Below are positions 1 to 64,000 of a stretch of DNA of 64,000 nt, one piece after another (positions within the stretch are counted from its first letter, which is position 1; every line of letters begins with the position of its first letter). Made by a program: the position numbers and the translations under genes. This DNA is from Umezawaea tangerina (GTDB taxonomy: Bacteria; Actinomycetota; Actinomycetes; Mycobacteriales; Pseudonocardiaceae), in NCBI RefSeq assembly GCF_003002815.1, contig NZ_PVTF01000020.1, positions 62,001 to 126,000 on the forward strand. Direction: 5' to 3'. The notes below the pieces were generated by a model. It saw only the letters and a program-made list of their open reading frames with translations. It was not told the DNA's origin and made no database searches.

Positions 1-1023
1 CGACGGGTACAGGATCGGGGGTGCGGCGAGCCACTGCTGCTGGACCCAGATGCCGCCGTAGCCGATGCCGGTCACGGCGGCCGCGCCCAGCACCGCGGCG
101 GCCACCCTGGGCAGCGCGGAGGTGTGGGCGAGGTCGACGCAGACGCCGACGAGGAGCAGGAAGAGGGGCATGGCGGAGGTGGGGAAGCCGATGCCCATGA
201 GGACGGGCCAGACCAGGCAGCGGTAGGCGACGTAGCCGCCCGCGACGAGGGTGGCGGACCAGGGCCTGCCGATGGTGCGCCTGGCCAGCACGAGCACGAC
301 GCCGGTGGAGACCAGGCCCCACAGCGGGTAGACCCAGTCGGCGATGGGGAGCGCGAAGCTGAGCACGGCGCTGCGGTCGACCGGGCGGCCGATCTGGTCG
401 GCGGCGAACTGGAGCAGGATCGGCTCGGCCTCGGGTCTGCCGGCGTCCCAGGCGGCGAGCGAGACCACGCCGTACTCCTGGTGCTGGTTGGGGAACCAGG
501 TGTTCTCCAGGAAGAACGCCCACAGCGCCGCCAGGCCGAACGTGCCCGCGCGGCCCTTCGGGTAGTGGCGCAGCCAGCCGCGGATGGCGCCCGCGAGCAT
601 GATCGCGGTGCCCAGGTACAGCATCGCGTGCGAGCCGCTCCACGACGTGATGTCGAGGCCGTTGATGCGGTGGTTGATCAGGTCGATGGGCAGCGCGATG
701 AGGAACACCCCGGTGCCCCACTGCATCAGCCGCAGCGCGAGCCGGTCCACCCCGTAGCCGGTGAACGTGTGGAACAGCGTCAGCGCGACGACGATGATCG
801 TGCCCGCGGTGTTGAGCAGGTGCGGCGGTGCGAGCTCGTCGCGCAGCCACTTGAAGTGCCAGGCGACGTCCCACGACGAGCCGAGCAGTTTCAACAGCAG
901 CCCGACGAGCCAGAGCCGGTAGAGCAGCTCGGCGAGCGGCGTGGGCGTGTCGCGGCCGGGTTCTCCGCGCTCCCAGTACTGGTCGCGGAAGTCCGCGACG
1001 CGTCCCCTTACCCCCGTGTTCAC
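1..1023 (-). CDS. Polytopic membrane protein, 3' end outside window
   Basis: Reading the minus strand from GTG at 1023, the frame stays open to the left edge (341 codons), so the C-terminus is missing. The protein starts MNTGVRGRVADF, has a short charged N-terminus, and then about seven to eight hydrophobic segments (for example LLYRLWLVGLLLKLLG near residue 35 and TIIVVALTLF near residue 76) separated by short loops rich in Trp and His. I do not recognise the family. No clear Shine-Dalgarno precedes the GTG; an ATG at 1031 is in another frame and stops at once. It faces away from the small gene at 1222, so 1024-1221 probably holds divergent promoters. Confidence 0.7.
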   Translation of the reverse strand, partial: MNTGVRGRVADFRDQYWERGEPGRDTPTPLAELLYRLWLVGLLLKLLGSSWDVAWHFKWLRDELAPPHLLNTAGTIIVVALTLFHTFTGYGVDRLALRLMQWGTGVFLIALPIDLINHRINGLDITSWSGSHAMLYLGTAIMLAGAIRGWLRHYPKGRAGTFGLAALWAFFLENTWFPNQHQEYGVVSLAAWDAGRPEAEPILLQFAADQIGRPVDRSAVLSFALPIADWVYPLWGLVSTGVVLVLARRTIGRPWSATLVAGGYVAYRCLVWPVLMGIGFPTSAMPLFLLLVGVCVDLAHTSALPRVAAAVLGAAAVTGIGYGGIWVQQQWLAAPPILYPS

Positions 1024-1221
1024 CCGGTCATGATGCGCGGCGGGAGTTCCCGCTGGAAGCGCGGCTCTCCCTGGTCTTTGCCGAGATGTCCCCTAGGGGT
1101 CGCCGCCGACCAGGGCGAATGGCGGCGATGACACCCCAACGGGTGAGCGGCTTTGCTCCGGACGGCGGATCGCGGGAAGGTACCCCGCTGAGAGTCCGCT
1201 GAGAACGAACAGGAGATCGAC

Positions 1222-1308
1222 ATGGGCAAGAAGGTCGTCGCGGGCGTCGTCGTCTCGGCACTGGTGTTCGCGATGGTGGCCGTGGTCGCGAGGGTGTTCC
1301 TGTCCTGA
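1222..1308 (+). CDS. Small single-span membrane peptide (28 aa)
   Basis: ATG at 1222 follows a good ribosome binding site (AGGAG at 1211-1215). The product is 28 residues: MGKK, then an uninterrupted hydrophobic stretch of Val, Ala, Phe and Leu broken by one Arg near the end, closing FLS. This fits a single membrane span with a cytoplasmic Lys-Lys anchor. Its function is unknown; conserved tiny membrane peptides like this are easily missed by gene callers. It lies 26 bases before the DUF3151 gene on the same strand. Confidence 0.55.
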   Translation: MGKKVVAGVVVSALVFAMVAVVARVFLS

Positions 1309-1334
1309 CGGCGGCGGTGGGGCACGATTACCCC

Positions 1335-1742
1335 ATGACCAACCTCCTCGGTCCGGACCCGACCCTGCTGCCGGAACGCCCGGAGGCGCAGGCCGCCTCC
1401 GACGGCGGCACCGATCCGGGCAAGATCGTCCGCGCCTACCCGGACTTCAGCGAGGCGTGGGCGCTGCTCGCGGAGCGCGCCCTGCAGGCGGGCGACCCGG
1501 TCGCCGCGTACGCCTACGCCCGCACCGGCTACCACCGCGGCCTCGACCAGCTCCGCCGGGCCGGCTGGAAGGGCTTCGGGCCGGTCCCGTGGCGGCACCG
1601 CCCGAACCAGGGCTTCCTGCGCGCGCTCGCGGCACTGGCGCGGGCGGCCGACGAGATCGGCGAGGCGGAGGAGTACGAGCGCTGCTCGAAGTTCCTCGTC
1701 GACAGCGACCCGCAGGCGCCCGCCGCCCTCGGCCTGGGCTGA
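1335..1742 (+). CDS. DUF3151 family protein
   Basis: Cytosolic protein of 135 residues beginning MTNLLGPDPTLLPE. The conserved core follows: YPDFSEAWALLAERAL, AYAYARTGYHRGLDQLRRAGWKG and a C-terminal CSKFLVDSDP block. The family is actinobacterial with no known function, and as I recall a member lies close to purA in mycobacteria too, as here. I place the start at ATG 1335 because the conserved family N-terminus begins there; a GTG six codons upstream is less likely. No strong ribosome binding site is visible. The FUSC-type gene begins six bases after its stop. Confidence 0.8.
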   Translation: MTNLLGPDPTLLPERPEAQAASDGGTDPGKIVRAYPDFSEAWALLAERALQAGDPVAAYAYARTGYHRGLDQLRRAGWKGFGPVPWRHRPNQGFLRALAALARAADEIGEAEEYERCSKFLVDSDPQAPAALGLG

Positions 1743-1747
1743 TCCGG

Positions 1748-2833
1748 ATGGGCGCGGTGCGGGCGGAGCTGTCGCGGCGCCTGCGGCGGTGGCAGCGCAC
1801 CGCGCTGCCCATCGTGCAGGCCGCGCTGGCCGCCGGGCTGGCGTGGTTCGTGGCGACGGCGCTCGTCGGGCACCCGCACCCGTTCTTCGCGCCCATCTCC
1901 GCGGTCGTCTGCCTCGGCGTCTCGCTGGGGCAGCGGCCGCGCCGGGTGGCCGAGCTCGTGGTCGGCGTCTCGGTGGGCGTCGGCGTCGGCGACGTGCTGA
2001 TCTCGCAGATCGGCTCGGGGCCGTGGCAGATCGCCCTGGTCGTGGCGCTGGCGATGTCGGCGGCCGTGCTGCTCGACGGCGGCGCGGTCATCGCGCTGCA
2101 GTCCGGGTCGTCCGCGGTGCTGGTGGCGACGCTGCTGCCGCCCAGCACGAACGGCGGGTTCGACCGGATGGTGGACGCGCTGGTCGGCGGGCTCGTCGGC
2201 CTGGCCGTGACGGCGCTGCTGCCCGCGAACCCGCTCACGATCGCCCACCGGCACGGCAAGGTCGTGCTCGGCGAGCTGTCCACGGCCCTGCGCGGCATCG
2301 CGAGCGCCGTGGACGAGCACGACACCGTGAAGGCGGCGGGTGTGCTCGCGCAGCTGCGCAAGAGCCAGTCGGCCGTGGACGACTTCAAGGACGCGCTCAA
2401 GGCGGGCAAGGAGATCGCGACCATCGCGCCGATCCGCTGGCGCCGCCGCGACGAGCTGGACCGCTACCGCGAGGCCGCCGCCCCCGTCGACTACGCCCTG
2501 CGCAACACCAGGGTGCTGGCCCGGCGCGCCATGGCGGCCCTGCGCGACGGCGAGGGCACGCCGGAGATCCTGCCCGACGTGCTGCGCAGCTACGCCGACG
2601 CGGTGGACCTGCTGCGCACCGAGCTGGCCCGCGGCGAGCGGCCGGAACGGACCCGTGCGGCGGTCCGCGACGCGGCCAGCACGGCGACCACGCGGGAGCT
2701 CGGCGGCGACGGCTTCTCGACCAGGGTGGTGCTCGCCCAGATCCGCTCGGTCGCGGTCGACCTGCTCCAGGCCACCGGCCTCACGCGGGCGGAGGCCGCG
2801 GAGGCGCTGCCGCCGCTGTCCCGCAAGCCGTGA
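1748..2833 (+). CDS. FUSC-type aromatic acid exporter family protein
   Basis: Inner-membrane protein of 361 residues. After a basic start (MGAVRAELSRRLRRWQR) come about five to six membrane segments over residues 18-150, including the family-typical HPFFAPISAVVCLG and LVGGLVGLAVTALLPANP stretches. A long mostly helical cytosolic part follows, with RR-rich IRWRRRDELDRYREAA near residue 235. This layout fits the half-size FUSC / aromatic acid exporter (ArAE) family that exports organic acids. The start is ATG 1748, just after the DUF3151 stop, so the two are probably co-transcribed. The substrate cannot be told from the sequence. Confidence 0.75.
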   Translation: MGAVRAELSRRLRRWQRTALPIVQAALAAGLAWFVATALVGHPHPFFAPISAVVCLGVSLGQRPRRVAELVVGVSVGVGVGDVLISQIGSGPWQIALVVALAMSAAVLLDGGAVIALQSGSSAVLVATLLPPSTNGGFDRMVDALVGGLVGLAVTALLPANPLTIAHRHGKVVLGELSTALRGIASAVDEHDTVKAAGVLAQLRKSQSAVDDFKDALKAGKEIATIAPIRWRRRDELDRYREAAAPVDYALRNTRVLARRAMAALRDGEGTPEILPDVLRSYADAVDLLRTELARGERPERTRAAVRDAASTATTRELGGDGFSTRVVLAQIRSVAVDLLQATGLTRAEAAEALPPLSRKP

Positions 2834-2855
2834 GGGGACCGGGGCCCCCTCACGG
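2828..2855. terminator. Hairpin between convergent genes
   Basis: A perfect 10-bp stem (2828-2837 with 2846-2855, CCGTGAGGGG / CCCCTCACGG) has an 8-base loop. It overlaps the FUSC stop codon and ends just before the stop of the convergent gene at 2858. There is no T-run, as is common for terminators in this group. Confidence 0.6.
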
Positions 2856-2857
2856 CG

Positions 2858-3109
2858 TCAGCCCTCAGGCCGGTTGAGCACCCCGACCAGCAGCTCGTGC
2901 ACGGCGGAGAGGTCCTCCGGGTCCTTGAGCGCGCAGGCACCACCCGTGAGGGCGTACCACTCGTCCGCTCCCTCGTAGCGCACCTCGGCCCGCACCGACC
3001 CGTCCTCGGCCAGCACGGTGCGCAGCTCCAGCTCGCCGGTGATCACGCCGACGTCGTCGGTCATGATCCCGCCGGGGCCCGCGACGAACGGTGACGAGTA
3101 TTCGGCCAT
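2858..3109 (-). CDS. Small acidic protein coupled to secreted nuclease
   Basis: An 83-residue acidic protein starting MAEYSSPFVAGPGGIMTDD, with alternating short strands (GELELRTVLAEDGSVRAEVRYEG) and a C-terminal helix (LSAVHELLVGVLNRPEG). Its ATG overlaps the stop of the upstream HNH nuclease gene in a TGATG arrangement, so translation is coupled. I see no signal peptide or membrane segment. I do not recognise a named family. The position after a secreted nuclease and the acidic character would suit an immunity protein, but a simple accessory role is equally possible. Confidence 0.65.
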   Translation of the reverse strand: MAEYSSPFVAGPGGIMTDDVGVITGELELRTVLAEDGSVRAEVRYEGADEWYALTGGACALKDPEDLSAVHELLVGVLNRPEG

Positions 3110-3750
3110 CAGCACCTTCCGAGCATGTCCTGCAACGCTGCCTTCTCCGACGAGTTCACGGTAAGCGCCCACTTGTACTTCGTGCGCGTCCACATCTTCG
3201 CGTAGGTGCACCAGTACGACGTCAGCGGCGGCTTCCAGGTGGCCGGGGTCTGGTCGCCCTTGGCCTGGTTCACGTTGTCCGTGACCGCGATCAGCTGCGG
3301 CCCGCTCAGGTCGTTCGCGAATTGCTGGCGCTTGGCCGTCGTCCAATTCCGCGCACCGGTCCGCCATGCCGCGGCCAACGGCACGACGTGGTCGATGTCC
3401 ACATCGGACGAGGCCGTCCAGGTGGCCCCGTCATAAGGGCTGAACCAGCTTCCGGAAGTAGCGGCGCAGCTCGAATCCGTGACCACGCCGGAACCATCGC
3501 GCTTGAGCACGGTCTCCCTGGTGTTGCAGGCACCGGAAATCGTGATCCAGTGCGGGAAGAGATCGCGCGAATACCCCGTCATGGCTCCGTCGGTGGCCAC
3601 CGTCAACGCCGCTAGCTCGGACTTCGCGGTGGCGGTGCTGGGGATGCCCGGTGGTGTCGCGTTCGCGGACGTGGCGAGTCCGAGTGCGAGCGCGGCGGTT
3701 GTCAGCAATGACAGGGCCGTCCTGCGGACGGCATTGTTGACCGTTGACAT
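3109..3750 (-). CDS. Secreted HNH/DUF1524-type nuclease
   Basis: A 213-residue exported protein. Residues 1-31 form a Sec signal peptide (twin Arg at 9-10, a hydrophobic core, and a predicted cut after SANA). The mature part carries the DUF1524/GmrSD-C-like nuclease core: SRDLFPHW near residue 62, then DIDHVVPLAAAWRTGA with the catalytic Asp-His at 120-121, and N-Q-K residues in TDNVNQAKGDQ. Paired cysteines (75/95 and two near the C-terminus) suit an extracellular fold. Family members are secreted DNA/RNA nucleases of actinomycetes. It probably acts outside the cell on nucleic acid for nutrition or competition. Confidence 0.85.
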   Translation of the reverse strand: MSTVNNAVRRTALSLLTTAALALGLATSANATPPGIPSTATAKSELAALTVATDGAMTGYSRDLFPHWITISGACNTRETVLKRDGSGVVTDSSCAATSGSWFSPYDGATWTASSDVDIDHVVPLAAAWRTGARNWTTAKRQQFANDLSGPQLIAVTDNVNQAKGDQTPATWKPPLTSYWCTYAKMWTRTKYKWALTVNSSEKAALQDMLGRC

Positions 3751-3848
3751 GTTTCCGACCTCCCGATTGGTGGATCGGAATTACTGTCGGACCGTCGAAC
3801 GGTTCAGAACAATGCTTTCCGGTTACTTCTCGAAGAATGCTTCGGGGT

Positions 3849-5886
<2,038 letters not shown>

Positions 5887-5903
5887 TCACGGCTCGGTGA
5901 GGA

Positions 5904-5929
5904 GGGGCGGTCTTCGGACCGCCCCTTTT
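5904..5929 (+). terminator. Rho-independent terminator of purA
   Basis: A perfect 9-bp stem GGGGCGGTC / GACCGCCCC (5904-5912 with 5917-5925) is closed by a stable TTCG tetraloop and followed by TTTT. It starts 17 bases after the purA stop. Confidence 0.9.
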
Positions 5930-5999
5930 CGTTGGGGTGGATTGGTTCTGGCTTCGGGTTCCGGCGGGGTCGGGCCGTGGCTTCGGCTGTCAGCGTGCT

Positions 6000-6116
6000 G
6001 TGGCCGATTTGACTTGGGGCCCCTCTTTTTGGGCCTCGTCGGGCGAAAAAGGGCAGGTGGTAGAGCCTGCCCGCCGACCAATTTTAGGCCCAAAAACCCC
6101 AAGTAAAATCGGCCAC
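6000..6116. repeat. Long imperfect palindrome downstream of purA
   Basis: The 117-base element folds on itself. Bases 6000-6019 pair with 6097-6116 at 19 of 20 positions, 6026-6036 pair perfectly with 6086-6096 (TTTTTGGGCCT / AGGCCCAAAAA), and 6051-6057 pair with 6066-6072 around an 8-base loop. It lies beyond the purA terminator and is locally much richer in A/T runs than its surroundings. No protein in it looks real. It may be a dispersed palindromic (REP- or MITE-like) element or a structured RNA; one copy cannot decide. Confidence 0.7.
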
Positions 6117-6260
6117 GTTCCGTGGGGTGTCCGGCGGTTGGTCGGGCTGGTGGCTTTAGGGCTGGAGTCGGCCTGTCAGCCTGTCCGCCTGGTTGCTCCT
6201 TTTGCCGGGAAGGCTCGTACACCGAGGTGTGTCAGCATTCGGGACGGGGGTGTCCGTGCG

Positions 6261-6289
6261 TTGACATCGTGTTGCGCGGCCCCAAAACT
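6261..6289 (+). promoter_or_regulatory. Predicted promoter of the sulfonate operon
   Basis: A consensus -35 TTGACA (6261-6266) and a weak -10 AAAACT (6284-6289) are separated by 17 bases. The predicted start of transcription falls at or next to the ATG at 6297, so the leader peptide mRNA is probably leaderless. Confidence 0.55.
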
Positions 6290-6296
6290 CGGGGTC

Positions 6297-6377
6297 ATGG
6301 GTGAGCGCGAGGTTCTGGTCGCTCGTCTGCACGTCGACCTCCGGCGGCAGGCGAGTGCGATCTGTCGCGCGCGCTGA
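6297..6377 (+). CDS. Cysteine-type regulatory leader peptide (26 aa)
   Basis: This 26-codon ORF has the pattern of the short actinobacterial peptides annotated as putative leader peptides before sulfur genes: LVARLHVDL, then R-Q-x-SA-x-CR at the end (SAICRAR). The Cys codon is four from the stop. It sits 62 bases before the sulfonate ABC operon, has a -10-like box about 7 bases upstream and no ribosome binding site, and is followed by an attenuator-like hairpin at 6393. In related mycobacterial systems ribosome stalling at Cys codons couples cysteine supply to expression of the downstream operon; the same role is inferred here. Confidence 0.8.
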   Translation: MGEREVLVARLHVDLRRQASAICRAR

Positions 6378-6392
6378 TCATCGTTTGACGTC

Positions 6393-6418
6393 CGGGCGCT
6401 GACGCCCGCATTCCTTTT
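6393..6418 (+). promoter_or_regulatory. Attenuator-like hairpin before ssuC
   Basis: A 6-bp perfect stem CGGGCG / CGCCCG (6393-6398 with 6403-6408) with a CTGA loop is followed by a T-rich stretch (TTCCTTTT, 6411-6418). It lies 15 bases after the leader peptide stop and before the ssuC binding site GGGAGA, so it is well placed for attenuation. Confidence 0.5.
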
Positions 6419-6439
6419 CGGTCACCGCTGGGAGAAATC

Positions 6440-7270
6440 GTGTCGATTTCCGCCGCGGGTGTACTCGCGCGCCCGGATGATGCAACGGCCGTGGCGGGTG
6501 GCACCCGGAGATCTCGAAAACGTCGTCCGCCCGATCTGCGCCGCTGGATCAGCCCGCTCGCGCTGGTCGTCCTCTGGCAGGTCGCGAGCAGCAGCGGTGT
6601 GCTGCCGCCGGACAAGCTCGCGTCGCCGGTGACGGTGCTGGGCTCCGCGGTGGAGCTGACCGCGGACGGGCAGCTGGGCAGTGCGTTCCTGGTGTCGATG
6701 GGGAGGGTCCTCGGCGGGTTCGCCATCGGGGCGCTCGTGGGTGTCGCGCTGGGGTTGTCGTCGGGGCTTTCCCGTTGGGGGGAAAGGATTTTCGACCCGC
6801 CGGTGCAGATGCTGCGGACGTTGCCGCACCTGGGGCTGATCCCGCTGTTCATCCTGTGGTTCGGCATCGGCGAGGAGCCGAAGCTGGCGCTGGTGGCGGC
6901 CGGGGTGGCGTTCCCGCTGTACCTCAACCTGCACGCGGGCATCCGGCAGACCGACCCCGGTCTCCTGGAGGCGAGCCGGGTGCTGGGGTACACGGCCGTC
7001 GAGCGGGTGGTGCACGTCGTGCTGCCGTCGGCGCTGCCGCAAACCCTGGTGGGGCTGCGGATCTCGCTCGGTGCGGCCTGGTTGTCGCTGATCGTCGCGG
7101 AGCAGGTCAACGCGGACGCGGGCATCGGGTACCTGATCAACAACGCGCGGGAGTTCCTGCGCACGGACGTGGTGGTGGTCGGGCTGCTGGTCTACGCGCT
7201 GCTGGGGTTGGCGACCGACGGGCTCGTGCGCGGGCTGGAGAGGAGGTTGCTGCGGTGGCAGGTGCGGTGA
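6440..7270 (+). CDS. ssuC: Sulfonate-type ABC transporter permease
   Basis: Membrane component (276 residues) of an aliphatic sulfonate/taurine-type importer. After a basic cytosolic N-terminus there are about six membrane spans, with the BPD_transp_1 core and its coupling loop EASRVLGYTAVERVVHVVLPSALPQTL near residues 174-200. The MLRTLPHLGLIPLFILWFGIGEEPK stretch is typical of SsuC/TauC. GTG 6440 follows GGGAGA. It is the first structural gene of a four-gene operon behind a cysteine-type leader peptide. Confidence 0.88.
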   Translation: MSISAAGVLARPDDATAVAGGTRRSRKRRPPDLRRWISPLALVVLWQVASSSGVLPPDKLASPVTVLGSAVELTADGQLGSAFLVSMGRVLGGFAIGALVGVALGLSSGLSRWGERIFDPPVQMLRTLPHLGLIPLFILWFGIGEEPKLALVAAGVAFPLYLNLHAGIRQTDPGLLEASRVLGYTAVERVVHVVLPSALPQTLVGLRISLGAAWLSLIVAEQVNADAGIGYLINNAREFLRTDVVVVGLLVYALLGLATDGLVRGLERRLLRWQVR

Positions 7271-7971
7271 GCGTTCGGGGGCTGGTCAAGGAGTTCGGTG
7301 ACCGGCGGGTGCTCGACGAGGTCGACCTCGACATCCGGCCCGGCGAGTTCGTGGCGCTGCTGGGGCGCAGCGGGTCCGGGAAGTCCACGCTGCTGAGGAT
7401 CCTGGCGGGGCTCGACGCCGAGGTGCGGGGGACGGTCGAGGTGCCCGGCACGGTGTCCGTGGCGTTCCAGCAGCCGCGGCTGCTGCCGTGGCGGCGGGTG
7501 TGGCGCAACGTGTCCCTCGGGCTGAGGGGTGCGGGCAAGCAGAAGGCCGCCGGGCGCGCCGTCGCCGAGAAGGCGCTGGCGGAGGTGCGGCTGACCGACC
7601 ACGTGGACGCGTGGCCGTTGACCCTGTCCGGTGGTGAGGCGCAGCGGGTGTCGCTGGCCCGCGCGCTGGTCCGCGAACCGGACGTGCTGCTGCTGGACGA
7701 GCCGTTCGGCGCGCTGGACGCGTTGACCAGGCTCGCGATGCACCACCTCGTCGACCAGTTGTGGCGCGACCACCGGCCCGCCGTGCTGCTGGTGACCCAC
7801 GACGTGGACGAGGCACTGCTCCTCGCCGACCGGATCCTCGTGCTGGACGAGGGCCGGATCGTCGCCGAACACCGCGTCGGCCTGTCCAGGCCGAGGCGCC
7901 GAGCCGCTTTCGCCGAGCTCCGCACCAGGGTGCTGGCCGACTTGGGGGTTGACGACGTTGAAGCCGCTTAG
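7255..7971 (+). CDS. ssuB: Sulfonate-type ABC transporter ATPase
   Basis: Cytosolic ATPase (238 residues) driving the importer. Walker A GRSGSGKST is at residues 37-45, the Q-loop is in AFQQPRLLPW, the signature is LSGGEAQ, Walker B is VLLLDEPFGALD, and the switch His is in LLVTHDVDEALLLADR. GTG 7255 is chosen because AGGAGG ends eight bases upstream; it overlaps ssuC by 16 bases. A GTG at 7267 is the alternative. The D-loop GALDALTR and its length match the SsuB/TauB subgroup. Confidence 0.88.
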   Translation: MAGAVSVRGLVKEFGDRRVLDEVDLDIRPGEFVALLGRSGSGKSTLLRILAGLDAEVRGTVEVPGTVSVAFQQPRLLPWRRVWRNVSLGLRGAGKQKAAGRAVAEKALAEVRLTDHVDAWPLTLSGGEAQRVSLARALVREPDVLLLDEPFGALDALTRLAMHHLVDQLWRDHRPAVLLVTHDVDEALLLADRILVLDEGRIVAEHRVGLSRPRRRAAFAELRTRVLADLGVDDVEAA

Positions 7972-8971
7972 GGATCTGCTGGTGGGTGTGCTCGCCGCGG
8001 GACTGCTGGCCGCCTGCGGGACGGCGGCCACGACGTCCTCGCGGGTGCCGAACGCCGTCAGCGCCGAGGACCTGGCCAAGGTGACGCTGAAGGTCGGCGA
8101 CCAGAAGGGCGGCTCGAAGTCGCTGCTCACGGCCGCGAACCTGCTCGCCGACGCGCCGTACAAGATCGAGTGGGCCACGTTCACGTCCGGTCCGCCGCTG
8201 CTGGAGGCCGCGTCGGCCGGGGCGATCGACGTCGGCGGGGTCGGCAACACGCCGCCGATCTTCGCGGCGGCCGCGAACGCGAAGATCGCCGCCGTGTCGG
8301 TGGCGAAGGGCAACGTCACCAGCGACGCGTTCCTGGTGCCCGGCGACTCGCCGCTCAAGGAGGTCGCCGACCTCAAGGGCAGGAAGGTCGCCGTGGCGAA
8401 GGGCAGCTCGGCGCACGGCCAGGTGCTCCTGACCCTGCGCAAGGCTGGCTTGTCCACAAAGGACGTGACGCTGAACTTCCTGCAGCCGTCGGACGCCTAC
8501 GCGGCGTTCACGCAGAAGCAGGTCGACGCCTGGGCGGTCTGGGACCCCTACACCGCGCAGGCCGAGCTGGAGGCGGGCGCCCGCGTGCTGGCGACCGGTG
8601 AGGGCACCTCGAACGGCTACACGTTCCAGGTCGCGGGCACCGCCGCGCTGTCCGACGCGGGCAAGAACTCGGCGATCAAGGACCTGCTCATCCGGTTGGC
8701 GAAGGCCCAGCAGTGGGCCGACACCCACCGCGAGGAGTGGGCGCGGGCGTGGGCGGAGGAGACCGGGCTGAAGATCGAGGTCGCCCGCGCCGCCGTCGAC
8801 CGCGGCGGTGACCTGCCGGTCGCGCTCGACGACGCCGTCGTGAAGTCCGAACAGGACCTGGCGGACGCGTTCAGCGAGGACAGGACGTTGCCCGGCAAGG
8901 TGGACTTCGCGAAGTTCACCGACCGCCGGTTCCAGGAGGACCTCAAGGCCGCCCGCGGAGGCAACTCATGA
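7958..8971 (+). CDS. ssuA: Sulfonate-binding lipoprotein
   Basis: Extracytoplasmic substrate-binding protein (337 residues) anchored as a lipoprotein: the hydrophobic leader ends in the lipobox LLAAC, followed by GTAATTSS. The mature part shows the SsuA/TauA signature regions VGDQKGGSKSLL, GAIDVGGVGNTPPIFAA and DAWAVWDPYTAQAE. TTG 7958 is chosen because GGGGG lies nine bases upstream and MKPLRDLLVG makes a standard leader; TTG 7949 would add three residues. The gene overlaps ssuB by 14 bases and ssuD by 4. Confidence 0.85.
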   Translation: MKPLRDLLVGVLAAGLLAACGTAATTSSRVPNAVSAEDLAKVTLKVGDQKGGSKSLLTAANLLADAPYKIEWATFTSGPPLLEAASAGAIDVGGVGNTPPIFAAAANAKIAAVSVAKGNVTSDAFLVPGDSPLKEVADLKGRKVAVAKGSSAHGQVLLTLRKAGLSTKDVTLNFLQPSDAYAAFTQKQVDAWAVWDPYTAQAELEAGARVLATGEGTSNGYTFQVAGTAALSDAGKNSAIKDLLIRLAKAQQWADTHREEWARAWAEETGLKIEVARAAVDRGGDLPVALDDAVVKSEQDLADAFSEDRTLPGKVDFAKFTDRRFQEDLKAARGGNS

Positions 8972-10098
8972 GCGTGACCCTGCACTGGTTCCTGCCGACC
9001 TCGGGCGACGGCCGCACGATCGTCGAGCGGTTCCACGCGAACCGCACCCAGGGCGCGCCCGCGCAGCGGGAGGCCGACATCGACTACCTGGCGCAGGTCG
9101 CCCGCGCCGCGGAGGCGAACGGCTTCGTCGGCGTGCTCACCCCGACCGGCACCTGGTGCGAGGACGCGTGGCTGACCACGGCCGCGCTGATCGCCGAGAC
9201 GAAGGCGCTGAAGTTCCTGGTGGCGTTCCGGCCCGGTGTCATCTCGCCGACGCTGGCCGCGCAGATGGCGTCGACCTACCAGCGGATCTCCAGGGGGCGG
9301 CTGCTGCTCAACGTCGTGACCGGCGGGGACGCGGTCGAGCAGCAGCGGTTCGGCGACTGGCACGACCACGACCAGCGCTACGCGCGCACCGACGAGTTCC
9401 TGCACGTGGTGCGCAACGCGTGGAGCGGGCAGCCGTTCGACTTCTCCGGCGAGCACTACCGGGTCGCGGGCGCGACCGTGCTGGCCGCCCCGGACCCGAC
9501 GCCGCGGATCTACTTCGGCGGCTCCTCGGACGCCGCGCTCCCGGTGGCGGCCCGGCACGCCGACGTGTACCTGACCTGGGGCGAGCCGCCCGAGGCGGTG
9601 GCCGAGAAGATCGGCCGCGTGCGCGCGTTGGCGGAGGCGCGGGGCCGCAGGATCCGGTTCGGCATCCGGTTGCACACGATCAGCCGCGACACGTCGGCCG
9701 AGGCGTGGCTGGAGGCGGCGAAGCTGCTGGACGCGCTGGACCCGGAACAGGTGCGCAAGGCCCAGTCGCAGCTCGGCGCGAGCCAGTCCGTCGGCCAGCA
9801 GCGGATGGTCGCCCTGCACGGCGGCGACCTCGGCGCGGGCGTGCGCGGCCTGGAGATCCACCCCGGCCTGTGGGCGGGCATCGGGCTCGTCCGCGGCGGT
9901 GCGGGCACGGCGCTGGTCGGCAGCCACAGCGAGGTCGCCGACCTGGTCGAGGAGTACCACTCGCTGGGCGTCGAGGAGTTCGTGCTGTCGGGCTACCCGC
10001 ACCTGGAGGAGGCGTACTGGTTCGGCGAGGGCGTCCGGCCCGAGCTCGCCCGGCGGGGCCTGCTCGCGGGCCAGGAGGACCTGGTCAAGACCGGCTGA
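8968..10098 (+). CDS. ssuD: FMNH2-dependent alkanesulfonate monooxygenase
   Basis: A luciferase-like flavin-dependent monooxygenase of 376 residues. It starts MSVTLHWFLPTSGDGR and keeps the SsuD-typical NVVTGGD, IYFGGSSDAA and YLTWGEPPE blocks and the C-terminal SGYPHLEEAYWFGEGV. SsuD enzymes cleave the C-S bond of alkanesulfonates to release sulfite for cysteine synthesis, using FMNH2 from a separate reductase. No reductase gene (ssuE) lies next to it. ATG overlaps the ssuA stop (ATGA). The four ssu genes and the leader peptide form one sulfur-scavenging unit, closed by the hairpin at 10101. Confidence 0.93.
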   Translation: MSVTLHWFLPTSGDGRTIVERFHANRTQGAPAQREADIDYLAQVARAAEANGFVGVLTPTGTWCEDAWLTTAALIAETKALKFLVAFRPGVISPTLAAQMASTYQRISRGRLLLNVVTGGDAVEQQRFGDWHDHDQRYARTDEFLHVVRNAWSGQPFDFSGEHYRVAGATVLAAPDPTPRIYFGGSSDAALPVAARHADVYLTWGEPPEAVAEKIGRVRALAEARGRRIRFGIRLHTISRDTSAEAWLEAAKLLDALDPEQVRKAQSQLGASQSVGQQRMVALHGGDLGAGVRGLEIHPGLWAGIGLVRGGAGTALVGSHSEVADLVEEYHSLGVEEFVLSGYPHLEEAYWFGEGVRPELARRGLLAGQEDLVKTG

Positions 10099-10100
10099 CG

Positions 10101-10145
10101 CGCGCGACGGCCTCCCCCACGACGTGCGGGGGAGGCCGTCGCGCG
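10101..10145. terminator. Strong bidirectional hairpin terminator
   Basis: A perfect 18-bp GC-rich stem (10101-10118 with 10128-10145) has a 9-base loop and lies between the convergent ssuD and glycerophosphodiesterase genes. It has no T-run on either side. Confidence 0.85.
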
Positions 10146-10155
10146 TGCGGTGGTG

Positions 10156-11286
10156 TCAGCGCCGCAGGGTGGAAAGCGCTTCCACCGCGGTGTCCGCGTT
10201 GTCGCTGAACAGCCCGTCGATGCCCGTGGCGAAGAACTTCGCGTACTCGTCGAACGCGCGGCCGTAGGCGGCCGGGTCGGCCGAGGACCGGTAGTCGGCG
10301 GGCAGGAACGTGTTCTCGTTGCGGAAGGTGAACGGGTGCACGACCAGCTTCGCGGCGTGCGCGTCCCGCACCAGGTTCGTCGGCGCCAGCAGGAAACCGG
10401 CCGCGTCGCGCGGGATGATCCGGTCCTTCGACGGGCCGATGCCGTCGGCGTAGGTCGCGACCTCCTTGAGCCCGGCGGGCGTGACCAGGTCGTCGTAGGT
10501 GCGCCTGTCACCGGCCTTGACGAAGTCGTAGGGCGCGCCGGTGGCGTTGACCAGCTGCACGATCGGCACCCGCAGCGACCGGTTGAGGGTCTTGAGGTTC
10601 GCCACCTCGAACGACTGCACGAACACCTTGGCGTCACGGCGGTTCAGCCCGTTGCGGTTGAGCGCGTCGACCAGCTTCGGCTCCAGCGCGAGCCCGATGT
10701 CCTGGAAGTACGTGGGGTGCTTGGTCTCCGGGTAGATCCCGACGTCGCGCCGCAGCTCCTTGGACAGCCGCCGCTGGAGGTCGATCACCTCCTGGAACGT
10801 CGGGATCTCGAACCGGCCGTCGTAGAGGGTGTTGCGGGCCCGCGTCTCCGGGATGCGCTCCTTGGCGCGCAGGGTCTTCAGCTCGGCCAGCGTGAAGTCC
10901 TCGGTGAACCAGCCGGTCAGCGCGACCCCGTCGATCACCTTGGTGGCCTTGCGGCCCGCGAACTCCGGGTGCGCCGCGACGTCCGTCGTGCCACCGATCT
11001 CGTTCTCGTGCCTGGTGACGAGCTTGCCGTCCTTGGTGGAGACCAGGTCCGGCTCGAGGTAGTCCGCGCCCATCCGCACGGCCAGCTCGTAGGACGCCAG
11101 CGTGTGCTCCGGCCGGTAGCCCGCCGTGCCGCGGTGCCCGATCACCAGCGGGCCGTCCGGGTGCCGCCACTGCTGGACGGCCACCTCGCCGGTGTCCTGC
11201 CGCGCGGCCGATGCGGCGGGCAGCACCGCGATGCCTACGAGCGCCATGGTGGTGAACACCACCCCGGCGAGAACCGTGCGCGCCAT
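10156..11286 (-). CDS. glpQ: Secreted glycerophosphodiester phosphodiesterase
   Basis: Hydrolyses glycerophosphodiesters from lipids or teichoic acids to glycerol-3-phosphate and an alcohol, outside the membrane. The protein is 376 residues: residues 1-28 form a signal peptide ending SAA, the catalytic GHRGTAGYRPEHT has His51-Arg52, then come DYLEPDLVSTKDGKLV and RHENEIGGTTD, and the C-terminal end is GLFSDNADT. These match the periplasmic GlpQ subgroup. The ATG follows GAGGAGG. Its 3' end meets the hairpin at 10101, and the antiporter gene lies upstream on the same strand. Confidence 0.92.
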   Translation of the reverse strand: MARTVLAGVVFTTMALVGIAVLPAASAARQDTGEVAVQQWRHPDGPLVIGHRGTAGYRPEHTLASYELAVRMGADYLEPDLVSTKDGKLVTRHENEIGGTTDVAAHPEFAGRKATKVIDGVALTGWFTEDFTLAELKTLRAKERIPETRARNTLYDGRFEIPTFQEVIDLQRRLSKELRRDVGIYPETKHPTYFQDIGLALEPKLVDALNRNGLNRRDAKVFVQSFEVANLKTLNRSLRVPIVQLVNATGAPYDFVKAGDRRTYDDLVTPAGLKEVATYADGIGPSKDRIIPRDAAGFLLAPTNLVRDAHAAKLVVHPFTFRNENTFLPADYRSSADPAAYGRAFDEYAKFFATGIDGLFSDNADTAVEALSTLRR

Positions 11287-11400
11287 GGTCGACCTCCTCG
11301 TGTCCCGACTCCCACGGCGGCAGCTTCGCCGCGCGGAGCGTCCTGCCGGCCACGTTATGAGGTACCGGCGGCCACGTCACGGTGAACAGCGGGCGGCCGG

Positions 11401-12954
11401 TCAGTCGCGGGACAGGGCGGCCTCCTCCAGGTCCAGCTCGCGCATGACCCTGAACAGCACCTCGTCGTCGATCTGCTTGTTGTCGCGGGCCTCGACGAAC
11501 ACCTGCCGCTCGGCGTCGAGCATCGTGCGGCGCAACCGCCGGTACGCCGCCGCCGGGCTCTCCAGCTCCTGCCTGCCGAGCCGTTCCCACGCCGCGTTGC
11601 CGCGGTGCTCGGCCAGCGTCCGCAGCCGTTCCACGATGTGCGCGGGGGTGGTGTCGCCGTCGTTGATCAGCTCGTCGAGCCTGGTCACCGCGGCGGTGGC
11701 GGCGTTCTGCTGCACCTGCGCCTCGGCCAGCGCGTCCTTGCTGCCCTCGTTGCCGGTGACGCACAGCTTGCGGATCACCAGCGGCAGCGAGAGCCCTTGC
11801 AGCAGCAGGGTGCCGACCGTGACGACGAACGTGCAGAACACGATCACGTCGCGGCCCGGCATCCCCGGTGGCAGCGCGGACGCGGCGGCCAACGAGACCA
11901 CGCCGCGCATCCCCGCCCAGGAGATCACCGTGATCTGCTGCCAGGTCGTGTCCTTCTCCCGCTCACGGGTCCCCGCCGACCACAGCCGCGGCAGGTACGC
12001 CGACGGGAACACCCACGCGAACCGGGCGACGATGGCCACCGCCAGCGCCACCACGGCGGCCGTGATCAGCGAACCGGTGATCTCCACGTCGGTCACGATG
12101 GTCTTGAGCTGCAGGCCGATCAGCGCGAACACGAACGCCTCCAGCAGCGCGTCCGCCGACCGCCACACCGCCGTGTCCTGCAACCGCGTGTAGTACGAGG
12201 CCCGCGTCGAGTTGTGCCCGATGTACAGGCCCGCGACCACCACGGCGAGCACGCCGGAGCCCTCCAGCTCCTCGGCCATCAGGTACGCGCCGAACGGCAC
12301 CAGCATCCCGAGCCCGCTCTCCAGCACGCCGTCGTCGAGCCGCTGCCGGACGAACTGCACGACGACGCCGACCACCAGGCCGACGAGCACGCCGACCCCG
12401 GTGGCCTCCAGGAACGTCAGCACCCCGCTCCACCTGGTGGCGGCCGCGCCCGTCGCGGCCGCCACCGCGACCTTGTACGCGGTCAGCGCGGTGGCGTCGT
12501 TGACCAGGCTCTCGCCGGTCAGCAGCGTCATCGCCCGGCGGGGCAGGCCGAGCCTGCGGCCGATCGTCACGGCCGCGACCGCGTCCGGCGGCGCCACGAC
12601 CGCGCCGAGCACCAGCGCCGCCGCCAGCGGCAGGTCGGGCAGCACGAGGTGCACGGCGAACCCGACGGCGAACGTCGTGAACAGCACGAGGCCGACGGCC
12701 AGCAGCCCGATCGGCCGCAGGTTGGCCTTGATGTTGAGGAACGAGCTGTCCAGCGCGGCCGAGTACAGCAGCGGCGGCAGCACCAGCACCAGGATCAGCT
12801 CGGGTTCGATCTGGAACTCCGGCATGCCCGGTATGAACGAGGCGGCGAGGCCGAGCGCGACCAGGAGCAGCGGCGCCGACCAGTTGAAGCGGCGGGCGAC
12901 GCCGGTGACCAGCAGTGCGCCGAGGAACAACACGAGGATCTCTGGTCCGTGCAT
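11401..12954 (-). CDS. Na+/H+ antiporter (CPA1 family)
   Basis: Inner-membrane antiporter of 517 residues. About twelve hydrophobic spans run to residue 400, with the CPA1 hallmarks VVAPPDAVAAV and LLTGESLVNDATAL, and GMRGVVSLAAA in a later span. A charged cytosolic C-terminal tail of about 110 residues follows. It exchanges cytosolic Na+ (or K+) for protons to hold pH and ion balance. I choose ATG 12954 (MHGPEILVLFLGALL), which starts the first span; the open frame extends upstream but overlaps the divergent zinc-finger gene. Confidence 0.9.
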   Translation of the reverse strand: MHGPEILVLFLGALLVTGVARRFNWSAPLLLVALGLAASFIPGMPEFQIEPELILVLVLPPLLYSAALDSSFLNIKANLRPIGLLAVGLVLFTTFAVGFAVHLVLPDLPLAAALVLGAVVAPPDAVAAVTIGRRLGLPRRAMTLLTGESLVNDATALTAYKVAVAAATGAAATRWSGVLTFLEATGVGVLVGLVVGVVVQFVRQRLDDGVLESGLGMLVPFGAYLMAEELEGSGVLAVVVAGLYIGHNSTRASYYTRLQDTAVWRSADALLEAFVFALIGLQLKTIVTDVEITGSLITAAVVALAVAIVARFAWVFPSAYLPRLWSAGTREREKDTTWQQITVISWAGMRGVVSLAAASALPPGMPGRDVIVFCTFVVTVGTLLLQGLSLPLVIRKLCVTGNEGSKDALAEAQVQQNAATAAVTRLDELINDGDTTPAHIVERLRTLAEHRGNAAWERLGRQELESPAAAYRRLRRTMLDAERQVFVEARDNKQIDDEVLFRVMRELDLEEAALSRD

Positions 12955-12982
12955 GTGCTCATCTTCCGTCAGGATGTCGGGC

Positions 12983-13243
12983 ATGACCTGCCCACACGTG
13001 AACACACTGCCCGCCGAAGTGATGCCCGACTCCGCCGGCGCGTGCTCCGACTGCGTCGGACTGGGCGAGGAGAGCTGGGCGCACCTGCGCATGTGCCTGA
13101 CCTGCGGACACGTGGCCTGCTGCGACTCCAGCCCGCACAAGCACGCGACCGCGCACCACCACGCCACGTCCCACCCGGTGATGCGCTCGTTCGAGCCCGG
13201 CGAGAGCTGGCGCTGGTGCTACGAGGACCTGCGGATCGTCTGA
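12983..13243 (+). CDS. UBP-type zinc finger protein
   Basis: An 86-residue cytosolic protein with the zf-UBP Cys/His pattern: CPHV near the N-terminus, CSDC, CLTCGHVACCD and a His cluster (HKHATAHHH), ending SFEPGESWRWCYEDLRIV. In eukaryotes this fold binds ubiquitin C-termini; in actinobacteria such stand-alone fingers are common with unknown ligand. ATG 12983 is chosen (AGG nine bases upstream), and ATG 12974 is an alternative. It is divergent from the antiporter with only 28 bases between the starts, a pairing often seen in actinomycetes. Confidence 0.82.
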   Translation: MTCPHVNTLPAEVMPDSAGACSDCVGLGEESWAHLRMCLTCGHVACCDSSPHKHATAHHHATSHPVMRSFEPGESWRWCYEDLRIV

Positions 13244-13299
13244 GGGTGTTCTGTGACGACGGTCACGGGTACGGTGCGACCAGCTGATCGACATCGGGG

Positions 13300-15315
13300 G
13301 TGTCCGTGGCTGGTCCAGTCGAGCGGGTCAGCTCCTCCCCGGAGGAGCGGCCGGACGTCGCGGAGCTGGTCGCCGAGTACGACGAGGAACGCCCCTCGCG
13401 CAGGCTGACCGGCCGCTGGGAGCTCGGCGTCCGGGTCGCGGCCCTCGCCGTCGCGCTGCTGGTGCTCAAGCAGGTGTTCGACCCGTTCGCCAAGGGCAAC
13501 CAGTTCTACCTGGTGGTGTTCCTCGGCCTGACCCTCCCGCTGGTGTTCCTGGGCTATCGGCCGTGGAGGTCGGCGGCCGACCGCCCCGGCCCGCTGGACT
13601 GGGTGCTCGCGCTGGTCGCGCTGCTCGTCGGCCTGTACCCGGTGCTCGGCGGCTACGACGCGTTCCTGGACCGGCAGGGGCAGCTGTCGGCGCTCGACGT
13701 CGTCGCGGGCGCGCTGCTGCTCGTGCTGGTGCTGGAGGCGTGCCGCCGCACCACCGGTCTCGTGCTCCCGGTCGTGTGCCTGGTGTTCCTCGCCTACGCC
13801 TACTACGGCGGGTACCTGCCGCAGGGCTGGGCGGTCGCGCACGCGGGCATCGACTTCAGCCACGTCGTGAACGCGCTCTACAACGACGCGAGCGGCTTTT
13901 TCGGCACCCCGCTGGACGTCGCCGCGACCTACATCGTGCTGTTCACCATCTACGGCGCGGTGCTCGACTCGTCCGGCGCGGGCAAGTTCTTCGTGGACAT
14001 CAGCTTCGCCGCGTTCCGCAACTCCCGCACCGCGCCCGGCCGCACCGCCGCGCTGTCCGGGTTCCTGCTCGGCACCGTGTCCGGCTCGGGCACCGCGACG
14101 ACGGTCAGCCTGGGCGCGGTCACGTGGCCGATGCTGCGCAAAGCGGGTTACCCGAGGGAGAACGCGGGCGGGCTGCTGGCGGCGTCCGGCATCGGCGCGA
14201 TCCTCTCGCCGCCCACGCTGGGCGCGGCGGCGTTCATCATCGCCGAGTACCTGCAGACCTCGTACCTCGACGTGCTGCTGTGGGCGACCGTGCCGACGTT
14301 GTTGTACTACCTGGGGATCGTGCTCGCGGTGGAGGCGGACGCCCGCCGGTTCGGCGCGAAACCCGTCGCCGTGGACTCGCCCAGCGCGTGGAAGCTGTTG
14401 CTGCGCGGCGGTTACCACTTCCTGTCGCTCGGGATCATCGTGCTGTTCCTGGCGCTGGACATCCCGCCGTTCGCCGCCGTCGTGTACGCGACCGGGGTGG
14501 CCGCGCTGTTCGCGCTGGTCGCCCGCTGGCGGTCGCGTGAGGACGGTTTCCTGTTGGCGTGGCTGCGATCCGTGGCCGACGCGCTGTCGTCGGGGGTGCG
14601 CGGCGCGCTGCCGGTGATCGCGGTGTGCGCGGCGGCCGGGATCATCACGTCCACGATCACCAAGACCGGTCTCGGCCAGGTCCTCGCCTCCGCGCTGGTG
14701 GGCGCGGCCCGCGCGGTGTCGTCCAACCCGACCGCCGTGCTGGCGCTGACGGTGGTGTTCGCGGCGGTCGCGGTCGGCGTGCTGGGCCTCGCCGTGCCGG
14801 TCACCGCGTCGTTCATCATCTCGTGGGTCGTGATCGGACCGGCGCTGGCCGACCTCGGCGTCGCCGCGCCGGAACGCGCGATGTTCATCTTCTACTACGC
14901 GGTCCTGTCCGAGGTCACGCCGCCGACCGCGCTGGCCGCCGTGGCCGCCGCCGCGATCACCGGCGGCGCGGTGATGAGGACGATGTGGCAGACGTGGAAG
15001 TACACGCTGCCCGCGTTCCTCGTGCCGATCGCGTTCGTGCTGACCGACAACGGGTCCGCGCTGCTGCTCCAGCGCTCCGCCGTCGACGCGGTGTGGGTGA
15101 CCGCCGTGTCGGCGCTCGGGGTCGCGGCGCTGGCGGTCGTCACCGGCGGCTGGCTGGTCGGCCGGGCGGGCCTGCCCGAGCGGCTGCTCTGCGTGCCCGC
15201 CGCGCTGCTGCTGCTCTACCTCCAGCCGACCACCATCGCCGTAGGGATCGGGTTCCTGGCGGTGGCCGTGGTCGTGCACCTCGTGTTGCGGAAGGGGAGA
15301 ACCCAGGATGCGTAG
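13300..15315 (+). CDS. TRAP transporter fused permease (TAXI type)
   Basis: A 671-residue membrane protein with about 18 spans combining the small (DctQ-like) and large (DctM-like) TRAP subunits. Residues 1-40 are a charged cytosolic tail (SSSPEERPDVAELVAEYDEER). The DctM-type repeats show GTVSGSGTATTVSLGAVTWP, GIGAILSPPTLGAAAF and, later, PVTASFIISWVVIGPAL and SEVTPPTALAAVAAAAITGG. It imports an organic acid using an ion gradient together with the TAXI lipoprotein that overlaps its 3' end by 8 bases. The start is GTG 13300 or GTG 13306. Confidence 0.9.
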   Translation: MSVAGPVERVSSSPEERPDVAELVAEYDEERPSRRLTGRWELGVRVAALAVALLVLKQVFDPFAKGNQFYLVVFLGLTLPLVFLGYRPWRSAADRPGPLDWVLALVALLVGLYPVLGGYDAFLDRQGQLSALDVVAGALLLVLVLEACRRTTGLVLPVVCLVFLAYAYYGGYLPQGWAVAHAGIDFSHVVNALYNDASGFFGTPLDVAATYIVLFTIYGAVLDSSGAGKFFVDISFAAFRNSRTAPGRTAALSGFLLGTVSGSGTATTVSLGAVTWPMLRKAGYPRENAGGLLAASGIGAILSPPTLGAAAFIIAEYLQTSYLDVLLWATVPTLLYYLGIVLAVEADARRFGAKPVAVDSPSAWKLLLRGGYHFLSLGIIVLFLALDIPPFAAVVYATGVAALFALVARWRSREDGFLLAWLRSVADALSSGVRGALPVIAVCAAAGIITSTITKTGLGQVLASALVGAARAVSSNPTAVLALTVVFAAVAVGVLGLAVPVTASFIISWVVIGPALADLGVAAPERAMFIFYYAVLSEVTPPTALAAVAAAAITGGAVMRTMWQTWKYTLPAFLVPIAFVLTDNGSALLLQRSAVDAVWVTAVSALGVAALAVVTGGWLVGRAGLPERLLCVPAALLLLYLQPTTIAVGIGFLAVAVVVHLVLRKGRTQDA

Positions 15316-16297
15316 CTGGAACCTGAAGGTCGCGGTGGCCGTGCTCGCGGTCGGGCTGGTCGCCGCCGGGTGCGGCGGCAAGCGCGAGGCGGCCGGGTCC
15401 GGTGACGCCGCCGCGGGCTCGTGCGAGGCGGCCGACGGGCGGATCACCATCGCGACCGGCAACGCGGGCGGCGTGTACTACGTCGTCGGCGGCGGGCTGG
15501 CGCAGCTGATCAGCGCCAACACCAAGCTCAAGGCCACCGCCGCGGAGACCGGCGCGTCGGTGCAGAACATCCAGCAGCTCGTCGCTGGCAACTACGACGT
15601 GGCGTTCTCGCTGGCCGACACCGCCGCGGACGCCGTGAACGGCAAGGACGCGTTCGACGGGAAGCCGCAGAAGGTCAAGGCGCTGACCCGGCTGTACTCG
15701 AACTACACGCAGGTGCTGGTGCGGACCGACAGCGGTATCGACGGCATCGCGGACATGAAGGGGAAGCGGATCTCCACGGGCTCCCCCAAGTCCGGCACCG
15801 AGGTCATCGCCAACCGGCTGCTCGCCGCGGTCGGCCTCGACCCGGCCGCCGACGTGCAGGCGCAGCGGCTGGACCTGACCAAGACCGCGGACGGCATGAA
15901 GGACGGCAGCATCGACGGGCTGGTCTGGTCCGGCGGCCTGCCCACCGCGCAGATGACCGACATCACCACCTCGTTGAAGGGCAAGGTGAAGCTGATCGAC
16001 ATCAGCGGTCAGCTGGACGCCCTCAAGAAGATCAACCCCGTCTACGACGTCGCCCCGATCCCCGCCGCCACCTACGGCATGGCCGCCGACGTGCCCTCGA
16101 TCGTGGTGCCGAACGTGCTCCTCGTGCGCGAGGACTTCCCGGCCGCGAACGCGTGCGCCATCACGAAGCTGATCTACGACAAGAAGGCCGACCTGGAGAA
16201 GGTGCACCCGGCGGCCAAGGACATCACCAAGGGCAAGGCCGCCGAGACCGCTCCGGTGCCCCTGCACCCCGGATCGGAGCAGGCACTGAAGGGTTAG
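15308..16297 (+). CDS. TAXI-family TRAP solute-binding lipoprotein
   Basis: A 329-residue lipoprotein: a leader of 21 residues ends AAG before Cys22. The mature part has the TAXI hallmarks [55 protein letters not shown] and [16 protein letters not shown]. It captures the solute (glutamate or other dicarboxylates in studied cases) and hands it to the fused permease. Here the binding protein follows the permease gene, whereas TAXI operons usually place it first. The substrate is not predictable from sequence. Confidence 0.88.
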
Positions 16298-16311
16298 GCC
16301 GGATAGTCAAC

Positions 16312-16325
16312 TACGCTGCTCCATC
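16312..16325 (+). promoter_or_regulatory. -10-like box before leaderless purD
   Basis: TACGCT at 16312-16317 ends 8 bases before the purD GTG, and no Shine-Dalgarno lies between them. This geometry fits transcription starting at the GTG. Similar boxes precede purB and purC. Confidence 0.45.
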
Positions 16326-17582
<1,257 letters not shown>

Positions 17583-17720
17583 CCACGCCGGGTCACCATT
17601 CCCCGAACAGCGGAACCGGCCACGCCCGCACTTCGTCCAACCACAGGTGCGCCTCACGCCGGCGTTGGTAGCCTGCGAAGCGGGACCGGACCGTCACCGA
17701 CCGTACGGGGGTAGGACGAC

Positions 17721-18167
17721 GTGGCACAGGAGAACATGGCAGGCAACGCCCTTCTCGGGGCGGCCGCCACTGCCGGCGGTGCCATCGGCGCAGCCGTCGG
17801 CTCGCTGTTCGCCGCCGAGGGCGCCCTGGGCAAGATGCTCGGCAGCGGCGCCCCCACCCAGGGTTTCGAGATCGACAGAGAGAGCGTCCTGCAGGCGGGC
17901 CAGATCATCCAGGGCGAGATCGCGAAGCTCGGCAACAAGCTCACCGAGGCGACCGGGTCGCTCCAGGTGAACGCCGAGGACGAGGTGAACAGCGCCATCG
18001 CCAAGGCCTGGAACTCACGCTTGGTCCAGGGTGAGGAGTCTTACGCGGGGCGGGTCCGGCAGTACATCGCGAGTCTCCGCAACCTGGTCGAGCAGCTCCG
18101 CACCGCCGCGGAGCACTACGGTTTCACCGATGAAGAAGTAGTAGCCGCATTGGGGCCCAAGCACTGA
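17721..18167 (+). CDS. PE-like ESX substrate partner
   Basis: First gene of ESX cluster 1, 148 residues. Residues 1-45 are Gly/Ala-rich. GFEIDRESVLQAGQIIQGEIAKLGNKLTEAT begins a helical region, and a second helix, SYAGRVRQYIASLRNLVEQLRTAAEHYG, ends in a YG turn. No signal peptide or lipobox is present. The helix-turn-helix size and place before a PPE-like gene suggest the PE-like half of a secreted heterodimer; the assignment is by context. GTG 17721 follows GGGGGTAGG. Its stop overlaps the next ATG by one base (TGATG). Confidence 0.6.
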   Translation: MAQENMAGNALLGAAATAGGAIGAAVGSLFAAEGALGKMLGSGAPTQGFEIDRESVLQAGQIIQGEIAKLGNKLTEATGSLQVNAEDEVNSAIAKAWNSRLVQGEESYAGRVRQYIASLRNLVEQLRTAAEHYGFTDEEVVAALGPKH

Positions 18168-18763
18168 TGTCCAAGATCCTTTCCGGGTTCGCCCTTCTCG
18201 CGGCAGGTCTGGTGCTGGTGGGGTGCACCAGCGAGGTCGGTGGGTCCGCGGGTACCGACACCACCAAGGCGCCCGCCTCGTCGACCTCCTCCGCGGGGTC
18301 GTCCTCGAAGGTGGCGCCTCCGGTGCGCCCCAGCGTGATCAACGTCAACACCCTCGACCCGTGCAAGGCGCTCACCGCCGACCAGGCGAAGGAGATCGGG
18401 GCGCCCACCACCACCCGGCAGGACGCCGACCTGGTGAAGAAGGGCAAGGCTCCCGGCTGCCTGTACAGCAGCGTCGGGTACTACACGTACAACGTGGTGC
18501 TCATCTCGAACGAGGGCGTCGGGTACTGGCGCCAGGGCAGCGGCAACGTGGACCGCAAGGAGACCCAGGTCGCCGGGTACGACGCCATCCGCACCAACCT
18601 CATCGGTCAGCACGACTCGTGCAGCTTCTGGGTGGACGTCGCCGACGGGCAGATGGTCTACGTGAACTTCCTGCCCATCGACGAGATGACCCTCGACCAG
18701 GTGTGCGACAAGGCGCAGAAGGGCACTGAACTAGCACTGGCAACGCTCAAGACCTTGGCGTGA
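18167..18763 (+). CDS. DUF3558 lipoprotein
   Basis: A 198-residue lipoprotein: the leader ends LVLVGC with Cys20, followed by a Ser/Thr/Ala-rich linker and a globular DUF3558 part. That part has the family pattern DPCKALTADQAKEIG, a central GCLYS and SCSFWVDVADGQMVYVNF, with conserved Cys residues likely forming disulphides. The function is unknown; in this order these lipoproteins repeatedly sit in ESX substrate loci. Translation is coupled to the gene before (TGATG). A second family member is at 59929 beside the second cluster. Confidence 0.82.
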   Translation: MSKILSGFALLAAGLVLVGCTSEVGGSAGTDTTKAPASSTSSAGSSSKVAPPVRPSVINVNTLDPCKALTADQAKEIGAPTTTRQDADLVKKGKAPGCLYSSVGYYTYNVVLISNEGVGYWRQGSGNVDRKETQVAGYDAIRTNLIGQHDSCSFWVDVADGQMVYVNFLPIDEMTLDQVCDKAQKGTELALATLKTLA

Positions 18764-18771
18764 GGGGAACC

Positions 18772-20052
18772 ATGTCGTACGAGCAGCTTCCTGACTTCCG
18801 GTTCGAGGGCCGTGACAACGCCGCCCTCTCGCAGTTGGTCGCCCAGTTCAACGCCGGTGACAGCGCCCGCGCCTTCGGTGAGGCCTCCGAGCAGCTGCGC
18901 AAGCTGGCCGCGCAGCTGGAGGACACCGACAACACCCTGCGTCGCGAGCTGGGCAAGCTCGGCATCGCGTGGAAGGGCGCTGCCGGGGACAAGGCCGGGA
19001 CCGCGTTCAAGGCGGAGGCCGACTACGCGGATGAGATGAACACCAGCGGGCAGCAGAACTCGACGGCGACGATGGTGCAGAGCGAGTCGCACAGCAGTGC
19101 GCGCAACAGCATGCCGGAGCCCGCGAAGCTCAACGGTGCCACCGAGACGTCGTTCGTGGACGACGTCGGCGGGTTCTTCGGGTACGAGACGGACCACGCG
19201 GCGGAGGTCAAGGAGACCAACGCGGCGCGGGAGCAGGCGATCCAGGGGCTGACGCAGTACACGCAGGCGAGCCAGGCGGCGCTGGACGAGTTCCAGGCGC
19301 CGGGCAAGCCGCCGAACTTCGAGGTGACGAGCACGTCGTCGGCGGTGGGCACCCCGGTCGGCTCGGGCATCTCCGGGATCGGCAACCCGACGCCGGGCAT
19401 TCCCGGTGGCACCACCGGTGGTGTGCCGGTGGGTGGTGTGCCGAACCCGCCCGGCGGTGGCGGTGTGGTGCCGACGCCGAACCTGCCCGGTGGCGGGGTC
19501 GTGCCTCCTCCCGGTGTCGTGCTGCCCCCCGGCGGCACGACGGGGATCGCGCCGCCGTTCACCGGTGGTGGGACCACGGTCAACCCGGCCGCGGCCGGGA
19601 TGGTGCCGAAGGGCGGCGGGATCGGGCCGGGGCTGGGGATCGGGCTCGGGCTGGCCGGTGCGGCCGGGCTGGGTGCGGCCGCGGCGACGGCGAAGGGCGC
19701 GCGGGTCGTGCGCGGTACCGGCGGGCCCGGAACCGGTGCGGCGCCGAAGGTCCCGGTCGCGAAGCCGGGTGCGCCCGGTGTGGGCGGCAACGGCACGATC
19801 GGCAAGGGCGGCACGGCCGCGGGTGGCATGGCCGCTGAAGGCGAAGGGCGTGCGGCGGGTCGCGGCGCGGCCGGCGCGCGCGGTGGGGCCGGGTCGATGA
19901 TGCAGCCCGCCGCCGCGGCCGGTGGTCGTGGGGCCCAGGGTGAGGAGGACGACGAGCACGTGCGCAAGTACGGGGTCGACTCCGACGACGTCTTCGGCGA
20001 CGATCGGATGGTCGTCCAGTCCGTGATCGGTGAGGAACCCCAGAACAAGTGA
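18772..20052 (+). CDS. PPE-like ESX substrate with Gly/Pro tail
   Basis: A 426-residue protein. The N-terminal 170 residues are helical, with a WXG turn (Trp67-Lys-Gly69) and GFFGYETDHAAEVKETN. A long low-complexity region rich in Gly, Pro and Val follows. The acidic end (EEDDEHVRKYGVD, then DDVFGDDRMV and VIGEEPQ) closely matches the PPE-like protein at 61112. It has no signal peptide. ATG 18772 has GAGGGG five bases before it. It is the likely EspG client, since an EspG gene overlaps its stop. The family name is inferred from architecture. Confidence 0.72.
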   Translation: MSYEQLPDFRFEGRDNAALSQLVAQFNAGDSARAFGEASEQLRKLAAQLEDTDNTLRRELGKLGIAWKGAAGDKAGTAFKAEADYADEMNTSGQQNSTATMVQSESHSSARNSMPEPAKLNGATETSFVDDVGGFFGYETDHAAEVKETNAAREQAIQGLTQYTQASQAALDEFQAPGKPPNFEVTSTSSAVGTPVGSGISGIGNPTPGIPGGTTGGVPVGGVPNPPGGGGVVPTPNLPGGGVVPPPGVVLPPGGTTGIAPPFTGGGTTVNPAAAGMVPKGGGIGPGLGIGLGLAGAAGLGAAAATAKGARVVRGTGGPGTGAAPKVPVAKPGAPGVGGNGTIGKGGTAAGGMAAEGEGRAAGRGAAGARGGAGSMMQPAAAAGGRGAQGEEDDEHVRKYGVDSDDVFGDDRMVVQSVIGEEPQNK

Positions 20053-20822
20053 CAACGCCGGGCTCGGTCGTGCTTTCCACCCTGGAGTTCGACGTCGTGT
20101 GGGAGGCCGCCCGGCTGGTGCGGCGCAACGTCGCGCTGGACGTGCCGAGTCCGGGGATCACGCACACCGAGCGCGCGGAGTTCGTGCGCGGTGCGTGGGC
20201 CTCGCTCGAAGGGCGCGGTCTGGCCCGCGGTGGCCGGGTCGTGCCCGAGATCGCGGACGCGCTGGCACTGCTGTCCAACCCCCAGGTCTCGATCGACATC
20301 TGGATCTGGGCGGGCGGCCGCAAGATCACCGGACTCGCCGCGGCGGCCGGTGAGGAGGCGGTGCTGGCCGTCGTCGACGGCGGCGAGGTGTGGCTGATCG
20401 AGTCCAGGGGCAGTGCGCTCGCCGAGGCCGCCGTGTCGGTGGCCGGTGACATGCCCGCGGGCTTCGGGCGGTCCATCAGCCTGCCCAACGACGTCCTGCG
20501 CGCGGCTTCCGACGAGGCCGGTCGCAACGCCGAGAAGCTCGTGCTCGCCTTGGAGCGCAAGGGTTTGCCGCTCAGCGAGGCCCAGGAGCTCGCCCGCATG
20601 GCCGACGGCATGGGCACCCGCGGCCAGTTCGGCGCCGAACGCGGCCAGAACGGCGGTCCGCCGCTGCGCGCGGGCCGTGTGGTCGCCTTCCACGACGCCG
20701 CTTCCGGCCGGTTCCTGCACCAGGTGCGGCCCAGCACGGACGGCCGCAGCTGGAGCACGATCACGCCCGTCGACAACGCCCGGCTGGCCGCCTGCGTGTG
20801 GGAGCTGCTGCAAGAGGTCTGA
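20049..20822 (+). CDS. EspG-family ESX secretion chaperone
   Basis: Cytosolic chaperone (257 residues) of the EspG family, which binds the tip of PPE proteins and keeps them soluble until export. Seen here: the opening LSTLEFDVVWEAARL, DIWIWAGGRKITGLAAAA in the central strands, and the C-terminal RAGRVVAFHDAASGRFLHQVRPS followed by WSTITPVD, all typical. GTG overlaps the PPE-like stop (GTGA), so the two are made together. Its length is normal for the family. Confidence 0.85.
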   Translation: MTTPGSVVLSTLEFDVVWEAARLVRRNVALDVPSPGITHTERAEFVRGAWASLEGRGLARGGRVVPEIADALALLSNPQVSIDIWIWAGGRKITGLAAAAGEEAVLAVVDGGEVWLIESRGSALAEAAVSVAGDMPAGFGRSISLPNDVLRAASDEAGRNAEKLVLALERKGLPLSEAQELARMADGMGTRGQFGAERGQNGGPPLRAGRVVAFHDAASGRFLHQVRPSTDGRSWSTITPVDNARLAACVWELLQEV

Positions 20823-20915
20823 CGGCGGAACCGCGCCACCGCCCGTCGCGTCGAACACCCAAGCGGGTTCGGGGGGTCCGGAGCCATGCCCGCGGCCATC
20901 GGGAGTTGACGTCTG

Positions 20916-21488
20916 GTGACCCCAGAGCGACAGACCATGAGTTCCGCCGCCTACCTCGCGGCATGGGAACACCTCGACCTCGGCGCCATGCCGATCGTCC
21001 TACACGTCCAGCACGACCGCCTGGCGGTCGCCGCGGCCCTGAGCGAGCTGTCCGACCTGGACCTGCTGCGGGGCAACGAGATCGACCCCTGGCTCACCGC
21101 CGCGTTCACGCTGCTGGCCAACCCGCCGCGCTCGGCCGACCTGCGCCTGGGCATCGGCCGGTCGGGCGTGCGCGCGCTGGCCGGGTCGGCGGGCGGCGGT
21201 GGTGTGCTGGCGGTGCTGAGCGACCACGAGCTGACCGTCCGCGACCTCGCCCACGAGGACCTGGCCGCCGAACTGGTCACGCTCGTGCCGCCGTTCGCAC
21301 CCGCCACCCGGCTGCGCGGCCGGTTCGGCGCCGCCGTCCTCGACCCGTCGGGCCGCAGGCGCCGGGCCGCCGACTCCGTCGACTTCCACGACGCGGAAAC
21401 GGGTCGCCTCCTGTCCGACGGCACCGCCGCCGACCCCGAGGTGCTCAAGGAGAGGGTCGTCACGCTCCTGCGTGACCTCGATGGATGA
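20916..21488 (+). CDS. Short EspG-like protein
   Basis: A 190-residue protein resembling EspG: AAYLAAWEHLDLGAMPIVL opens like the protein at 62512 (FDVLWEHLNLGPMPLVI), and FGAAVLDPSGRRRRAADSVDFHDAETGRLL matches the family's C-terminal strand region. It is about 60-70 residues shorter than the two full EspGs in this window, mainly in the middle. The start is GTG 20916 or ATG 20937. It could be a second chaperone for the WXG/transglycosylase genes just downstream or a shrinking copy. Confidence 0.68.
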   Translation: MTPERQTMSSAAYLAAWEHLDLGAMPIVLHVQHDRLAVAAALSELSDLDLLRGNEIDPWLTAAFTLLANPPRSADLRLGIGRSGVRALAGSAGGGGVLAVLSDHELTVRDLAHEDLAAELVTLVPPFAPATRLRGRFGAAVLDPSGRRRRAADSVDFHDAETGRLLSDGTAADPEVLKERVVTLLRDLDG

Positions 21489-21558
21489 CTTTCGGCGCTA
21501 AACCGGGACGGCGCCCCATCGCCGTTCTAACATCGAAGACGACTGCAAGGGGGTTGGC

Positions 21559-21870
21559 GTGGTTATCGCGAAGATCAACGCCGAGGCGATGGAACAGTGC
21601 CGGAGCACCGTCTCCAGCCAAGCCGGGCAATTCGGCGCGGTGGGCGACGGTTTCGCCGACCAGTACGGGAATCCGGACATCTTCGGCAAGCTCGCCGGTT
21701 CCGGCGGACTCGCGTCCGCGGTGTCCGGTCTGGACAGCGCGGTGGGCACCGAGCTCGCCGCCGCCGAGACCGTGCTCGGCAAGGTCGAACGCGCCCTCGA
21801 CAAGGTCCAGAACTCCGTCGTCGACCTCGACGACCAGGCCGCCCACGCCTTCCGGACGGTGCGACCATGA
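21559..21870 (+). CDS. Small ESX secretion target, EspC-like
   Basis: A 103-residue helical protein starting MVIAKINAEAMEQCRSTVSS, with a central GDGFADQYGNPDIFGKL turn and a C-terminal helix ending in DDQAAHAFRTVRP. Size, the two-helix pattern and position fit the EspC-like / type VII target group; I cannot confirm the family. GTG 21559 follows AAGGGGG. Its TGA overlaps the ATG of the transglycosylase gene (ATGA), so it is probably the secretion partner of that effector. Confidence 0.6.
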   Translation: MVIAKINAEAMEQCRSTVSSQAGQFGAVGDGFADQYGNPDIFGKLAGSGGLASAVSGLDSAVGTELAAAETVLGKVERALDKVQNSVVDLDDQAAHAFRTVRP

Positions 21871-23084
21871 GCGCGAAGGACGAGGTCGCGGCTCTGCCCG
21901 GCGGCCAGGCGCTCGCCGCGCTCGCGGAGAAGGTCGACACCGCCCAGCCCGAGGCCGTCAAGGAGATCGCCACCCGCTGGAAGGAAGCCGCGGACAAGTG
22001 CGGCGAAAGCGGCAACACGGTCCAGCAGTCGGTCAACCAGCTCGACGGCGCCTGGGAAGGCGTGTCCGCCGACGGTTTCGTCGCCTACATGGGCGAGTTC
22101 ACCAAAAGCGGCAATTCCGTCAAGGACGCCCTGACCAACGCCGCCACCGACCTGGAATCCGCCGCGGCCGCCCTGGAAACCGCCAAGACCTCCATCACCC
22201 GCATCTGCGAAGACCTGCTCAGCGCCGCCCGCCGCGTCCGCGCCCAGAACCCCGATGCCGAACCGACCGACATCGACGCCCACATCCAGGGCCTCTGCGC
22301 CGACGCCGCAGGCGACGCCCAACCCGTCATCGCCACCGCCGAGAACGCCCTCAACACCGCGTTGAGCGCCCTCAAGGGCCGCGCCACCGCCATCTCCCCC
22401 AAGTTCTCCGCCTTGGGCGACCCCACCATCCAGAAGTTCGTCCCCGCCACCGACAACCCCGTCGAGTGGACCCCCAAGACCGAAGCCGACACCAACACCT
22501 CCAGCGCCGACGCCCCACCCGCCCCCCAGGACACCACCCCGGTCAACCAGCCGCCCAGCACCTCCACCCCCAGCGGTGGTAGCAGTAGCGGCGGTGGCGG
22601 AGGCGGCGGCGCCGCATTCGCCGGAGGCGGCGGTGGCGGCGGAGGCGGTGGCGAATCCGGCGGCGGTGGCGGCGGCTTCGGCGGCTTCGGCGCCAGCGGC
22701 CCCCCGCCAACCAGCGGTCCCCCGCCCGGCAACGTCGACCAGTGGATCCGCGAGGCCATCCGCATCCTCCAGGAGAACGGCATCCCGGTCACCGACGCCA
22801 ACATCGACGAGATCTGGACCATCATCGAGAAGGAGTCCGGCGGCAACCCGCACGCCATCAACGACTGGGACTCCAACGCCGCCGCGGGCACCCCTTCCAA
22901 GGGCTTGATGCAATGCATCGACCCCACCTTCAACTCCTACAAACTCCCCGGCCACGACGACATCTACAACCCCGTGGACAACATCATCGCCGGCGTCCGC
23001 TACACCTTCAGCCGCTACGGCGGCTTCGAAGGCCACCCCGGCCTGGCCTCCATGGCCAGCGGCGGCGGCTACCAGGGCTACTAA
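21867..23084 (+). CDS. WXG-domain lytic transglycosylase effector
   Basis: A 405-residue two-part protein. Residues 1-100 form a WXG100-like helical hairpin with the WXG turn at Trp63-Glu-Gly65. Residues 100-200 are helical, and a Pro/Gly/Ser linker (near 215-270) is almost pure glycine. The C-terminal 110 residues are a soluble lytic transglycosylase domain: catalytic Glu at about residue 323 in IIEKESGGNPHAIN, GLMQCIDPTFNSY, and NIIAGVRYTFSRYGG. There is no Sec signal. It probably leaves through a type VII system and cleaves peptidoglycan, either to remodel the wall or as an attack on neighbours. Confidence 0.88.
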   Translation: MSAKDEVAALPGGQALAALAEKVDTAQPEAVKEIATRWKEAADKCGESGNTVQQSVNQLDGAWEGVSADGFVAYMGEFTKSGNSVKDALTNAATDLESAAAALETAKTSITRICEDLLSAARRVRAQNPDAEPTDIDAHIQGLCADAAGDAQPVIATAENALNTALSALKGRATAISPKFSALGDPTIQKFVPATDNPVEWTPKTEADTNTSSADAPPAPQDTTPVNQPPSTSTPSGGSSSGGGGGGGAAFAGGGGGGGGGGESGGGGGGFGGFGASGPPPTSGPPPGNVDQWIREAIRILQENGIPVTDANIDEIWTIIEKESGGNPHAINDWDSNAAAGTPSKGLMQCIDPTFNSYKLPGHDDIYNPVDNIIAGVRYTFSRYGGFEGHPGLASMASGGGYQGY

Positions 23085-23113
23085 AGACAAAGACAAAGGC
23101 AAAGACAAAGTGA

Positions 23114-23141
23114 GGCCGTGGCGTGCCAACACGCCACGGCC
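23114..23141 (+). terminator. Terminator of ESX cluster 1
   Basis: A perfect 12-bp stem GGCCGTGGCGTG / CACGCCACGGCC (23114-23125 with 23130-23141) with a CCAA loop, 30 bases after the transglycosylase stop. It is preceded by a short run of AAAGAC/AAAGGC repeats (23085-23110). Confidence 0.8.
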
Positions 23142-23232
23142 AACACCACGCCCACTCGACGCGCAGCGAGCACCCGCCCCAGCCACATTGGGCGAAGCCC
23201 GCCAGCGCGCATCCGGCGCGGAGCGCCTGGGG

Positions 23233-23340
23233 CCTTGTCGGCGCCAGCCGATGCCTTGTCCAACGGCGCAGCCGAGGATGCCTTGTCGGGCGCAGCCCGA
23301 TGCCCTGTCGAGCGCAGCTCGATGTCTGGCGAAGCCAGAT
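23233..23340. repeat. Tandem mini-hairpins with CCTTGTC spacers
   Basis: Four small palindromes follow one another: TCGGCGCCAGCCGA, TCGGGCGCAGCCCGA, TCGAGCGCAGCTCGA and TCTGGCGAAGCCAGA. Most are introduced by CCTTGTC or CCCTGTC (23233, 23254, 23281, 23303). The arms differ while each hairpin stays paired. Bases 23085-23543 hold no gene I can support. Confidence 0.65.
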
Positions 23341-23371
23341 CCCCTCCCGCCCCCGATAAACAGCGCCCTCC

Positions 23372-23428
23372 TGATTGATCTTGGTTTGTCAAGACAGCCC
23401 TATCGTCTTGACAAACCAAGATCAATCA
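23372..23428. repeat. 24-bp perfect AT-rich palindrome
   Basis: Bases 23372-23395 and 23405-23428 are perfect reverse complements around a 9-base loop (AGCCCTATC). The arms are A/T-rich (TTGATCTTGGTTTGTCAAG), unlike the surrounding GC-rich DNA. The right arm contains TTGACA at 23408-23413. It could be a terminator, a regulator site or a dispersed element; it lies 116 bases before the aminotransferase start. Confidence 0.8.
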
Positions 23429-23543
23429 TTGGAACAATTGCGCGCACGGGGGCCGGGCTTCGCCAGGGGGTGGACACAATGCAATCCGAGGGCCGGGCTT
23501 CGCTCTTCCCCCAGACCTCAACCCCACCATTAACCTCCCCCAC

Positions 23544-24698
23544 ATGCCCCACCCCCTGACCCCCGCCTCCAGAGCCGACATCCCTCCCTTCCACGTCATG
23601 GACGTCATGTCCGCCGCCGCCACCCGCCAACGCACCCACGGCGACGTCATCTCCTTCGCCGCCGGCCAACCCTCCAGCCAAGCCCCTTCCCCCGTCCGCG
23701 CAGCCGCCCAACGCGCCCTCACCGACCTCCCCCTCGGCTACACCGAACAACTGGGCATCCTCGAGCTCCGCACCGCCATCGCCTCCCACTACCGCCGCCA
23801 GTACGACCTCGACATCTCCCCGCGGGACGTCGTCATGACCACCGGCTCCTCCGGCGCCTTCCTCCTGGCTTTCCTCTCCGCCTTCGACCCCGGCGACCGG
23901 GTGGCCCTCGCCCGACCCGGCTACCCCGCCTACCGCAACATCCTCAACGCCCTCGGCTGCGATGTCGTCGAACTGCCCTGCGGCCCGGACACCAGGTTCC
24001 AGCCCACCGTCGAGATGCTCGAGGAAGCCGGCCCGCTCAAGGGCCTGGTGGTCGCCAGCCCCGCGAACCCCACCGGCACGGTCCTCGCCCCCGAAGAGCT
24101 CACCGCCCTGGCCCACTGGTGCACGGCGAACGACGTGCAGCTCGTCAGCGACGAGATCTACCACGGCATCGGCTACGGCCGCCCCCAGAGCTGCGCCTGG
24201 GAGACGTCCCGCGACGCCGTCGTCGTCAACTCCTTCTCCAAGGCCTTCGCCATGACCGGCTGGCGCCTGGGCTGGATGCTCGCCCCCGCCCACCTGCACC
24301 GGGCCATCGACCGCCTGACCGGCAACTTCACCCTCTGCCCGCCCGCGCTGGCCCAGCACGCGGCCATCGCGGCGTTCGACCCCGAGTCGTACGCCGAGAT
24401 GGACCTCCTGGTCGCCGGTTACAAGACGAACCGGGACCTGCTGCTGGACGGCCTGCGCGACCTGGGCATCACCGAGGTCGCCCCCGCCGACGGCGCCTTC
24501 TACGTCTACGCGGACGTCAAGCACCTCACCGACGACACCATGACCTTCTGCCGCGAACTACTGGAAGGCACCGGCGTGGCCATCGTCCCCGGCGTCGACT
24601 TCGACCCCGTCCACGGCCACGAGTTCGTCCGGATGAGCTTCGCGGGCTCCACCAACGACATCGAGGAAGGTCTGCGGCGGCTCAAGACCTGGCTCTAG
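23544..24698 (+). CDS. PLP-dependent class I/II aminotransferase
   Basis: A cytosolic fold-type I aminotransferase of 384 residues. Seen: the N-terminal SFAAGQPSSQAPSPV, GYTEQLGILELRTAIASHY, the PLP-contacting VASPANPTGT, LVSDEIYHGIGYG, and the PLP lysine in VNSFSKAFAMTGWRLGW; the substrate Arg is in HEFVRMSFAGS. These match aspartate/aromatic-type aminotransferases of the AspB group. The exact amino acid substrate cannot be read off. ATG 23544 lies after a palindrome-rich stretch, and its 3' end overlaps the convergent DUF1963 gene by 4 bases. Confidence 0.88.
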   Translation: MPHPLTPASRADIPPFHVMDVMSAAATRQRTHGDVISFAAGQPSSQAPSPVRAAAQRALTDLPLGYTEQLGILELRTAIASHYRRQYDLDISPRDVVMTTGSSGAFLLAFLSAFDPGDRVALARPGYPAYRNILNALGCDVVELPCGPDTRFQPTVEMLEEAGPLKGLVVASPANPTGTVLAPEELTALAHWCTANDVQLVSDEIYHGIGYGRPQSCAWETSRDAVVVNSFSKAFAMTGWRLGWMLAPAHLHRAIDRLTGNFTLCPPALAQHAAIAAFDPESYAEMDLLVAGYKTNRDLLLDGLRDLGITEVAPADGAFYVYADVKHLTDDTMTFCRELLEGTGVAIVPGVDFDPVHGHEFVRMSFAGSTNDIEEGLRRLKTWL

Positions 24699-25237
24699 TG
24701 GCACTGCCACAGGAACCGGCCCTCCCCCGCCATCTCGTCCACGAACGCGTACCCGGTCCCGGCGTCCCCGAAGTTCGGCTGCTTCTCGAACGGCAGGTCG
24801 CCGAACTGGGCGAGGAACCGGTAGTCCCCCTCGGGCCAGTCGTTGTTCTGCACCCACTCCGGGTACCCGCCCACGAGGTTGTCCGCGGACCCCGTCTCGC
24901 CCCGCGTCGGCATCAGGTCCACCGCGAAGTCCGGCCCGTACGTGGGCCCGGTCGCCTGGTCCGACACGCGCAGGAACGACGGCACCGGGCCGGGCTGCAC
25001 GAGGCAGGCGTTCTCGCCGCCCTCGGGCTCCCACGTGTCGTCCACGTACTCCTCGTCCTCGGTCATGAACAGGTACACCAGCCGCTCGCCGGGCAGCGCG
25101 ATCTGGCCGAGGAACCTCATCTGCGTGCCCAGCTCCCGCGACAGCGGCCAGGTGGGCGTGTCCAGCCACACGGGCTGGCCGCCGAACTTGGTGACGGGGT
25201 CGGTGATCGGTCCGCTGGGTGTGAAGACGGGGCGCAT
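24695..25237 (-). CDS. DUF1963 (YwqG-like) protein
   Basis: A 180-residue cytosolic protein rich in Trp, Pro and acidic residues. The features KFGGQPVWLDTPTWPLSR, MRFLGQIAL, the long acidic loop after LVYLFMTEDEEYVDD, QLxxLPF-like AQFGDLPFEKQPNFGDAGTGYAF and the closing GRFLWQCH match the DUF1963/YwqG family. No activity is established. It is a single gene on the minus strand, divergent from the small membrane protein gene at 25330. Confidence 0.8.
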   Translation of the reverse strand: MRPVFTPSGPITDPVTKFGGQPVWLDTPTWPLSRELGTQMRFLGQIALPGERLVYLFMTEDEEYVDDTWEPEGGENACLVQPGPVPSFLRVSDQATGPTYGPDFAVDLMPTRGETGSADNLVGGYPEWVQNNDWPEGDYRFLAQFGDLPFEKQPNFGDAGTGYAFVDEMAGEGRFLWQCH

Positions 25238-25329
25238 GGGACTGTTCTACCTGGGTGGGCCGACAATTCCGGGAACCGACGTGCCCCGGCGGTCGTTCAC
25301 CGGGTGAGAAACTTCAGGGGGAGGACATC

Positions 25330-25485
25330 ATGATCCGGATCATCGCGGTTCTGCTGGCGATCTGGTTGGCGCTGACGATCCTGGGCGCCGTGGTCAAGGG
25401 CCTGGTGTGGCTGGCGGTCATCGGGGGCGTGCTGTTCCTCGGCACGGCCGCATACGGCGCGATCAAGGGCAAGTCCAGGACCTGA
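25330..25485 (+). CDS. Small membrane protein (51 aa)
   Basis: ATG 25330 follows a strong GGGGAGG. The 51-residue product is two closely spaced hydrophobic segments (IRIIAVLLAIWLALTILGAVV and VWLAVIGGVLFLGTAAYG) with a Lys between and a basic tail KGKSRT, i.e. a short membrane hairpin. The function is unknown. It reads toward the K+ channel gene 40 bases downstream. Confidence 0.7.
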   Translation: MIRIIAVLLAIWLALTILGAVVKGLVWLAVIGGVLFLGTAAYGAIKGKSRT

Positions 25486-25525
25486 ACCACTGGAAAACCC
25501 CAGGTCGAGGGTTCACTATGGACCA

Positions 25526-26308
25526 ATGCTCCAAGCGGACGAACGCCGCCTCGTCGCCTGGGAGAACCGTGCCGAGTGGCCGCTGACGGGCCTCGCGGTC
25601 GTCTTCCTCGTCGCCTACGCCTGGCAGGTGCTGGACGACGGCGCCACGCCGGGCGTGCGGACGGCGTTGGAGATCGCCCTGTGGGTGGTCTGGTTCGTGT
25701 TCGCGGTGGACTACGTGGTGCGGCTGAAGCTGGCCGTGAACAAGCCGCGGTTCATCGTCCGGCACCTGTTCGACCTGCTCGCGGTGCTGCTGCCGATCGT
25801 GCGGCAGCTCCGCGTCCTGCGCCTGGTCACCGTCCTGAACGTGCTGAACAAGCGGCTCGCGGGCAAGATCCGCCAGCGGGTCGGCATCTACGTCGCGGGC
25901 GTGACGCTGATGGTCGGCCTGTGCGCGTCGCTGGCCGTGCTGGACGCCGAGCGGCACCACGAGAACGCCACCATCACCACGTTCGCGGACGCGGTGTGGT
26001 GGACGCTGACCACGATCTCGACGGTCGGCTACGGCGACCGCTACCCGGTGACCTGGGAGGGCAGGCTGGTCGCGGGCCTGCTGATGGTCGGCGGCATCGC
26101 CCTGCTGGGTGTCATCACGGGAACGATCGCGTCGTGGCTGGTGGAGAAGCTCAGCGGCGTCGAGGAGCAGCTCCAGCGCACCGACGACGCGCTCGTCGCC
26201 GAGGTCCGCTCGCTGCGCACCGAGCTGGCCGAGCTGCGCGCCGAGCTGAACAGGACCGCGCTCGGCGGCCAGCCGCTCAACGGCTCAGCGGGCCCCGAGC
26301 ACGCCTAG
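25526..26308 (+). CDS. Voltage-gated-type potassium channel
   Basis: A 260-residue membrane protein with the six-span layout of a Kv-like channel: spans near residues 20-36, 47-66 and 76-92, an Arg-rich S4-like helix RQLRVLRLVTVLNVLNKRL (93-111), a span at 120-138, the pore with selectivity filter TVGYGD at 166-171, and a final span to about 200. The C-terminal 55 residues form a likely coiled coil (VEEQLQRTDDALVAEVRSL). It conducts K+ across the cell membrane. Its 3' end overlaps the convergent HAD gene by 24 bases. Confidence 0.88.
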   Translation: MLQADERRLVAWENRAEWPLTGLAVVFLVAYAWQVLDDGATPGVRTALEIALWVVWFVFAVDYVVRLKLAVNKPRFIVRHLFDLLAVLLPIVRQLRVLRLVTVLNVLNKRLAGKIRQRVGIYVAGVTLMVGLCASLAVLDAERHHENATITTFADAVWWTLTTISTVGYGDRYPVTWEGRLVAGLLMVGGIALLGVITGTIASWLVEKLSGVEEQLQRTDDALVAEVRSLRTELAELRAELNRTALGGQPLNGSAGPEHA

Positions 26309-26878
26309 CCGCACCAGCTCCTCCCGCGCGGGCACGGCGCCGCGCCACAGCACGCCGCCCATGCCCGCGGTGAGCGCGCCGTCGATGTTGACCTGCCGGT
26401 CGTCGAAGAACACGCAGTCCCGCGGCTCCGCGCCGAGCTGCCGGGCCAGCGCCTCCCAGATCGCCGGGTCGGGCTTGGCCACGCCCAGGTCGCCGGAGAA
26501 CACCAGGTGCCGGAAGTCCTTGGTCCACTCCTGCCGCTCGGCGACCCGCGCGAACGACACGGGCGCGTTCGACAGCAGCGCCAGCGGCAGGTCGGCCAGC
26601 TCGTCCAGCAGCGCCAGGCTCTCCGGCGCGGGGTGCAGCCACCCCTCGATGTCGACCTCGGTCAGCTCGGCCGCCAGCTCCGGCGACACGGACACGCCGA
26701 CGCCGTCACCCACGGCCCGCCAGTAGTCGAGGTCGGCCTGCCCGCGGTCGTAGGCGTCGCGCGGGGCCCAGTAGGCCGCGTCGAGCGCGTCCACCGGCAC
26801 CCCGAGCAGCGCCGCGAGCGTCGGCAGCGCCGCCGTCCTGGTGCTGATGACCTCGCCGTAGTCGAACACGATCCACAC
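26285..26878 (-). CDS. HAD-superfamily hydrolase (HAD-IA type)
   Basis: A 197-residue cytosolic hydrolase with the HAD motifs: motif I degenerate as VFDYGEVIS (nucleophile Asp in FDYGEV), motif II LLSNAP, motif III Lys in GDLGVAKPDPAIW, and motif IV VFFDDRQVNIDGA. Such proteins dephosphorylate small metabolites; the substrate is unknown. Motif I lacks the usual second Asp (FDxGx instead of DxDGT), as in several epoxide-hydrolase-like HADs. GTG 26878 follows GAGGGAGC. It lies 13 bases after the threonine aldolase gene, so they are probably co-transcribed. Confidence 0.85.
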   Translation of the reverse strand: MWIVFDYGEVISTRTAALPTLAALLGVPVDALDAAYWAPRDAYDRGQADLDYWRAVGDGVGVSVSPELAAELTEVDIEGWLHPAPESLALLDELADLPLALLSNAPVSFARVAERQEWTKDFRHLVFSGDLGVAKPDPAIWEALARQLGAEPRDCVFFDDRQVNIDGALTAGMGGVLWRGAVPAREELVRLGVLGAR

Positions 26879-26891
26879 GCGGGACGCTCCC

Positions 26892-27911
26892 TCAGCTGGC
26901 GGACGAGATGCGGCGCAACGTCTCCTTGATATCAGCCTCGGTGACGTCGCGGTGCGTGACGAAGCGCAACTTGCCGCCCATCGGCCCGGCGTACACGCCC
27001 AGGTGCCGCAGCCCGGTGAGGGTGACCTCCAGGTCGGGCACCTCGGCCAGCACGATGTTCGTCTCCGGCGTCGGCACGGTCCAGCCCAGCTCGACCAGCC
27101 CGTCGGCGAGCGTCCGCGCGTTCGCGTGGTCCTGCGCGAGGTCGTCGATCCGGTCCAGCCCGACCAACCCCGCGGCCGCGAGCACGCCACCCTGGCGCAC
27201 GCCGCCGCCGAGCATCTTGCGGGTCCGCCGCGCCTCGGCGACGAACGTGGGCGACCCCGCCACCACGGACCCGACGGGCGCGCCGAGGCCCTTGCTCAGG
27301 CACACCTGCACGCTGTCGACGCCCACGGTCAGCGCGGCGGGCGGGACCCCGAGCGCCACGGCGGCGTTCCACAGCCGGGCGCCGTCGAGGTGCACGCGCA
27401 GCCCGGTCTCCTTGGCCACCGACACCAGCATCGCGTGCTCGTCGGGCTGGGTGACCGTGCCACCGGCGTAGTTGTGCGTGTTCTCCAGGCACAGCAGCGT
27501 GGTGCGCAGGTCGTAGTACGGCCCCTCGGTGCCCGCGGCGGCCCGGATGGCCTGCGCCGAGGCCCGGCCGGGCGCCGCGTCCCACTCCAGCGCCTGCGGC
27601 ATGCCGCCCGCGAGCCACGCGCCGCTCCCCAGCTCGGCGTCCAGCACGTGCGCGCCGACCGGAGCCAGGAACCGGTCGCCCCGGCGCAGGTGGATCATGA
27701 GCGCGATGAGGTTGCCCATCGTCCCGCTCGGCACCCAGAGCGCCGCGTCGACGCCGAGCAGCTCGGCGACGCGTTCCTCCAGCGCCCGCATCGTGGGGTC
27801 GTGGTCGATGACGTCGTCCGCGACCTCGGCCGCCGACATGGCTATGCGCATGGCCTCGTCCGGCTGGGTCACGGTGTCCGAGCGGAGGTCAATGGGTGAG
27901 AGCTGGGTCAC
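26892..27911 (-). CDS. ltaE: Low-specificity L-threonine aldolase
   Basis: PLP enzyme of 339 residues that splits threonine into glycine and acetaldehyde. Seen: [19 protein letters not shown] at the N-terminus, [15 protein letters not shown], the HNYAGGTV block, [15 protein letters not shown], and the PLP-binding lysine in [15 protein letters not shown], then [12 protein letters not shown]. These are hallmarks of the beta-eliminating lyase group. The start is GTG 27911. The HAD hydrolase gene follows 13 bases downstream. Confidence 0.93.
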
Positions 27912-28064
27912 GAATGGATCACATCACACCGGACGGGTGCACACCGAACGCGAACCGAAGTAGGACGATGGGGGGTGACGCACATCTCCCGGGGTGTCCG
28001 TGCAACCGTTGGCCCGACGAGTTACGTCCCGTATTCGCAAGCACGACGAGCGGAGAGAGTCCGC

Positions 28065-28583
28065 GTGGACCAGCACGACGAGCAGGAGTTCGCGGAGTAC
28101 TTCGCAGCTCGCCGGGAGGCCGTGCGCCGAACGGCGTTCCTGCTCTGTGGTGACTGGCACCGGGCGGACGACTTCGCGCAGACCGCGTTCGTCGCGCTGC
28201 ACCGCAGGTGGCGCAAGATCCGGGACAAGCAGGCCCTGGACGCCTACGTCCGCCGCTCCGTGGTGCGCGCGGTGATCGACGAGTCCCGGCGGCCCTGGCG
28301 GAGGGAGCGGTTCGTTGACCGGCTACCCGAGGCACCCGCGGGCGACGGCGAGATCGGTGACGCGGTCGCCACGCGGGAAGCCCTGGTCCAGGGCTTGCGG
28401 CGGGTACCTCCCCGACAACGGGCGGTGCTCGTGCTGAGGTTCCTGGAAGGACTGGACGTGGCAGGGGCCGCCGAGGCGCTGGGATGCTCGGAGGGCACCG
28501 TCAAGAGCCAGACCGCGAGGGGGCTGGCGGCACTGCGCGAAGCCCTCGGCGACGCGATCGACGACTTGCGACCGGCTTCGTGA
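28065..28583 (+). CDS. SigE-family ECF sigma factor
   Basis: RNA polymerase sigma factor of 172 residues. Region 2 is EFAEYFAARREAVRRTAFLLCGDWHRADDFAQTAFV, region 4 is VPPRQRAVLVLRFLEGLDVAGAAEALGCSEGTVKSQTARGL; both are close to the SigE-family sigma factors of Streptomyces relatives. The start is GTG 28065 with GGAGAGA upstream; the open frame extends further but without conserved sequence. The gene is followed 23 bases later by a membrane-anchored protein that may be its partner, and the pair resembles the pair at 30027-31408. Confidence 0.9.
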   Translation: MDQHDEQEFAEYFAARREAVRRTAFLLCGDWHRADDFAQTAFVALHRRWRKIRDKQALDAYVRRSVVRAVIDESRRPWRRERFVDRLPEAPAGDGEIGDAVATREALVQGLRRVPPRQRAVLVLRFLEGLDVAGAAEALGCSEGTVKSQTARGLAALREALGDAIDDLRPAS

Positions 28584-28606
28584 ACGCGTCGGGGAGGTGG
28601 ATGCAG

Positions 28607-29311
28607 GTGGACGAGAAGAAGCTCGCCGAGCTGTTCGAGGACGCGGTGCGGGACGCGCCACCGCCGTCCTTCGACGCGGGCGACGTCCGCGCGGCGTCGG
28701 ACCGCGCGACCAGGCGGCACCGCTCCGCCGTCGCGCTCGGCTCGACGATGGCCGCGGTGGTCCTGTTCGGCGGTGTCGCGCTCGGCACCGGCCTGTTCAA
28801 CGGTGCGGCGAGCGACTCGCTCACCAGTGCCGACGCCGCCGGGTCCGCGAACGCGCCCAAAGCCGCCACGCCCTACGGAATGGCCACCGACACCGCGCCC
28901 GAGCAACGGGAAGTGCCGTCGGTCAACAGCGTCCCCGGAGACACCTCCTTGCAGGGAGAGGCGGCTTCGGGGAGTGTCAGCCCCCCGGCTGACAGCGCCC
29001 CCAGTGGGTGCACCGTCGACCGGGAGCTCGCCAACGCCCTCGCTGGCGAGCTCCCGGCCGATGCCTCGACGGTCTCCGCGCCCGCCGCGCTCACCTGCCC
29101 CACGGGGTCCAAGGCGGCGTCCTACGCCGTGGCGGGCGGCGCGTTCTACGCCGTCGTCACGCCCGGTAGGCAGCCGCTGACCAGCGCCACCGGTGAGCAG
29201 CTGACGGGCAAGCTGACCAAGAACGGGAACACGCTGTACGTGGTCACCGACTCCGCCGCGTTCGCGGGCAAGGTCGACGCGGTCACCGCGAAGATCCGCG
29301 AGAGGTTCTGA
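28607..29311 (+). CDS. Membrane-anchored sigma partner protein
   Basis: A 234-residue protein: MDEKKLAELFEDAVRDAPPPSFDAGDV (cytosolic), a basic RATRRHRSA, one span (VALGSTMAAVVLFGGVALGTG), a Ser/Ala/Pro-rich linker and an extracytoplasmic domain with two Cys (SGCTVD and LTCPTG). The N-terminus aligns with that of the protein at 30569 (MSEQDLRDCMREAL). No ZAS zinc motif is visible, so an anti-sigma role is inferred only from its place after the sigma gene. GTG 28607 is chosen for spacing from GGGGAGG and for this alignment. Confidence 0.68.
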   Translation: MDEKKLAELFEDAVRDAPPPSFDAGDVRAASDRATRRHRSAVALGSTMAAVVLFGGVALGTGLFNGAASDSLTSADAAGSANAPKAATPYGMATDTAPEQREVPSVNSVPGDTSLQGEAASGSVSPPADSAPSGCTVDRELANALAGELPADASTVSAPAALTCPTGSKAASYAVAGGAFYAVVTPGRQPLTSATGEQLTGKLTKNGNTLYVVTDSAAFAGKVDAVTAKIRERF

Positions 29312-29380
29312 CCGGCCCTCCCGGTGTCCTCGGCCCCAACCGCGCGAGCGGGTGACGCCGACATGGGACAATGGGCCGTT

Positions 29381-29962
29381 ATGACCGCTGCAACACCCAA
29401 GGGCGAGCGCCGCCGTCAGGCGCTCGTCGAGGCCGCCATCGGCCTGCTGGTCGACGGCGGGTTCGACGCGGTCCGGCACCGGGCGGTCGCGGAGCGCGCG
29501 GGCCTCCCGCTGGCGTCCACCACGTACTACTTCGACTCCCTCGACGAGCTCATCGCGGCCGCGCTCGACCACCACGGCCGCGCCGAGATGGCGTACGGCA
29601 AGGCCCGGTTGGCCGAGCTGGACCCGGCGGAGTGCGGCGGCGAGGCGTTCACCGACCTGGTCCTCGACCTGCTGCTGGGCCCGCCCGGCGACGTCGAGGC
29701 GGTCGTCCTGCGCTACGAGCGGCTGGTCGCCACCGGCCGCCGCCCGTTCCTGCGGCCGCTCATGCGCGAGCTGAGCGGCGAGCTGCACGCCCTGATGCTG
29801 GCGATCTTCACCAAGGCGGGCAAGAACGTCACCGCCGACCAGGTCGCCGAGCTCATCGCCCTGGTCGACGGCGCCGTGGTGAACGCGCTCGTCGAGGTCA
29901 GCCCCGACCCCAGGGCGGCAGCCCACCGGATGCTCACCGTGGCGTTGGCGCGAACGTCCTGA
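29381..29962 (+). CDS. TetR-family transcriptional regulator
   Basis: A 193-residue repressor-type protein. The helix-turn-helix lies in residues 10-55: RRQALVEAAIGLLVDGGFDAVRHRAVAERAGLPLASTTYYFDSLDELIAAAL, which is the TetR N-terminal pattern. The rest is a helical ligand-binding and dimer part. ATG 29381 has no good ribosome binding site, and GACAAT lies 9 bases upstream, so the mRNA may be leaderless. It sits between the two sigma modules on the same strand; its target is not evident. Confidence 0.88.
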   Translation: MTAATPKGERRRQALVEAAIGLLVDGGFDAVRHRAVAERAGLPLASTTYYFDSLDELIAAALDHHGRAEMAYGKARLAELDPAECGGEAFTDLVLDLLLGPPGDVEAVVLRYERLVATGRRPFLRPLMRELSGELHALMLAIFTKAGKNVTADQVAELIALVDGAVVNALVEVSPDPRAAAHRMLTVALARTS

Positions 29963-30026
29963 GACGCCGTGCAACCCCGTTCGCCCGCGGTGCGTGACAA
30001 GGGGTGAGTGCGCGGAAGGGGTATGC

Positions 30027-30572
30027 ATGCGCAAGGCCGAGGAGCAGGGCTTTCGTGAGTTCGCGGTGACCCACGCCGCCTCACTGCGCCGCACCGCGTT
30101 CCTCTTCTGCGGCGACTGGCACACGGCCGAGGACCTGATGCAGCAGAGCCTGATGAAGCTCTACCAGGCCTGGCACCGGGTCCAGCAGCAGGACCACGCG
30201 GGGGCGTACGCCCGCAAGATCCTCTTACGGACGTGGCTGGACGAGAAACGCAGGCCGTGGAGGCGTGCCGAGCAGCGCGACGGGGAACTCCCCGAGCAGG
30301 CCGACTCGAACGCCGACCCCGACCTGGTGAGCGGCCGCCTGTGGGCCCGCGAGCTGATCCAGAAAGCACTGATCAAGGTGCCTCCCAGACAACGTGCCGT
30401 GCTCGTCCTGCGGTACTTCGAGGATTTGTCCGTCACGGACGTCGCGGCGGTGATGGGGTGCACCGAAGGCACGGTGAAGAGCCAGACGGCGAGAGGGCTC
30501 GTGGCTTTGCGAGCCGCCGTCGACGCGTTGGAGAACAACGGCTCGACTATGGAATCGGAGGTGGCGTCGTGA
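30027..30572 (+). CDS. SigE-family ECF sigma factor (second copy)
   Basis: An ECF sigma factor of 181 residues, paralogous to the one at 28065. Region 2 has FREFAVTHAASLRRTAFLFCGDWHTAEDLMQQSLMKLY, and region 4 has KVPPRQRAVLVLRYFEDLSVTDVAAVMGCTEGTVKSQTARGL. ATG 30027 follows GGAAGGGG at a 5-base distance. Its stop overlaps the GTG of the next gene (GTGA), giving tight coupling to a membrane partner. The TARGL motif shared by both copies suggests a recent family expansion rather than different sigma classes. Confidence 0.9.
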   Translation: MRKAEEQGFREFAVTHAASLRRTAFLFCGDWHTAEDLMQQSLMKLYQAWHRVQQQDHAGAYARKILLRTWLDEKRRPWRRAEQRDGELPEQADSNADPDLVSGRLWARELIQKALIKVPPRQRAVLVLRYFEDLSVTDVAAVMGCTEGTVKSQTARGLVALRAAVDALENNGSTMESEVAS

Positions 30573-31408
30573 GCGAGCAGGACTTGCGTGACTGCATGCG
30601 GGAAGCTTTGTGGGACGAGCCTCCGCTGAACTTCGACCCCGACTCCTTCATGGAACGAGCCGAGAAGCTGACCAAGCGCAGACGCGCCCTGGCCAGCGTC
30701 GGCGTCGCCACCGCCCTCATCATCGCCACGGTCGCGACGCTGCCCGCGGCCATCATGGCCAACAGGTCGCAGGTCGACACCGCCACGAGCAGCGAGGCCG
30801 CGCCGCCCAGCTCCACCAAGGGGCTGGCGACCATGAAGTGGCCGCCGAACGGCGCCACCCGCCAGAACCACGTGTACGCCGAGGTCCAGCCCCACCTCCT
30901 GGTCGTGTGGCAGGACTACCTGAGCCCCGCGATCCAGCGCACGGGGGTCGACCCGAACAGCATCGGGACGTGGAGCCCGGACTTCCAGGGGTCGTCCTAC
31001 GTGCAGGACAACTCGGTGTCCGACGTGCTCCGCGGGTCGGTGGTGTACTCCGGCCCCACCGGGTCCGCGCAGCTCGACGTGACCATCGCGGGCCCCGGCG
31101 CGTGGGACCCGGCGCCGGACCAGCTCTGCCAGAAGTACTACTCGGAGCCCAGCACCTGCACGTCGACGGCGCAGGGCGACGGGTCGGTGCTGGTCATCGG
31201 CGAGTACATGAGGGACGTGCAGGGCAAGAGGGTCCCGGCCGAGCGCAGCGCGTTCCACTACCGGCCGGACGGGTCGGTCGTCATGATGAGGTCGAGCAAC
31301 GCCATGATCTCCTCCGTGCAGAAGTCGAGCACGGACGACCTGATCCCCTTGACGGGGGAGCAGCTGGCGGCGATGGCCTCCAATCGGGGCATCACGCTGA
31401 CCCCGTGA
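30569..31408 (+). CDS. Membrane-anchored sigma partner (second copy)
   Basis: A 279-residue protein with a cytosolic N-terminus MSEQDLRDCMREALWDEPP, a basic LTKRRRALAS, one membrane span (VGVATALIIATVATLPAAIM) and an extracytoplasmic domain of about 200 residues with Cys in DQLCQKYY and STCTS. It is translationally coupled to the sigma gene before it, which supports a regulatory partnership. No ZAS motif is visible. It resembles the protein at 28607 in layout and in its first 15 residues. Confidence 0.68.
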   Translation: MSEQDLRDCMREALWDEPPLNFDPDSFMERAEKLTKRRRALASVGVATALIIATVATLPAAIMANRSQVDTATSSEAAPPSSTKGLATMKWPPNGATRQNHVYAEVQPHLLVVWQDYLSPAIQRTGVDPNSIGTWSPDFQGSSYVQDNSVSDVLRGSVVYSGPTGSAQLDVTIAGPGAWDPAPDQLCQKYYSEPSTCTSTAQGDGSVLVIGEYMRDVQGKRVPAERSAFHYRPDGSVVMMRSSNAMISSVQKSSTDDLIPLTGEQLAAMASNRGITLTP

Positions 31409-31421
31409 CCGGCCGGTTGAC

Positions 31422-31433
31422 TAGGCTCGCACC
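31422..31433 (+). promoter_or_regulatory. -10-like box before leaderless purB
   Basis: TAGGCT at 31422-31427 ends 6 bases before the purB GTG at 31434. No Shine-Dalgarno lies between, so the mRNA probably starts at the GTG. Confidence 0.45.
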
Positions 31434-32861
31434 GTGAGCAAGCCCCGGATCTCGAACGTCCTCGCAGGTCGCTACGCCTCGAACGAACTGGCGACCCTGT
31501 GGTCCGCGGAGCACAAGATCGTGCTGGAGCGCAGGCTCTGGCTCGCGGTGCTGCGGGCGCAGGCTTCCCTCGGCATCGAGGTGCCCGACCAGGCCATCGC
31601 CGACTACGAACGGGTCGTGGAGCAGGTGGACCTCGCGTCCATCGCGGCCCGCGAGCGGGTCACCCGCCACGACGTGAAGGCCCGCATCGAGGAGTTCAAC
31701 GCCCTCGCCGGGCACGAGCAGGTGCACAAGGGCATGACCTCGCGCGACCTGACCGAGAACGTCGAGCAGCTGCAGGTGCTGCGCTCGCTGGAGCACGTCC
31801 GCGCCCGCACGGCCTCCGTGCTCGCCCGGCTCGCCCGGTTGGCGACCGAGTACACCGACCTCGTCGTGGCGGGCCGGTCGCACAACGTGGCCGCGCAGGC
31901 CACGACGCTGGGCAAGCGCTTCGCGTCCGCGGCCGACGAGGTGCTGGTGGCGTTCACCAGGCTCGACGAGCTGATCGCCCGCTACCCGCTGCGCGGCATC
32001 AAGGGCCCGGTCGGCACCGCGCAGGACATGCTCGACCTGCTGGGCGGCGACCCGGCGAAGCTCGTGGAGCTGGAGCGCACGGTCGCGGGCCACCTCGGCT
32101 TCGAGAAGGTGCTGACCAGCGTCGGCCAGGTGTACCCGCGCTCGCTCGACTTCGACGTGGTCTCCAGCCTCGTGCAGCTGGCCGCGGGCCCGTCGTCGCT
32201 GGCCAAGACCATCCGGCTGATGGCGGGCCACGAGCTGGTCACCGAGGGCTTCAGGCCCGGCCAGGTCGGCTCCAGCGCCATGCCGCACAAGATGAACACC
32301 CGCTCGTGCGAACGCGTGAACGGTTTCGCGGTGGTCCTCCGCGGCTACCTGTCGATGGTCGGCGAGCTGGCAGGCGACCAGTGGAACGAGGGCGACGTGT
32401 CGTGCTCGGTCGTCCGCCGGGTCGCGCTGCCGGACGCGTTCTTCGCGCTGGACGGCCTGCTGGAGACGCTGCTGACGGTGCTCGACGACTTCGGCGCCTA
32501 CCCGGCCGTGGTGGCCCGCGAGCTGGACCGCTACCTGCCGTTCCTCGCCACGACCAAGGTGCTGATGGGCGCGATCCGGGCCGGTGTCGGCCGGGAGACC
32601 GCGCACGAGGTGATCAAGGAGAACGCGGTCGCCGTCGCGCTCGCGATGCGCGAGCAGGGCGCCGAGAACGACCTCCTCGACCGGCTCGCCGCCGACGACC
32701 GGCTGCCGCTGGACCGGGCCGCGCTCGACGCGCTGCTGGCCGACCGGCTCTCGTTCACCGGCGTGGCCGCGCAGCAGGTCGAGTCGGTCGTGGGCCAGGT
32801 CGAGGACGTCCTGACCAAGTTCCCGACCGCGGCGGGGTACGTGCCGGAGCCCATCCTGTGA
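31434..32861 (+). CDS. purB: Adenylosuccinate lyase
   Basis: Catalyses two steps: SAICAR to AICAR and adenylosuccinate to AMP, each releasing fumarate. It is 475 residues. Seen: EQVHKGMTSRDLTENVEQ, GRSHNVAAQATTLGKR, and the family signature SSAMPHKMNTRSCER. It belongs to the actinobacterial long form. GTG 31434 seems to be leaderless, behind a TAGGCT box. Its stop overlaps the MOSC gene (GTGA). Confidence 0.97.
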   Translation: MSKPRISNVLAGRYASNELATLWSAEHKIVLERRLWLAVLRAQASLGIEVPDQAIADYERVVEQVDLASIAARERVTRHDVKARIEEFNALAGHEQVHKGMTSRDLTENVEQLQVLRSLEHVRARTASVLARLARLATEYTDLVVAGRSHNVAAQATTLGKRFASAADEVLVAFTRLDELIARYPLRGIKGPVGTAQDMLDLLGGDPAKLVELERTVAGHLGFEKVLTSVGQVYPRSLDFDVVSSLVQLAAGPSSLAKTIRLMAGHELVTEGFRPGQVGSSAMPHKMNTRSCERVNGFAVVLRGYLSMVGELAGDQWNEGDVSCSVVRRVALPDAFFALDGLLETLLTVLDDFGAYPAVVARELDRYLPFLATTKVLMGAIRAGVGRETAHEVIKENAVAVALAMREQGAENDLLDRLAADDRLPLDRAALDALLADRLSFTGVAAQQVESVVGQVEDVLTKFPTAAGYVPEPIL

Positions 32862-33673
32862 CTCCGGTCGTCCACGGTCTGTCCCTCTACCCGATCAAGG
32901 GTTGCGCGCCGACCGAGCTCACCACGAGCGCGGTCGGCGAGACCGGCCTCGCGCACGACCGCGAGTTCATGCTGGTCGACGCCGAGGACGGCCACTTCAT
33001 CAGCCAGCGCAAGCTCGCCGCCATGGCCGTCATCCGCCCGACCGTCCTGGACGGCGGCGACCGCCTCGTGGTCTCCGCACCCGGACGTCCGGACCACGAG
33101 CACAAGACCCGCCGCGACGGCGACCGCAGACCGGTGAAGGTGCACTGGTGGGACGGCGTCGGCGTGGACCAGGGCGACGACGCCGCCGACTGGTTCAGCG
33201 CGGTCCTCGACCGCCCGTGCAGGCTGGTCCGCGTCCCACCGGACCTGGACCGCGGCCTCGAAGGGGAGGGCAAGGTCGGTTTCGCCGACGCCCACGCGCT
33301 GCTGATGACCTCGCTGTCGTCGCTCGACGGACTCAACGAGCGCATCCTGCAACGCGGCGCCGACCCGGTCCCGATGAACCGCTTCCGCCCCAACATCGTC
33401 GTCTCCGGCTGGCCCGAACCGCACACCGAGGACCGGGTGCGCCGGGTGTCGATCGGCACCGCCGTGCTCGGCTACGCCCGGATCTGCGTGCGCTGCGTCG
33501 TGCCGACCGTGGACCAGGAGCTGGGTGTCCGGGCGGGCCACGAGCCGACCAGGACGCTGGCGGAGTACCGGCGCGCGGAGGGCGGGGTGACGTTCGGGAT
33601 GAAGGCCATGGTGCTCCGGCACGGCACCGTGTCCGTCGGCGACGTCCTCGACGTCACCACCTGGGCGGACTGA
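32858..33673 (+). CDS. MOSC-domain protein (YcbX/mARC-like)
   Basis: A 271-residue protein with an N-terminal MOSC beta-barrel part (HGLSLYPIKGCAPTELTTSAVGETGLAHDREFMLVD) and a C-terminal MOSC core (PMNRFRPNIVVSG, and ARICVRCVVPTVDQ in which Cys residues could hold the molybdenum cofactor). Relatives reduce N-hydroxylated compounds using a Moco-bound Cys. It lacks the C-terminal 2Fe-2S domain of full YcbX. It overlaps purB by 4 bases, so it is probably translated with it; a purine link (N-hydroxypurine detoxification) would make sense but is only inference. Confidence 0.88.
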   Translation: MTPVVHGLSLYPIKGCAPTELTTSAVGETGLAHDREFMLVDAEDGHFISQRKLAAMAVIRPTVLDGGDRLVVSAPGRPDHEHKTRRDGDRRPVKVHWWDGVGVDQGDDAADWFSAVLDRPCRLVRVPPDLDRGLEGEGKVGFADAHALLMTSLSSLDGLNERILQRGADPVPMNRFRPNIVVSGWPEPHTEDRVRRVSIGTAVLGYARICVRCVVPTVDQELGVRAGHEPTRTLAEYRRAEGGVTFGMKAMVLRHGTVSVGDVLDVTTWAD

Positions 33674-33699
33674 GCACCGAGCAGCACACCGGCCACAGC

Positions 33700-33734
33700 G
33701 ATCAGGGGTCCCCCGGCGAGGGGGACCCCTGATC
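33700..33734. terminator. Bidirectional terminator hairpin
   Basis: A perfect 15-bp stem GATCAGGGGTCCCCC / GGGGGACCCCTGATC (33700-33714 with 33720-33734) with a GGCGA loop. It closes the purB-MOSC transcript and faces the convergent lipoprotein gene. Confidence 0.85.
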
Positions 33735-33793
33735 TTCACGTTACCCGGGTGGTCCGACAGTTTCAGCGGGTGCTGAGGACGATCATGCGTCGG

Positions 33794-34264
33794 CTACAGC
33801 TGCTGCCACCGCAGCTCGCCCTGCCCGTCCGGCACGCACCTCATCGGCCGCAGCCGCCGGTTGACCGCCATCGCGCCCTCGATCGCGCAGGTCGCTCCCT
33901 GCACGACGATCGGCCCGTCCTGCGGTTTCTCCGGCGGGGTCGGCGCGACCTCGGTGGGCGGAGGCGGCGGTGCGGGCGGAAGGGTCTCGACGGGTGGTGG
34001 TGGAGGTGGTTCGGGGGTGGGCTCGGCGACCGGTTCCGCCGGCGGGAGGGGCTGGACCGAGATGGGTCTGTTGGACGGCACGGACGCCGCGGTCGACGAG
34101 CTGGTCTGCGGTGACGTGGAGATGCTCGGCACGGTCGGTGGGGGTTTCGGCGCGGCGTCGGGGGATCCGCAGCTCGTCGCGATGAGCAGCACCACCAAGC
34201 CTGCGCCCGCGACTGCTGCGGTGGACCAGACGGCCTTCTTCCGGAACGGCACGACAAGCACCAT
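33794..34264 (-). CDS. Proline-rich lipoprotein
   Basis: A 156-residue exported protein: a basic N-terminus (FRKK), a hydrophobic leader ending in the lipobox ATSC, then a Pro/Glu/Ser-rich stretch (about residues 40-115, with runs of proline), and a small C-terminal part with two Cys (GATCAIEGAMA and PMRCVPDG). The disulphide-sized C-terminal piece follows a wall-spanning type of linker. I do not recognise the family. ATG 34264 is used; TTG 34282 (behind CAGGGG) would add six residues. Confidence 0.68.
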   Translation of the reverse strand: MVLVVPFRKKAVWSTAAVAGAGLVVLLIATSCGSPDAAPKPPPTVPSISTSPQTSSSTAASVPSNRPISVQPLPPAEPVAEPTPEPPPPPPVETLPPAPPPPPTEVAPTPPEKPQDGPIVVQGATCAIEGAMAVNRRLRPMRCVPDGQGELRWQQL

Positions 34265-34300
34265 AGGTGCGGATGGGCGCAACCAGAACCCCTGAACGGG

Positions 34301-35062
34301 CTACAGCCGCCCCGCGTCGATGATGCGCCGCAGGAACCGCCTGGTGCGCTCGTGGGTCGGGTCGCCGAGCACCTGCTCGGGCGGACCGGACTCGACGAGC
34401 TTGCCGCCGTCGAGGAAGCAGACGCGGTCGGCGACCTGCTTGGCGAAGCCCATCTCGTGCGTGGCCATGAGGATCGTGCGGCCCTGACCGGCCAGTTCGC
34501 GCACCAGCGCCAGCACCTCGCCGACCAGTTCGGGGTCGAGCGCGCTGGTGATCTCGTCGAACAGCAGCAGCCGCGGGTCGTAGGCCAGCGCCCGCGCGAT
34601 GGCGACCCGCTGCTGCTGCCCGCCGGACAGCCGGTCGGGGTAGGAGTCCGCCTTGTCCGCCAGGCCCACACGGGAAAGCAGGTCGCGGGCGCGGTCGTCG
34701 GCGGTCCCGCGCGGCACGCCGTGCACGACGCGGGGCGCCAGGGTCACGTTGTCCAGCACGGACATGTGCGGGAACAGGTTGAACGCCTGGAACACGATCC
34801 CCATCGCGCGCCGGGCGCGGTCGGCGTCCACCCGCGGGTCGGACACGTCGACCCCGTCGAGCAGCACCTGGCCGTCGTCCAGCTCCTCAAGCAGGTTCGC
34901 GCAGCGCAGCAGCGTGGACTTGCCGGACCCGGACGAGCCGATCAGCACCACGACCTCGTGCTCGTGCACGTCGAGGTCGACGCCGTCGAGCACGGTGGCC
35001 TGGCCGTACCGCTTCACCAGCCCCCGCACGGCGAGCACCGGATCCGTTGCGGACGTGGACAT
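34301..35062 (-). CDS. Polar amino acid ABC transporter ATPase
   Basis: A 253-residue ATPase of the GlnQ/GltL group. Walker A is IGSSGSGKST, the Q-loop is in VFQAFNLFPHMSVLDNVTLAP, the signature is LSGGQQQRVAIARAL, Walker B is LLLFDEITSALDPEL, and the H-loop is in LMATHEMGFAKQVAD. The FNLFPHMS segment and the H-loop context are typical of amino acid importers. ATG overlaps the permease stop (TGATG). It is the last of a three-gene operon (binding protein, permease, ATPase). Confidence 0.92.
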   Translation of the reverse strand: MSTSATDPVLAVRGLVKRYGQATVLDGVDLDVHEHEVVVLIGSSGSGKSTLLRCANLLEELDDGQVLLDGVDVSDPRVDADRARRAMGIVFQAFNLFPHMSVLDNVTLAPRVVHGVPRGTADDRARDLLSRVGLADKADSYPDRLSGGQQQRVAIARALAYDPRLLLFDEITSALDPELVGEVLALVRELAGQGRTILMATHEMGFAKQVADRVCFLDGGKLVESGPPEQVLGDPTHERTRRFLRRIIDAGRL

Positions 35063-35889
35063 CAAGCCCCCTGCCTGCGCGCGGCGCGCCGCGACATCCA
35101 GTCGGCCAGCCGTCCGGACGGCACGGCCAGCAGCACGAACAGCAGCCCGGCCACGACGTACGGCGTGAAGTTGTACGACCCCGCCGACTCGATCTGCGCG
35201 GCCCGCACGGCGTCGACCGCGCCGAGCACCGAGATCAGGCCGCAGTCCTTCTGCAGCGCCACGAAGTCGTTGAGCAGCGCGGGGAGCACGCGCCGGACCG
35301 CCTGCGGCAGCACGACCAGGCGCATGGTCTTGCGGTGGTCAAGGCCGAGCGACCGCGCGGCGGCCAGCTGCGACGGGTGGATCGACTCGATGCCCGCGCG
35401 GAAGACCTCGGCCACGAAGGCGGAGTAGACGAGCACCAGCGCGATGCCGCCGAGCAGCACCGGGTCGTTCGGGATGCCGCTGAGCCGCAGTCCGGGCAGG
35501 CCGAAGCCGACCAGGTACAGGCAGATGATCAGCGGCAGCCCGCGGAACAGGTCCACGTACCCGGTCGCGAGCGCCCGCAGCGGGAACCACACCGGGCCGC
35601 GCAACGTCCGCAGCCCGGCGATCCCCAGCGCCAGCACCAGGATCAGCACCTCGGCGACCACCAGCACCCGGAGGTTGAGCCACAGCCCGTCCAGGACCGC
35701 GGGCAGCGTCCGCCACGCCGTGGAGAGGTTGAAGAACGACAGCCTCACCCGCGGCCAGCCCGGTGCCCGTGTGACCGAGAACCACACCGCGGCGGCGAAC
35801 ACCACCGTGGACACCAGGGCGACCGCGGTGGAGCGACGAGAGCGGGAACGCTTGTACGCCAAGCGCTCCCGCTGGAGGTCACTGGTCAC
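35062..35889 (-). CDS. Polar amino acid ABC transporter permease
   Basis: A 275-residue membrane protein of the HisM/GlnP family. After a basic cytosolic start there is one N-terminal span ([17 protein letters not shown]). The conserved core follows with [39 protein letters not shown] (the ATPase-contact loop) and [24 protein letters not shown]. It pairs with the ATPase at 34301. GTG overlaps the binding-protein stop (GTGA), so all three genes are coupled. Confidence 0.9.
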
Positions 35890-36737
35890 TTGAGCTCGGG
35901 GGCCTTGCCCTCGGTCGTCAGCCACTGTTTCTCGATCTCGGCCAGCCTGCCGCGCGACCGCAGCGCCTCGACGGCCGTGGACGCGCAGCCGGTGAGCTTG
36001 CTGCCCTTGTCCAGAACGATGCCGAACTGCTCGGGCTTGCCGTCGCCAGGCGGGATCTGGCCGACGATCGTCGCGTCCTCCATCTCGGAGGAGGTGATGA
36101 AGAACGCCGTCGGCAGGTCCACCACGAGCGCCTCGACCTGCCCGGCGCGCAACGCGGCCTTCGCGTCGTCGTTCGTGTTGTAGACCGCGATGTCCTGCGT
36201 GGCGACCAACCGCTTGGCGGCGTTGAAGCTGGTGGTGCCGACCTGGGCGCCGATCTTGGCCTTCCGCAGCTCCTCCACCGACTTCGCGCCCGCGACCGGG
36301 GCGGTCTTGAGCGCGACGACGGCCTGGGCGACGGTGTAGTACGGCGCCGAGAAGTCCACCGCCTGCTTGCGCTCCTCGGTGATCGAGAACTCGGTGAGGT
36401 TCAGGTCGTAGGTCTTCGCACCGGGCTGGATGGCCGCGTTGAACGGCACCCGCACCCAGGCGACGTCGGTCTTGGCGTAGCCGAGCTGTTCGGCGACGGC
36501 GTAGGCCACGGCGGACTCGAAGCCCTTGCCGTTGGTGGGGTCGTCGTCCTGGTACCACGGCGGGTAGACGGGCTGGTCGGTGCCGAACGTGAGCTTCCCC
36601 TTGACCAGGGTCGCCAGGTTGTCCTTCGTGCAGGGGACGCCGTCGACGGCGGTCGGGCCGGACGGGGGCGTGGCCTGGTCCACCGGGGCACAGGCGGCCA
36701 GCAGCAGGGCTGCGAAGAGCAGGGCGGGAGCGCGCAT
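35886..36737 (-). CDS. Polar amino acid-binding lipoprotein
   Basis: A 283-residue SBP_bac_3 family binding protein. The leader ends in the lipobox LLAAC (Cys about 16), the mature part contains [79 protein letters not shown], and [12 protein letters not shown]. These match glutamine/cystine/polar amino acid binders. It is the promoter-proximal gene of the operon, divergent from purC with about 200 bases between the starts. Confidence 0.9.
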
Positions 36738-36922
36738 GCCGGGGAATCTAGCCTCCTCCGGCCGTTTTCGGTCAGGAGGCTCGCCATCCGGGAAATCCGA
36801 AATCTGCCTGTGACCTGCGGGTATGTCTGTGGACGAGGTAGTCCGATTGGTCTGAACAACCAGGCGATCCGCGTGATCGACGGCACCCGCGGCCGCCGGC
36901 CGGGCGGGGGACTCGGGCGAAG

Positions 36923-36935
36923 TACGCTGGTCCGC
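36923..36935 (+). promoter_or_regulatory. -10-like box before leaderless purC
   Basis: TACGCT at 36923-36928 ends 7 bases before the purC GTG, without a Shine-Dalgarno between. It matches the box before purD. Confidence 0.45.
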
Positions 36936-37820
36936 GTGCCCAAGCTCGCCGATTACCAGCAGGTCGCCGTAGGCAAGGTCCGCAGGCTCTACGCCGTGGA
37001 CGACGAGCTGTTGCTGCTCGTGGCGACCGACCGCATCTCCGCCTACGACCACGTGCTGTCCAGCGAGATCCCGGACAAGGGCCGGGTGCTCACCGCGATG
37101 AGCGTGTTCTGGTTCGAGCAGCTGGCGGACGTGGTGCCCAACCACCTCGTGGCCTACGACGACGAGCGCGTCCCCGCCGAGGTGCGCGGGCGCGCGCTGC
37201 TGGTCAAGCGGCTGGAGATGGTGCAGGTCGAGTGCGTGGCCCGCGGCTACCTGACCGGGTCGGGCCTGTCCGACTACCGGCGCACCGGCGCGGTGTGCGG
37301 CGTCGAGCTGCCGCCGGGGCTGGTCGAGGCGGACGAGCTGGCGGAGCCGATCTTCACCCCGGCCACGAAGGCCGAGCTGGGCTCGCACGACGAGAACGTG
37401 AGCTTCGAGGCCGTGAGCGCGCAGGTGGGGTCCGAGCTGGCGAACCAGCTCCGCGACACCACGCTCGCCGTGTACCGCGAGGGCCGCGACTTCGCCCGCA
37501 AGCGCGGGATCCTGCTGGCCGACACGAAGTTCGAGTTCGGCCACGACCGGGACGGCGCGCTGGTCCTCGGCGACGAGGTGCTGACCCCGGACTCGTCGCG
37601 CTACTGGCCCGCGGACACCTACCGGCCCGGCCGCGTGCAGCCGTCGTTCGACAAGCAGATCGTGCGCGACTGGCTGACCTCGCCCGCCTCCGGCTGGGAC
37701 CGCGCGTCGGACACGCCACCGCCGGCACTGCCGGACGAGGTGGTCACCACCACCCGCGCGAGCTACATCGAGGCCTACGAGCGGATCTCCGGCCGCTCGT
37801 TCGCCGACTGGATCTCCTGA
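36936..37820 (+). CDS. purC: SAICAR synthetase
   Basis: Phosphoribosylaminoimidazole-succinocarboxamide synthase (294 residues), the step that adds aspartate to CAIR. Seen: [85 protein letters not shown] and [14 protein letters not shown] 36936 is the family start ([14 protein letters not shown]). No ribosome binding site is seen and a TACGCT box lies close by. It ends at the hairpin 37827. Confidence 0.97.
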
Positions 37821-37826
37821 CCGGGC

Positions 37827-37854
37827 CCGGCGCGGAAGACCCCTTCCGCGCCGG
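37827..37854. terminator. Bidirectional terminator hairpin
   Basis: A perfect 12-bp stem CCGGCGCGGAAG / CTTCCGCGCCGG (37827-37838 with 37843-37854) with an ACCC loop between the convergent purC and epimerase genes. Confidence 0.8.
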
Positions 37855-37862
37855 ACCACCCG

Positions 37863-38852
37863 TCACAGCGCGGAGAGCAGCTCGTACTCCTCGGACGCGG
37901 TCAGACCGGCCCGCCGCACCCGGTCGATGCCGAGCTCGTACTCGTAGGCCAGCGAGTCGCGGGCCGTGTCGCCCACCGGCCGCACCCGCAGCCCGGCGGC
38001 CATCGCCGGGCGGGCGTCGCGGAACATCATCGCCAGGTGCGACTCGGTCAGCCACAGCGGCATCGACCGCGGGCCTGCCCACGGCGCGATCTTCAGCCGC
38101 TCCAGCACGTCCAGCGGCACCCGCACCAGCTCGGTGCCCTGCGGCGCCACGGCCCCGGCGATCTCGCCCAGGAAGAAGCTCAACGGCTCCGACGGCCCCA
38201 TCCCGTCGAACGTCCCCACCAGCCGGTTCTCCGCCGAGTCGACGATCCACGCCGCCAGGTCCCGCACGTCCACGTGCGACGCGGCCTGGTCCGGCGCGTC
38301 CGGCACCGCGACCTGCCCACCCTGCGACATCCGCGCGGGCCAGTACCCGAACCGGTCGCTCGGATCCCCCGGCCCGGTGATCAGCCCGGCCCGCAGGATG
38401 AATGCCCGGTCACCCACCGCGTCCAGCACCGCGTGCTCGCTGGCCACCTTGACCGACCCGTACCGGTTCGCGTCGAACGGCGCGGTCGGGTCGTCCTCCA
38501 ACGGCGGCAACGTCGGCGACTCGACGCTCTGACCCGGCTTCGAGTGGTCCTGGTACACCGAGCAGCTGGACACGAACGTCCAGTGCGGCGCGCTGTCCCC
38601 CAGCACGTGCAGCGCCTCGCGCACCCAGTTCACCGACATCTTCGCCACGTCGACCACCGCGTCGAAGTGCTCACCCCGCAGCACCTCGAGCGCACCGGGT
38701 CTGTCCCGGTCCACCACCGCCAGCTCGGCTCCGTCGGGCACCGCCCCGGTCGTTCCGCGTGCCGCGCACACCACCTCGTGGCCGCGCCGCACCGACTCCG
38801 CCGCCACCGCCTTGCTGAGGAAGACGGTTCCACCCAGCACCAGGATTCGCAT
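37863..38852 (-). CDS. NAD-dependent epimerase/dehydratase-like protein
   Basis: An extended short-chain dehydrogenase of 329 residues. The N-terminal MRILVLGGTVFLSKAVAAESVRRGHEV carries the nucleotide-binding GGxxFLxxA form, then VDVAKMS, FVSSCSVYQDHS, and the Y-x3-K pair in RYGSVKVASEHAV; YWPARMSQGGQVAVPDAPDQAASHVDVRDLAAWIV is typical of the reductase group acting on sugar or nucleotide-like compounds. The substrate is unknown. The start ATG 38852 is where the glycine motif begins. Confidence 0.85.
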   Translation of the reverse strand: MRILVLGGTVFLSKAVAAESVRRGHEVVCAARGTTGAVPDGAELAVVDRDRPGALEVLRGEHFDAVVDVAKMSVNWVREALHVLGDSAPHWTFVSSCSVYQDHSKPGQSVESPTLPPLEDDPTAPFDANRYGSVKVASEHAVLDAVGDRAFILRAGLITGPGDPSDRFGYWPARMSQGGQVAVPDAPDQAASHVDVRDLAAWIVDSAENRLVGTFDGMGPSEPLSFFLGEIAGAVAPQGTELVRVPLDVLERLKIAPWAGPRSMPLWLTESHLAMMFRDARPAMAAGLRVRPVGDTARDSLAYEYELGIDRVRRAGLTASEEYELLSAL

Positions 38853-39011
38853 GGCCCTAACACTGACAACCGATTCGCGTTCCCGCCACCGGTCTCGCAG
38901 AGGGCGAACACCCCGACCAGGTGATTTACGCCAAAGTGATCGCCCGATGGCCGTAAGTGATCTTCCCGGAACTTGCGACCAGGGCAACGAAACCGCTCAT
39001 TTGCGGGTGGT

Positions 39012-39085
39012 ATGCGGACCACTGGCCCAAACGCCTGAAATGTCGCACGTGCGAGTGGGTGATGCTCACCACCGGTCGGCGTCAC
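39012..39085 (+). repeat. Imperfect direct repeat, copy A
   Basis: Bases about 39012-39085 resemble 41371-41430; 39017-39067 against 41376-41426 differ at only a few positions. The copy can be read as part of a 47-codon ORF (38957-39100, GTG start) containing DHWPKRLKCRTCEWV, a Cys-x2-Cys peptide. Three of the differences between copies are silent in this reading. It lies at the 3' end of the 733-residue membrane protein gene. Confidence 0.7.
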
Positions 39086-41283
39086 ACCTTGAGGATCTGA
39101 CCGAGCCCGCTCTTGTCGAAACCGGTGATCTCGTTGAACAACGCGAAGAAGCTGAAGGGCACCAAGGCGGCGAACGCGATCCAGTTCTGCCGCCGGACGT
39201 GCCTCGCCAGCGCCTTGAGGACCTGGTCGGCGTCGGCGGGCAGCGGCGCTCCGTCGGGTGCCGCGAGCTCGGTGATGCGGACGCGCTCGCGCTCGACGTG
39301 GCCGATGTTGGTCTTCAGGATGTACACGTAGGCCGCCGACAGCAGCGCGAGGAAGGGCGGGATCGCGCTCCACCACGACGCGCCGTCGCTCAGGTGGGCC
39401 ATGAACAGGATCGGCACCCAGGCCACGCTGACGGTCAGCATGACGGCCATGGAGCAGTCCTGGACCATGTTCCCGACCGGCGTGCCCAGGATGTACTTGC
39501 GGGGTGGGTGCCCGGTGACGGCCGCGGCCACGGCGAACCTCGGCAGGAGCACGCACGCCGACACGCCGACCGCCAGGCTCGTCAGCGCGACCGGGAGCGA
39601 CGTCGCCCCGGAGGCCGACCACAGGGCGGGGCCGGTCATCCACGCCGCCGTCGTCCCGAACGCCAGCGCGCAGGACACCGCCGTGCCCAGCAACCCGCTG
39701 TCGACGGGGACGTTCGACAGGTGCCCGGCGTTGCCGACCACGCCCTCCAGGACGAACAACCCGGACAGGACGGCGAGCGAGGTCGACAGCGTCGCCTGCT
39801 TCCAGTCGCCGTAGCCGTCGGTCAGCTGGTAGGCCATCAGCCCCGACCACAGCAGGCAGCCCGCCGAGGTGGTCGACCTGGGCGCGGGCACGGGCCTGCT
39901 CCCGGTGGCCACGCCGACCGCGACCAGCAGGACCAGGGTGATGACCGGGACCACAAGCGGCCCGAACTCGTTCCGGCCCGCGACCCAGCGGTCCTCGGAC
40001 GTGGTTCCGACGACCGAGGCGAGGAAGGAGAGCAGGGCGGCGCTGTACATCGTGGAGATCGCGAGGTACGCGTTCCACTTCAGCGCGGTCAGCTCCGTCG
40101 CGGCGGCGTTCGTCGTCTCGGCTTCGACGACGCGGTCGAAGGTGAGGCGGATGACGAGGGCGGGGATCCTGAGGAACAGCAGCGCCGCGGCCACGCCGAC
40201 GACGACGCTGTACGCGCCGACCAGTTCCTGCTCCTGGGCGAAGTACCTACCGCTGAGGCCGAACGCGATCACGGGAGCCCCGGCGAGGGTCTTGAGCAGC
40301 ACGGGCACGACCTTCTCCCCGGTGAGCCCGAAGAGGGCGCGCAGGAGGAGCACCTGGACCGCGACCGCGAAGATCGAGACCGCGCACCCGGTCGACAGCA
40401 ACGGGATCGTCGTCGCGGGCAGACCCGACACCGCTTGGACGGGGCCCGCCGCGCACAACGCCGAACACACCGCCACGGCGATCCGGCCACCGCTCGTCCG
40501 CGGCCCGAGGACGCTCGCGCCGAACGCTCCCACCAGTGCCGCGCACACCACCGGCAGGACGGTCACCAGGCTGTTCGTCCGACCGGGGAGGAACAGCAGC
40601 GCGGTCGCCATCGCCGGCAGCGCCGCGGCGGCGCACGCGAGCAGGCACGGCAGCACGGCGGTGCGACGGGTGGCCCACACGAGCACGCAGGCCGCCGCGA
40701 TCGCCGACCCCGCGACCATGACCGACGTGGTGGTCAGCGTCGACCCGCCGGTCGAGTTGTCCTCGGCCAGCAGCGCGGTGAACGTGAGCGCGGGGACCAG
40801 CGCGCCCAGGACACCGGCCGGGCCGAGTCCCTCCGGCGGCGCGCCCTGACGCAACCGGCTCACCGCGGCGGCGCAGGCCCCGGCGAAGAAACCACTGGCC
40901 AGGACCAGGAAAGCGGCGTGGTACCACCCGACCGCGTTGAAGGTTCCGGGCGCGGGGAACGTCCAGTTCACGACGGGCGCCGGGGCGGCGAGCCACTGCG
41001 CCTGCAGTGCGATCCCGCCCAGCGCGCCCACGCCCGCGGCCGCGCCGACCGCCCGTCGGGTGGTCCGGCCCCACCCGCGAACCGGCCCGGCGGACCTCAC
41101 CAGCGCGTACGCGAGCAGCGGCAACAGGATCCCGTCACCGATGGTCGCCGCGCGGAAGGTGAACAGACCGGGCAGCGACCGGTCGCCGAGCCCCAGGGCC
41201 GAGGCGGTGGCGAGGGCGCCGAAACCCAGGACGAACACGGTCGCCGCCGCTGCTGAAGCCCATCGACGCGGCGTGAGCGACAT
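39082..41283 (-). CDS. Large polytopic membrane protein, unknown family
   Basis: A 733-residue protein with about 18-20 hydrophobic spans and no recognisable catalytic domain. It opens MSLTPRRWASAAAATVFVLGFG, has a Trp/Pro loop (WTFPAPGTFNAVGWYH near residue 110), and a charged cytosolic stretch near the end (NIGHVERERVRITELAAPDGAPLPADADQVLKALARHVRRQ) before a last span and the tail DKSGLGQILKV. The even spread of Gly, Ala and Val resembles a transporter, but no family motif is seen. It lies between imperfect direct repeats (39012 and 41371) and faces the DUF3800 gene. Confidence 0.75.
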   Translation of the reverse strand: MSLTPRRWASAAAATVFVLGFGALATASALGLGDRSLPGLFTFRAATIGDGILLPLLAYALVRSAGPVRGWGRTTRRAVGAAAGVGALGGIALQAQWLAAPAPVVNWTFPAPGTFNAVGWYHAAFLVLASGFFAGACAAAVSRLRQGAPPEGLGPAGVLGALVPALTFTALLAEDNSTGGSTLTTTSVMVAGSAIAAACVLVWATRRTAVLPCLLACAAAALPAMATALLFLPGRTNSLVTVLPVVCAALVGAFGASVLGPRTSGGRIAVAVCSALCAAGPVQAVSGLPATTIPLLSTGCAVSIFAVAVQVLLLRALFGLTGEKVVPVLLKTLAGAPVIAFGLSGRYFAQEQELVGAYSVVVGVAAALLFLRIPALVIRLTFDRVVEAETTNAAATELTALKWNAYLAISTMYSAALLSFLASVVGTTSEDRWVAGRNEFGPLVVPVITLVLLVAVGVATGSRPVPAPRSTTSAGCLLWSGLMAYQLTDGYGDWKQATLSTSLAVLSGLFVLEGVVGNAGHLSNVPVDSGLLGTAVSCALAFGTTAAWMTGPALWSASGATSLPVALTSLAVGVSACVLLPRFAVAAAVTGHPPRKYILGTPVGNMVQDCSMAVMLTVSVAWVPILFMAHLSDGASWWSAIPPFLALLSAAYVYILKTNIGHVERERVRITELAAPDGAPLPADADQVLKALARHVRRQNWIAFAALVPFSFFALFNEITGFDKSGLGQILKV

Positions 41284-41370
41284 GCGCTGCCTCCGTCCGT
41301 GCCGGTCGTCCTCGAACGGTCGGTCGATGAGTGGTCGCCAGTGGCGGCTGGCGTGTTACCCACCTCGGCC

Positions 41371-41430
41371 ATGTTGACCACTGGCCAAAGCGCCCGGAAT
41401 GCCGCACGTGCGAGTGGGTGATCCTCCAGC
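41371..41430 (+). repeat. Imperfect direct repeat, copy B
   Basis: The second copy of the repeat at 39012, in the same orientation, 2359 bases away. It encodes DHWPKRPECRTCEWV in the same reading frame and lies between the divergent starts of the membrane protein and DUF3800 genes. Confidence 0.7.
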
Positions 41431-41448
41431 GCGTCGGCGTGCCCGCCG

Positions 41449-42006
41449 ATGGTCACCACCGTGAGTCTGCACGCGTTCGTCGACGAGTCCCGTCGCAACG
41501 ACCGGTACCTGCTGGTGGTTGCCATCATCGATCCCGGAGACCTGACCAGGCTGCGCAAGCTGCTCAGGACCCTGCTGCTGCCGGGGCAGAAGGAGGTGCA
41601 CTTCAAGAAGGAGGAACCGGGGCACCGCAAGGTCATCCTGTCGCGGTTGGGCCGGTGCGGTCCGGTCGTGCACGTCTACCAGCGCGGTTGCGCCGATGGT
41701 GAGGAGCGCGCCCGGCAGGAGTGCTTGATCGCGATGGTCCTCGACCTGGTGGCCGTCGGAGTGGTGCGCCTCGTGCTGGACAGCCGTGAGGTGCGCGACC
41801 ACCACGACAAGCGGACGGTCAAGGCGGTGCTCGGCAAGCGTTCGGCGGAGTCGCAGTTCATCTACGAGCACATGCTGAGCACCCAGGAGCCGTTGCTGTG
41901 GATCGCCGACGTCGTCGGGTGGTGCTACGGCGCGGGAGGGGACTGGAAGCGACGGGTCCTACCGCTCGTGGGCAGGGAGGTCGACCTGGACACCTGGTCC
42001 GGATAG
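41449..42006 (+). CDS. DUF3800-like protein
   Basis: A 185-residue protein starting MVTTVSLHAFVDESRRNDRYLLVVAIID, the family-typical first strand with the Asp-Glu-Ser motif. Then come LPGQKEVHFKKEEPGHRKVIL and RLVLDSREVRDHHDKRTVKAVLG, and PLLWIADVVGWCYGAGGDWKRRV, which carries the closing Asp. DUF3800 proteins have an RNase H-like look with conserved acidic residues and often occur in accessory DNA; activity is unproven. The start is ATG 41449 or GTG 41461. Confidence 0.78.
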   Translation: MVTTVSLHAFVDESRRNDRYLLVVAIIDPGDLTRLRKLLRTLLLPGQKEVHFKKEEPGHRKVILSRLGRCGPVVHVYQRGCADGEERARQECLIAMVLDLVAVGVVRLVLDSREVRDHHDKRTVKAVLGKRSAESQFIYEHMLSTQEPLLWIADVVGWCYGAGGDWKRRVLPLVGREVDLDTWSG

Positions 42007-42230
42007 CGCGAAGCGCGGCTGCCGACCGTCCGGACGGGAACCGCGCTCACTTCCTCGGCCTACGGGGCCTCGGCTCCTCAAATATACATCGTCGCCTCCG
42101 CCGATCAAGCTGTGTAACCCGAACGTGTGATGACCTGCGGATGTGGCCCAGAGCACCCGTGGCCGGGGTGAACGTGCAGGTCAGGTAGGCTGCGGGTATC
42201 CCCCGCCCTCGTAACAGGGAGCAGCCTGCT

Positions 42231-42470
42231 GTGGCTCGTGTCGTTGTCGACGTCATGCCGAAGCCCGAGATCCTCGACCCGCAAGGCCAGGCGGTGGCGA
42301 ACGCGCTGCCCCGGCTGGGTTTCGAGGGGATCACCAGTGTCCGCCAGGGCAAGCACTTCGAGTTGGAGGTCGACGACTCGGTCGACGACGCCACGCTCGA
42401 GAAGATCGCCGAGACCTTCCTCGCGAACCCGGTCATCGAGGACTGGGTGGTTCGGCGGGTCGAGGCATGA
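42231..42470 (+). CDS. purS: FGAM synthase subunit PurS
   Basis: A 79-residue subunit that bridges PurQ and PurL in the formylglycinamidine ribonucleotide synthase. It shows the PurS pattern [19 protein letters not shown] and [15 protein letters not shown] 42231 follows AGGGAGC. TAGGCT lies at 42186-42191, about 40 bases upstream, as a possible -10. The stop overlaps purQ (ATGA). Confidence 0.97.
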
Positions 42471-43144
42471 GCGTCCGCGTTGGGGTGATCACGTTCCCCG
42501 GCACGCTGGACGACGTCGACGCCGCGCGCGCGGCGCGCTACGCGGAGGCCGAGGCGGTGCCGTTGTGGCACGGCGACCCGGACCTCAAGGGCGTCGACGC
42601 GGTGATCGTGCCGGGTGGGTTCTCCTACGGCGACTACCTGCGCTGCGGCGCCATCGCCCGGTTCGCGCCGGTGATGGACTCGGTCATCGAGGCCGCGGGC
42701 AAGGGCATGCCGGTGCTGGGCATCTGCAACGGGTTCCAGATCCTGTGCGAGGCCGGGCTGCTGCCCGGTGCGCTGATCCGGAACTCCGGCCTGCACTTCG
42801 TGTGCAAGGACCAGTGGCTGAAGGTGGAGAACAACACCACCGCCTGGTCGTCGCGCTACGAGCTGGGTGCCGAGATCCTCGTGCCGCTGAAGTCCGGTGA
42901 GGGCGGCTACCAGGCCACGCAGTCCACTGTGGACGAACTGGAGGGCGAGGGCCGCGTGGTGTTCCGCTACGTCGGCGACAACCCCAACGGGTCGCGCGAC
43001 GGCATCGCGGGCGTCACGAGCGCGAACGGCCGGGTGGTCGGCCTCATGCCGCACCCGGAGCACGCGATCGACGCGCTGACCGGCCCCACGGACGACGGAC
43101 TGGGCATGTTCCTCTCCCTGATGGACGAAGTGGTGAACGCATGA
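42467..43144 (+). CDS. purQ: FGAM synthase glutaminase subunit PurQ
   Basis: A 225-residue class I glutamine amidotransferase giving ammonia to PurL. Seen: [36 protein letters not shown], the nucleophilic Cys in [10 protein letters not shown], and the catalytic His-x-Glu in MPHPEHA. Its ATG overlaps the purS stop and its stop overlaps purL (both ATGA), so the three subunits are made together. Confidence 0.98.
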
Positions 43145-45417
43145 CGATCGACACCGTGAAGCACGCGGAGACCACGCCGGACCAGGAGCAGCCGTTCCGG
43201 GAGCTGGGCCTCAAGGACGACGAGTACGCCCGCATCCGCGAGATCCTCGGCCGCAGGCCGACGGACGCCGAGCTGGCGATGTACTCGATCATGTGGAGCG
43301 AGCACTGCTCCTACAAGTCCTCCAAGGTGTTCCTGCGCAAGTTCGACGAGTCGCTGACCGACGAGATGCGCTCGAAGATGCTCGCGGGCATCGGTGAGAA
43401 CGCGGGCGTCGTGGACATCGGCGACGGCTGGGCCATCACGTTCAAGGTCGAGTCGCACAACCACCCGTCCTACGTCGAGCCCTACCAGGGCGCGGCGACG
43501 GGTGTCGGCGGCATCGTGCGCGACATCATCGCGATGGGCGCGCGGCCGCTGGCCGTCATGGACTCGCTGCGCTTCGGCAAGGCGGACGCCCCGGACACGC
43601 GCCGGGTGCTGCCCGGTGTCGTCGCGGGTGTCGGCGGCTACGGCAACTGCCTCGGCCTGCCGAACATCGGCGGCGAGGTCGTGTTCGACGAGTCGTATGC
43701 GGGCAACCCGCTGGTCAACGCCCTGTGCGTCGGCGTGCTGCGCACCGAGGACCTGCACCTGGCGCACGCGTCGGGCGCGGGCAACAAGATCATCCTGTTC
43801 GGTGCGCGCACCGGGCTGGACGGCATCGGCGGCGTGTCCGTCCTCGCCAGCGACACGTTCGCGGGCGACGACGGCGGCGGCAAGCGCAAGAAGCTGCCCG
43901 CCGTGCAGGTCGGCGACCCGTTCACCGAGAAGGTGCTGATCGAGTGCTGCCTGGAGCTGTTCCAGGAGGGCATCGTGGTCGGCATCCAGGACCTCGGCGG
44001 TGCCGGGCTGTCCTGCGCCACCTCGGAGCTGGCCAGCGCGGGCGACGGCGGCATGCACGTCTACCTGGAGCGGGTCCCGCTGCGGGCGACCGGCATGACC
44101 CCGGCCGAGATCCTGTCCAGCGAGTCGCAGGAACGCATGTGCGCGGTCGTCGCGCCGGAGAACGTCGACGCGTTCATGGCGGTCTGCGGGAAGTGGGACG
44201 TCATCGCCTCCGAGATCGGCGAGGTCACCGAGGGCGAACGCCTGGTGATCACGTGGAACGACGAGGTCGTCGTGGACGTCCCGCCGCGCACCGTGGCGCA
44301 CGAGGGCCCGGTGTACAACCGGCCGATCGAGCGCCCGGCCGACCAGGACGCGCTCGTGGCCAACGGCCCCGAGTCGCTGGCCCGGCCGACCGAGCCCGCG
44401 GACGTCCTCAAGACCGTCCTCACCATGGCCGCCTCGCCGAACCTGTCGTCGCGCCGCTGGGTCACCCAGCAGTACGACCGCTACGTGCGCGGCGGCACGG
44501 TCCTGGCGCAGCCGTCGGACGCGGGCATGATCCGCATCGACGAGGAGACCAACCGCGGCATCGCGCTGGCGACCGACTGCAACGGCCGGTTCACCAAGCT
44601 CGACCCGTACGCGGGCGCGCAGCTGGCGCTGGCCGAGGCCTACCGCAACGTGTCGGTCAGCGGTGCGACGCCCATCGCGGTGTCGGACTGCCTGAACTTC
44701 GGCTCGCCCGAGGACCCGGCCGTGATGTGGCAGTTCGAGCGGGCCATCCAGGGCATCATCGACGGCTGCCGCGAGCTGGGCATCCCGGTGACCGGCGGCA
44801 ACGTCAGCTTCTACAACCAGACCGGCAGCACGGCGATCCTGCCGACGCCGGTCATCGGTGTGCTCGGCGTGATCGACGACGTGCGCCGCCGCATCCCGAC
44901 GGGCATCGGCGCCGAGGCGGGCGAGACCCTGCTGCTGCTGGGCGACACCCGCGACGAGTTCGGCGGCTCCGAGTGGGCGCACCACGTGCACGGCCACCTC
45001 GGCGGCGTGCCGCCGAAGGTCGACCTGGCCCGTGAGCGCCTGCTCGGCGAGGTGCTGCTGGCCGGGTCGCGCGACGGCATGGTGTCCGCCGCGCACGACC
45101 TGTCCGACGGCGGCCTGGCCCAGGCGCTGGTCGAGGCCTGCCTCATCGGCGAGACCGGTGCGCGGGTGTTCCTCGACAGCGAGCAGGACGCGTTCACGCA
45201 GCTGTTCAGCGAGTCCGCGGGCCGCGTGCTCGTGGCCGTGCCGCGCAGCGAGGAGCTGCGGTTCACCGACATGTGCACCGCGCGCCAGCTGCCTTGGCGC
45301 AAGGTCGGTGTCGTCGACCCGGAGTCCGAGTCCCTGGAGTTCCAGGACCTCGGCCAGCTCCCGCTCGGCGAGCTGCGCGCCGCCTGGGAAGGCACGCTTC
45401 CCGCGCTGTTCGACTAA
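43141..45417 (+). CDS. purL: FGAM synthase large subunit PurL
   Basis: The ATP-dependent catalytic subunit (758 residues) of the fourth purine step. Seen: [12 protein letters not shown], the P-loop-like [42 protein letters not shown], and in the second half NCLNFG-type [12 protein letters not shown] and [10 protein letters not shown]. It is of the small actinobacterial/Bacillus PurL type that needs PurS and PurQ. The hairpin at 45424 ends the operon. Confidence 0.98.
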
Positions 45418-45423
45418 GGCGGT

Positions 45424-45454
45424 CGGTGGGGAGGCGGGAAACGCCTCCCCACCG
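45424..45454. terminator. Bidirectional terminator after purL
   Basis: A perfect 13-bp stem (45424-45436 with 45442-45454, CGGTGGGGAGGCG / CGCCTCCCCACCG) with a GGAAA loop, between the convergent purL and GH25 genes. Confidence 0.85.
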
Positions 45455-45459
45455 GCACG

Positions 45460-46275
45460 TCAGCCGAAGGCCAGCGCCTGCAACCGGTCGTAGCCGCCGT
45501 TGAACTGGTTCTGGTCGATCGGCGAGGACGAGTACTGCCACATCGTGTAGTTGCCCCAGTCGTAGGGGAGCGCGCCGACGGCGGAGGCGTACCTGGCCAC
45601 CCACAACGGGTTGGTGGTGCTGAAGCCCGCGTTGACGCACTGGTTCCACCAGCTCGTCGACGTGTAGATGACCGGGAACACGCCGGTCCGCGCGCGGTAG
45701 GTGTCGCTGAAGTCCAGCATCCAGTTGGTCATGGCAGCTTTGCTCAAGCCGTAGCAGGTGCTGCCGTATGGGTTGTACTCCGCGTCCAGCGCACCCGGCA
45801 GGGTCCGGCCGTCCGGTGACCAACCGCCGCCGTGGGCGATGAAGTAGTCCGCCTGCGCCGCGCCGCTCGACCGGTCCGGCAGCGCGAAGTGGTAGGCGCC
45901 GCGGATCATGCCGACGTTGTAGGAACCGTTGTACTGCTGGGCGAAGTACGGGTTCACGTACCCCGTGCTCTCGGTCGCCTTCACGTAGGCGAACTGCTTG
46001 CCCTGGTTCCAGTAGGCCGCCCAGTCGACGTTGCCCTGGTAGCCGCTGACGTCGATGCCCGCCACGGTCGCCTGGATCGACGGGTCCTTCCTGGGCTTGA
46101 CGCGAAGTCTCGCGCCGCCCTCGTGCTTGCGGATCTGCGATCCCATGGCGTGGTCCTGCTGGACCGCTTGGTCCTTCTTCGGAACCGCCGGAGCCGCGTT
46201 GACAGGGGAGAACGCGGTGACCAGCAGACCGGTGCACGCCGCCAGCGCGACAGCGCTGCGCACAAGTGGGTTCAT
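45460..46275 (-). CDS. Secreted GH25 lysozyme
   Basis: A muramidase of 271 residues. A Sec signal (about residues 1-28, ending VNAA) is followed by a 40-residue linker and one GH25 domain: GIDVSGYQGNVDW (catalytic Asp), FAYVKATESTGYVNPYF, MIRGAYHFALPDRS, GALDAEYNPYG (catalytic Asp-x-Glu), GVFPVIYTSTSWWNQC and LWVARY. It cleaves peptidoglycan outside the cell. GAGGAG lies 9 bases upstream of ATG 46275. It is one of three tandem GH25 units. Confidence 0.92.
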   Translation of the reverse strand: MNPLVRSAVALAACTGLLVTAFSPVNAAPAVPKKDQAVQQDHAMGSQIRKHEGGARLRVKPRKDPSIQATVAGIDVSGYQGNVDWAAYWNQGKQFAYVKATESTGYVNPYFAQQYNGSYNVGMIRGAYHFALPDRSSGAAQADYFIAHGGGWSPDGRTLPGALDAEYNPYGSTCYGLSKAAMTNWMLDFSDTYRARTGVFPVIYTSTSWWNQCVNAGFSTTNPLWVARYASAVGALPYDWGNYTMWQYSSSPIDQNQFNGGYDRLQALAFG

Positions 46276-46381
46276 GTCTCGGACTCCTCGAGCCAGTGCA
46301 GGGTGGATGACTCGATCCGAGAGTGTGCAGCACCTACTAACACGCCGGCCAGCCTTCACGTGAATTAGTCACGAGAATGGC

Positions 46382-47017
46382 CTAGGCGAACGCACTCACC
46401 GTCATCACCCGAATGCGCTCGTCGTGGTCCGCCGGTGCCGCCACGTGGTGCCAGACCGGGTAGACGCCCCTGGTGACCGGCAACGCTCCCGGCGCGGCCG
46501 AGTGGCGGGCCACCCAGAGCGGGCTCACCTGGCCCACGTCGGCACCCGCGCTGCGCCGCCACCAGCTCGGCGACGTGTAGACGACGGGGTGGCGGCCGGT
46601 CCACTCGCGGTAGGTCTCGCTGAACTCGAGCACCCACTCCGACAGCCCGGCCTTGGACATCCCGAAGCACGCCTTGCCGTACGGGTTGTACCCGAGGTCC
46701 AGTGCACCCGGCAGGGTCATGCCGTCACCGGACCACGCGCCGCCGTTGTCGACGAAGAGCTCCGCCTGCTCGGCGCCGCTCGACCGGTCCGGCAGCGCGA
46801 CGTGGTAGGCGCCGCGGATCATGCCGACGTCGAACGACTCGGCGTACTGCCGCCGGAAACCGGGCTCGACGTACCCGGTGCCGTCGGTCGCCCGGACGTA
46901 GGCGAACCGCTTGCCGTGCTGCCAGTGCCCGGTCCAGTCGACGTCGCCGCCGAGGTCGCTGACGTCGACGCCCGTCTCGGTCCGGTCGGTGTGCTTGCGG
47001 GGCGCGGTGCTCAGCGG
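46382..47017 (-). pseudogene. Broken GH25 unit behind an in-frame stop
   Basis: The frame from 47017 to the TAG at 46382 encodes an almost complete GH25 domain: GVDVSDLGGDVDW, FAYVRATDGTGYVEPGF, MIRGAYHVALPDRSSG and VVYTSPSWW. It has no signal peptide and no ATG, GTG or TTG start before the internal Met of MIRGAY. It is in the same frame as, and directly follows, the TGA (47018-47020) of the lysozyme gene upstream. The catalytic Asp-x-Glu is Asp-Leu-Gly (GALDLGYNPYG). Probably a relic of a two-domain lysozyme; readthrough or CTG (47014) initiation is less likely. Confidence 0.8.
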
Positions 47018-47830
47018 TCAGCCCAGCGCCACGCGGACGAGCTGGTCCGCGTTGCCGTTGAACAGGTTCTGGTCGCCGGGGAAGAGCCCGGCCGCCTCCC
47101 ACTGCCAGATCGTCTGGAAGTCCCAGCCGATCGGCAGCGCGCCCAGCACCTCGGCGTAGTGCGCGACCCACAACGGGTTGGTCCGGCCGAAGTGGACACT
47201 GCCGCCGACGCACCTGTTCCACCAGCTGGTGGACGTGTAGATCGTCGGGTAGCGCTGGGTCCGCGCGACCACCCGGTTGCTGAAGTCCAGCACCCACTGG
47301 GTCATCGCGGCCTGGCTCAGGCCGTAGCAGGTGTCGCCGTAGGGGTTGTACTCCATGTCCATCGCGCCGGGCAGCGTCTTGCCGTCCGCCGACCAGCCGC
47401 CACCGTTGTCCACGAAGAAGTCCGCCTGCTCGGCGCCGCCGGAGCGGTCCGGCAGCGCGAAGTGGTAGGCGCCGCGGATCATGCCGACGTCGTAGGAACC
47501 GTCGTACTGCTGGGCGAACTTCGGGTTCTTGTACCCGGTGCCCTCGGTCGCCTTGACGTAGGCGAACCGGGCGCCGTCGTTCCACGACCGCTGCCAGTCG
47601 ACGTCGCCCTGGTGGCTGCTCACGTCCATGCCGGGCACCTCGCCGACCGGCGCGAGGGAGCGGGAGGTCCGGGTACTGCCCTCGTGCTTCTCGATCTGCG
47701 ACCCCGCGAAGTGGTCGGCCGACCCCTCGGGCAGCGGGTCGGCCGCCGCGGGCGCGGGGACGAGCGCGCCCGCCGCGAGCGCGAGGACCGCGAACCGGGT
47801 GGTCCAGGTGCGGAAGCGGGTTCGGGCCAC
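47018..47830 (-). CDS. Secreted GH25 lysozyme (upstream unit)
   Basis: A 270-residue muramidase with a Sec signal (residues 1-30, ending PAAA) and a complete GH25 domain: GMDVSSHQGDVDW, FAYVKATEGTGYKNPKF, MIRGAYHFALPDRSGG, GAMDMEYNPYG with the intact Asp-x-Glu, TIYTSTSWWNRC and LWVAHYAEV. It differs from the gene at 45460 in the linker and spacing but is clearly a paralogue. GTG 47830 is the start. It reads in frame into the broken unit after a TGA. Confidence 0.92.
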   Translation of the reverse strand: MARTRFRTWTTRFAVLALAAGALVPAPAAADPLPEGSADHFAGSQIEKHEGSTRTSRSLAPVGEVPGMDVSSHQGDVDWQRSWNDGARFAYVKATEGTGYKNPKFAQQYDGSYDVGMIRGAYHFALPDRSGGAEQADFFVDNGGGWSADGKTLPGAMDMEYNPYGDTCYGLSQAAMTQWVLDFSNRVVARTQRYPTIYTSTSWWNRCVGGSVHFGRTNPLWVAHYAEVLGALPIGWDFQTIWQWEAAGLFPGDQNLFNGNADQLVRVALG

Positions 47831-47957
47831 AGGACGCCCCCATCCGGTCGTAGATCATGGGCCGTACGGCCTAGATCTTCCGTCCGATCCCGGCGAACCG
47901 CACCTGGTGATCACCCGAGTGGACCAGTGGAAGGGCACGTTCGGGGACGTGCCCGGA

Positions 47958-48812
47958 CTAGTCCAGGCGTGCGAGCTCGTCGGCGGTCAACTCCACGTGG
48001 GTGGCCGCGGCCGAGTCGCGGATGCTCTCCGGCCGCGACGAGCCGGGGATGGGGATGACGACCGGCGCCTTGGCCAGCATCCAGGCCAGGCACACCTGCT
48101 GCGGGCTGGCGTCGTGCGCCTCGGCGACCTCGATGAACGCCGAGTTGACCTCGCCGAGCCCGCCCGCCTTGCCGATGCCGCCCAGCGGGCTCCACGGCAG
48201 GAACGCGATGCCCAGCTCCGCGCACAGCTCCAGTTCGGGTTCACTCGACCGGTACGCCGGGGAGAACTGGTTCTGCACGGCGGCGAGCCTGCCGCCGAGG
48301 ACCTCGTTGGCGAGCTTGATCTCGTCGGGGTCGAAGTTCGAGATGCCCGCCTGCTTGATCTTGCCCGCGTCCAGCAGCTCGGCGATCGTGCCGAACGAGT
48401 CGGCCAGCGGGACGGACGGGTCGGGGCGGTGGAACTGGTAGAGGTCGATCGCCTCGACGCCGAGCCGCTTGAGCGACGCGTCGCACGCCGACCGCAGGTA
48501 CTCGGGGCTGCCGTTGAGCCCCCAGCCGCCGCCGGGCGTCCTGGTGTGGCCGCCCTTCGTGGCCACGAACACGTCGGCGCCCGCCGACCCGAGGCCGCGC
48601 AGGGCCTCCGCGATCAGCTCCTCGTTGTGCCCGAAGTCGGTGTCGTCCTTCGAGTACGCGTCCGCGGTGTCGATGAGGGTCACGCCCGCCTCGACCGCCG
48701 CGCGGACCGTGGCCAGCGCCCGTTCGCGGTCGGGGCGGCCTTCGACGGACAACGGCATGCCGCCGAGTCCGATGGCGCTGACCTCGACTTCGCCGATCCG
48801 GCGGGTGAGCAT
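47958..48812 (-). CDS. Aldo/keto reductase
   Basis: An NADPH-dependent reductase (284 residues) with the AKR barrel signature: GLGGMPLSVEG, LIDTADAYSKDDTDFGHNEELIAEAL (catalytic Asp and Tyr), VFVATKGGHTRT (catalytic Lys), DLYQFHRPDP (catalytic His), GISNFDP, and PIPGSSRPESIRDSAAA at the C-terminal cofactor-binding end. The substrate is unknown. The ATG follows AGGAGG. It is divergent from a LysR-type regulator with 113 bases between the starts. Confidence 0.9.
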   Translation of the reverse strand: MLTRRIGEVEVSAIGLGGMPLSVEGRPDRERALATVRAAVEAGVTLIDTADAYSKDDTDFGHNEELIAEALRGLGSAGADVFVATKGGHTRTPGGGWGLNGSPEYLRSACDASLKRLGVEAIDLYQFHRPDPSVPLADSFGTIAELLDAGKIKQAGISNFDPDEIKLANEVLGGRLAAVQNQFSPAYRSSEPELELCAELGIAFLPWSPLGGIGKAGGLGEVNSAFIEVAEAHDASPQQVCLAWMLAKAPVVIPIPGSSRPESIRDSAAATHVELTADELARLD

Positions 48813-48925
48813 CAGGTGTACCTCCTGGGGGAACGTGCGGAACTGCTGCTTCGAAGTGTGCGCCGACCGGATTAAGCTGTCCAACAGAACGTCCGGATGG
48901 CATTCAGCAGTGTGGGTGATCAATC

Positions 48926-49783
48926 GTGGAGCTTCGCCAGCTGGAGTACTTCGTCGCGGTAGCCGAGGAGTGCCACTTCACCAGGGCCGCCAAACGCGTG
49001 CACGTCGCCCAGTCGGGTCTTTCCGCGTCCATCCGGGCGTTGGAGAACGAGCTGGGCGCGGCCCTGTTCGTGCGCAGCACCCGCCAGGTGGAGCTCACCG
49101 AGGCGGGCCGCGCGCTGCTGGTCGAGGCGCGCCGCGCGCTCGGCTCGGTCGACGCCGGGCGGGACGCGGTCGCGGCCGTCCAGGGGCTGCTGCGCGGCAC
49201 GCTGTCGGTCGGCAGCCTCCAGTGCCTGCACGTCGTCGACCTGCCCGCCGTGCTGGCGGCGTTCCACTCCGCGCACCCCGGCGTGGAGATCCGGCTGCGC
49301 CAGGGCGGCACCGCCGACCTGGTCGACGAGGTGCGGGCCGGGCGGGTCGACGTGGCGTTCGTGACCCGGTCGTCCGACCGGGACGTCCGCATGTCCACTT
49401 TGGACACCGAACCGCTGGCGCTGGCGTGCGCACCGGATCACCCGATGGCGCAACGGTCCTCGGTCGCCCTGCCGGAGCTGCTGGGCGAGTCCTTCGTGGA
49501 CTTCAACGCCGGGTGGGGCACGCGGGACGTCGTCGACCGCACGCTGGCGGCGGCCGGGGTGGACCGCCGCGTCGGCGTGGAGGTCAACGACGTCCACTCA
49601 CTGCTGGACTTCGTCCGGTTCGGACTCGGCGTCGCGCTCGTGCCGCGCTCGTTCTCGCTCAAGACGGACCGCGTCCGGTTCGTCGGCCTGGACGGCGGCC
49701 CGGTCGCGGAGACCGTCGTGGTCACCGGGGCGACCGTCAGCGCCGCCGCCAGGGCGCTGCTGCACCTCGTACGCCCCGGCTAG
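48926..49783 (+). CDS. LysR-type transcriptional regulator
   Basis: A 285-residue LTTR. Residues 1-60 are the winged helix-turn-helix MELRQLEYFVAVAEECHFTRAAKRVHVAQSGLSASIRALENELG; the rest is the two-lobe effector domain (LSVGSLQCLHVVDLPAVLAAFHSAHPGVEI and LDFVRFGLGVALVPR). Divergent from the aldo/keto reductase, it very likely regulates that gene from the shared 48813-48925 interval. The last 186 bases overlap the convergent pentapeptide protein gene. Confidence 0.92.
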   Translation: MELRQLEYFVAVAEECHFTRAAKRVHVAQSGLSASIRALENELGAALFVRSTRQVELTEAGRALLVEARRALGSVDAGRDAVAAVQGLLRGTLSVGSLQCLHVVDLPAVLAAFHSAHPGVEIRLRQGGTADLVDEVRAGRVDVAFVTRSSDRDVRMSTLDTEPLALACAPDHPMAQRSSVALPELLGESFVDFNAGWGTRDVVDRTLAAAGVDRRVGVEVNDVHSLLDFVRFGLGVALVPRSFSLKTDRVRFVGLDGGPVAETVVVTGATVSAAARALLHLVRPG

Positions 49784-50692
49784 CTCCCAGCCCTCCGGCT
49801 TCGCCACCCGCATCCCGGTGCCCGGCCGGACCGTGAGCACGCCCCTCAACGGCTTCGGCAGGTCGGTGCTGAGGTGCAGGAACGTGCCCACCTCCGCGCG
49901 GGACACGTCGAGCTCACCCGCGAACCGCACGTCCTGGAAGGAGAGGCCGCCGTCGAACCGCGCGTCCGCGGCGGACACCCGGCCGTGGAACCGCGCCCCG
50001 GAGAAGAGCGAGGGCTTGGACGCCTCCACCTCGTTGATCATGGTGATGCCGTAGAAGTTCGCCCGCCGCGCGACGATCCGCCCGACCCGCCTGCCGGACA
50101 GCCGGAAGTACTCGAGGCTCGCCCCGGTCAGGTCCAGGTGGTAGGCCGTCGGGTCGGTGTCCATCCCCCACGGCAGCAGGTCGGTGATCAGCCGCTGGGC
50201 CGTGCGCCGCACCTCGCGTTCGCGGTCGGTCTTCGCCGGCTCCTCCTCGACGCCGTCCCGGACCAGCTTCTCCGGGTCGTCGGAGTAGCGCTTGTACCCC
50301 TCGTGGTCGAACGGTCTGCGCAGGTAGGCGCACAGCACGTCGAGCACGGTCTGCTTGTAGCGCGGCGACGAGAACGTCAGCCCTGCCAGCGCGTGCATCG
50401 CGCCGACACGCACCTGGTCGGCCTCGTGGCCGAGCATCTCCACCGACCGCGCGAACCGCTCGTCGGCGACCTTCACGCTCTCCAGCTCGTGCCGGGCCTC
50501 CTCGGTGCGCCGCCGCCGGTCGTTGAGCCACAACGCGTACAGCGCCACGACCGCGCCACCCGCGAGACCACCGGTCTTGAGCGCCTCGGCCTTGGACAGC
50601 TTCGGCTCCACCACCAGCAGGACCACGATCGTCGCGGCGGTCACGACGACGGCCGCCAGCACGCTGAGCAGCAGCATCCACCGGCCGCGCAT
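49598..50692 (-). CDS. Pentapeptide-repeat membrane protein with run-on tail
   Basis: A 364-residue protein: two N-terminal spans (RWMLLLSVLAAVVVTAATIVVLLV and LAGGAVVALYALWL), a charged NDRRRRTEEARHELE, a block VADERFARSVEMLGHEADQVRVGAMHALAGL, and then pentapeptide-like repeats (A-D/N-L/F-x-x, for example NFYGITMINEVEASKPSLFSGARFHGRVS). Compared with its neighbour at 50692, the protein should end near PEGWELAGAYEV; the frame instead runs 186 bases antisense into the LysR gene before stopping at 49598. Its function is unknown. Confidence 0.7.
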   Translation of the reverse strand: MRGRWMLLLSVLAAVVVTAATIVVLLVVEPKLSKAEALKTGGLAGGAVVALYALWLNDRRRRTEEARHELESVKVADERFARSVEMLGHEADQVRVGAMHALAGLTFSSPRYKQTVLDVLCAYLRRPFDHEGYKRYSDDPEKLVRDGVEEEPAKTDREREVRRTAQRLITDLLPWGMDTDPTAYHLDLTGASLEYFRLSGRRVGRIVARRANFYGITMINEVEASKPSLFSGARFHGRVSAADARFDGGLSFQDVRFAGELDVSRAEVGTFLHLSTDLPKPLRGVLTVRPGTGMRVAKPEGWELAGAYEVQQRPGGGADGRPGDHDGLRDRAAVQADEPDAVRLERERARHERDAESEPDEVQQ

Positions 50693-51750
50693 CACAGCTC
50701 CTCCTCGGCGGCCTCGACGGTGTCGGCGGTCCAGCCGTCGGGCAGCACCGCGGTGCCGCCGCCTCCCACCCGGAGCGCCCGGATGTCGGGTTCGGCGCTG
50801 AACGCGGTGCCGCTGAAGGACACCCCGCCCAGGTACGTGCCATAGGCGAACTTGGCGCTTCCCAAGAACTTGCTGTCGTGGAAGTCGACGTTGTCGTGCG
50901 AGACGAAGTTGCTGAACCACGCCCGCGCGTGGAACACGGAGTCGTGCAGGTACAGCCTGCCGTGGTTCTGGGCGCCGGTGAAGTAGGTGTTGCCGTGGAA
51001 CGCGGTGTGGTGGAAGGCGTTCGAGCTGATGAACTGGGCCCGTCGCGCGGCGAAGTTGCCCACCTGCCGGTTCTCCAGGTCGAAGTACTCCAGCCGCGCG
51101 TTCGTGAGGTTGAGGTCGTAGTGGGGCGCGTCGACCTGGTCGAGCCGGGGGAGCAGGTCGGAGATCAGCTGCTGCGCGGTCGTCCGCACCTCGTTCTCCA
51201 GCGGCGACTGGCCGTCGAACGGGCGCCGCAGGTAGGAGCAGAGGATGTCCAGCACGGTCTGGGTGTACTCGACGCGCGACTTCGCCAGGCCCGCCAACGC
51301 GTGCAGCGCGCCGACCCGCACCTGGTCGGTCTCGTGGCCCAGCAGTTCGACGGCGCGGGCGAACCGCTCGTCGGCCACCCGCGACCGGTCGTGCTCGGAG
51401 CGCTGGTTCTCCAAGTCCTGCCGGTCCTTCTCGATCGCCTGCCTGGCCTCCTCCGTCCGTCGCTTCCGGTCGTTGAGCCACAACGCGTACAGCGCGATCA
51501 CCGAGCCGCCCGCCAGGCCGCCGGTCTTGATCGCCTCGCCCTTGGCGGTCGTGCTGTCGACCACGAACAGCCAGCCGGTGACCAGCAGGAAGGCGCCGAT
51601 CGCGCCCACGATCGTGGCGGCCAGCATGTTCCGCTTCCCGCGCAGGCTGACCAGCAGCAGCACGAGGGCGACCGCGGTGGTGACCGCTCCCGCGATCCAG
51701 AGGTGCTTCACAAGACCGGCATTCTGCTCGGTGATCGCCACCGCCGTCAC
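50692..51750 (-). CDS. Pentapeptide-repeat membrane protein (paralogue)
   Basis: A 352-residue paralogue of the next gene. It has two spans (LWIAGAVTTAVALVLLLVSL and AATIVGAIGAFLLVTGWLFVV), the shared TGGLAGGSVIALYALWLNDRKRRTEEARQ, and VADERFARAVELLGHETDQVRVGALHALAGL. A C-terminal beta-helix region rich in F-x-x pentapeptides (TAFHGNTYFTGAQNHG and NVDFHDSKFLGSAKF) follows. The ATG of the next gene overlaps its TGA (TGATG). The pair probably forms one membrane-attached unit; no role is known. Confidence 0.75.
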   Translation of the reverse strand: MTAVAITEQNAGLVKHLWIAGAVTTAVALVLLLVSLRGKRNMLAATIVGAIGAFLLVTGWLFVVDSTTAKGEAIKTGGLAGGSVIALYALWLNDRKRRTEEARQAIEKDRQDLENQRSEHDRSRVADERFARAVELLGHETDQVRVGALHALAGLAKSRVEYTQTVLDILCSYLRRPFDGQSPLENEVRTTAQQLISDLLPRLDQVDAPHYDLNLTNARLEYFDLENRQVGNFAARRAQFISSNAFHHTAFHGNTYFTGAQNHGRLYLHDSVFHARAWFSNFVSHDNVDFHDSKFLGSAKFAYGTYLGGVSFSGTAFSAEPDIRALRVGGGGTAVLPDGWTADTVEAAEEEL

Positions 51751-51839
51751 CGAATCCGGGAACCGGGACCTCCGGGCGGTGCGCCCGCGGGCCGCCGTGG
51801 ACCATGATGGGCGTCCCGAGGTGTGCCGGAGGAGAGCGC

Positions 51840-52655
51840 GTGGCGGAACGGCCGAAGTGGGTGCCGGGTGACATCGACCTGGAACGCCCCAGCGTGGCGC
51901 GCGTGTACGACTACTGGCTGGGCGGCGCGCACAACTTCGCGGCGGACCGCGCGGTGGCCAACCGGACGCTGGAGGCCATGCCCGAGCTGCGCCGCGTGAT
52001 CCTCACCAACCGGACGCTGCTGCGCCGGATGGTCCGCCACCTGCTGCGCCTGGGCGTCCGCCAGTTCCTCGACCTCGGGTCCGGCATCCCGACGGCGGGC
52101 AACGTCCACGAGATCGCGCACGCCGTCGACCCGACGGCCCGCGTGGTCTACGTCGACATGGACCCGGTCGCCATCGCGCACGGCAAGTCGCTCCTGGCGG
52201 ACCTGCCGAACGTGGTGGCGCTTCAGGCCGACATCCGCGACCCGGCGTCGGTGCTCGGGGACCCGGAGGTGCGGTCGGTGCTCGACCTCGACCAGCCGGT
52301 CGCGGTGCTGATGATCGCGGTGCTGCACTTCGTGCCGGACGCCGACCACCCGTGCGGGATCATCGCCGACTACCTCGACGCCCTCGTCCCCGGCAGCTAC
52401 CTCGGTGTTTCGCACTCGGGTGGGGAACAGGGCGAGGAGTCCGCCGCGGTGGCCGAGGCGCGTCGGCGCTACAGCGAGCAGGTCGCGCCGATGGTCCACC
52501 GCACCCGCGCCGAGCTCATCTCGCTGCTCGGCGGACTGGAGCTCGTGGAGCCCGGAGTGGTCCGATTACCGCACTGGCGCCCGGACTCACCGGACGACGT
52601 CGACGAGTCCGCGGACCGCTTCCCCGGGTTCGCCGCGCTGGGGAGGAAACCGTGA
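51840..52655 (+). CDS. SAM-dependent methyltransferase (DUF574 type)
   Basis: A 271-residue Methyltransf_19/DUF574-type protein common in actinomycetes. Seen: DLERPSVARVYDYWLGGAHNFAADRAVA near the N-terminus, the SAM-binding QFLDLGSGIPTAGNVHEIA and VVYVDMDPVA, and VLMIAVLHFVPD in place of motif IV. The substrate is unknown. GTG 51840 follows GGAGGAG. The preceding gene is divergent; the GGDEF/EAL gene follows on the same strand after 61 bases. Confidence 0.9.
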   Translation: MAERPKWVPGDIDLERPSVARVYDYWLGGAHNFAADRAVANRTLEAMPELRRVILTNRTLLRRMVRHLLRLGVRQFLDLGSGIPTAGNVHEIAHAVDPTARVVYVDMDPVAIAHGKSLLADLPNVVALQADIRDPASVLGDPEVRSVLDLDQPVAVLMIAVLHFVPDADHPCGIIADYLDALVPGSYLGVSHSGGEQGEESAAVAEARRRYSEQVAPMVHRTRAELISLLGGLELVEPGVVRLPHWRPDSPDDVDESADRFPGFAALGRKP

Positions 52656-52716
52656 TGGTCGACTGCGGCGGGCTACCGGCCGTATCCTCTGCGTTTGTGG
52701 TGGCAGGCCGGCGAAC

Positions 52717-54888
52717 ATGACGGAACGGGTTGACCAGCGGGTGCCCAGCAGTCGAGCGGAACTGGACCCGGCCATGGTGGCCGGGGCCGAGGCGTTCGCG
52801 CGCACCTGGGCGACGGCGGTGATCGGCAGCAGCTACGTGCCCATGACCAGGGCCGAGGTCGCCGAGCACCTCCAGTCCCTGACCGAGGTGCTGGTCGAGG
52901 CGCTGATCGCCGACCCCTTCCGCACGGCACCCGGCTACGACATCGGCGCCCGGCTCGTCGAGGCGCACTTCACCGGCACGGACACGCTGGGCCGCACGGT
53001 CCAGCTGCTGGGCGACGACCTGCTCACCGAGCTGGGGATCGGCGTCGACGGCCGGATGGAGTCCCGGCTCTCCGCGCTGCAGGGCGCGCTCGCCGCGGGG
53101 TACGCGCGGGCGCTGCGCGAGCGGACGCTGGCCGAGCAGGAGGCGATCAGGGCCGCCGTGCTCGACGCCCGCGACCAGGCCGAGACGGCGCTGCGGGCCA
53201 GCGAGGCGCGGTTCCGCGCGATGTTCACCGAGGCCGCGATAGGCATCGGCATAGCGGACATCGAGGGCCGCATACTGGACGTCAACCAGGCGCTGCAGGA
53301 CATGCTCGGGTTCAGCGTCGAGGAGATGCGGCAGTACAACATCCGCGACCTCATGCACCCCGAGGACAGCGGCAACGTCTGGCGGCTCTACGACCAGCTC
53401 ATCGCGGGCGACTGCGACCACTACCGGGCCGAGAAGCGCTTCCACCGGGCCGACGGCGAGCAGGTGTGGACGCACCTCACGCTGTCGCTGGTCCGCGACG
53501 ACCACGGTGAGCCGCAGTACCAGGTCGCCATGATCGAGGACGTCACCGACCGGCACCTGCTGCAGAACCGGCTGCGCTACCAGGCGCTGCACGACCCGCT
53601 GACCGGCCTGCCCAACCGCGCGCTGTTCCTGGAGCGCCTCGGCCGGGTGTTCAACGCCGTCGGCGGCACGACCAGCCGCCGCGCCGGGCTCTGCTACCTG
53701 GACCTCGACGGGTTCAAGGTCATCAACGACAGCCTCGGCCACGACATAGGGGACCAGCTGCTGGTCGAGGTCGGCAGGCGGCTGGACCACTCGGTCTCCG
53801 GCGACGGCAAGCTGGTCGCGCGGATGGGCGGCGACGAGTTCGTCATCCTCGTCGAGGGCTCGGCCAGCACCCAGGACATCGTCAACGTCGCCGACCGCGT
53901 GCTGCACGAGCTGGAGGCCCCGATCAAGATCGGCGGCCACGAGCTGACCGTGTCGGCGAGCATCGGCATCGTGGAACGGCCGCTGGAGGGCACGACGGCC
54001 GCGGACCTGATGCGCGACGCGGACATCACGCTGTACTGGGCGAAGGCGGACGGGAAGTCGCGCTGGGCGCTGTACAACCCCGAGCGCAACGCCCGCGAGG
54101 TCGCCCGGTTCACGCTGTCGGCGACCATGCCCGCCGCGCTGGAGCGCGACGAGTTCTACGTGGACTACCAGCCGCTGGTGCGCCTCGCGGACAGCCGGGT
54201 CACCGGCGTCGAGGCCCTGGTCCGCTGGCAGCACCCGGAGTTCGGCAGGCTCGCGCCCGACCGGTTCATCGAGCTGGCCGAGGAGACCGGCCTGATCGTG
54301 CCGCTGGGCCGCTGGGTGCTGCGCAAGGCGTGCGAGGAGGCCCGTCGCTGGCTGGAGGAGTTCGGCGACTCGGCCCCGTTCGTCAGCGTCAACCTGGCCG
54401 TGCGGCAGAGCCGCGACCCGGAGCTGGTGCGCGACGTGAAGCGCATCCTCGACGAGTGCGCGCTGCCCCCGCACCACCTCCAGCTCGAGCTCACCGAGAG
54501 CGCGATCATGGGCACCGCCGACGAGCCGCTGGAAGCCCTGCGCGCCCTGTCGGACATGGGGGTCCGGATCGCGATCGACGACTTCGGCACCGGCTACTCG
54601 AACCTCGCCTACCTCAAGCACCTGCCGGTGCACGAGCTCAAGATCGCGGGGTCGTTCATGGAGGGGCTGCGCGCGGCGGACGAGGAAGACGCCGTGGACG
54701 CCCAGATCGTGTCGACCCTCGTGCAGCTCGCCCACGCGCTGGGACTCGGCGTGACCGCCGAGGGCGTCGAGACGCCGTCCCAGGCCAAGCGGCTGCACCG
54801 AATCGGGTGCGACACCGGTCAGGGCTGGTTCTTCGCCCGACCGGGTCGCCCCGAGGACATCGACCACCTGCTCCGCGGCGGCCTCTAG
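52717..54888 (+). CDS. PAS-GGDEF-EAL cyclic di-GMP protein
   Basis: A 723-residue signalling protein that could make and break cyclic di-GMP. Residues 1-160 are helical (an unassigned sensor part), a PAS domain is at about 162-280, GGDEF is at about 290-440 with the intact MGGDEF at 370-375, and EAL is at about 455-710 with Glu-Ala-Leu at 499-501, NLAVRQ, ELTES, DDFGTGYS at 621-628 and AEGVET. No membrane span is seen, so it is cytosolic. Both active sites look complete; the net activity cannot be told. Confidence 0.94.
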   Translation: MTERVDQRVPSSRAELDPAMVAGAEAFARTWATAVIGSSYVPMTRAEVAEHLQSLTEVLVEALIADPFRTAPGYDIGARLVEAHFTGTDTLGRTVQLLGDDLLTELGIGVDGRMESRLSALQGALAAGYARALRERTLAEQEAIRAAVLDARDQAETALRASEARFRAMFTEAAIGIGIADIEGRILDVNQALQDMLGFSVEEMRQYNIRDLMHPEDSGNVWRLYDQLIAGDCDHYRAEKRFHRADGEQVWTHLTLSLVRDDHGEPQYQVAMIEDVTDRHLLQNRLRYQALHDPLTGLPNRALFLERLGRVFNAVGGTTSRRAGLCYLDLDGFKVINDSLGHDIGDQLLVEVGRRLDHSVSGDGKLVARMGGDEFVILVEGSASTQDIVNVADRVLHELEAPIKIGGHELTVSASIGIVERPLEGTTAADLMRDADITLYWAKADGKSRWALYNPERNAREVARFTLSATMPAALERDEFYVDYQPLVRLADSRVTGVEALVRWQHPEFGRLAPDRFIELAEETGLIVPLGRWVLRKACEEARRWLEEFGDSAPFVSVNLAVRQSRDPELVRDVKRILDECALPPHHLQLELTESAIMGTADEPLEALRALSDMGVRIAIDDFGTGYSNLAYLKHLPVHELKIAGSFMEGLRAADEEDAVDAQIVSTLVQLAHALGLGVTAEGVETPSQAKRLHRIGCDTGQGWFFARPGRPEDIDHLLRGGL

Positions 54889-54988
54889 CCGTTCACCCGC
54901 ACGACCTCGGCGCGCGCTGACCTGCGTGGACGTCCGGTTGAGGCGTGCCGCGCCACCGACGCCGGAACTTCCGCGCCCCCTCGTCTTG

Positions 54989-55012
54989 CTTATCTAACGA
55001 TGCTTAGATAAG
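54989..55012 (+). promoter_or_regulatory. Operator-like palindrome before alpha/beta hydrolase
   Basis: CTTATCTAA (54989-54997) and TTAGATAAG (55004-55012) form a perfect inverted repeat around CGATGC. A related half site, TTGCTTATATCAACGA, follows at 55014. This is unusually A/T-rich for the window and suits a MarR- or TetR-type repressor; no such gene lies next to it. Confidence 0.55.
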
Positions 55013-55039
55013 GTTGCTTATATCAACGAGGAGGCAGTC

Positions 55040-55813
55040 ATGACCAAGGTTTCCGGTGGCGAGGTCGACGTCCGGTTCGACGACCAGGGCGAGGGGCGCG
55101 CGTTCCTGCTGCTGCACGGCGGCGGCGGGCCGCAGACGGTCGCGGGGTTCGCCGCGAGGCTCGCCGCGCACGGCCGCGTCATCACCCCCGTGCACGCGGG
55201 CTTCGGCGGCACCGAGCGCCCCGAGTGGCTGAGCTCCATGGCCGGCCTGGCCGAGGTGTACGTCCAGCTCCTGGAGGACGAGGACCTGCACGACGTGGTG
55301 GTCGTCGGCAACTCCATGGGCGGCTGGACCGCGGCGGAGATGGCGCTGCTCGGCAGCGACCGGATCAGCGGCATCGTCCTGGTCGACGCGGTCGGCATCG
55401 AGGTGGAGGGCCACCCCGTGGTCGACATCTTCCCGCTGACCCTGGACGAGCTGTCCAAGCTCAGCTACCACGACCCGGCGAAGTTCGGGATCGACCCGTC
55501 CACGTTCACCGACGCCCAGAAGGCCGGCATGGCCGCCAACCGCGCCGCGCTGGCCGTCTACGGGGCGTCGATGGCCGACCCGACCCTGCGGGAGCGCCTG
55601 GCGGGCGTCAAGGTGCCGTCGTTGGTGCTGTGGGGCGAGTCCGACCAGGTCGTCGACCCCGAGTACGGCCGCGCGTACGCCGAGGCCATCCCCGGCTCGG
55701 TGTTCCACGTGCTGCCCGGCACCGGCCACGTGCCGCAGATCGAGACCCCCGAGCTGCTGCTCGACGAGGTGACCGGGTTCGCCGGTCACACCGGCTCGGG
55801 CCACGCCCAGTAG
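55040..55813 (+). CDS. Alpha/beta hydrolase
   Basis: A 257-residue hydrolase. Seen: the oxyanion-hole HGGGGPQTV, the nucleophile Ser in GNSMGGWTAAEM, the acid Asp in LWGESDQVVDPEYG, and the catalytic His in LPGTGHVPQIETPE. It has no signal peptide. The substrate is unknown; single genes under a repressor site are often xenobiotic or ester hydrolases. The ATG follows GAGGAGG. Its 3' end overlaps the convergent ankyrin gene by 28 bases. Confidence 0.88.
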   Translation: MTKVSGGEVDVRFDDQGEGRAFLLLHGGGGPQTVAGFAARLAAHGRVITPVHAGFGGTERPEWLSSMAGLAEVYVQLLEDEDLHDVVVVGNSMGGWTAAEMALLGSDRISGIVLVDAVGIEVEGHPVVDIFPLTLDELSKLSYHDPAKFGIDPSTFTDAQKAGMAANRAALAVYGASMADPTLRERLAGVKVPSLVLWGESDQVVDPEYGRAYAEAIPGSVFHVLPGTGHVPQIETPELLLDEVTGFAGHTGSGHAQ

Positions 55814-56748
55814 TCGTGCTCGGGCAGCCGCAGCCAGACGTCGGGCGGGCCGGTGACGGCTCGGGCGTCGGCGGGGCGCAGGCCCGCGAGGGCGAGGCAG
55901 TGGGCCACGGCGTGGCCGTGGTGGAGGTAGGCCGTGAGGGCCTCCTCGGGGGTGTGGTCCACGTCGGGGCCGCCGCCGGGGGACAGGTGCCGCCGCTCGA
56001 AGACGCCGTCGTGGGCGGCGGTGGCCTGGTAGCCGCTCTTGGGGTTGGCGTAGAGGCCGTAGCAGGTGGTGCCCGCCGAGAGGCGGCCGACGACACCCGG
56101 CGTGGACGCCCCGAACGCCCAGGGCTGGCTGACCACGCACCCGCCCGGCACGTCGGTGGCGCCGACGGTCCGCAGGTTCACGTCGTCCAGCGGGTTGCCG
56201 CCGACGACGTCGGAGATCGGTCCGGGGACGTCGAGGCGGACGGCGCCCAGCCGCCGCGCCACCTCGGCCGCGTCGACGCCCGCGACGCAGGCCAGGCTGG
56301 CGCCCTCGATCCACGGGGTGCCCAGCGCGGCGAGCAGGCGCCTGGCCTCCGCGCCCGCCGCGGCCTCCGCCCGCGACAGGCCGGGCTCGTCCGCGGGTCT
56401 GGTGAACAGGTCGGGGTCCGGGCCCGCGAGGCTGAGCCTGCCCGCCGACCAGCCCGCGAGCACCGGCCGCCACGGGTCGGCGCCCGCCGCGGCCAGTGCG
56501 CGCGCGTTGTCGGACCGGCCCGCCGTCACCGCGAGCCACAGGGCGCCGCGGCCCGAGTGGAGCGCCTCGACGTCGTCGACCCGGCCCGCCAGCTCCGCGA
56601 CCACCTCGGGCGAGCCGTACCGGGCCGCCAGGTGCAGCGGCGGCGTCGACCGCCCGGCGGGGTTCGGGTCGGCGCCCGCGTCCAGCCGGGCCAGCACCTC
56701 GGTGCGGTCCGCCCAGGACCGCAACGCCATGCCCGTCCAGTCCGCCAT
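55786..56748 (-). CDS. Ankyrin-repeat protein
   Basis: A 320-residue protein. Residues 15-115 contain ankyrin-type repeats (DRTEVLARLDAGADPNPAGRSTPPLHLAARYGSPEVVAEL, then ALWLAVTAGRSDNARALAAAGADP). The rest is a less regular Gly/Pro-rich part with GGNPLDDVNLRTVGATDVPGGCVVSQPWAF and a His-rich YLHHGHAVAHCLALAGL. No signal peptide or enzyme motif is seen. Ankyrin repeats mediate protein binding; the partner is unknown. The 3' end overlaps the hydrolase gene. Confidence 0.78.
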   Translation of the reverse strand: MADWTGMALRSWADRTEVLARLDAGADPNPAGRSTPPLHLAARYGSPEVVAELAGRVDDVEALHSGRGALWLAVTAGRSDNARALAAAGADPWRPVLAGWSAGRLSLAGPDPDLFTRPADEPGLSRAEAAAGAEARRLLAALGTPWIEGASLACVAGVDAAEVARRLGAVRLDVPGPISDVVGGNPLDDVNLRTVGATDVPGGCVVSQPWAFGASTPGVVGRLSAGTTCYGLYANPKSGYQATAAHDGVFERRHLSPGGGPDVDHTPEEALTAYLHHGHAVAHCLALAGLRPADARAVTGPPDVWLRLPEHDYWAWPEPV

Positions 56749-56819
56749 GCGCCCCCCTCGACGAAGAAGGCACCGAACCTACGCGGTCCGATCTTCGCCG
56801 GGGGTGCGAACGGGGGAAC

Positions 56820-57845
56820 TCAGGCCAGGTCGACGACGACCTTCACGTCGTCCGGCCTGCGCTCCAGCGCGTCGGTGAACGAGTCGAGCGGCACCCGCCG
56901 GGTGACCAGCCCGCCCAGCCACGTCCGGTCGGCGGCGGCGAGCGCGGCGGCGGCCGTGCGGTAGTCGCCCAGCCCGGCGTTGACCGACCCGACGACCACG
57001 CGGTTGTGCAGCACGAGCTCGTCGGTCACGACCCGGTCGGCGGCGAACGTCCCGGTGTCGCCGGACAGCCCGGTCAGCGCCGTCACCGCGGAGCGGCGGA
57101 CGGCCTCCCAGACCAGCTCGGCCACGCCGGTGCACTCGATCGCCACGTCCACCTCGGGCACGGTGTCCACAGTGGAGTGGTAGGTCGCGCCCAGCCCGCG
57201 CACCAGGTCCGGCTTGCGCCCGGACGTCGCCCGGTCGACCACGTGCGCGATGAGACCCCGCTGCACGGCCAGCATCGCGGCCAGCAGGCCGATCGGGCCC
57301 GCGCCGGTGACCAGCACCGTGCGCGGGGTGAGGTGCGCGCGGCGGCAGTTCAGCAGGACCTGGTCCCACGCCTTCGCCACCACCGACCCCGGCTCGGTCA
57401 GCACGCCGAGGTCGCCCAGGGTCGGGTCGAGCTTCACGGCGAACTTCGGCGGCACGGTCCAGCGCTGCATCCCGTAGCCGTCGAGCTCCTTGATCCCGCG
57501 CTCGGTGTACCGGCCGTTCTGGCAGAAGTCCCAGGCGTCCTCCGCGCACGCCGGGCACGGCGCGGCGTCCGGCCTGCGCACGACCCCGGCGACCAGGTCG
57601 CCCGGTGCCAGGTCGCCGCCCATCGGGGCCGCCAGCACGCGGCCGAGCGACTCGTGGAACAGCACGAACCCGGACCTGCCGGGCGGCGGCGTGCCGAAGC
57701 CGTCGCGCACGATCTCCACGTCGGTGCCGCACATCCCCACGAGCAGGCCCTCCACCAGCACCTCGCCGTCGGCGGGCACGGGCTCGTCCCACTCGACGAC
57801 CTCGGCCTGCTCCGGGTTACCGGGGACCGCGAACGCCGCCTTCAC
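56820..57845 (-). CDS. Zinc-type glucose 1-dehydrogenase
   Basis: A medium-chain dehydrogenase of 341 residues of the glucose-dehydrogenase subgroup. Catalytic zinc ligands are in GMCGTD (Cys39) and FHES (His-Glu), structural Cys in PCPACAEDAWDFCQNG, and the NAD(P)-binding TVLVTGAGPIGLLAAMLAV. EKxPxxG-type residues support a sugar substrate such as glucose. GTG overlaps the GH15 stop (GTGA), so the two are co-translated: the GH15 enzyme releases glucose, this enzyme could oxidise it. Confidence 0.82.
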   Translation of the reverse strand: MKAAFAVPGNPEQAEVVEWDEPVPADGEVLVEGLLVGMCGTDVEIVRDGFGTPPPGRSGFVLFHESLGRVLAAPMGGDLAPGDLVAGVVRRPDAAPCPACAEDAWDFCQNGRYTERGIKELDGYGMQRWTVPPKFAVKLDPTLGDLGVLTEPGSVVAKAWDQVLLNCRRAHLTPRTVLVTGAGPIGLLAAMLAVQRGLIAHVVDRATSGRKPDLVRGLGATYHSTVDTVPEVDVAIECTGVAELVWEAVRRSAVTALTGLSGDTGTFAADRVVTDELVLHNRVVVGSVNAGLGDYRTAAAALAAADRTWLGGLVTRRVPLDSFTDALERRPDDVKVVVDLA

Positions 57846-59707
57846 CGGTCACCGCCGTTGCGGCGGTCGCGCTCGTCGCGCGTGTGGCCTTGGCCGTAGA
57901 GCACCGCGGCGCTGTTGACCAGCGCGAGGTGGCTGAAGGCCTGCGGGAAGTTGCCGGACATCCGGCCGGTGCGCGCGTCGTACTCCTCGGCGAGGAGCCC
58001 GACGTCGTTCACCAGGTCCACCAAGCGGTCGAACATCTCCACGGCCTCGTCTCGTCGGTCGGAGAGGGCGAGCGCGTCGACGAACCAGAACGAGCAGGCC
58101 AGGAACGAGCCCTCCTCGCCGCTGAGGCCGTCCACCTCGGACTCGCCGGGATCGGTGTCGTATCGGTCCACCAGGTCGCCGTGCTTCAGGCCGCGGCGGA
58201 TCGCGTCGATGGTGCCGAGCACGCGGGGGTCGTCACCCGGCAGGAACCCGACGGCGGGGATGAGCAGCGTCGCCGCGTCCAGCTCGGTGCCGCCGTAGAA
58301 CTGGGTGAACGCGCCCAGCTCGGCGTTCCAGCCCTTCTCCAGCACCTCGGCGTGCACCCGGTCGCGCAGCTCGCGCCACTCGTCCACCGGTCCGGGCAGC
58401 CCGTACTGCTCGGCCGCCCGCACGGCCCGGTCGAACGCGACCCACACCATCACCCGCGAGTGGGTGAAGTACCGGTCCGGGCCGCGCACCTCCCACAGCC
58501 CCTTGTCCGGGCGGTCCCAGATCCCGCGCAGGTGCCGCATCATGCCGCGCTGCATCGCCCACGACTCCGCGGACTCCGCGATGCCGCGTTCGCGGGCCAG
58601 GTGCAGCGCGTCCATCACCTCGCCGTACACGTCGAGCTGGAGCTGCCGGTAGGCCGCGTTGCCGATCCGCACCGGCTTCGCGCCGCGGTAGCCGGGCAGC
58701 CAGTCGGCCTCCCACTCCACCAGGTGCCGCTCGCCGCCCAGCCCGTACATGATCTGCAGGTCCGCCGGGTCGCCCGCGACCGCGCGCAGCAGCCACCGCC
58801 GCCATGCCTCCGCCTCGCCGGACCGGCCGAAGTTGTCCAGCGCCAACAGGGTCAGCGTCGCGTCGCGCAGCCAGCAGTACCGGTAGTCCCAGTTGCGCTC
58901 GCCGCCGAAGGTCTCCGGCAGCGACGTCGTCGGCGCTGCCACGATGCCGCCGGTCGGCGCGTAGGTGAGGCCCTTCAACGTGATCAGCGACCGGCGCACT
59001 ACGTCGCCGTGCGGCCCGTGGTAGCCGAGGTCGTCCGTCCAGTCCTTCCAGAACGCCTCGGACCGGCGCACCTCGGTCACCGCGTCCACCGGCAGCGGCG
59101 GCCGGTCGTGGGAGTAGGAGAACTCCATCACCCACGACAGCCGGTCGCCCTCGTCCACGGTGAACACGGCCTCGTGCGCCCGCTTCCCCTCGACCCGGTA
59201 GGGCAGCCGGTCGCCGTAGAGCGCGATCGCCGACGGCCCCGCGACCGCGAACACGCACTCGTCGCCGTTCGCCGATGCGGACCGGCGCACCCACGGCACC
59301 GAGTCGCCGTAGGCGAACCGCACCACCCACCGCAGCCTCACCTCCACCGACCCGGTGAGGCCCTCGACCACCCGCACGAGCCGCGTGTCCGCGTCGTCGT
59401 CGCTGTCCTCCGGCGGCATCGTGTCGACCAGCCGGATCGTGCCCTCGTCGGTGTCGAACTCCGTCTCCAGCACCAGCGTGTTCTCCCGGTACCGCCGCCG
59501 CACCGCCGTCACCGGCGCCGTCGGCGCGATCCGCCAGTGCCCGTCGTCCTCGGTGCCCAGCAGCCGCGAGAAGCACGACGGCGAGTCGAACCGCGGCATG
59601 CACAACCAGTCCACCGACCCGTCCCGCCCGACCAGCGCCGCCGTCCTGAGGTCGGAGAGCAGCGCGTAGTCCTCGATGCGACCGGGTCCGGTGTCGTGTG
59701 CCACCAC
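57842..59707 (-). CDS. GH15 glucoamylase/trehalase-type hydrolase
   Basis: A 621-residue cytosolic enzyme of the GH15 trehalase/glucoamylase-like family. The N-terminal beta-sandwich starts IEDYALLSDLRTAALVGRDGSVDWLCMPRFDSPSCFSRLLG, typical of actinobacterial GH15 trehalases. The (alpha/alpha)6 catalytic part has RNWDYRYCWLRDATL with an acid residue, and the C-terminal SGEEGSFLACSFWFVDAL carries the second catalytic Glu. The start is GTG 59707. It overlaps the glucose dehydrogenase gene. Confidence 0.9.
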   Translation of the reverse strand: MVAHDTGPGRIEDYALLSDLRTAALVGRDGSVDWLCMPRFDSPSCFSRLLGTEDDGHWRIAPTAPVTAVRRRYRENTLVLETEFDTDEGTIRLVDTMPPEDSDDDADTRLVRVVEGLTGSVEVRLRWVVRFAYGDSVPWVRRSASANGDECVFAVAGPSAIALYGDRLPYRVEGKRAHEAVFTVDEGDRLSWVMEFSYSHDRPPLPVDAVTEVRRSEAFWKDWTDDLGYHGPHGDVVRRSLITLKGLTYAPTGGIVAAPTTSLPETFGGERNWDYRYCWLRDATLTLLALDNFGRSGEAEAWRRWLLRAVAGDPADLQIMYGLGGERHLVEWEADWLPGYRGAKPVRIGNAAYRQLQLDVYGEVMDALHLARERGIAESAESWAMQRGMMRHLRGIWDRPDKGLWEVRGPDRYFTHSRVMVWVAFDRAVRAAEQYGLPGPVDEWRELRDRVHAEVLEKGWNAELGAFTQFYGGTELDAATLLIPAVGFLPGDDPRVLGTIDAIRRGLKHGDLVDRYDTDPGESEVDGLSGEEGSFLACSFWFVDALALSDRRDEAVEMFDRLVDLVNDVGLLAEEYDARTGRMSGNFPQAFSHLALVNSAAVLYGQGHTRDERDRRNGGDR

Positions 59708-59928
59708 CGGAGGCTATCCGGGCGGCCTGGTCGGGGCAGGTCGCCGGTCGGTGGGCTCGCCGGGGCGTTCGACCGGATCTTCGGCACCCCGCTCGCGGTG
59801 GTCCACATCGGGCGGAGTGAAGGTGAACGGAATTCCTTTTAGGGGTGGGACGTTTATCCGTCCGACGAGCCCGGTGCGGAAACCCGAATCGGCCTTCCCG
59901 GCGTTTCGCGGTCCGATACCTTGCCCCC

Positions 59929-60531
59929 ATGCGGAGTCACTGGCAGCGGGCCGCGGTGGTCGTCGTCGCCGCGGCGTTCCTCGGCGGCTGCTCGGAGAAG
60001 ACGGCGGGCACGGCGTCGGCCGGGGCGGTCCAGGAGCGGAGTGCGACGGGGGCCGCGTCCGCGGTGTCGACGCCGGCCAGCGCGAAGCCGTCGGCGACCC
60101 GGCCGAAGAAGGTCGACCTCAAGGGCGTCGACTCGTGCGCGGTGCTGTCGGACGAGCAGAAGCAGCGGTTCGGGCTGACGAAGCCGCCGGGAACCCTGAG
60201 GTCGTCGGCCTACCGGGACGCGACGCTGTGCAGCATCGGGGCGGGCGACCTGACCTACGGCGTCGGGGTGGTGGTGTCCGCGAACGAGGGCGTGGAGCTC
60301 TACGAGTCGGGGGTCTCCAGCGGTGAGCTGACGCCGGTCCAGGTGGGTGGTTTCCCGGCGCTCACGGGTCGGTCGACGGCCGTGCTGCCGACGTGCACGG
60401 TGTACCTGGACGTGGCCGACGGGCAGCTGGTGGACCTCGGGGTGGACAGCACGAAGCTGCCGATGGACGAGCTGTGCGCGCGGGCGAAGACGATCGCGGA
60501 AGCAGTGGTCCAGACCCTCACCGCGGGCTGA
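59929..60531 (+). CDS. DUF3558 lipoprotein (ESX cluster 2)
   Basis: A 200-residue lipoprotein: the leader ends FLGGC (Cys about 21), followed by a Ser/Ala-rich linker, then DSCAVLSDEQKQRFGLTKPP, TLCSIG, and PTCTVYLDVADGQLVDLG, the DUF3558 pattern. It is a paralogue of the protein at 18167. No ribosome binding site is visible; TACCTT at 59917 ends 6 bases before the ATG, suggesting a leaderless mRNA. Its link with the ESX genes from 60667 is by position. Confidence 0.8.
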   Translation: MRSHWQRAAVVVVAAAFLGGCSEKTAGTASAGAVQERSATGAASAVSTPASAKPSATRPKKVDLKGVDSCAVLSDEQKQRFGLTKPPGTLRSSAYRDATLCSIGAGDLTYGVGVVVSANEGVELYESGVSSGELTPVQVGGFPALTGRSTAVLPTCTVYLDVADGQLVDLGVDSTKLPMDELCARAKTIAEAVVQTLTAG

Positions 60532-60666
60532 AATGCTGCTCTGAGTAGAGCGCTTGAGTAGAACCGCGTGATTAGCGGCGGAACCATCCCACCGCGTCAT
60601 GCATCCGAGTTAAAGTCATCTCAATTGCACACACTGGGGTATGTGCATCACTGAGGAGGGTGTGCC

Positions 60667-61056
60667 GTGTTCGTCGCGGATGGTGGTGGGGGCTCGTCGC
60701 AGCCCTCGATCCCCGAGTACAGCGGCTCGAAGCAGGGCCTGAGGGTCGACCCGTCGGCCATTCCCGCTGCTCGGAAGGTGTTCGAGGACGCTCTCACGGA
60801 GCTGGACACGCAGTTGAGGGACACGGCTTCCGCGCTGAAGGCGAAGCAGTGGGCGATGGACCCGGTCAGCAAGGAGACCGCGGAGAAGTTCAACCACGAC
60901 ACGTTCGCCTCCGGCGACTCGGCCGCGCTCACCGCGATCCTCGCCTACCGCGAGCAGCTCAACGGCGTTGTGACTCAGCTCACGCAGATCGAAGCCACCT
61001 ACCGCCGGGTCGAAGGCGACAACGTCGCGTCCTGGGGGCGCATCAACCCCGCCTGA
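60667..61056 (+). CDS. PE-like ESX substrate partner (cluster 2)
   Basis: A 129-residue helical protein. After a short Gly/Ser start come GLRVDPSAIPAARKVFEDALTELDTQL and a second helix, ALTAILAYREQLNGVVTQLTQIEATYRRVEGDN. This resembles the gene at 17721, both starting their first helix with G-(F/L)-x-(I/V)-D. It has no signal peptide. GTG 60667 follows GAGGAGG. A TGCACA...TGTGCA inverted repeat (60626-60647) lies upstream. The PE-like assignment is by pattern and position. Confidence 0.6.
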   Translation: MFVADGGGGSSQPSIPEYSGSKQGLRVDPSAIPAARKVFEDALTELDTQLRDTASALKAKQWAMDPVSKETAEKFNHDTFASGDSAALTAILAYREQLNGVVTQLTQIEATYRRVEGDNVASWGRINPA

Positions 61057-61111
61057 CCGGCCATCGCTCACCACGAACTGGATAGACCGCACCTGAGGGG
61101 GCGAAGGACTT

Positions 61112-62515
61112 ATGGGTGATCACCGCTGGCGCGGGTATACCCACGAAGAGCTGCACAAGATGATCAACGCCGGTCCCGGCGTGTCCGCGTCGATCCCGCT
61201 CGAGGACAAGTGGGCGTCGCTCTCGGACACCCTGAGCCGGATCGACGCGTCCATCCACGAAGGACTCGAGAAGGTCGGGGCCGGCTGGGAAGGCGCCTCG
61301 GCCGAGGCCGCGACGGGCGCGCTGTCGCCGTTGTCGCAGTGGGCCGCGGACGCGGGCCAGGGCTCGGACACGATGAAGGTCTCCGCGCAGCTGCAGGGCG
61401 ACTACATCGCGGACGCTCGCAAGGAGATGCCGGAACCGGTGGCGGTGACGACCGAGGCACCGTCCACAGCGGACAAGGTGCTCGGCGCGCTGGCCGGCCC
61501 GGTCGGCATGATGCACGTGATCGACCAGCAGCGCGACCACGAGGCCCAGGAGGCCGCTCAGGAGAACGCTGAGCAGAAGGCCATCACGGTCATGAACAAC
61601 TACCAGTCGAGCAGCGAGTGGAACAGCGGCACGCTGGGCCAGTTCGTCCCGCCGCCGCAGGTGGTCATCGACACCCCGCCGCCGGGTGGCGCCGGGTCGT
61701 ACAACAGCTCCAGCGCGAACTACACGAGCGCCGACTCCTCGACCTACACGCCGAACGGCGGCAACGGCGGCGGTGGCACGACGAGCACGTCGTCGGCCGC
61801 GGCCCCGGTGCTGCCGCCCGCGCAGGTCAACCCGCCGCCGGTCTTCACCGGTGGTGGCGGTGGTGGCGGTGGCACGACGAACCCGTCGTGGACGCCCCCG
61901 CCGTCCGGTCCGCCGGTGCAGCCGCCGGTGAACCTCCCGCAGCCCACGCCTCCCAGGGCGCCGGTGCCCCCGCCCGTCGGCTTCCCGCCGCCGGGCAGCG
62001 GTCCGGTCCGCCCGCCGGTCACCGGTCCCGGCCGCGGCCCCGTGCCGCCCGGCAGGGCCCCGGTCCCGCCCGGCGGTCTCCGCCCCGGTCCGAACCCGGC
62101 CGGTGGCCCCGGCGTCGCCGGTCGTCCCGGCGGCCAGGGCGGTCTCCGTCCCGGCGCGCCCGGCGGTCCGGGTGGTGTCGGCGGCCCGAACGGCCCCGGT
62201 GCCCGCGGCGGCTTCGGCCCCGGCGGGACGCCCGGCGGCACCGGTGGTGCCAGGGGTCCCGCGGGCCAGTTCGGCCGTCCCGGCGCACCCGGCGGCTTCG
62301 GTCCCGGTGGGGCCGGTGCCGCGGGCGCGGCCGGTCGAGGCGGCCCCGGTGGCCGTCCCGGTCAGGGCGCGGGCGGCATGGGCGCCGGTCGCGGGGGCGA
62401 CGGCGAGGAGGACGTCGAGCACAAGGTCGCCGACTACCTGGTCGAGACCGAGGACGTCTTCGGTGACGAGCGGCTCGTGGCGCCGCCCGTGATCGGGGAG
62501 GCGCCGCAGCAGTGA
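61112..62515 (+). CDS. PPE-like ESX substrate (cluster 2)
   Basis: A 467-residue protein. The N-terminal 170 residues are helical, with RGYTHEELHKMINAGPG, a WXG turn (GAGWEGAS) and TGALSPLSQWAADAGQG. A Pro/Gly/Val-rich region of about 250 residues follows. The acidic end, EDVEHKVADYL, then EDVFGDERLV and VIGEAPQQ, matches the tail of the protein at 18772. No signal peptide is present. Its TGA overlaps the EspG GTG. The PPE identity is inferred from layout, partner genes and size. Confidence 0.72.
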   Translation: MGDHRWRGYTHEELHKMINAGPGVSASIPLEDKWASLSDTLSRIDASIHEGLEKVGAGWEGASAEAATGALSPLSQWAADAGQGSDTMKVSAQLQGDYIADARKEMPEPVAVTTEAPSTADKVLGALAGPVGMMHVIDQQRDHEAQEAAQENAEQKAITVMNNYQSSSEWNSGTLGQFVPPPQVVIDTPPPGGAGSYNSSSANYTSADSSTYTPNGGNGGGGTTSTSSAAAPVLPPAQVNPPPVFTGGGGGGGGTTNPSWTPPPSGPPVQPPVNLPQPTPPRAPVPPPVGFPPPGSGPVRPPVTGPGRGPVPPGRAPVPPGGLRPGPNPAGGPGVAGRPGGQGGLRPGAPGGPGGVGGPNGPGARGGFGPGGTPGGTGGARGPAGQFGRPGAPGGFGPGGAGAAGAAGRGGPGGRPGQGAGGMGAGRGGDGEEDVEHKVADYLVETEDVFGDERLVAPPVIGEAPQQ

Positions 62516-63318
62516 CGTACTTCGGGGGGCAGGCGGAGAGGGAGCCCATCTCCCTCTCCGCCGAGGAGTTCGACGTGCTGTGGGAGCACCTGAACCTGGG
62601 GCCGATGCCGTTGGTGATCAAGGTGCCGTCGCCGGGTAAGACGTCGCGCGAACGCCGTGACCTGGAGACGCGGGTCTGGCACGCGCTGGAGGCCCGCGGC
62701 CTGGGTCGACCGGTCGGCCTGCACCCCGAGCTCGACGGGCTGCTCCGGATGTTCGTCCGCCCCGAACGCGAGGTGGACGCCAGGGTCTGGGTGGGCAGGA
62801 GCGTCCGGGTGCTGGCCGTCGCGAACGGCGACTGGGGTGCCATGGCGACGCTGTCGGAGAACCGGATCACGTTGCAGCGCGTGGCGGGGTCCGGGCTGCC
62901 GACGGCGGTGCTCGGCGCGCTGCCCCAGCACCCGGCCGGGTCCGGGCACTCGGTGACCATGCCGAGCGCCGACCTGGAGGCCGCCGTCAAGGGCTCCGAC
63001 GGCTCGGAGAAGGGCCTGGAGAACTCGTTGCGCGCCCGCGGTGTCCGCGACGAGGACGCCACCACGCTGGTGAAGATGTTCACCGGCCTCGTGCACACGG
63101 GGAACTTCGGCGCGGCCGCGCGGGACAAGTACGGCAAGCGCTGCCGCCCGGACCGCGTGGTCGCGTTCTTCGACACCGAGGACGGCCGTTACCTGCAGCA
63201 ACGTCGAGCTTCGGGGGGAACCGAACCCTGGAGCACCTTCACGCCCACCGACCTGCGTAGGCTCACCTTCCAGCTGGACGAGTTGCTCGCGGAAGCCGTG
63301 CGCGACGCGAAGAGCTGA
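62512..63318 (+). CDS. EspG-family ESX chaperone (cluster 2)
   Basis: A 268-residue cytosolic EspG: SAEEFDVLWEHLNLGPMPLVIKVPSPGKTSRERRDL at the start, DARVWVGRSVRVLAVANGDWGAMATL in the strands, RPDRVVAFFDTEDGRYLQQRR and WSTFTPTDLRRL at the end. GTG overlaps the PPE-like stop (GTGA). It is closely similar in layout to the protein at 20049. It is the last gene of cluster 2, closed by the hairpin at 63329. Confidence 0.85.
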   Translation: MTYFGGQAEREPISLSAEEFDVLWEHLNLGPMPLVIKVPSPGKTSRERRDLETRVWHALEARGLGRPVGLHPELDGLLRMFVRPEREVDARVWVGRSVRVLAVANGDWGAMATLSENRITLQRVAGSGLPTAVLGALPQHPAGSGHSVTMPSADLEAAVKGSDGSEKGLENSLRARGVRDEDATTLVKMFTGLVHTGNFGAAARDKYGKRCRPDRVVAFFDTEDGRYLQQRRASGGTEPWSTFTPTDLRRLTFQLDELLAEAVRDAKS

Positions 63319-63328
63319 TGTTCGACGT

Positions 63329-63364
63329 CTCGGGCCCGTGCCGCAGGAGTGCCACGGGCCCGAG
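63329..63364 (+). terminator. Terminator of ESX cluster 2
   Basis: A perfect 12-bp stem CTCGGGCCCGTG / CACGGGCCCGAG (63329-63340 with 63353-63364) with a 12-base loop, followed by GCGTTT, 10 bases after the EspG stop. Confidence 0.75.
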
Positions 63365-63411
63365 GCGTTTCTCCGGACTGTCACGGGCCCGTCCGGCACT
63401 AATCTGGTGGT

Positions 63412-63789
63412 GTGCCGTCGAAAACCGTTGACCCCAAGGAGCTGCGCGCCGCCGTGGCCGCCGTCCTGCCCTGGTTGGCAGGCGAGGCCGAGCAGCCCGA
63501 GCGGACCGTGCTGGCCGCCGCGGTGCGGCTGAGCCTGCGGACGCTGGAGCAGATCGCGCCGGGGCGCAGCGTCGAGGTGAGGGTGCCGCCGTTCGCGGCC
63601 GTGCAGTGCGTGCCCGGCCCCCGGCACACCCGCGGCACGCCGCCGAACGTGGTGGAGACCGACCCTCGCACCTGGCTGGAGCTGGCGACCGGCCGGGTCG
63701 GCTGGGACGAGGCGCTGGCGGACGCCAAGGTCAGCGCGTCGGGGAGCAGGGCCGACCTGTCGGCCGTGCTGCCGGTGCTCCGCTTCTAG
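63412..63789 (+). CDS. Sterol-carrier-family protein
   Basis: A 125-residue SCP2-like protein: VLAAAVRLSLRTLEQIAPGRSVEVRVPPFAAVQC, then GTPPNVVETDPRTWLELATGRVGWDEALADAKVSASGSRADLS. The WLELATG-W-DAxAxxxVxASG run is the SCP2 C-terminal pattern. As I recall, a close relative sits near purF in mycobacteria, so purF may lie past this window. GTG 63412 has TAATCT (63400-63405) 6 bases upstream and is probably leaderless. It probably binds a lipid or other hydrophobic ligand. Confidence 0.8.
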   Translation: MPSKTVDPKELRAAVAAVLPWLAGEAEQPERTVLAAAVRLSLRTLEQIAPGRSVEVRVPPFAAVQCVPGPRHTRGTPPNVVETDPRTWLELATGRVGWDEALADAKVSASGSRADLSAVLPVLRF

Positions 63790-63792
63790 CTA

Positions 63793-63816
63793 GTTGATGG
63801 ATCAACCGGTTAGGTT
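63793..63816 (+). promoter_or_regulatory. Operator-like sequence before pirin gene
   Basis: GTTGATGGATCAAC (63793-63806) is a palindrome, followed by AACCGGTT (63804-63811) and TAGGTT at 63811-63816, a possible -10 seven bases before the pirin ATG. The evidence is weak. Confidence 0.3.
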
Positions 63817-63822
63817 GTCCTG

Positions 63823-64000
63823 ATGAGCAACGTGGAAGCCGGGCCCGAGGTCGTGGCCCACGAGCCGTCGGACGCGCGTTCGGGGCCGGAGCTCCTCCAG
63901 CCGCGCCTCGTCCCCCTGGGCGGTCCGCGCGCCCAGCCGGTGCGGCGGACGCTGCCGCAGCGCACCAGGTCCCTGATCGGCGCCTGGTGCTTCGCCGACC
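63823..64000 (+). CDS. Pirin family protein, 5' part only
   Basis: The first 59 residues: MSNVEAGPEVVAHEP, then VRRTLPQRTRSLIGAWCFAD, which is the opening of pirin-like proteins (the metal-binding His lies just beyond). Pirins are iron-binding bicupin proteins, some with quercetinase activity. The gene is cut by the right edge. The ATG follows the SCP gene by 33 bases. Confidence 0.72.
   Translation, partial: MSNVEAGPEVVAHEPSDARSGPELLQPRLVPLGGPRAQPVRRTLPQRTRSLIGAWCFAD

Follow-up and report, generated by a model that had tools for sequence, protein, structure and literature searches.

The position of a short ORF 62 bases 5' of ssuCBAD-like genes in Umezawaea tangerina raises the question of whether the ORF regulates these genes and, if so, what it senses and how the signal reaches ssuC. 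We analysed the ORF in its window (the whole stretch of 64,000 nucleotides; Table 1) and compared it with leaders in related genomes. Our answer is that a leader gene of the NCBIfam NF042934 type, predicted to be leaderless, probably makes ssuCBAD respond to cysteine supply; this answer is drawn from sequence comparison and in silico folding. SsuA is the sole ssu product that passes the cut-off of its NCBIfam model (among the NCBIfam matches shown).

Table 1. Features of the ssu leader locus (window positions).
Feature	Position	Strand	Basis or detail
-35 hexamer TTGACA	6261..6266	+	sequence
-10-like AAAACT (nAnnnT)	6284..6289	+	17-nt spacer from -35; -13 to -8 relative to ATG
Leader peptide ORF MGEREVLVARLHVDLRRQASAICRAR	6297..6377	+	ATG 6297; TGA stop 6375-6377; 26 codons
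Conserved 14-codon motif, R10 to C23	6324..6365	+	pN/pS inside versus flanks, four downstream-gene groups
Possible coding hairpin CGTCG-ACCTC-CGGCG, one U-G pair	6332..6346	+	subfamily feature only
Single Cys codon TGT, three codons ahead of the stop	6363..6365	+	sequence; codon counts in relatives
Spacer, leader stop to ssuC	6378..6439	+	62 nt; C over G weakly (skew 0.14)
6-bp hairpin CGGGCG-CTGA-CGCCCG	6393..6408	+	tail CATTCCTTTT
Shine-Dalgarno-like GGGAG of ssuC	6430..6434	+	sequence
ssuC-like permease, GTG start 6440	6440..7270	+	best family PRK11365 SsuC, score under its cut-off
ssuB-like ATPase	7267..7971	+	GTG overlaps ssuC stop
ssuA-like substrate-binding protein	7949..8971	+	TIGR01728 212.3 bits, cut-off 163.5
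ssuD-like alkanesulfonate monooxygenase	8968..10098	+	family score under cut-off

Leader sets

Three sets of leaders were compared, the first and third of which may have leaders in common. Set 1 contains 135 leaders from 53 genomes, that is, 5 from the U. tangerina genome itself and 130 of the 150 matches listed; the other 20 matches were 4 own-genome matches and 16 that were dropped (G057:C57:40500, G044:C34:166497, G051:C1:2790303 and the 13 lowest). Set 2 contains 26 loci from an even draw across the phylum, 20 of which were found by our motif expression and 6 missed. Set 3 was collected with the pattern LHVDLRRQA, the Cys position being left open, and contains at least 118 matches in 117 stretches; 8 matches in long frames were set aside (including L265, LHVDLRRQASALC), and 110 are in short frames. 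Among the matches listed, 106 of these 110 have Cys at motif position +11 (H12 is numbered 0), and the four without Cys (L160, L226, L253 and L261) are not leader-like. The genes that follow the leaders were called with a custom GC3 rule (101 of 106 in set 3, among the matches listed) and named by sequence clustering, with representatives of the clusters scanned.

Family membership and genomic context

The leader peptide scores 33.8 bits against NF042934 ('putative leader peptide'; curated cut-off, 27) and 20.5 bits against NF042936 (the Ms4527A Cys-rich leader; cut-off, 45). By sequence the 6297-6377 leader is, then, a member of the NF042934 family, an actinobacterial kind of leader peptide that is already known, with the proviso that NF042934 is a sequence profile that is labeled 'putative' and carries no tested mechanism; the score bears out the leader-peptide class named in the original prediction. 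Rfam gave no match at gathering thresholds in the whole 64-kb window.

The U. tangerina genome contains five NF042934-family matches at E < 0.001, four of them over the cut-off; with two weaker matches included, its leaders precede the ssu operon, a DUF4395 gene, an ABC permease, a nitrite/sulfite reductase, two FMN reductases and a luciferase-like monooxygenase. Family matches are present in 57 of 60 genomes of relatives at E <= 0.01 (over the cut-off in 52) and in 12 of the 198 drawn evenly from the phylum at E <= 1e-4. The sulfur-gene setting that had been proposed for such leaders holds in the relatives: the genes 3' of their leaders are mostly sulfur genes (sulfite reductase, 38; DUF4395/rhodanese, 32; SsuC, 10; SDF symporter, 10; n = 135, among the matches listed). 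Because the set 1 sequences were retrieved with a profile of the motif, we added a gene-first check. A leader was found at 17 of 30 SsuC-like matches (in 25 of the 60 genomes), always with TGT (17/17); 16 of these leaders were located with the motif expression and one (L304) by eye, L314 is at a contig end, and partial matches (e.g., L312) were judged roughly. Leaders are common among relatives, yet in open-licence PMC papers we found no published mechanism for the single-Cys type.

Two further arrangements were seen in the relatives. Pairs of leaders on opposite strands lie within ~250 bp of each other at G057:C57:40374/40500, G047:C1:6931167/6931391 and G051:C1:2790303/2790528 (among the matches listed), as if each divergent sulfur operon had one leader. 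In G028, which gave no family match at E <= 0.01, a leaderless-looking ORF precedes ssuC (L300; G028:C1, just 5' of 11538238, minus strand); it has neither motif nor Cys, its stop overlaps the ssuC start, and it may be a decayed attenuator that now serves to couple translation.

A predicted leaderless start

The TTGACA hexamer, the -10-like box 17 nt from it and the leader ATG are present where the original prediction had placed them, and transcription is predicted to start at 6296-6297, at or beside the ATG. The AAAACT box has 3 of 6 consensus bases, and a sigma-70 scan calls no promoter; given a -10 this weak by consensus, we tested promoter spacing across the family. The looser pattern nAnnnT, which was chosen after the ssu alignment had been seen, is located at -13 or -12 of the candidate start in 102 of the 135 set 1 leaders (among the matches listed; control offsets, mean 13.5 and maximum 33) and in 76 of 105 leaders in a second collection (control mean 11.5, maximum 24). 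It is accompanied by TGAC at the -35 spacing in 69 of those 76 but in 16 of the 102 from set 1 (among the matches listed); TTGAC is kept in all 8 ssu leaders that were aligned, out of a cluster of 10. The strict form, TANNNT at -13, is found in 25/135 set 1 leaders (among the matches listed) and, as an exact family rule, was rejected in the second collection (0/105). Shine-Dalgarno-like motifs 5' of the leader starts are not in excess (8/135 in set 1, among the matches listed, vs a shuffled expectation of 8.6%). The spacing of promoter elements in relatives is evidence for leaderless transcription, with a predicted start at or beside the ATG, as originally proposed; the layout also agrees with the promoter features of Streptomyces lividans leaderless genes that are given in the available part of PMC8079986.

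Selection on the peptide

All 135 set 1 leaders carry R at -2, D at +2 and R at +5, and 134 of them carry C at +11 (among the matches listed); the motif expression for this set demands the D at +2 and the R at +5, and all 135 leaders matched it, with none lost. The sole exception at +11 is L103 (G019:C51:26322-26372), in which a TGA stop is located exactly at that position, before a lipoprotein-like gene. L304 carries Gln at +5, so the Arg is not absolute. In four downstream-gene groups, pN/pS is 0.31, 0.26, 0.19 and 0.29 inside residues 10-23, and outside them it is 0.85-1.23 (-12 to -6) and 1.12-1.37 (+13 to +16). By these ratios the 14-residue stretch is under selection at the amino-acid level, beyond the Cys alone, and its flanks are unconstrained.

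A leader-like ORF that keeps the N-terminal motif and lacks the Cys codon (MNELLTRRRHIDLGRRKSTG; L330-L332, at about 520660-520710 of G000:C3 and in two same-genus genomes) precedes an SDF-family symporter. This ORF has a Shine-Dalgarno sequence and is identical in the three genomes, with synonymous changes only.

The Cys codon

The codon at +11 is TGT in 104 of the 134 Cys-bearing leaders of set 1 (among the matches listed); for comparison, TGT accounts for 5.1% of 236 in the following genes and for 11/81 at the remaining Cys codons of these leaders (among the matches listed). In set 3, collected with the Cys position open, TGT is used in 106/106 Cys-bearing leaders, compared with 4.9% of 81 in the following genes (both among the matches listed), and in set 2 it is used in 20/20 readable leaders. 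The weight that had been placed on the single Cys codon is supported by its occurrence in nearly all set 1 leaders and by the uniform TGT of the Cys-open set.

When the leaders are clustered by downstream gene, 30 of the 32 clusters with a Cys codon are all-TGT, although 18 of the 32 are single loci (among the matches listed). The exceptions are sulfite reductase (26 TGC and 12 TGT) and TauE (TGC in 4/4; among the matches listed). In the 26 genomes with a TGC sulfite-reductase leader (e.g., L004), the other leaders comprise 48 with TGT, 1 with TGC and 1 without a Cys codon (among the matches listed); TGC before sulfite reductase thus coexists with TGT elsewhere in the same genomes, that is, codon choice is operon-specific within a genome. 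Neither the UGU rule, nor its sulfite-reductase exception, nor the peptide-level selection was found in open-licence PMC papers, and together these features make one-Cys sensing open to direct reporter tests.

Other codons are also biased in the ssu/symporter subfamily: V13 is GTC in 105/106 and R16 is CGA in 68/106 (among the matches listed). These codons would close a 5-bp hairpin within the ORF, with all five pairs in 96/106 compared with 20% in a codon-usage null (among the matches listed); the amino acids of this stretch are fixed in the subfamily. A family-wide coding hairpin was rejected, since folding is below the codon null in 29/32 rhodanese-group but in 16/38 sulfite-reductase leaders.

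Spacers and a proposed mechanism

The spacers that follow the leaders are C-rich and G-poor: with starts chosen partly by Shine-Dalgarno strength, C exceeds G in 177/179, compared with 61% of 262 regions 5' of other genes, and the mean C-over-G skew is 0.28, compared with 0.06 in the control regions. The skew of the ssu leader spacer is weak (Table 1); those of two same-genus orthologues are 0.45 and 0.48. RNA on which Rho loads is C-rich and G-poor, and spacers of this composition appear to fit Rho better than a hairpin; the C-bias can also have other causes. A role for Rho at the cys leaders of mycobacteria was put forward in 2005 as a weak prediction (available part of PMC1262725).

Our proposal builds on what the comparison shows of family membership, leaderless spacing, peptide selection, UGU fixation, sulfur-gene context and, in relatives, C-rich spacers. 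Transcription would begin at or beside the ATG, and a ribosome would initiate on the 5'-terminal AUG and meet the single UGU23 with the conserved nascent segment in its tunnel. If Cys-tRNA is ample, the ribosome would finish and depart, leaving the spacer bare, and ssu expression would be cut, most likely through Rho-dependent termination. If Cys-tRNA is scarce, the ribosome would pause at UGU, where it would cover the last part of the ORF and the first part of the spacer, ssu would be expressed, and sulfur would be taken from sulfonates. The pausing, the pause signal, the direction of the effect and the Rho step are what we infer here; the Rho step, taken alone, is plausible and falls somewhat short of probable.

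One tRNA, with anticodon GCA, is expected to decode both UGC and, via wobble, UGU, so UGU would be expected to be read more slowly and to be more sensitive to a shortage of Cys-tRNA. That shortage would raise rather than lower ssu expression is suggested by the biology of sulfonate scavenging and by mycobacterial precedent, that is, the Cys-rich leaderless leaders described in the available parts of PMC4633059, PMC9094748 and PMC13236596.

Several findings stand against this mechanism. The leader contains one Cys codon rather than a run, and a Cys-less relative with the N-terminal motif is maintained in three same-genus genomes. Modelled stalling leaves the ssuC start region of the U. tangerina copy unopened, and the C-bias of its spacer is weak. 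Also, 26 of the 101 genes called after set 3 leaders (e.g., L153, L155 and L164; among the matches listed) are cysteine dioxygenase-like, which is odd for a starvation rule. One representative of this group matches PF05995; by our reading, one such gene is followed by ssuC-/ssuB-like genes and another by a rhodanese-like gene, and the cysteine dioxygenase-like genes after leaders may serve sulfur recovery.

Alternative sensing and output steps

The conserved segment could itself be the sensor, as in TnaC: the nascent chain would sense cysteine or another sulfur metabolite, or would prime arrest, with UGU in the A site, and the arrested ribosome would shield the C-rich spacer from Rho. Selection at the amino-acid level is confined to residues 10-23, and, with codon 23 in the A site, R10, D14 and R17 precede the P-site residue by 12, 8 and 5 residues; according to the available part of PMC10941005, the essential W12, D16 and I19 of E. 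coli TnaC precede P24 by 12, 8 and 5. The ssu leader thus has the conserved nascent residues, under amino-acid-level selection and at fixed distances from the stall codon, that characterize TnaC-like arrest peptides. Rho also participates in the TnaC output (same source), and arrest peptides of this kind have a Rho loading site by the leader stop; here the relatives' spacers are C-rich, and that of the ssu leader weakly so. However, Asp is the only residue common to both peptides, the likeness was noticed post hoc and involves no homology, the Arg at +5 is replaced in L304, and the UGU rule points to decoding too; in addition, the TnaC stall involves free Trp and takes place at a stop codon (available part of PMC10941005), whereas in the ssu leader a Cys codon would be expected to occupy the A site. 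We regard arrest of this kind as unlikely. A dual sensor is similarly doubtful; in it, the TnaC-like chain (R 12, D 8 and R 5 from the P site) would arrest or prime at the A-site UGU, and codon choice would set the thresholds of the operons (UGU for most, UGC for sulfite reductase). If this were true, one cysteine signal would be converted into several set points.

In translational attenuation, a ribosome stalled at Cys would unpair RNA that hides the ssuC ribosome-binding site, as in mycobacterial polycysteine leaders; M. smegmatis provides a precedent (available part of PMC13236596), and the ssuC start codon can sit in a small hairpin. In 160 of 190 leaders, with 8 mononucleotide shuffles each and starts chosen partly by Shine-Dalgarno strength, the mean stalling gain is 1.08 kcal/mol, compared with 0.55 kcal/mol with shuffled leaders; the difference is not significant (p 0.11, a descriptive value because the leaders share phylogeny). 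In the U. tangerina copy, a ribosome modelled at the Cys codon does not open the ssuC start region (12.7 vs 12.4 kcal/mol), and we consider this route improbable.

Transcription attenuation of the classical kind, through an intrinsic terminator at 6393-6420, is less probable still. The hairpin and T-rich tail that the original prediction had described are present, and the 6-bp G+C core is kept in three same-genus genomes; however, the T run starts six bases past the stem, and the hairpin is missing from the five other ssu leaders (n = 8 aligned). Compared with shuffles, the spacer folds no better than chance (z -0.12) and the whole leader slightly better (z -1.33). As a family feature the terminator was rejected: terminator-like sites occur in 7/190 spacers compared with 4.3 expected from mononucleotide shuffles, which is near chance. 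The original prediction is right about the kind of element; its terminator is unsupported beyond the genus genomes compared, and it missed both the peptide selection before the Cys and the UGU.

It is very improbable that the ORF product works in trans as a free small protein, or that the ORF is translated without a regulatory role, even though regulation of the U. tangerina copy is a prediction from sequence: the stretches outside the motif are unconstrained, the relatives of the leader are found 5' of a wide variety of sulfur genes, and a free protein would have no need for a codon fixed as UGU.

Relation to known leaders

The cysteine-responsive leader that we propose agrees with NF042934 in its score over the cut-off, its motif and its sulfur-gene setting, and there is no tested difference from that family. 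Mycobacterial polycysteine leaderless attenuators are said to have been described by Canestrari in 2020. With these and with NF042936 (Ms4527A), the ssu leader shares a leaderless layout (predicted here), a short ORF before sulfur genes, a Cys near the stop and a related motif; the mycobacterial attenuators contain a run of Cys where there is one here, and hiding of the ribosome-binding site is not predicted here in silico.

The Cys leader ORFs of Seliverstov 2005 (PMC1262725) are likewise actinobacterial, with no conserved terminators and with Rho weakly predicted; unlike in the ssu leader, their Cys codons come in runs and the genes that follow are cys or cbs, and the available part of that paper does not mention the motif or a codon rule. 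For uORFC-8-2, located before Rhodobacterales cysS, ribosome-mediated attenuation at Cys codons was also proposed; as described in the available part of PMC8632094, it differs in that it has two Cys codons in tandem, which are mostly UGC, and is followed up by an intrinsic terminator as part of the device. Attenuators of the trpL type contain several regulatory codons and an intrinsic terminator, whereas the ssu leader contains a single Cys codon and a weak hairpin that is kept only in the genus genomes compared.

Other features of the locus

The hairpin that can include the ssuC start codon is small and A+T-rich (GAAATCG-TGT-CGATTTC, window 6434-6452), and in the L108 orthologue both of its sides have changed to match. 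A ~130-bp palindromic repeat is located at window 5995-6125, between purA and the leader; it has at least 40 matches in the same genome with 89-100% identity (40 of 146 candidates were scored) and looks like a MITE- or REP-like element.
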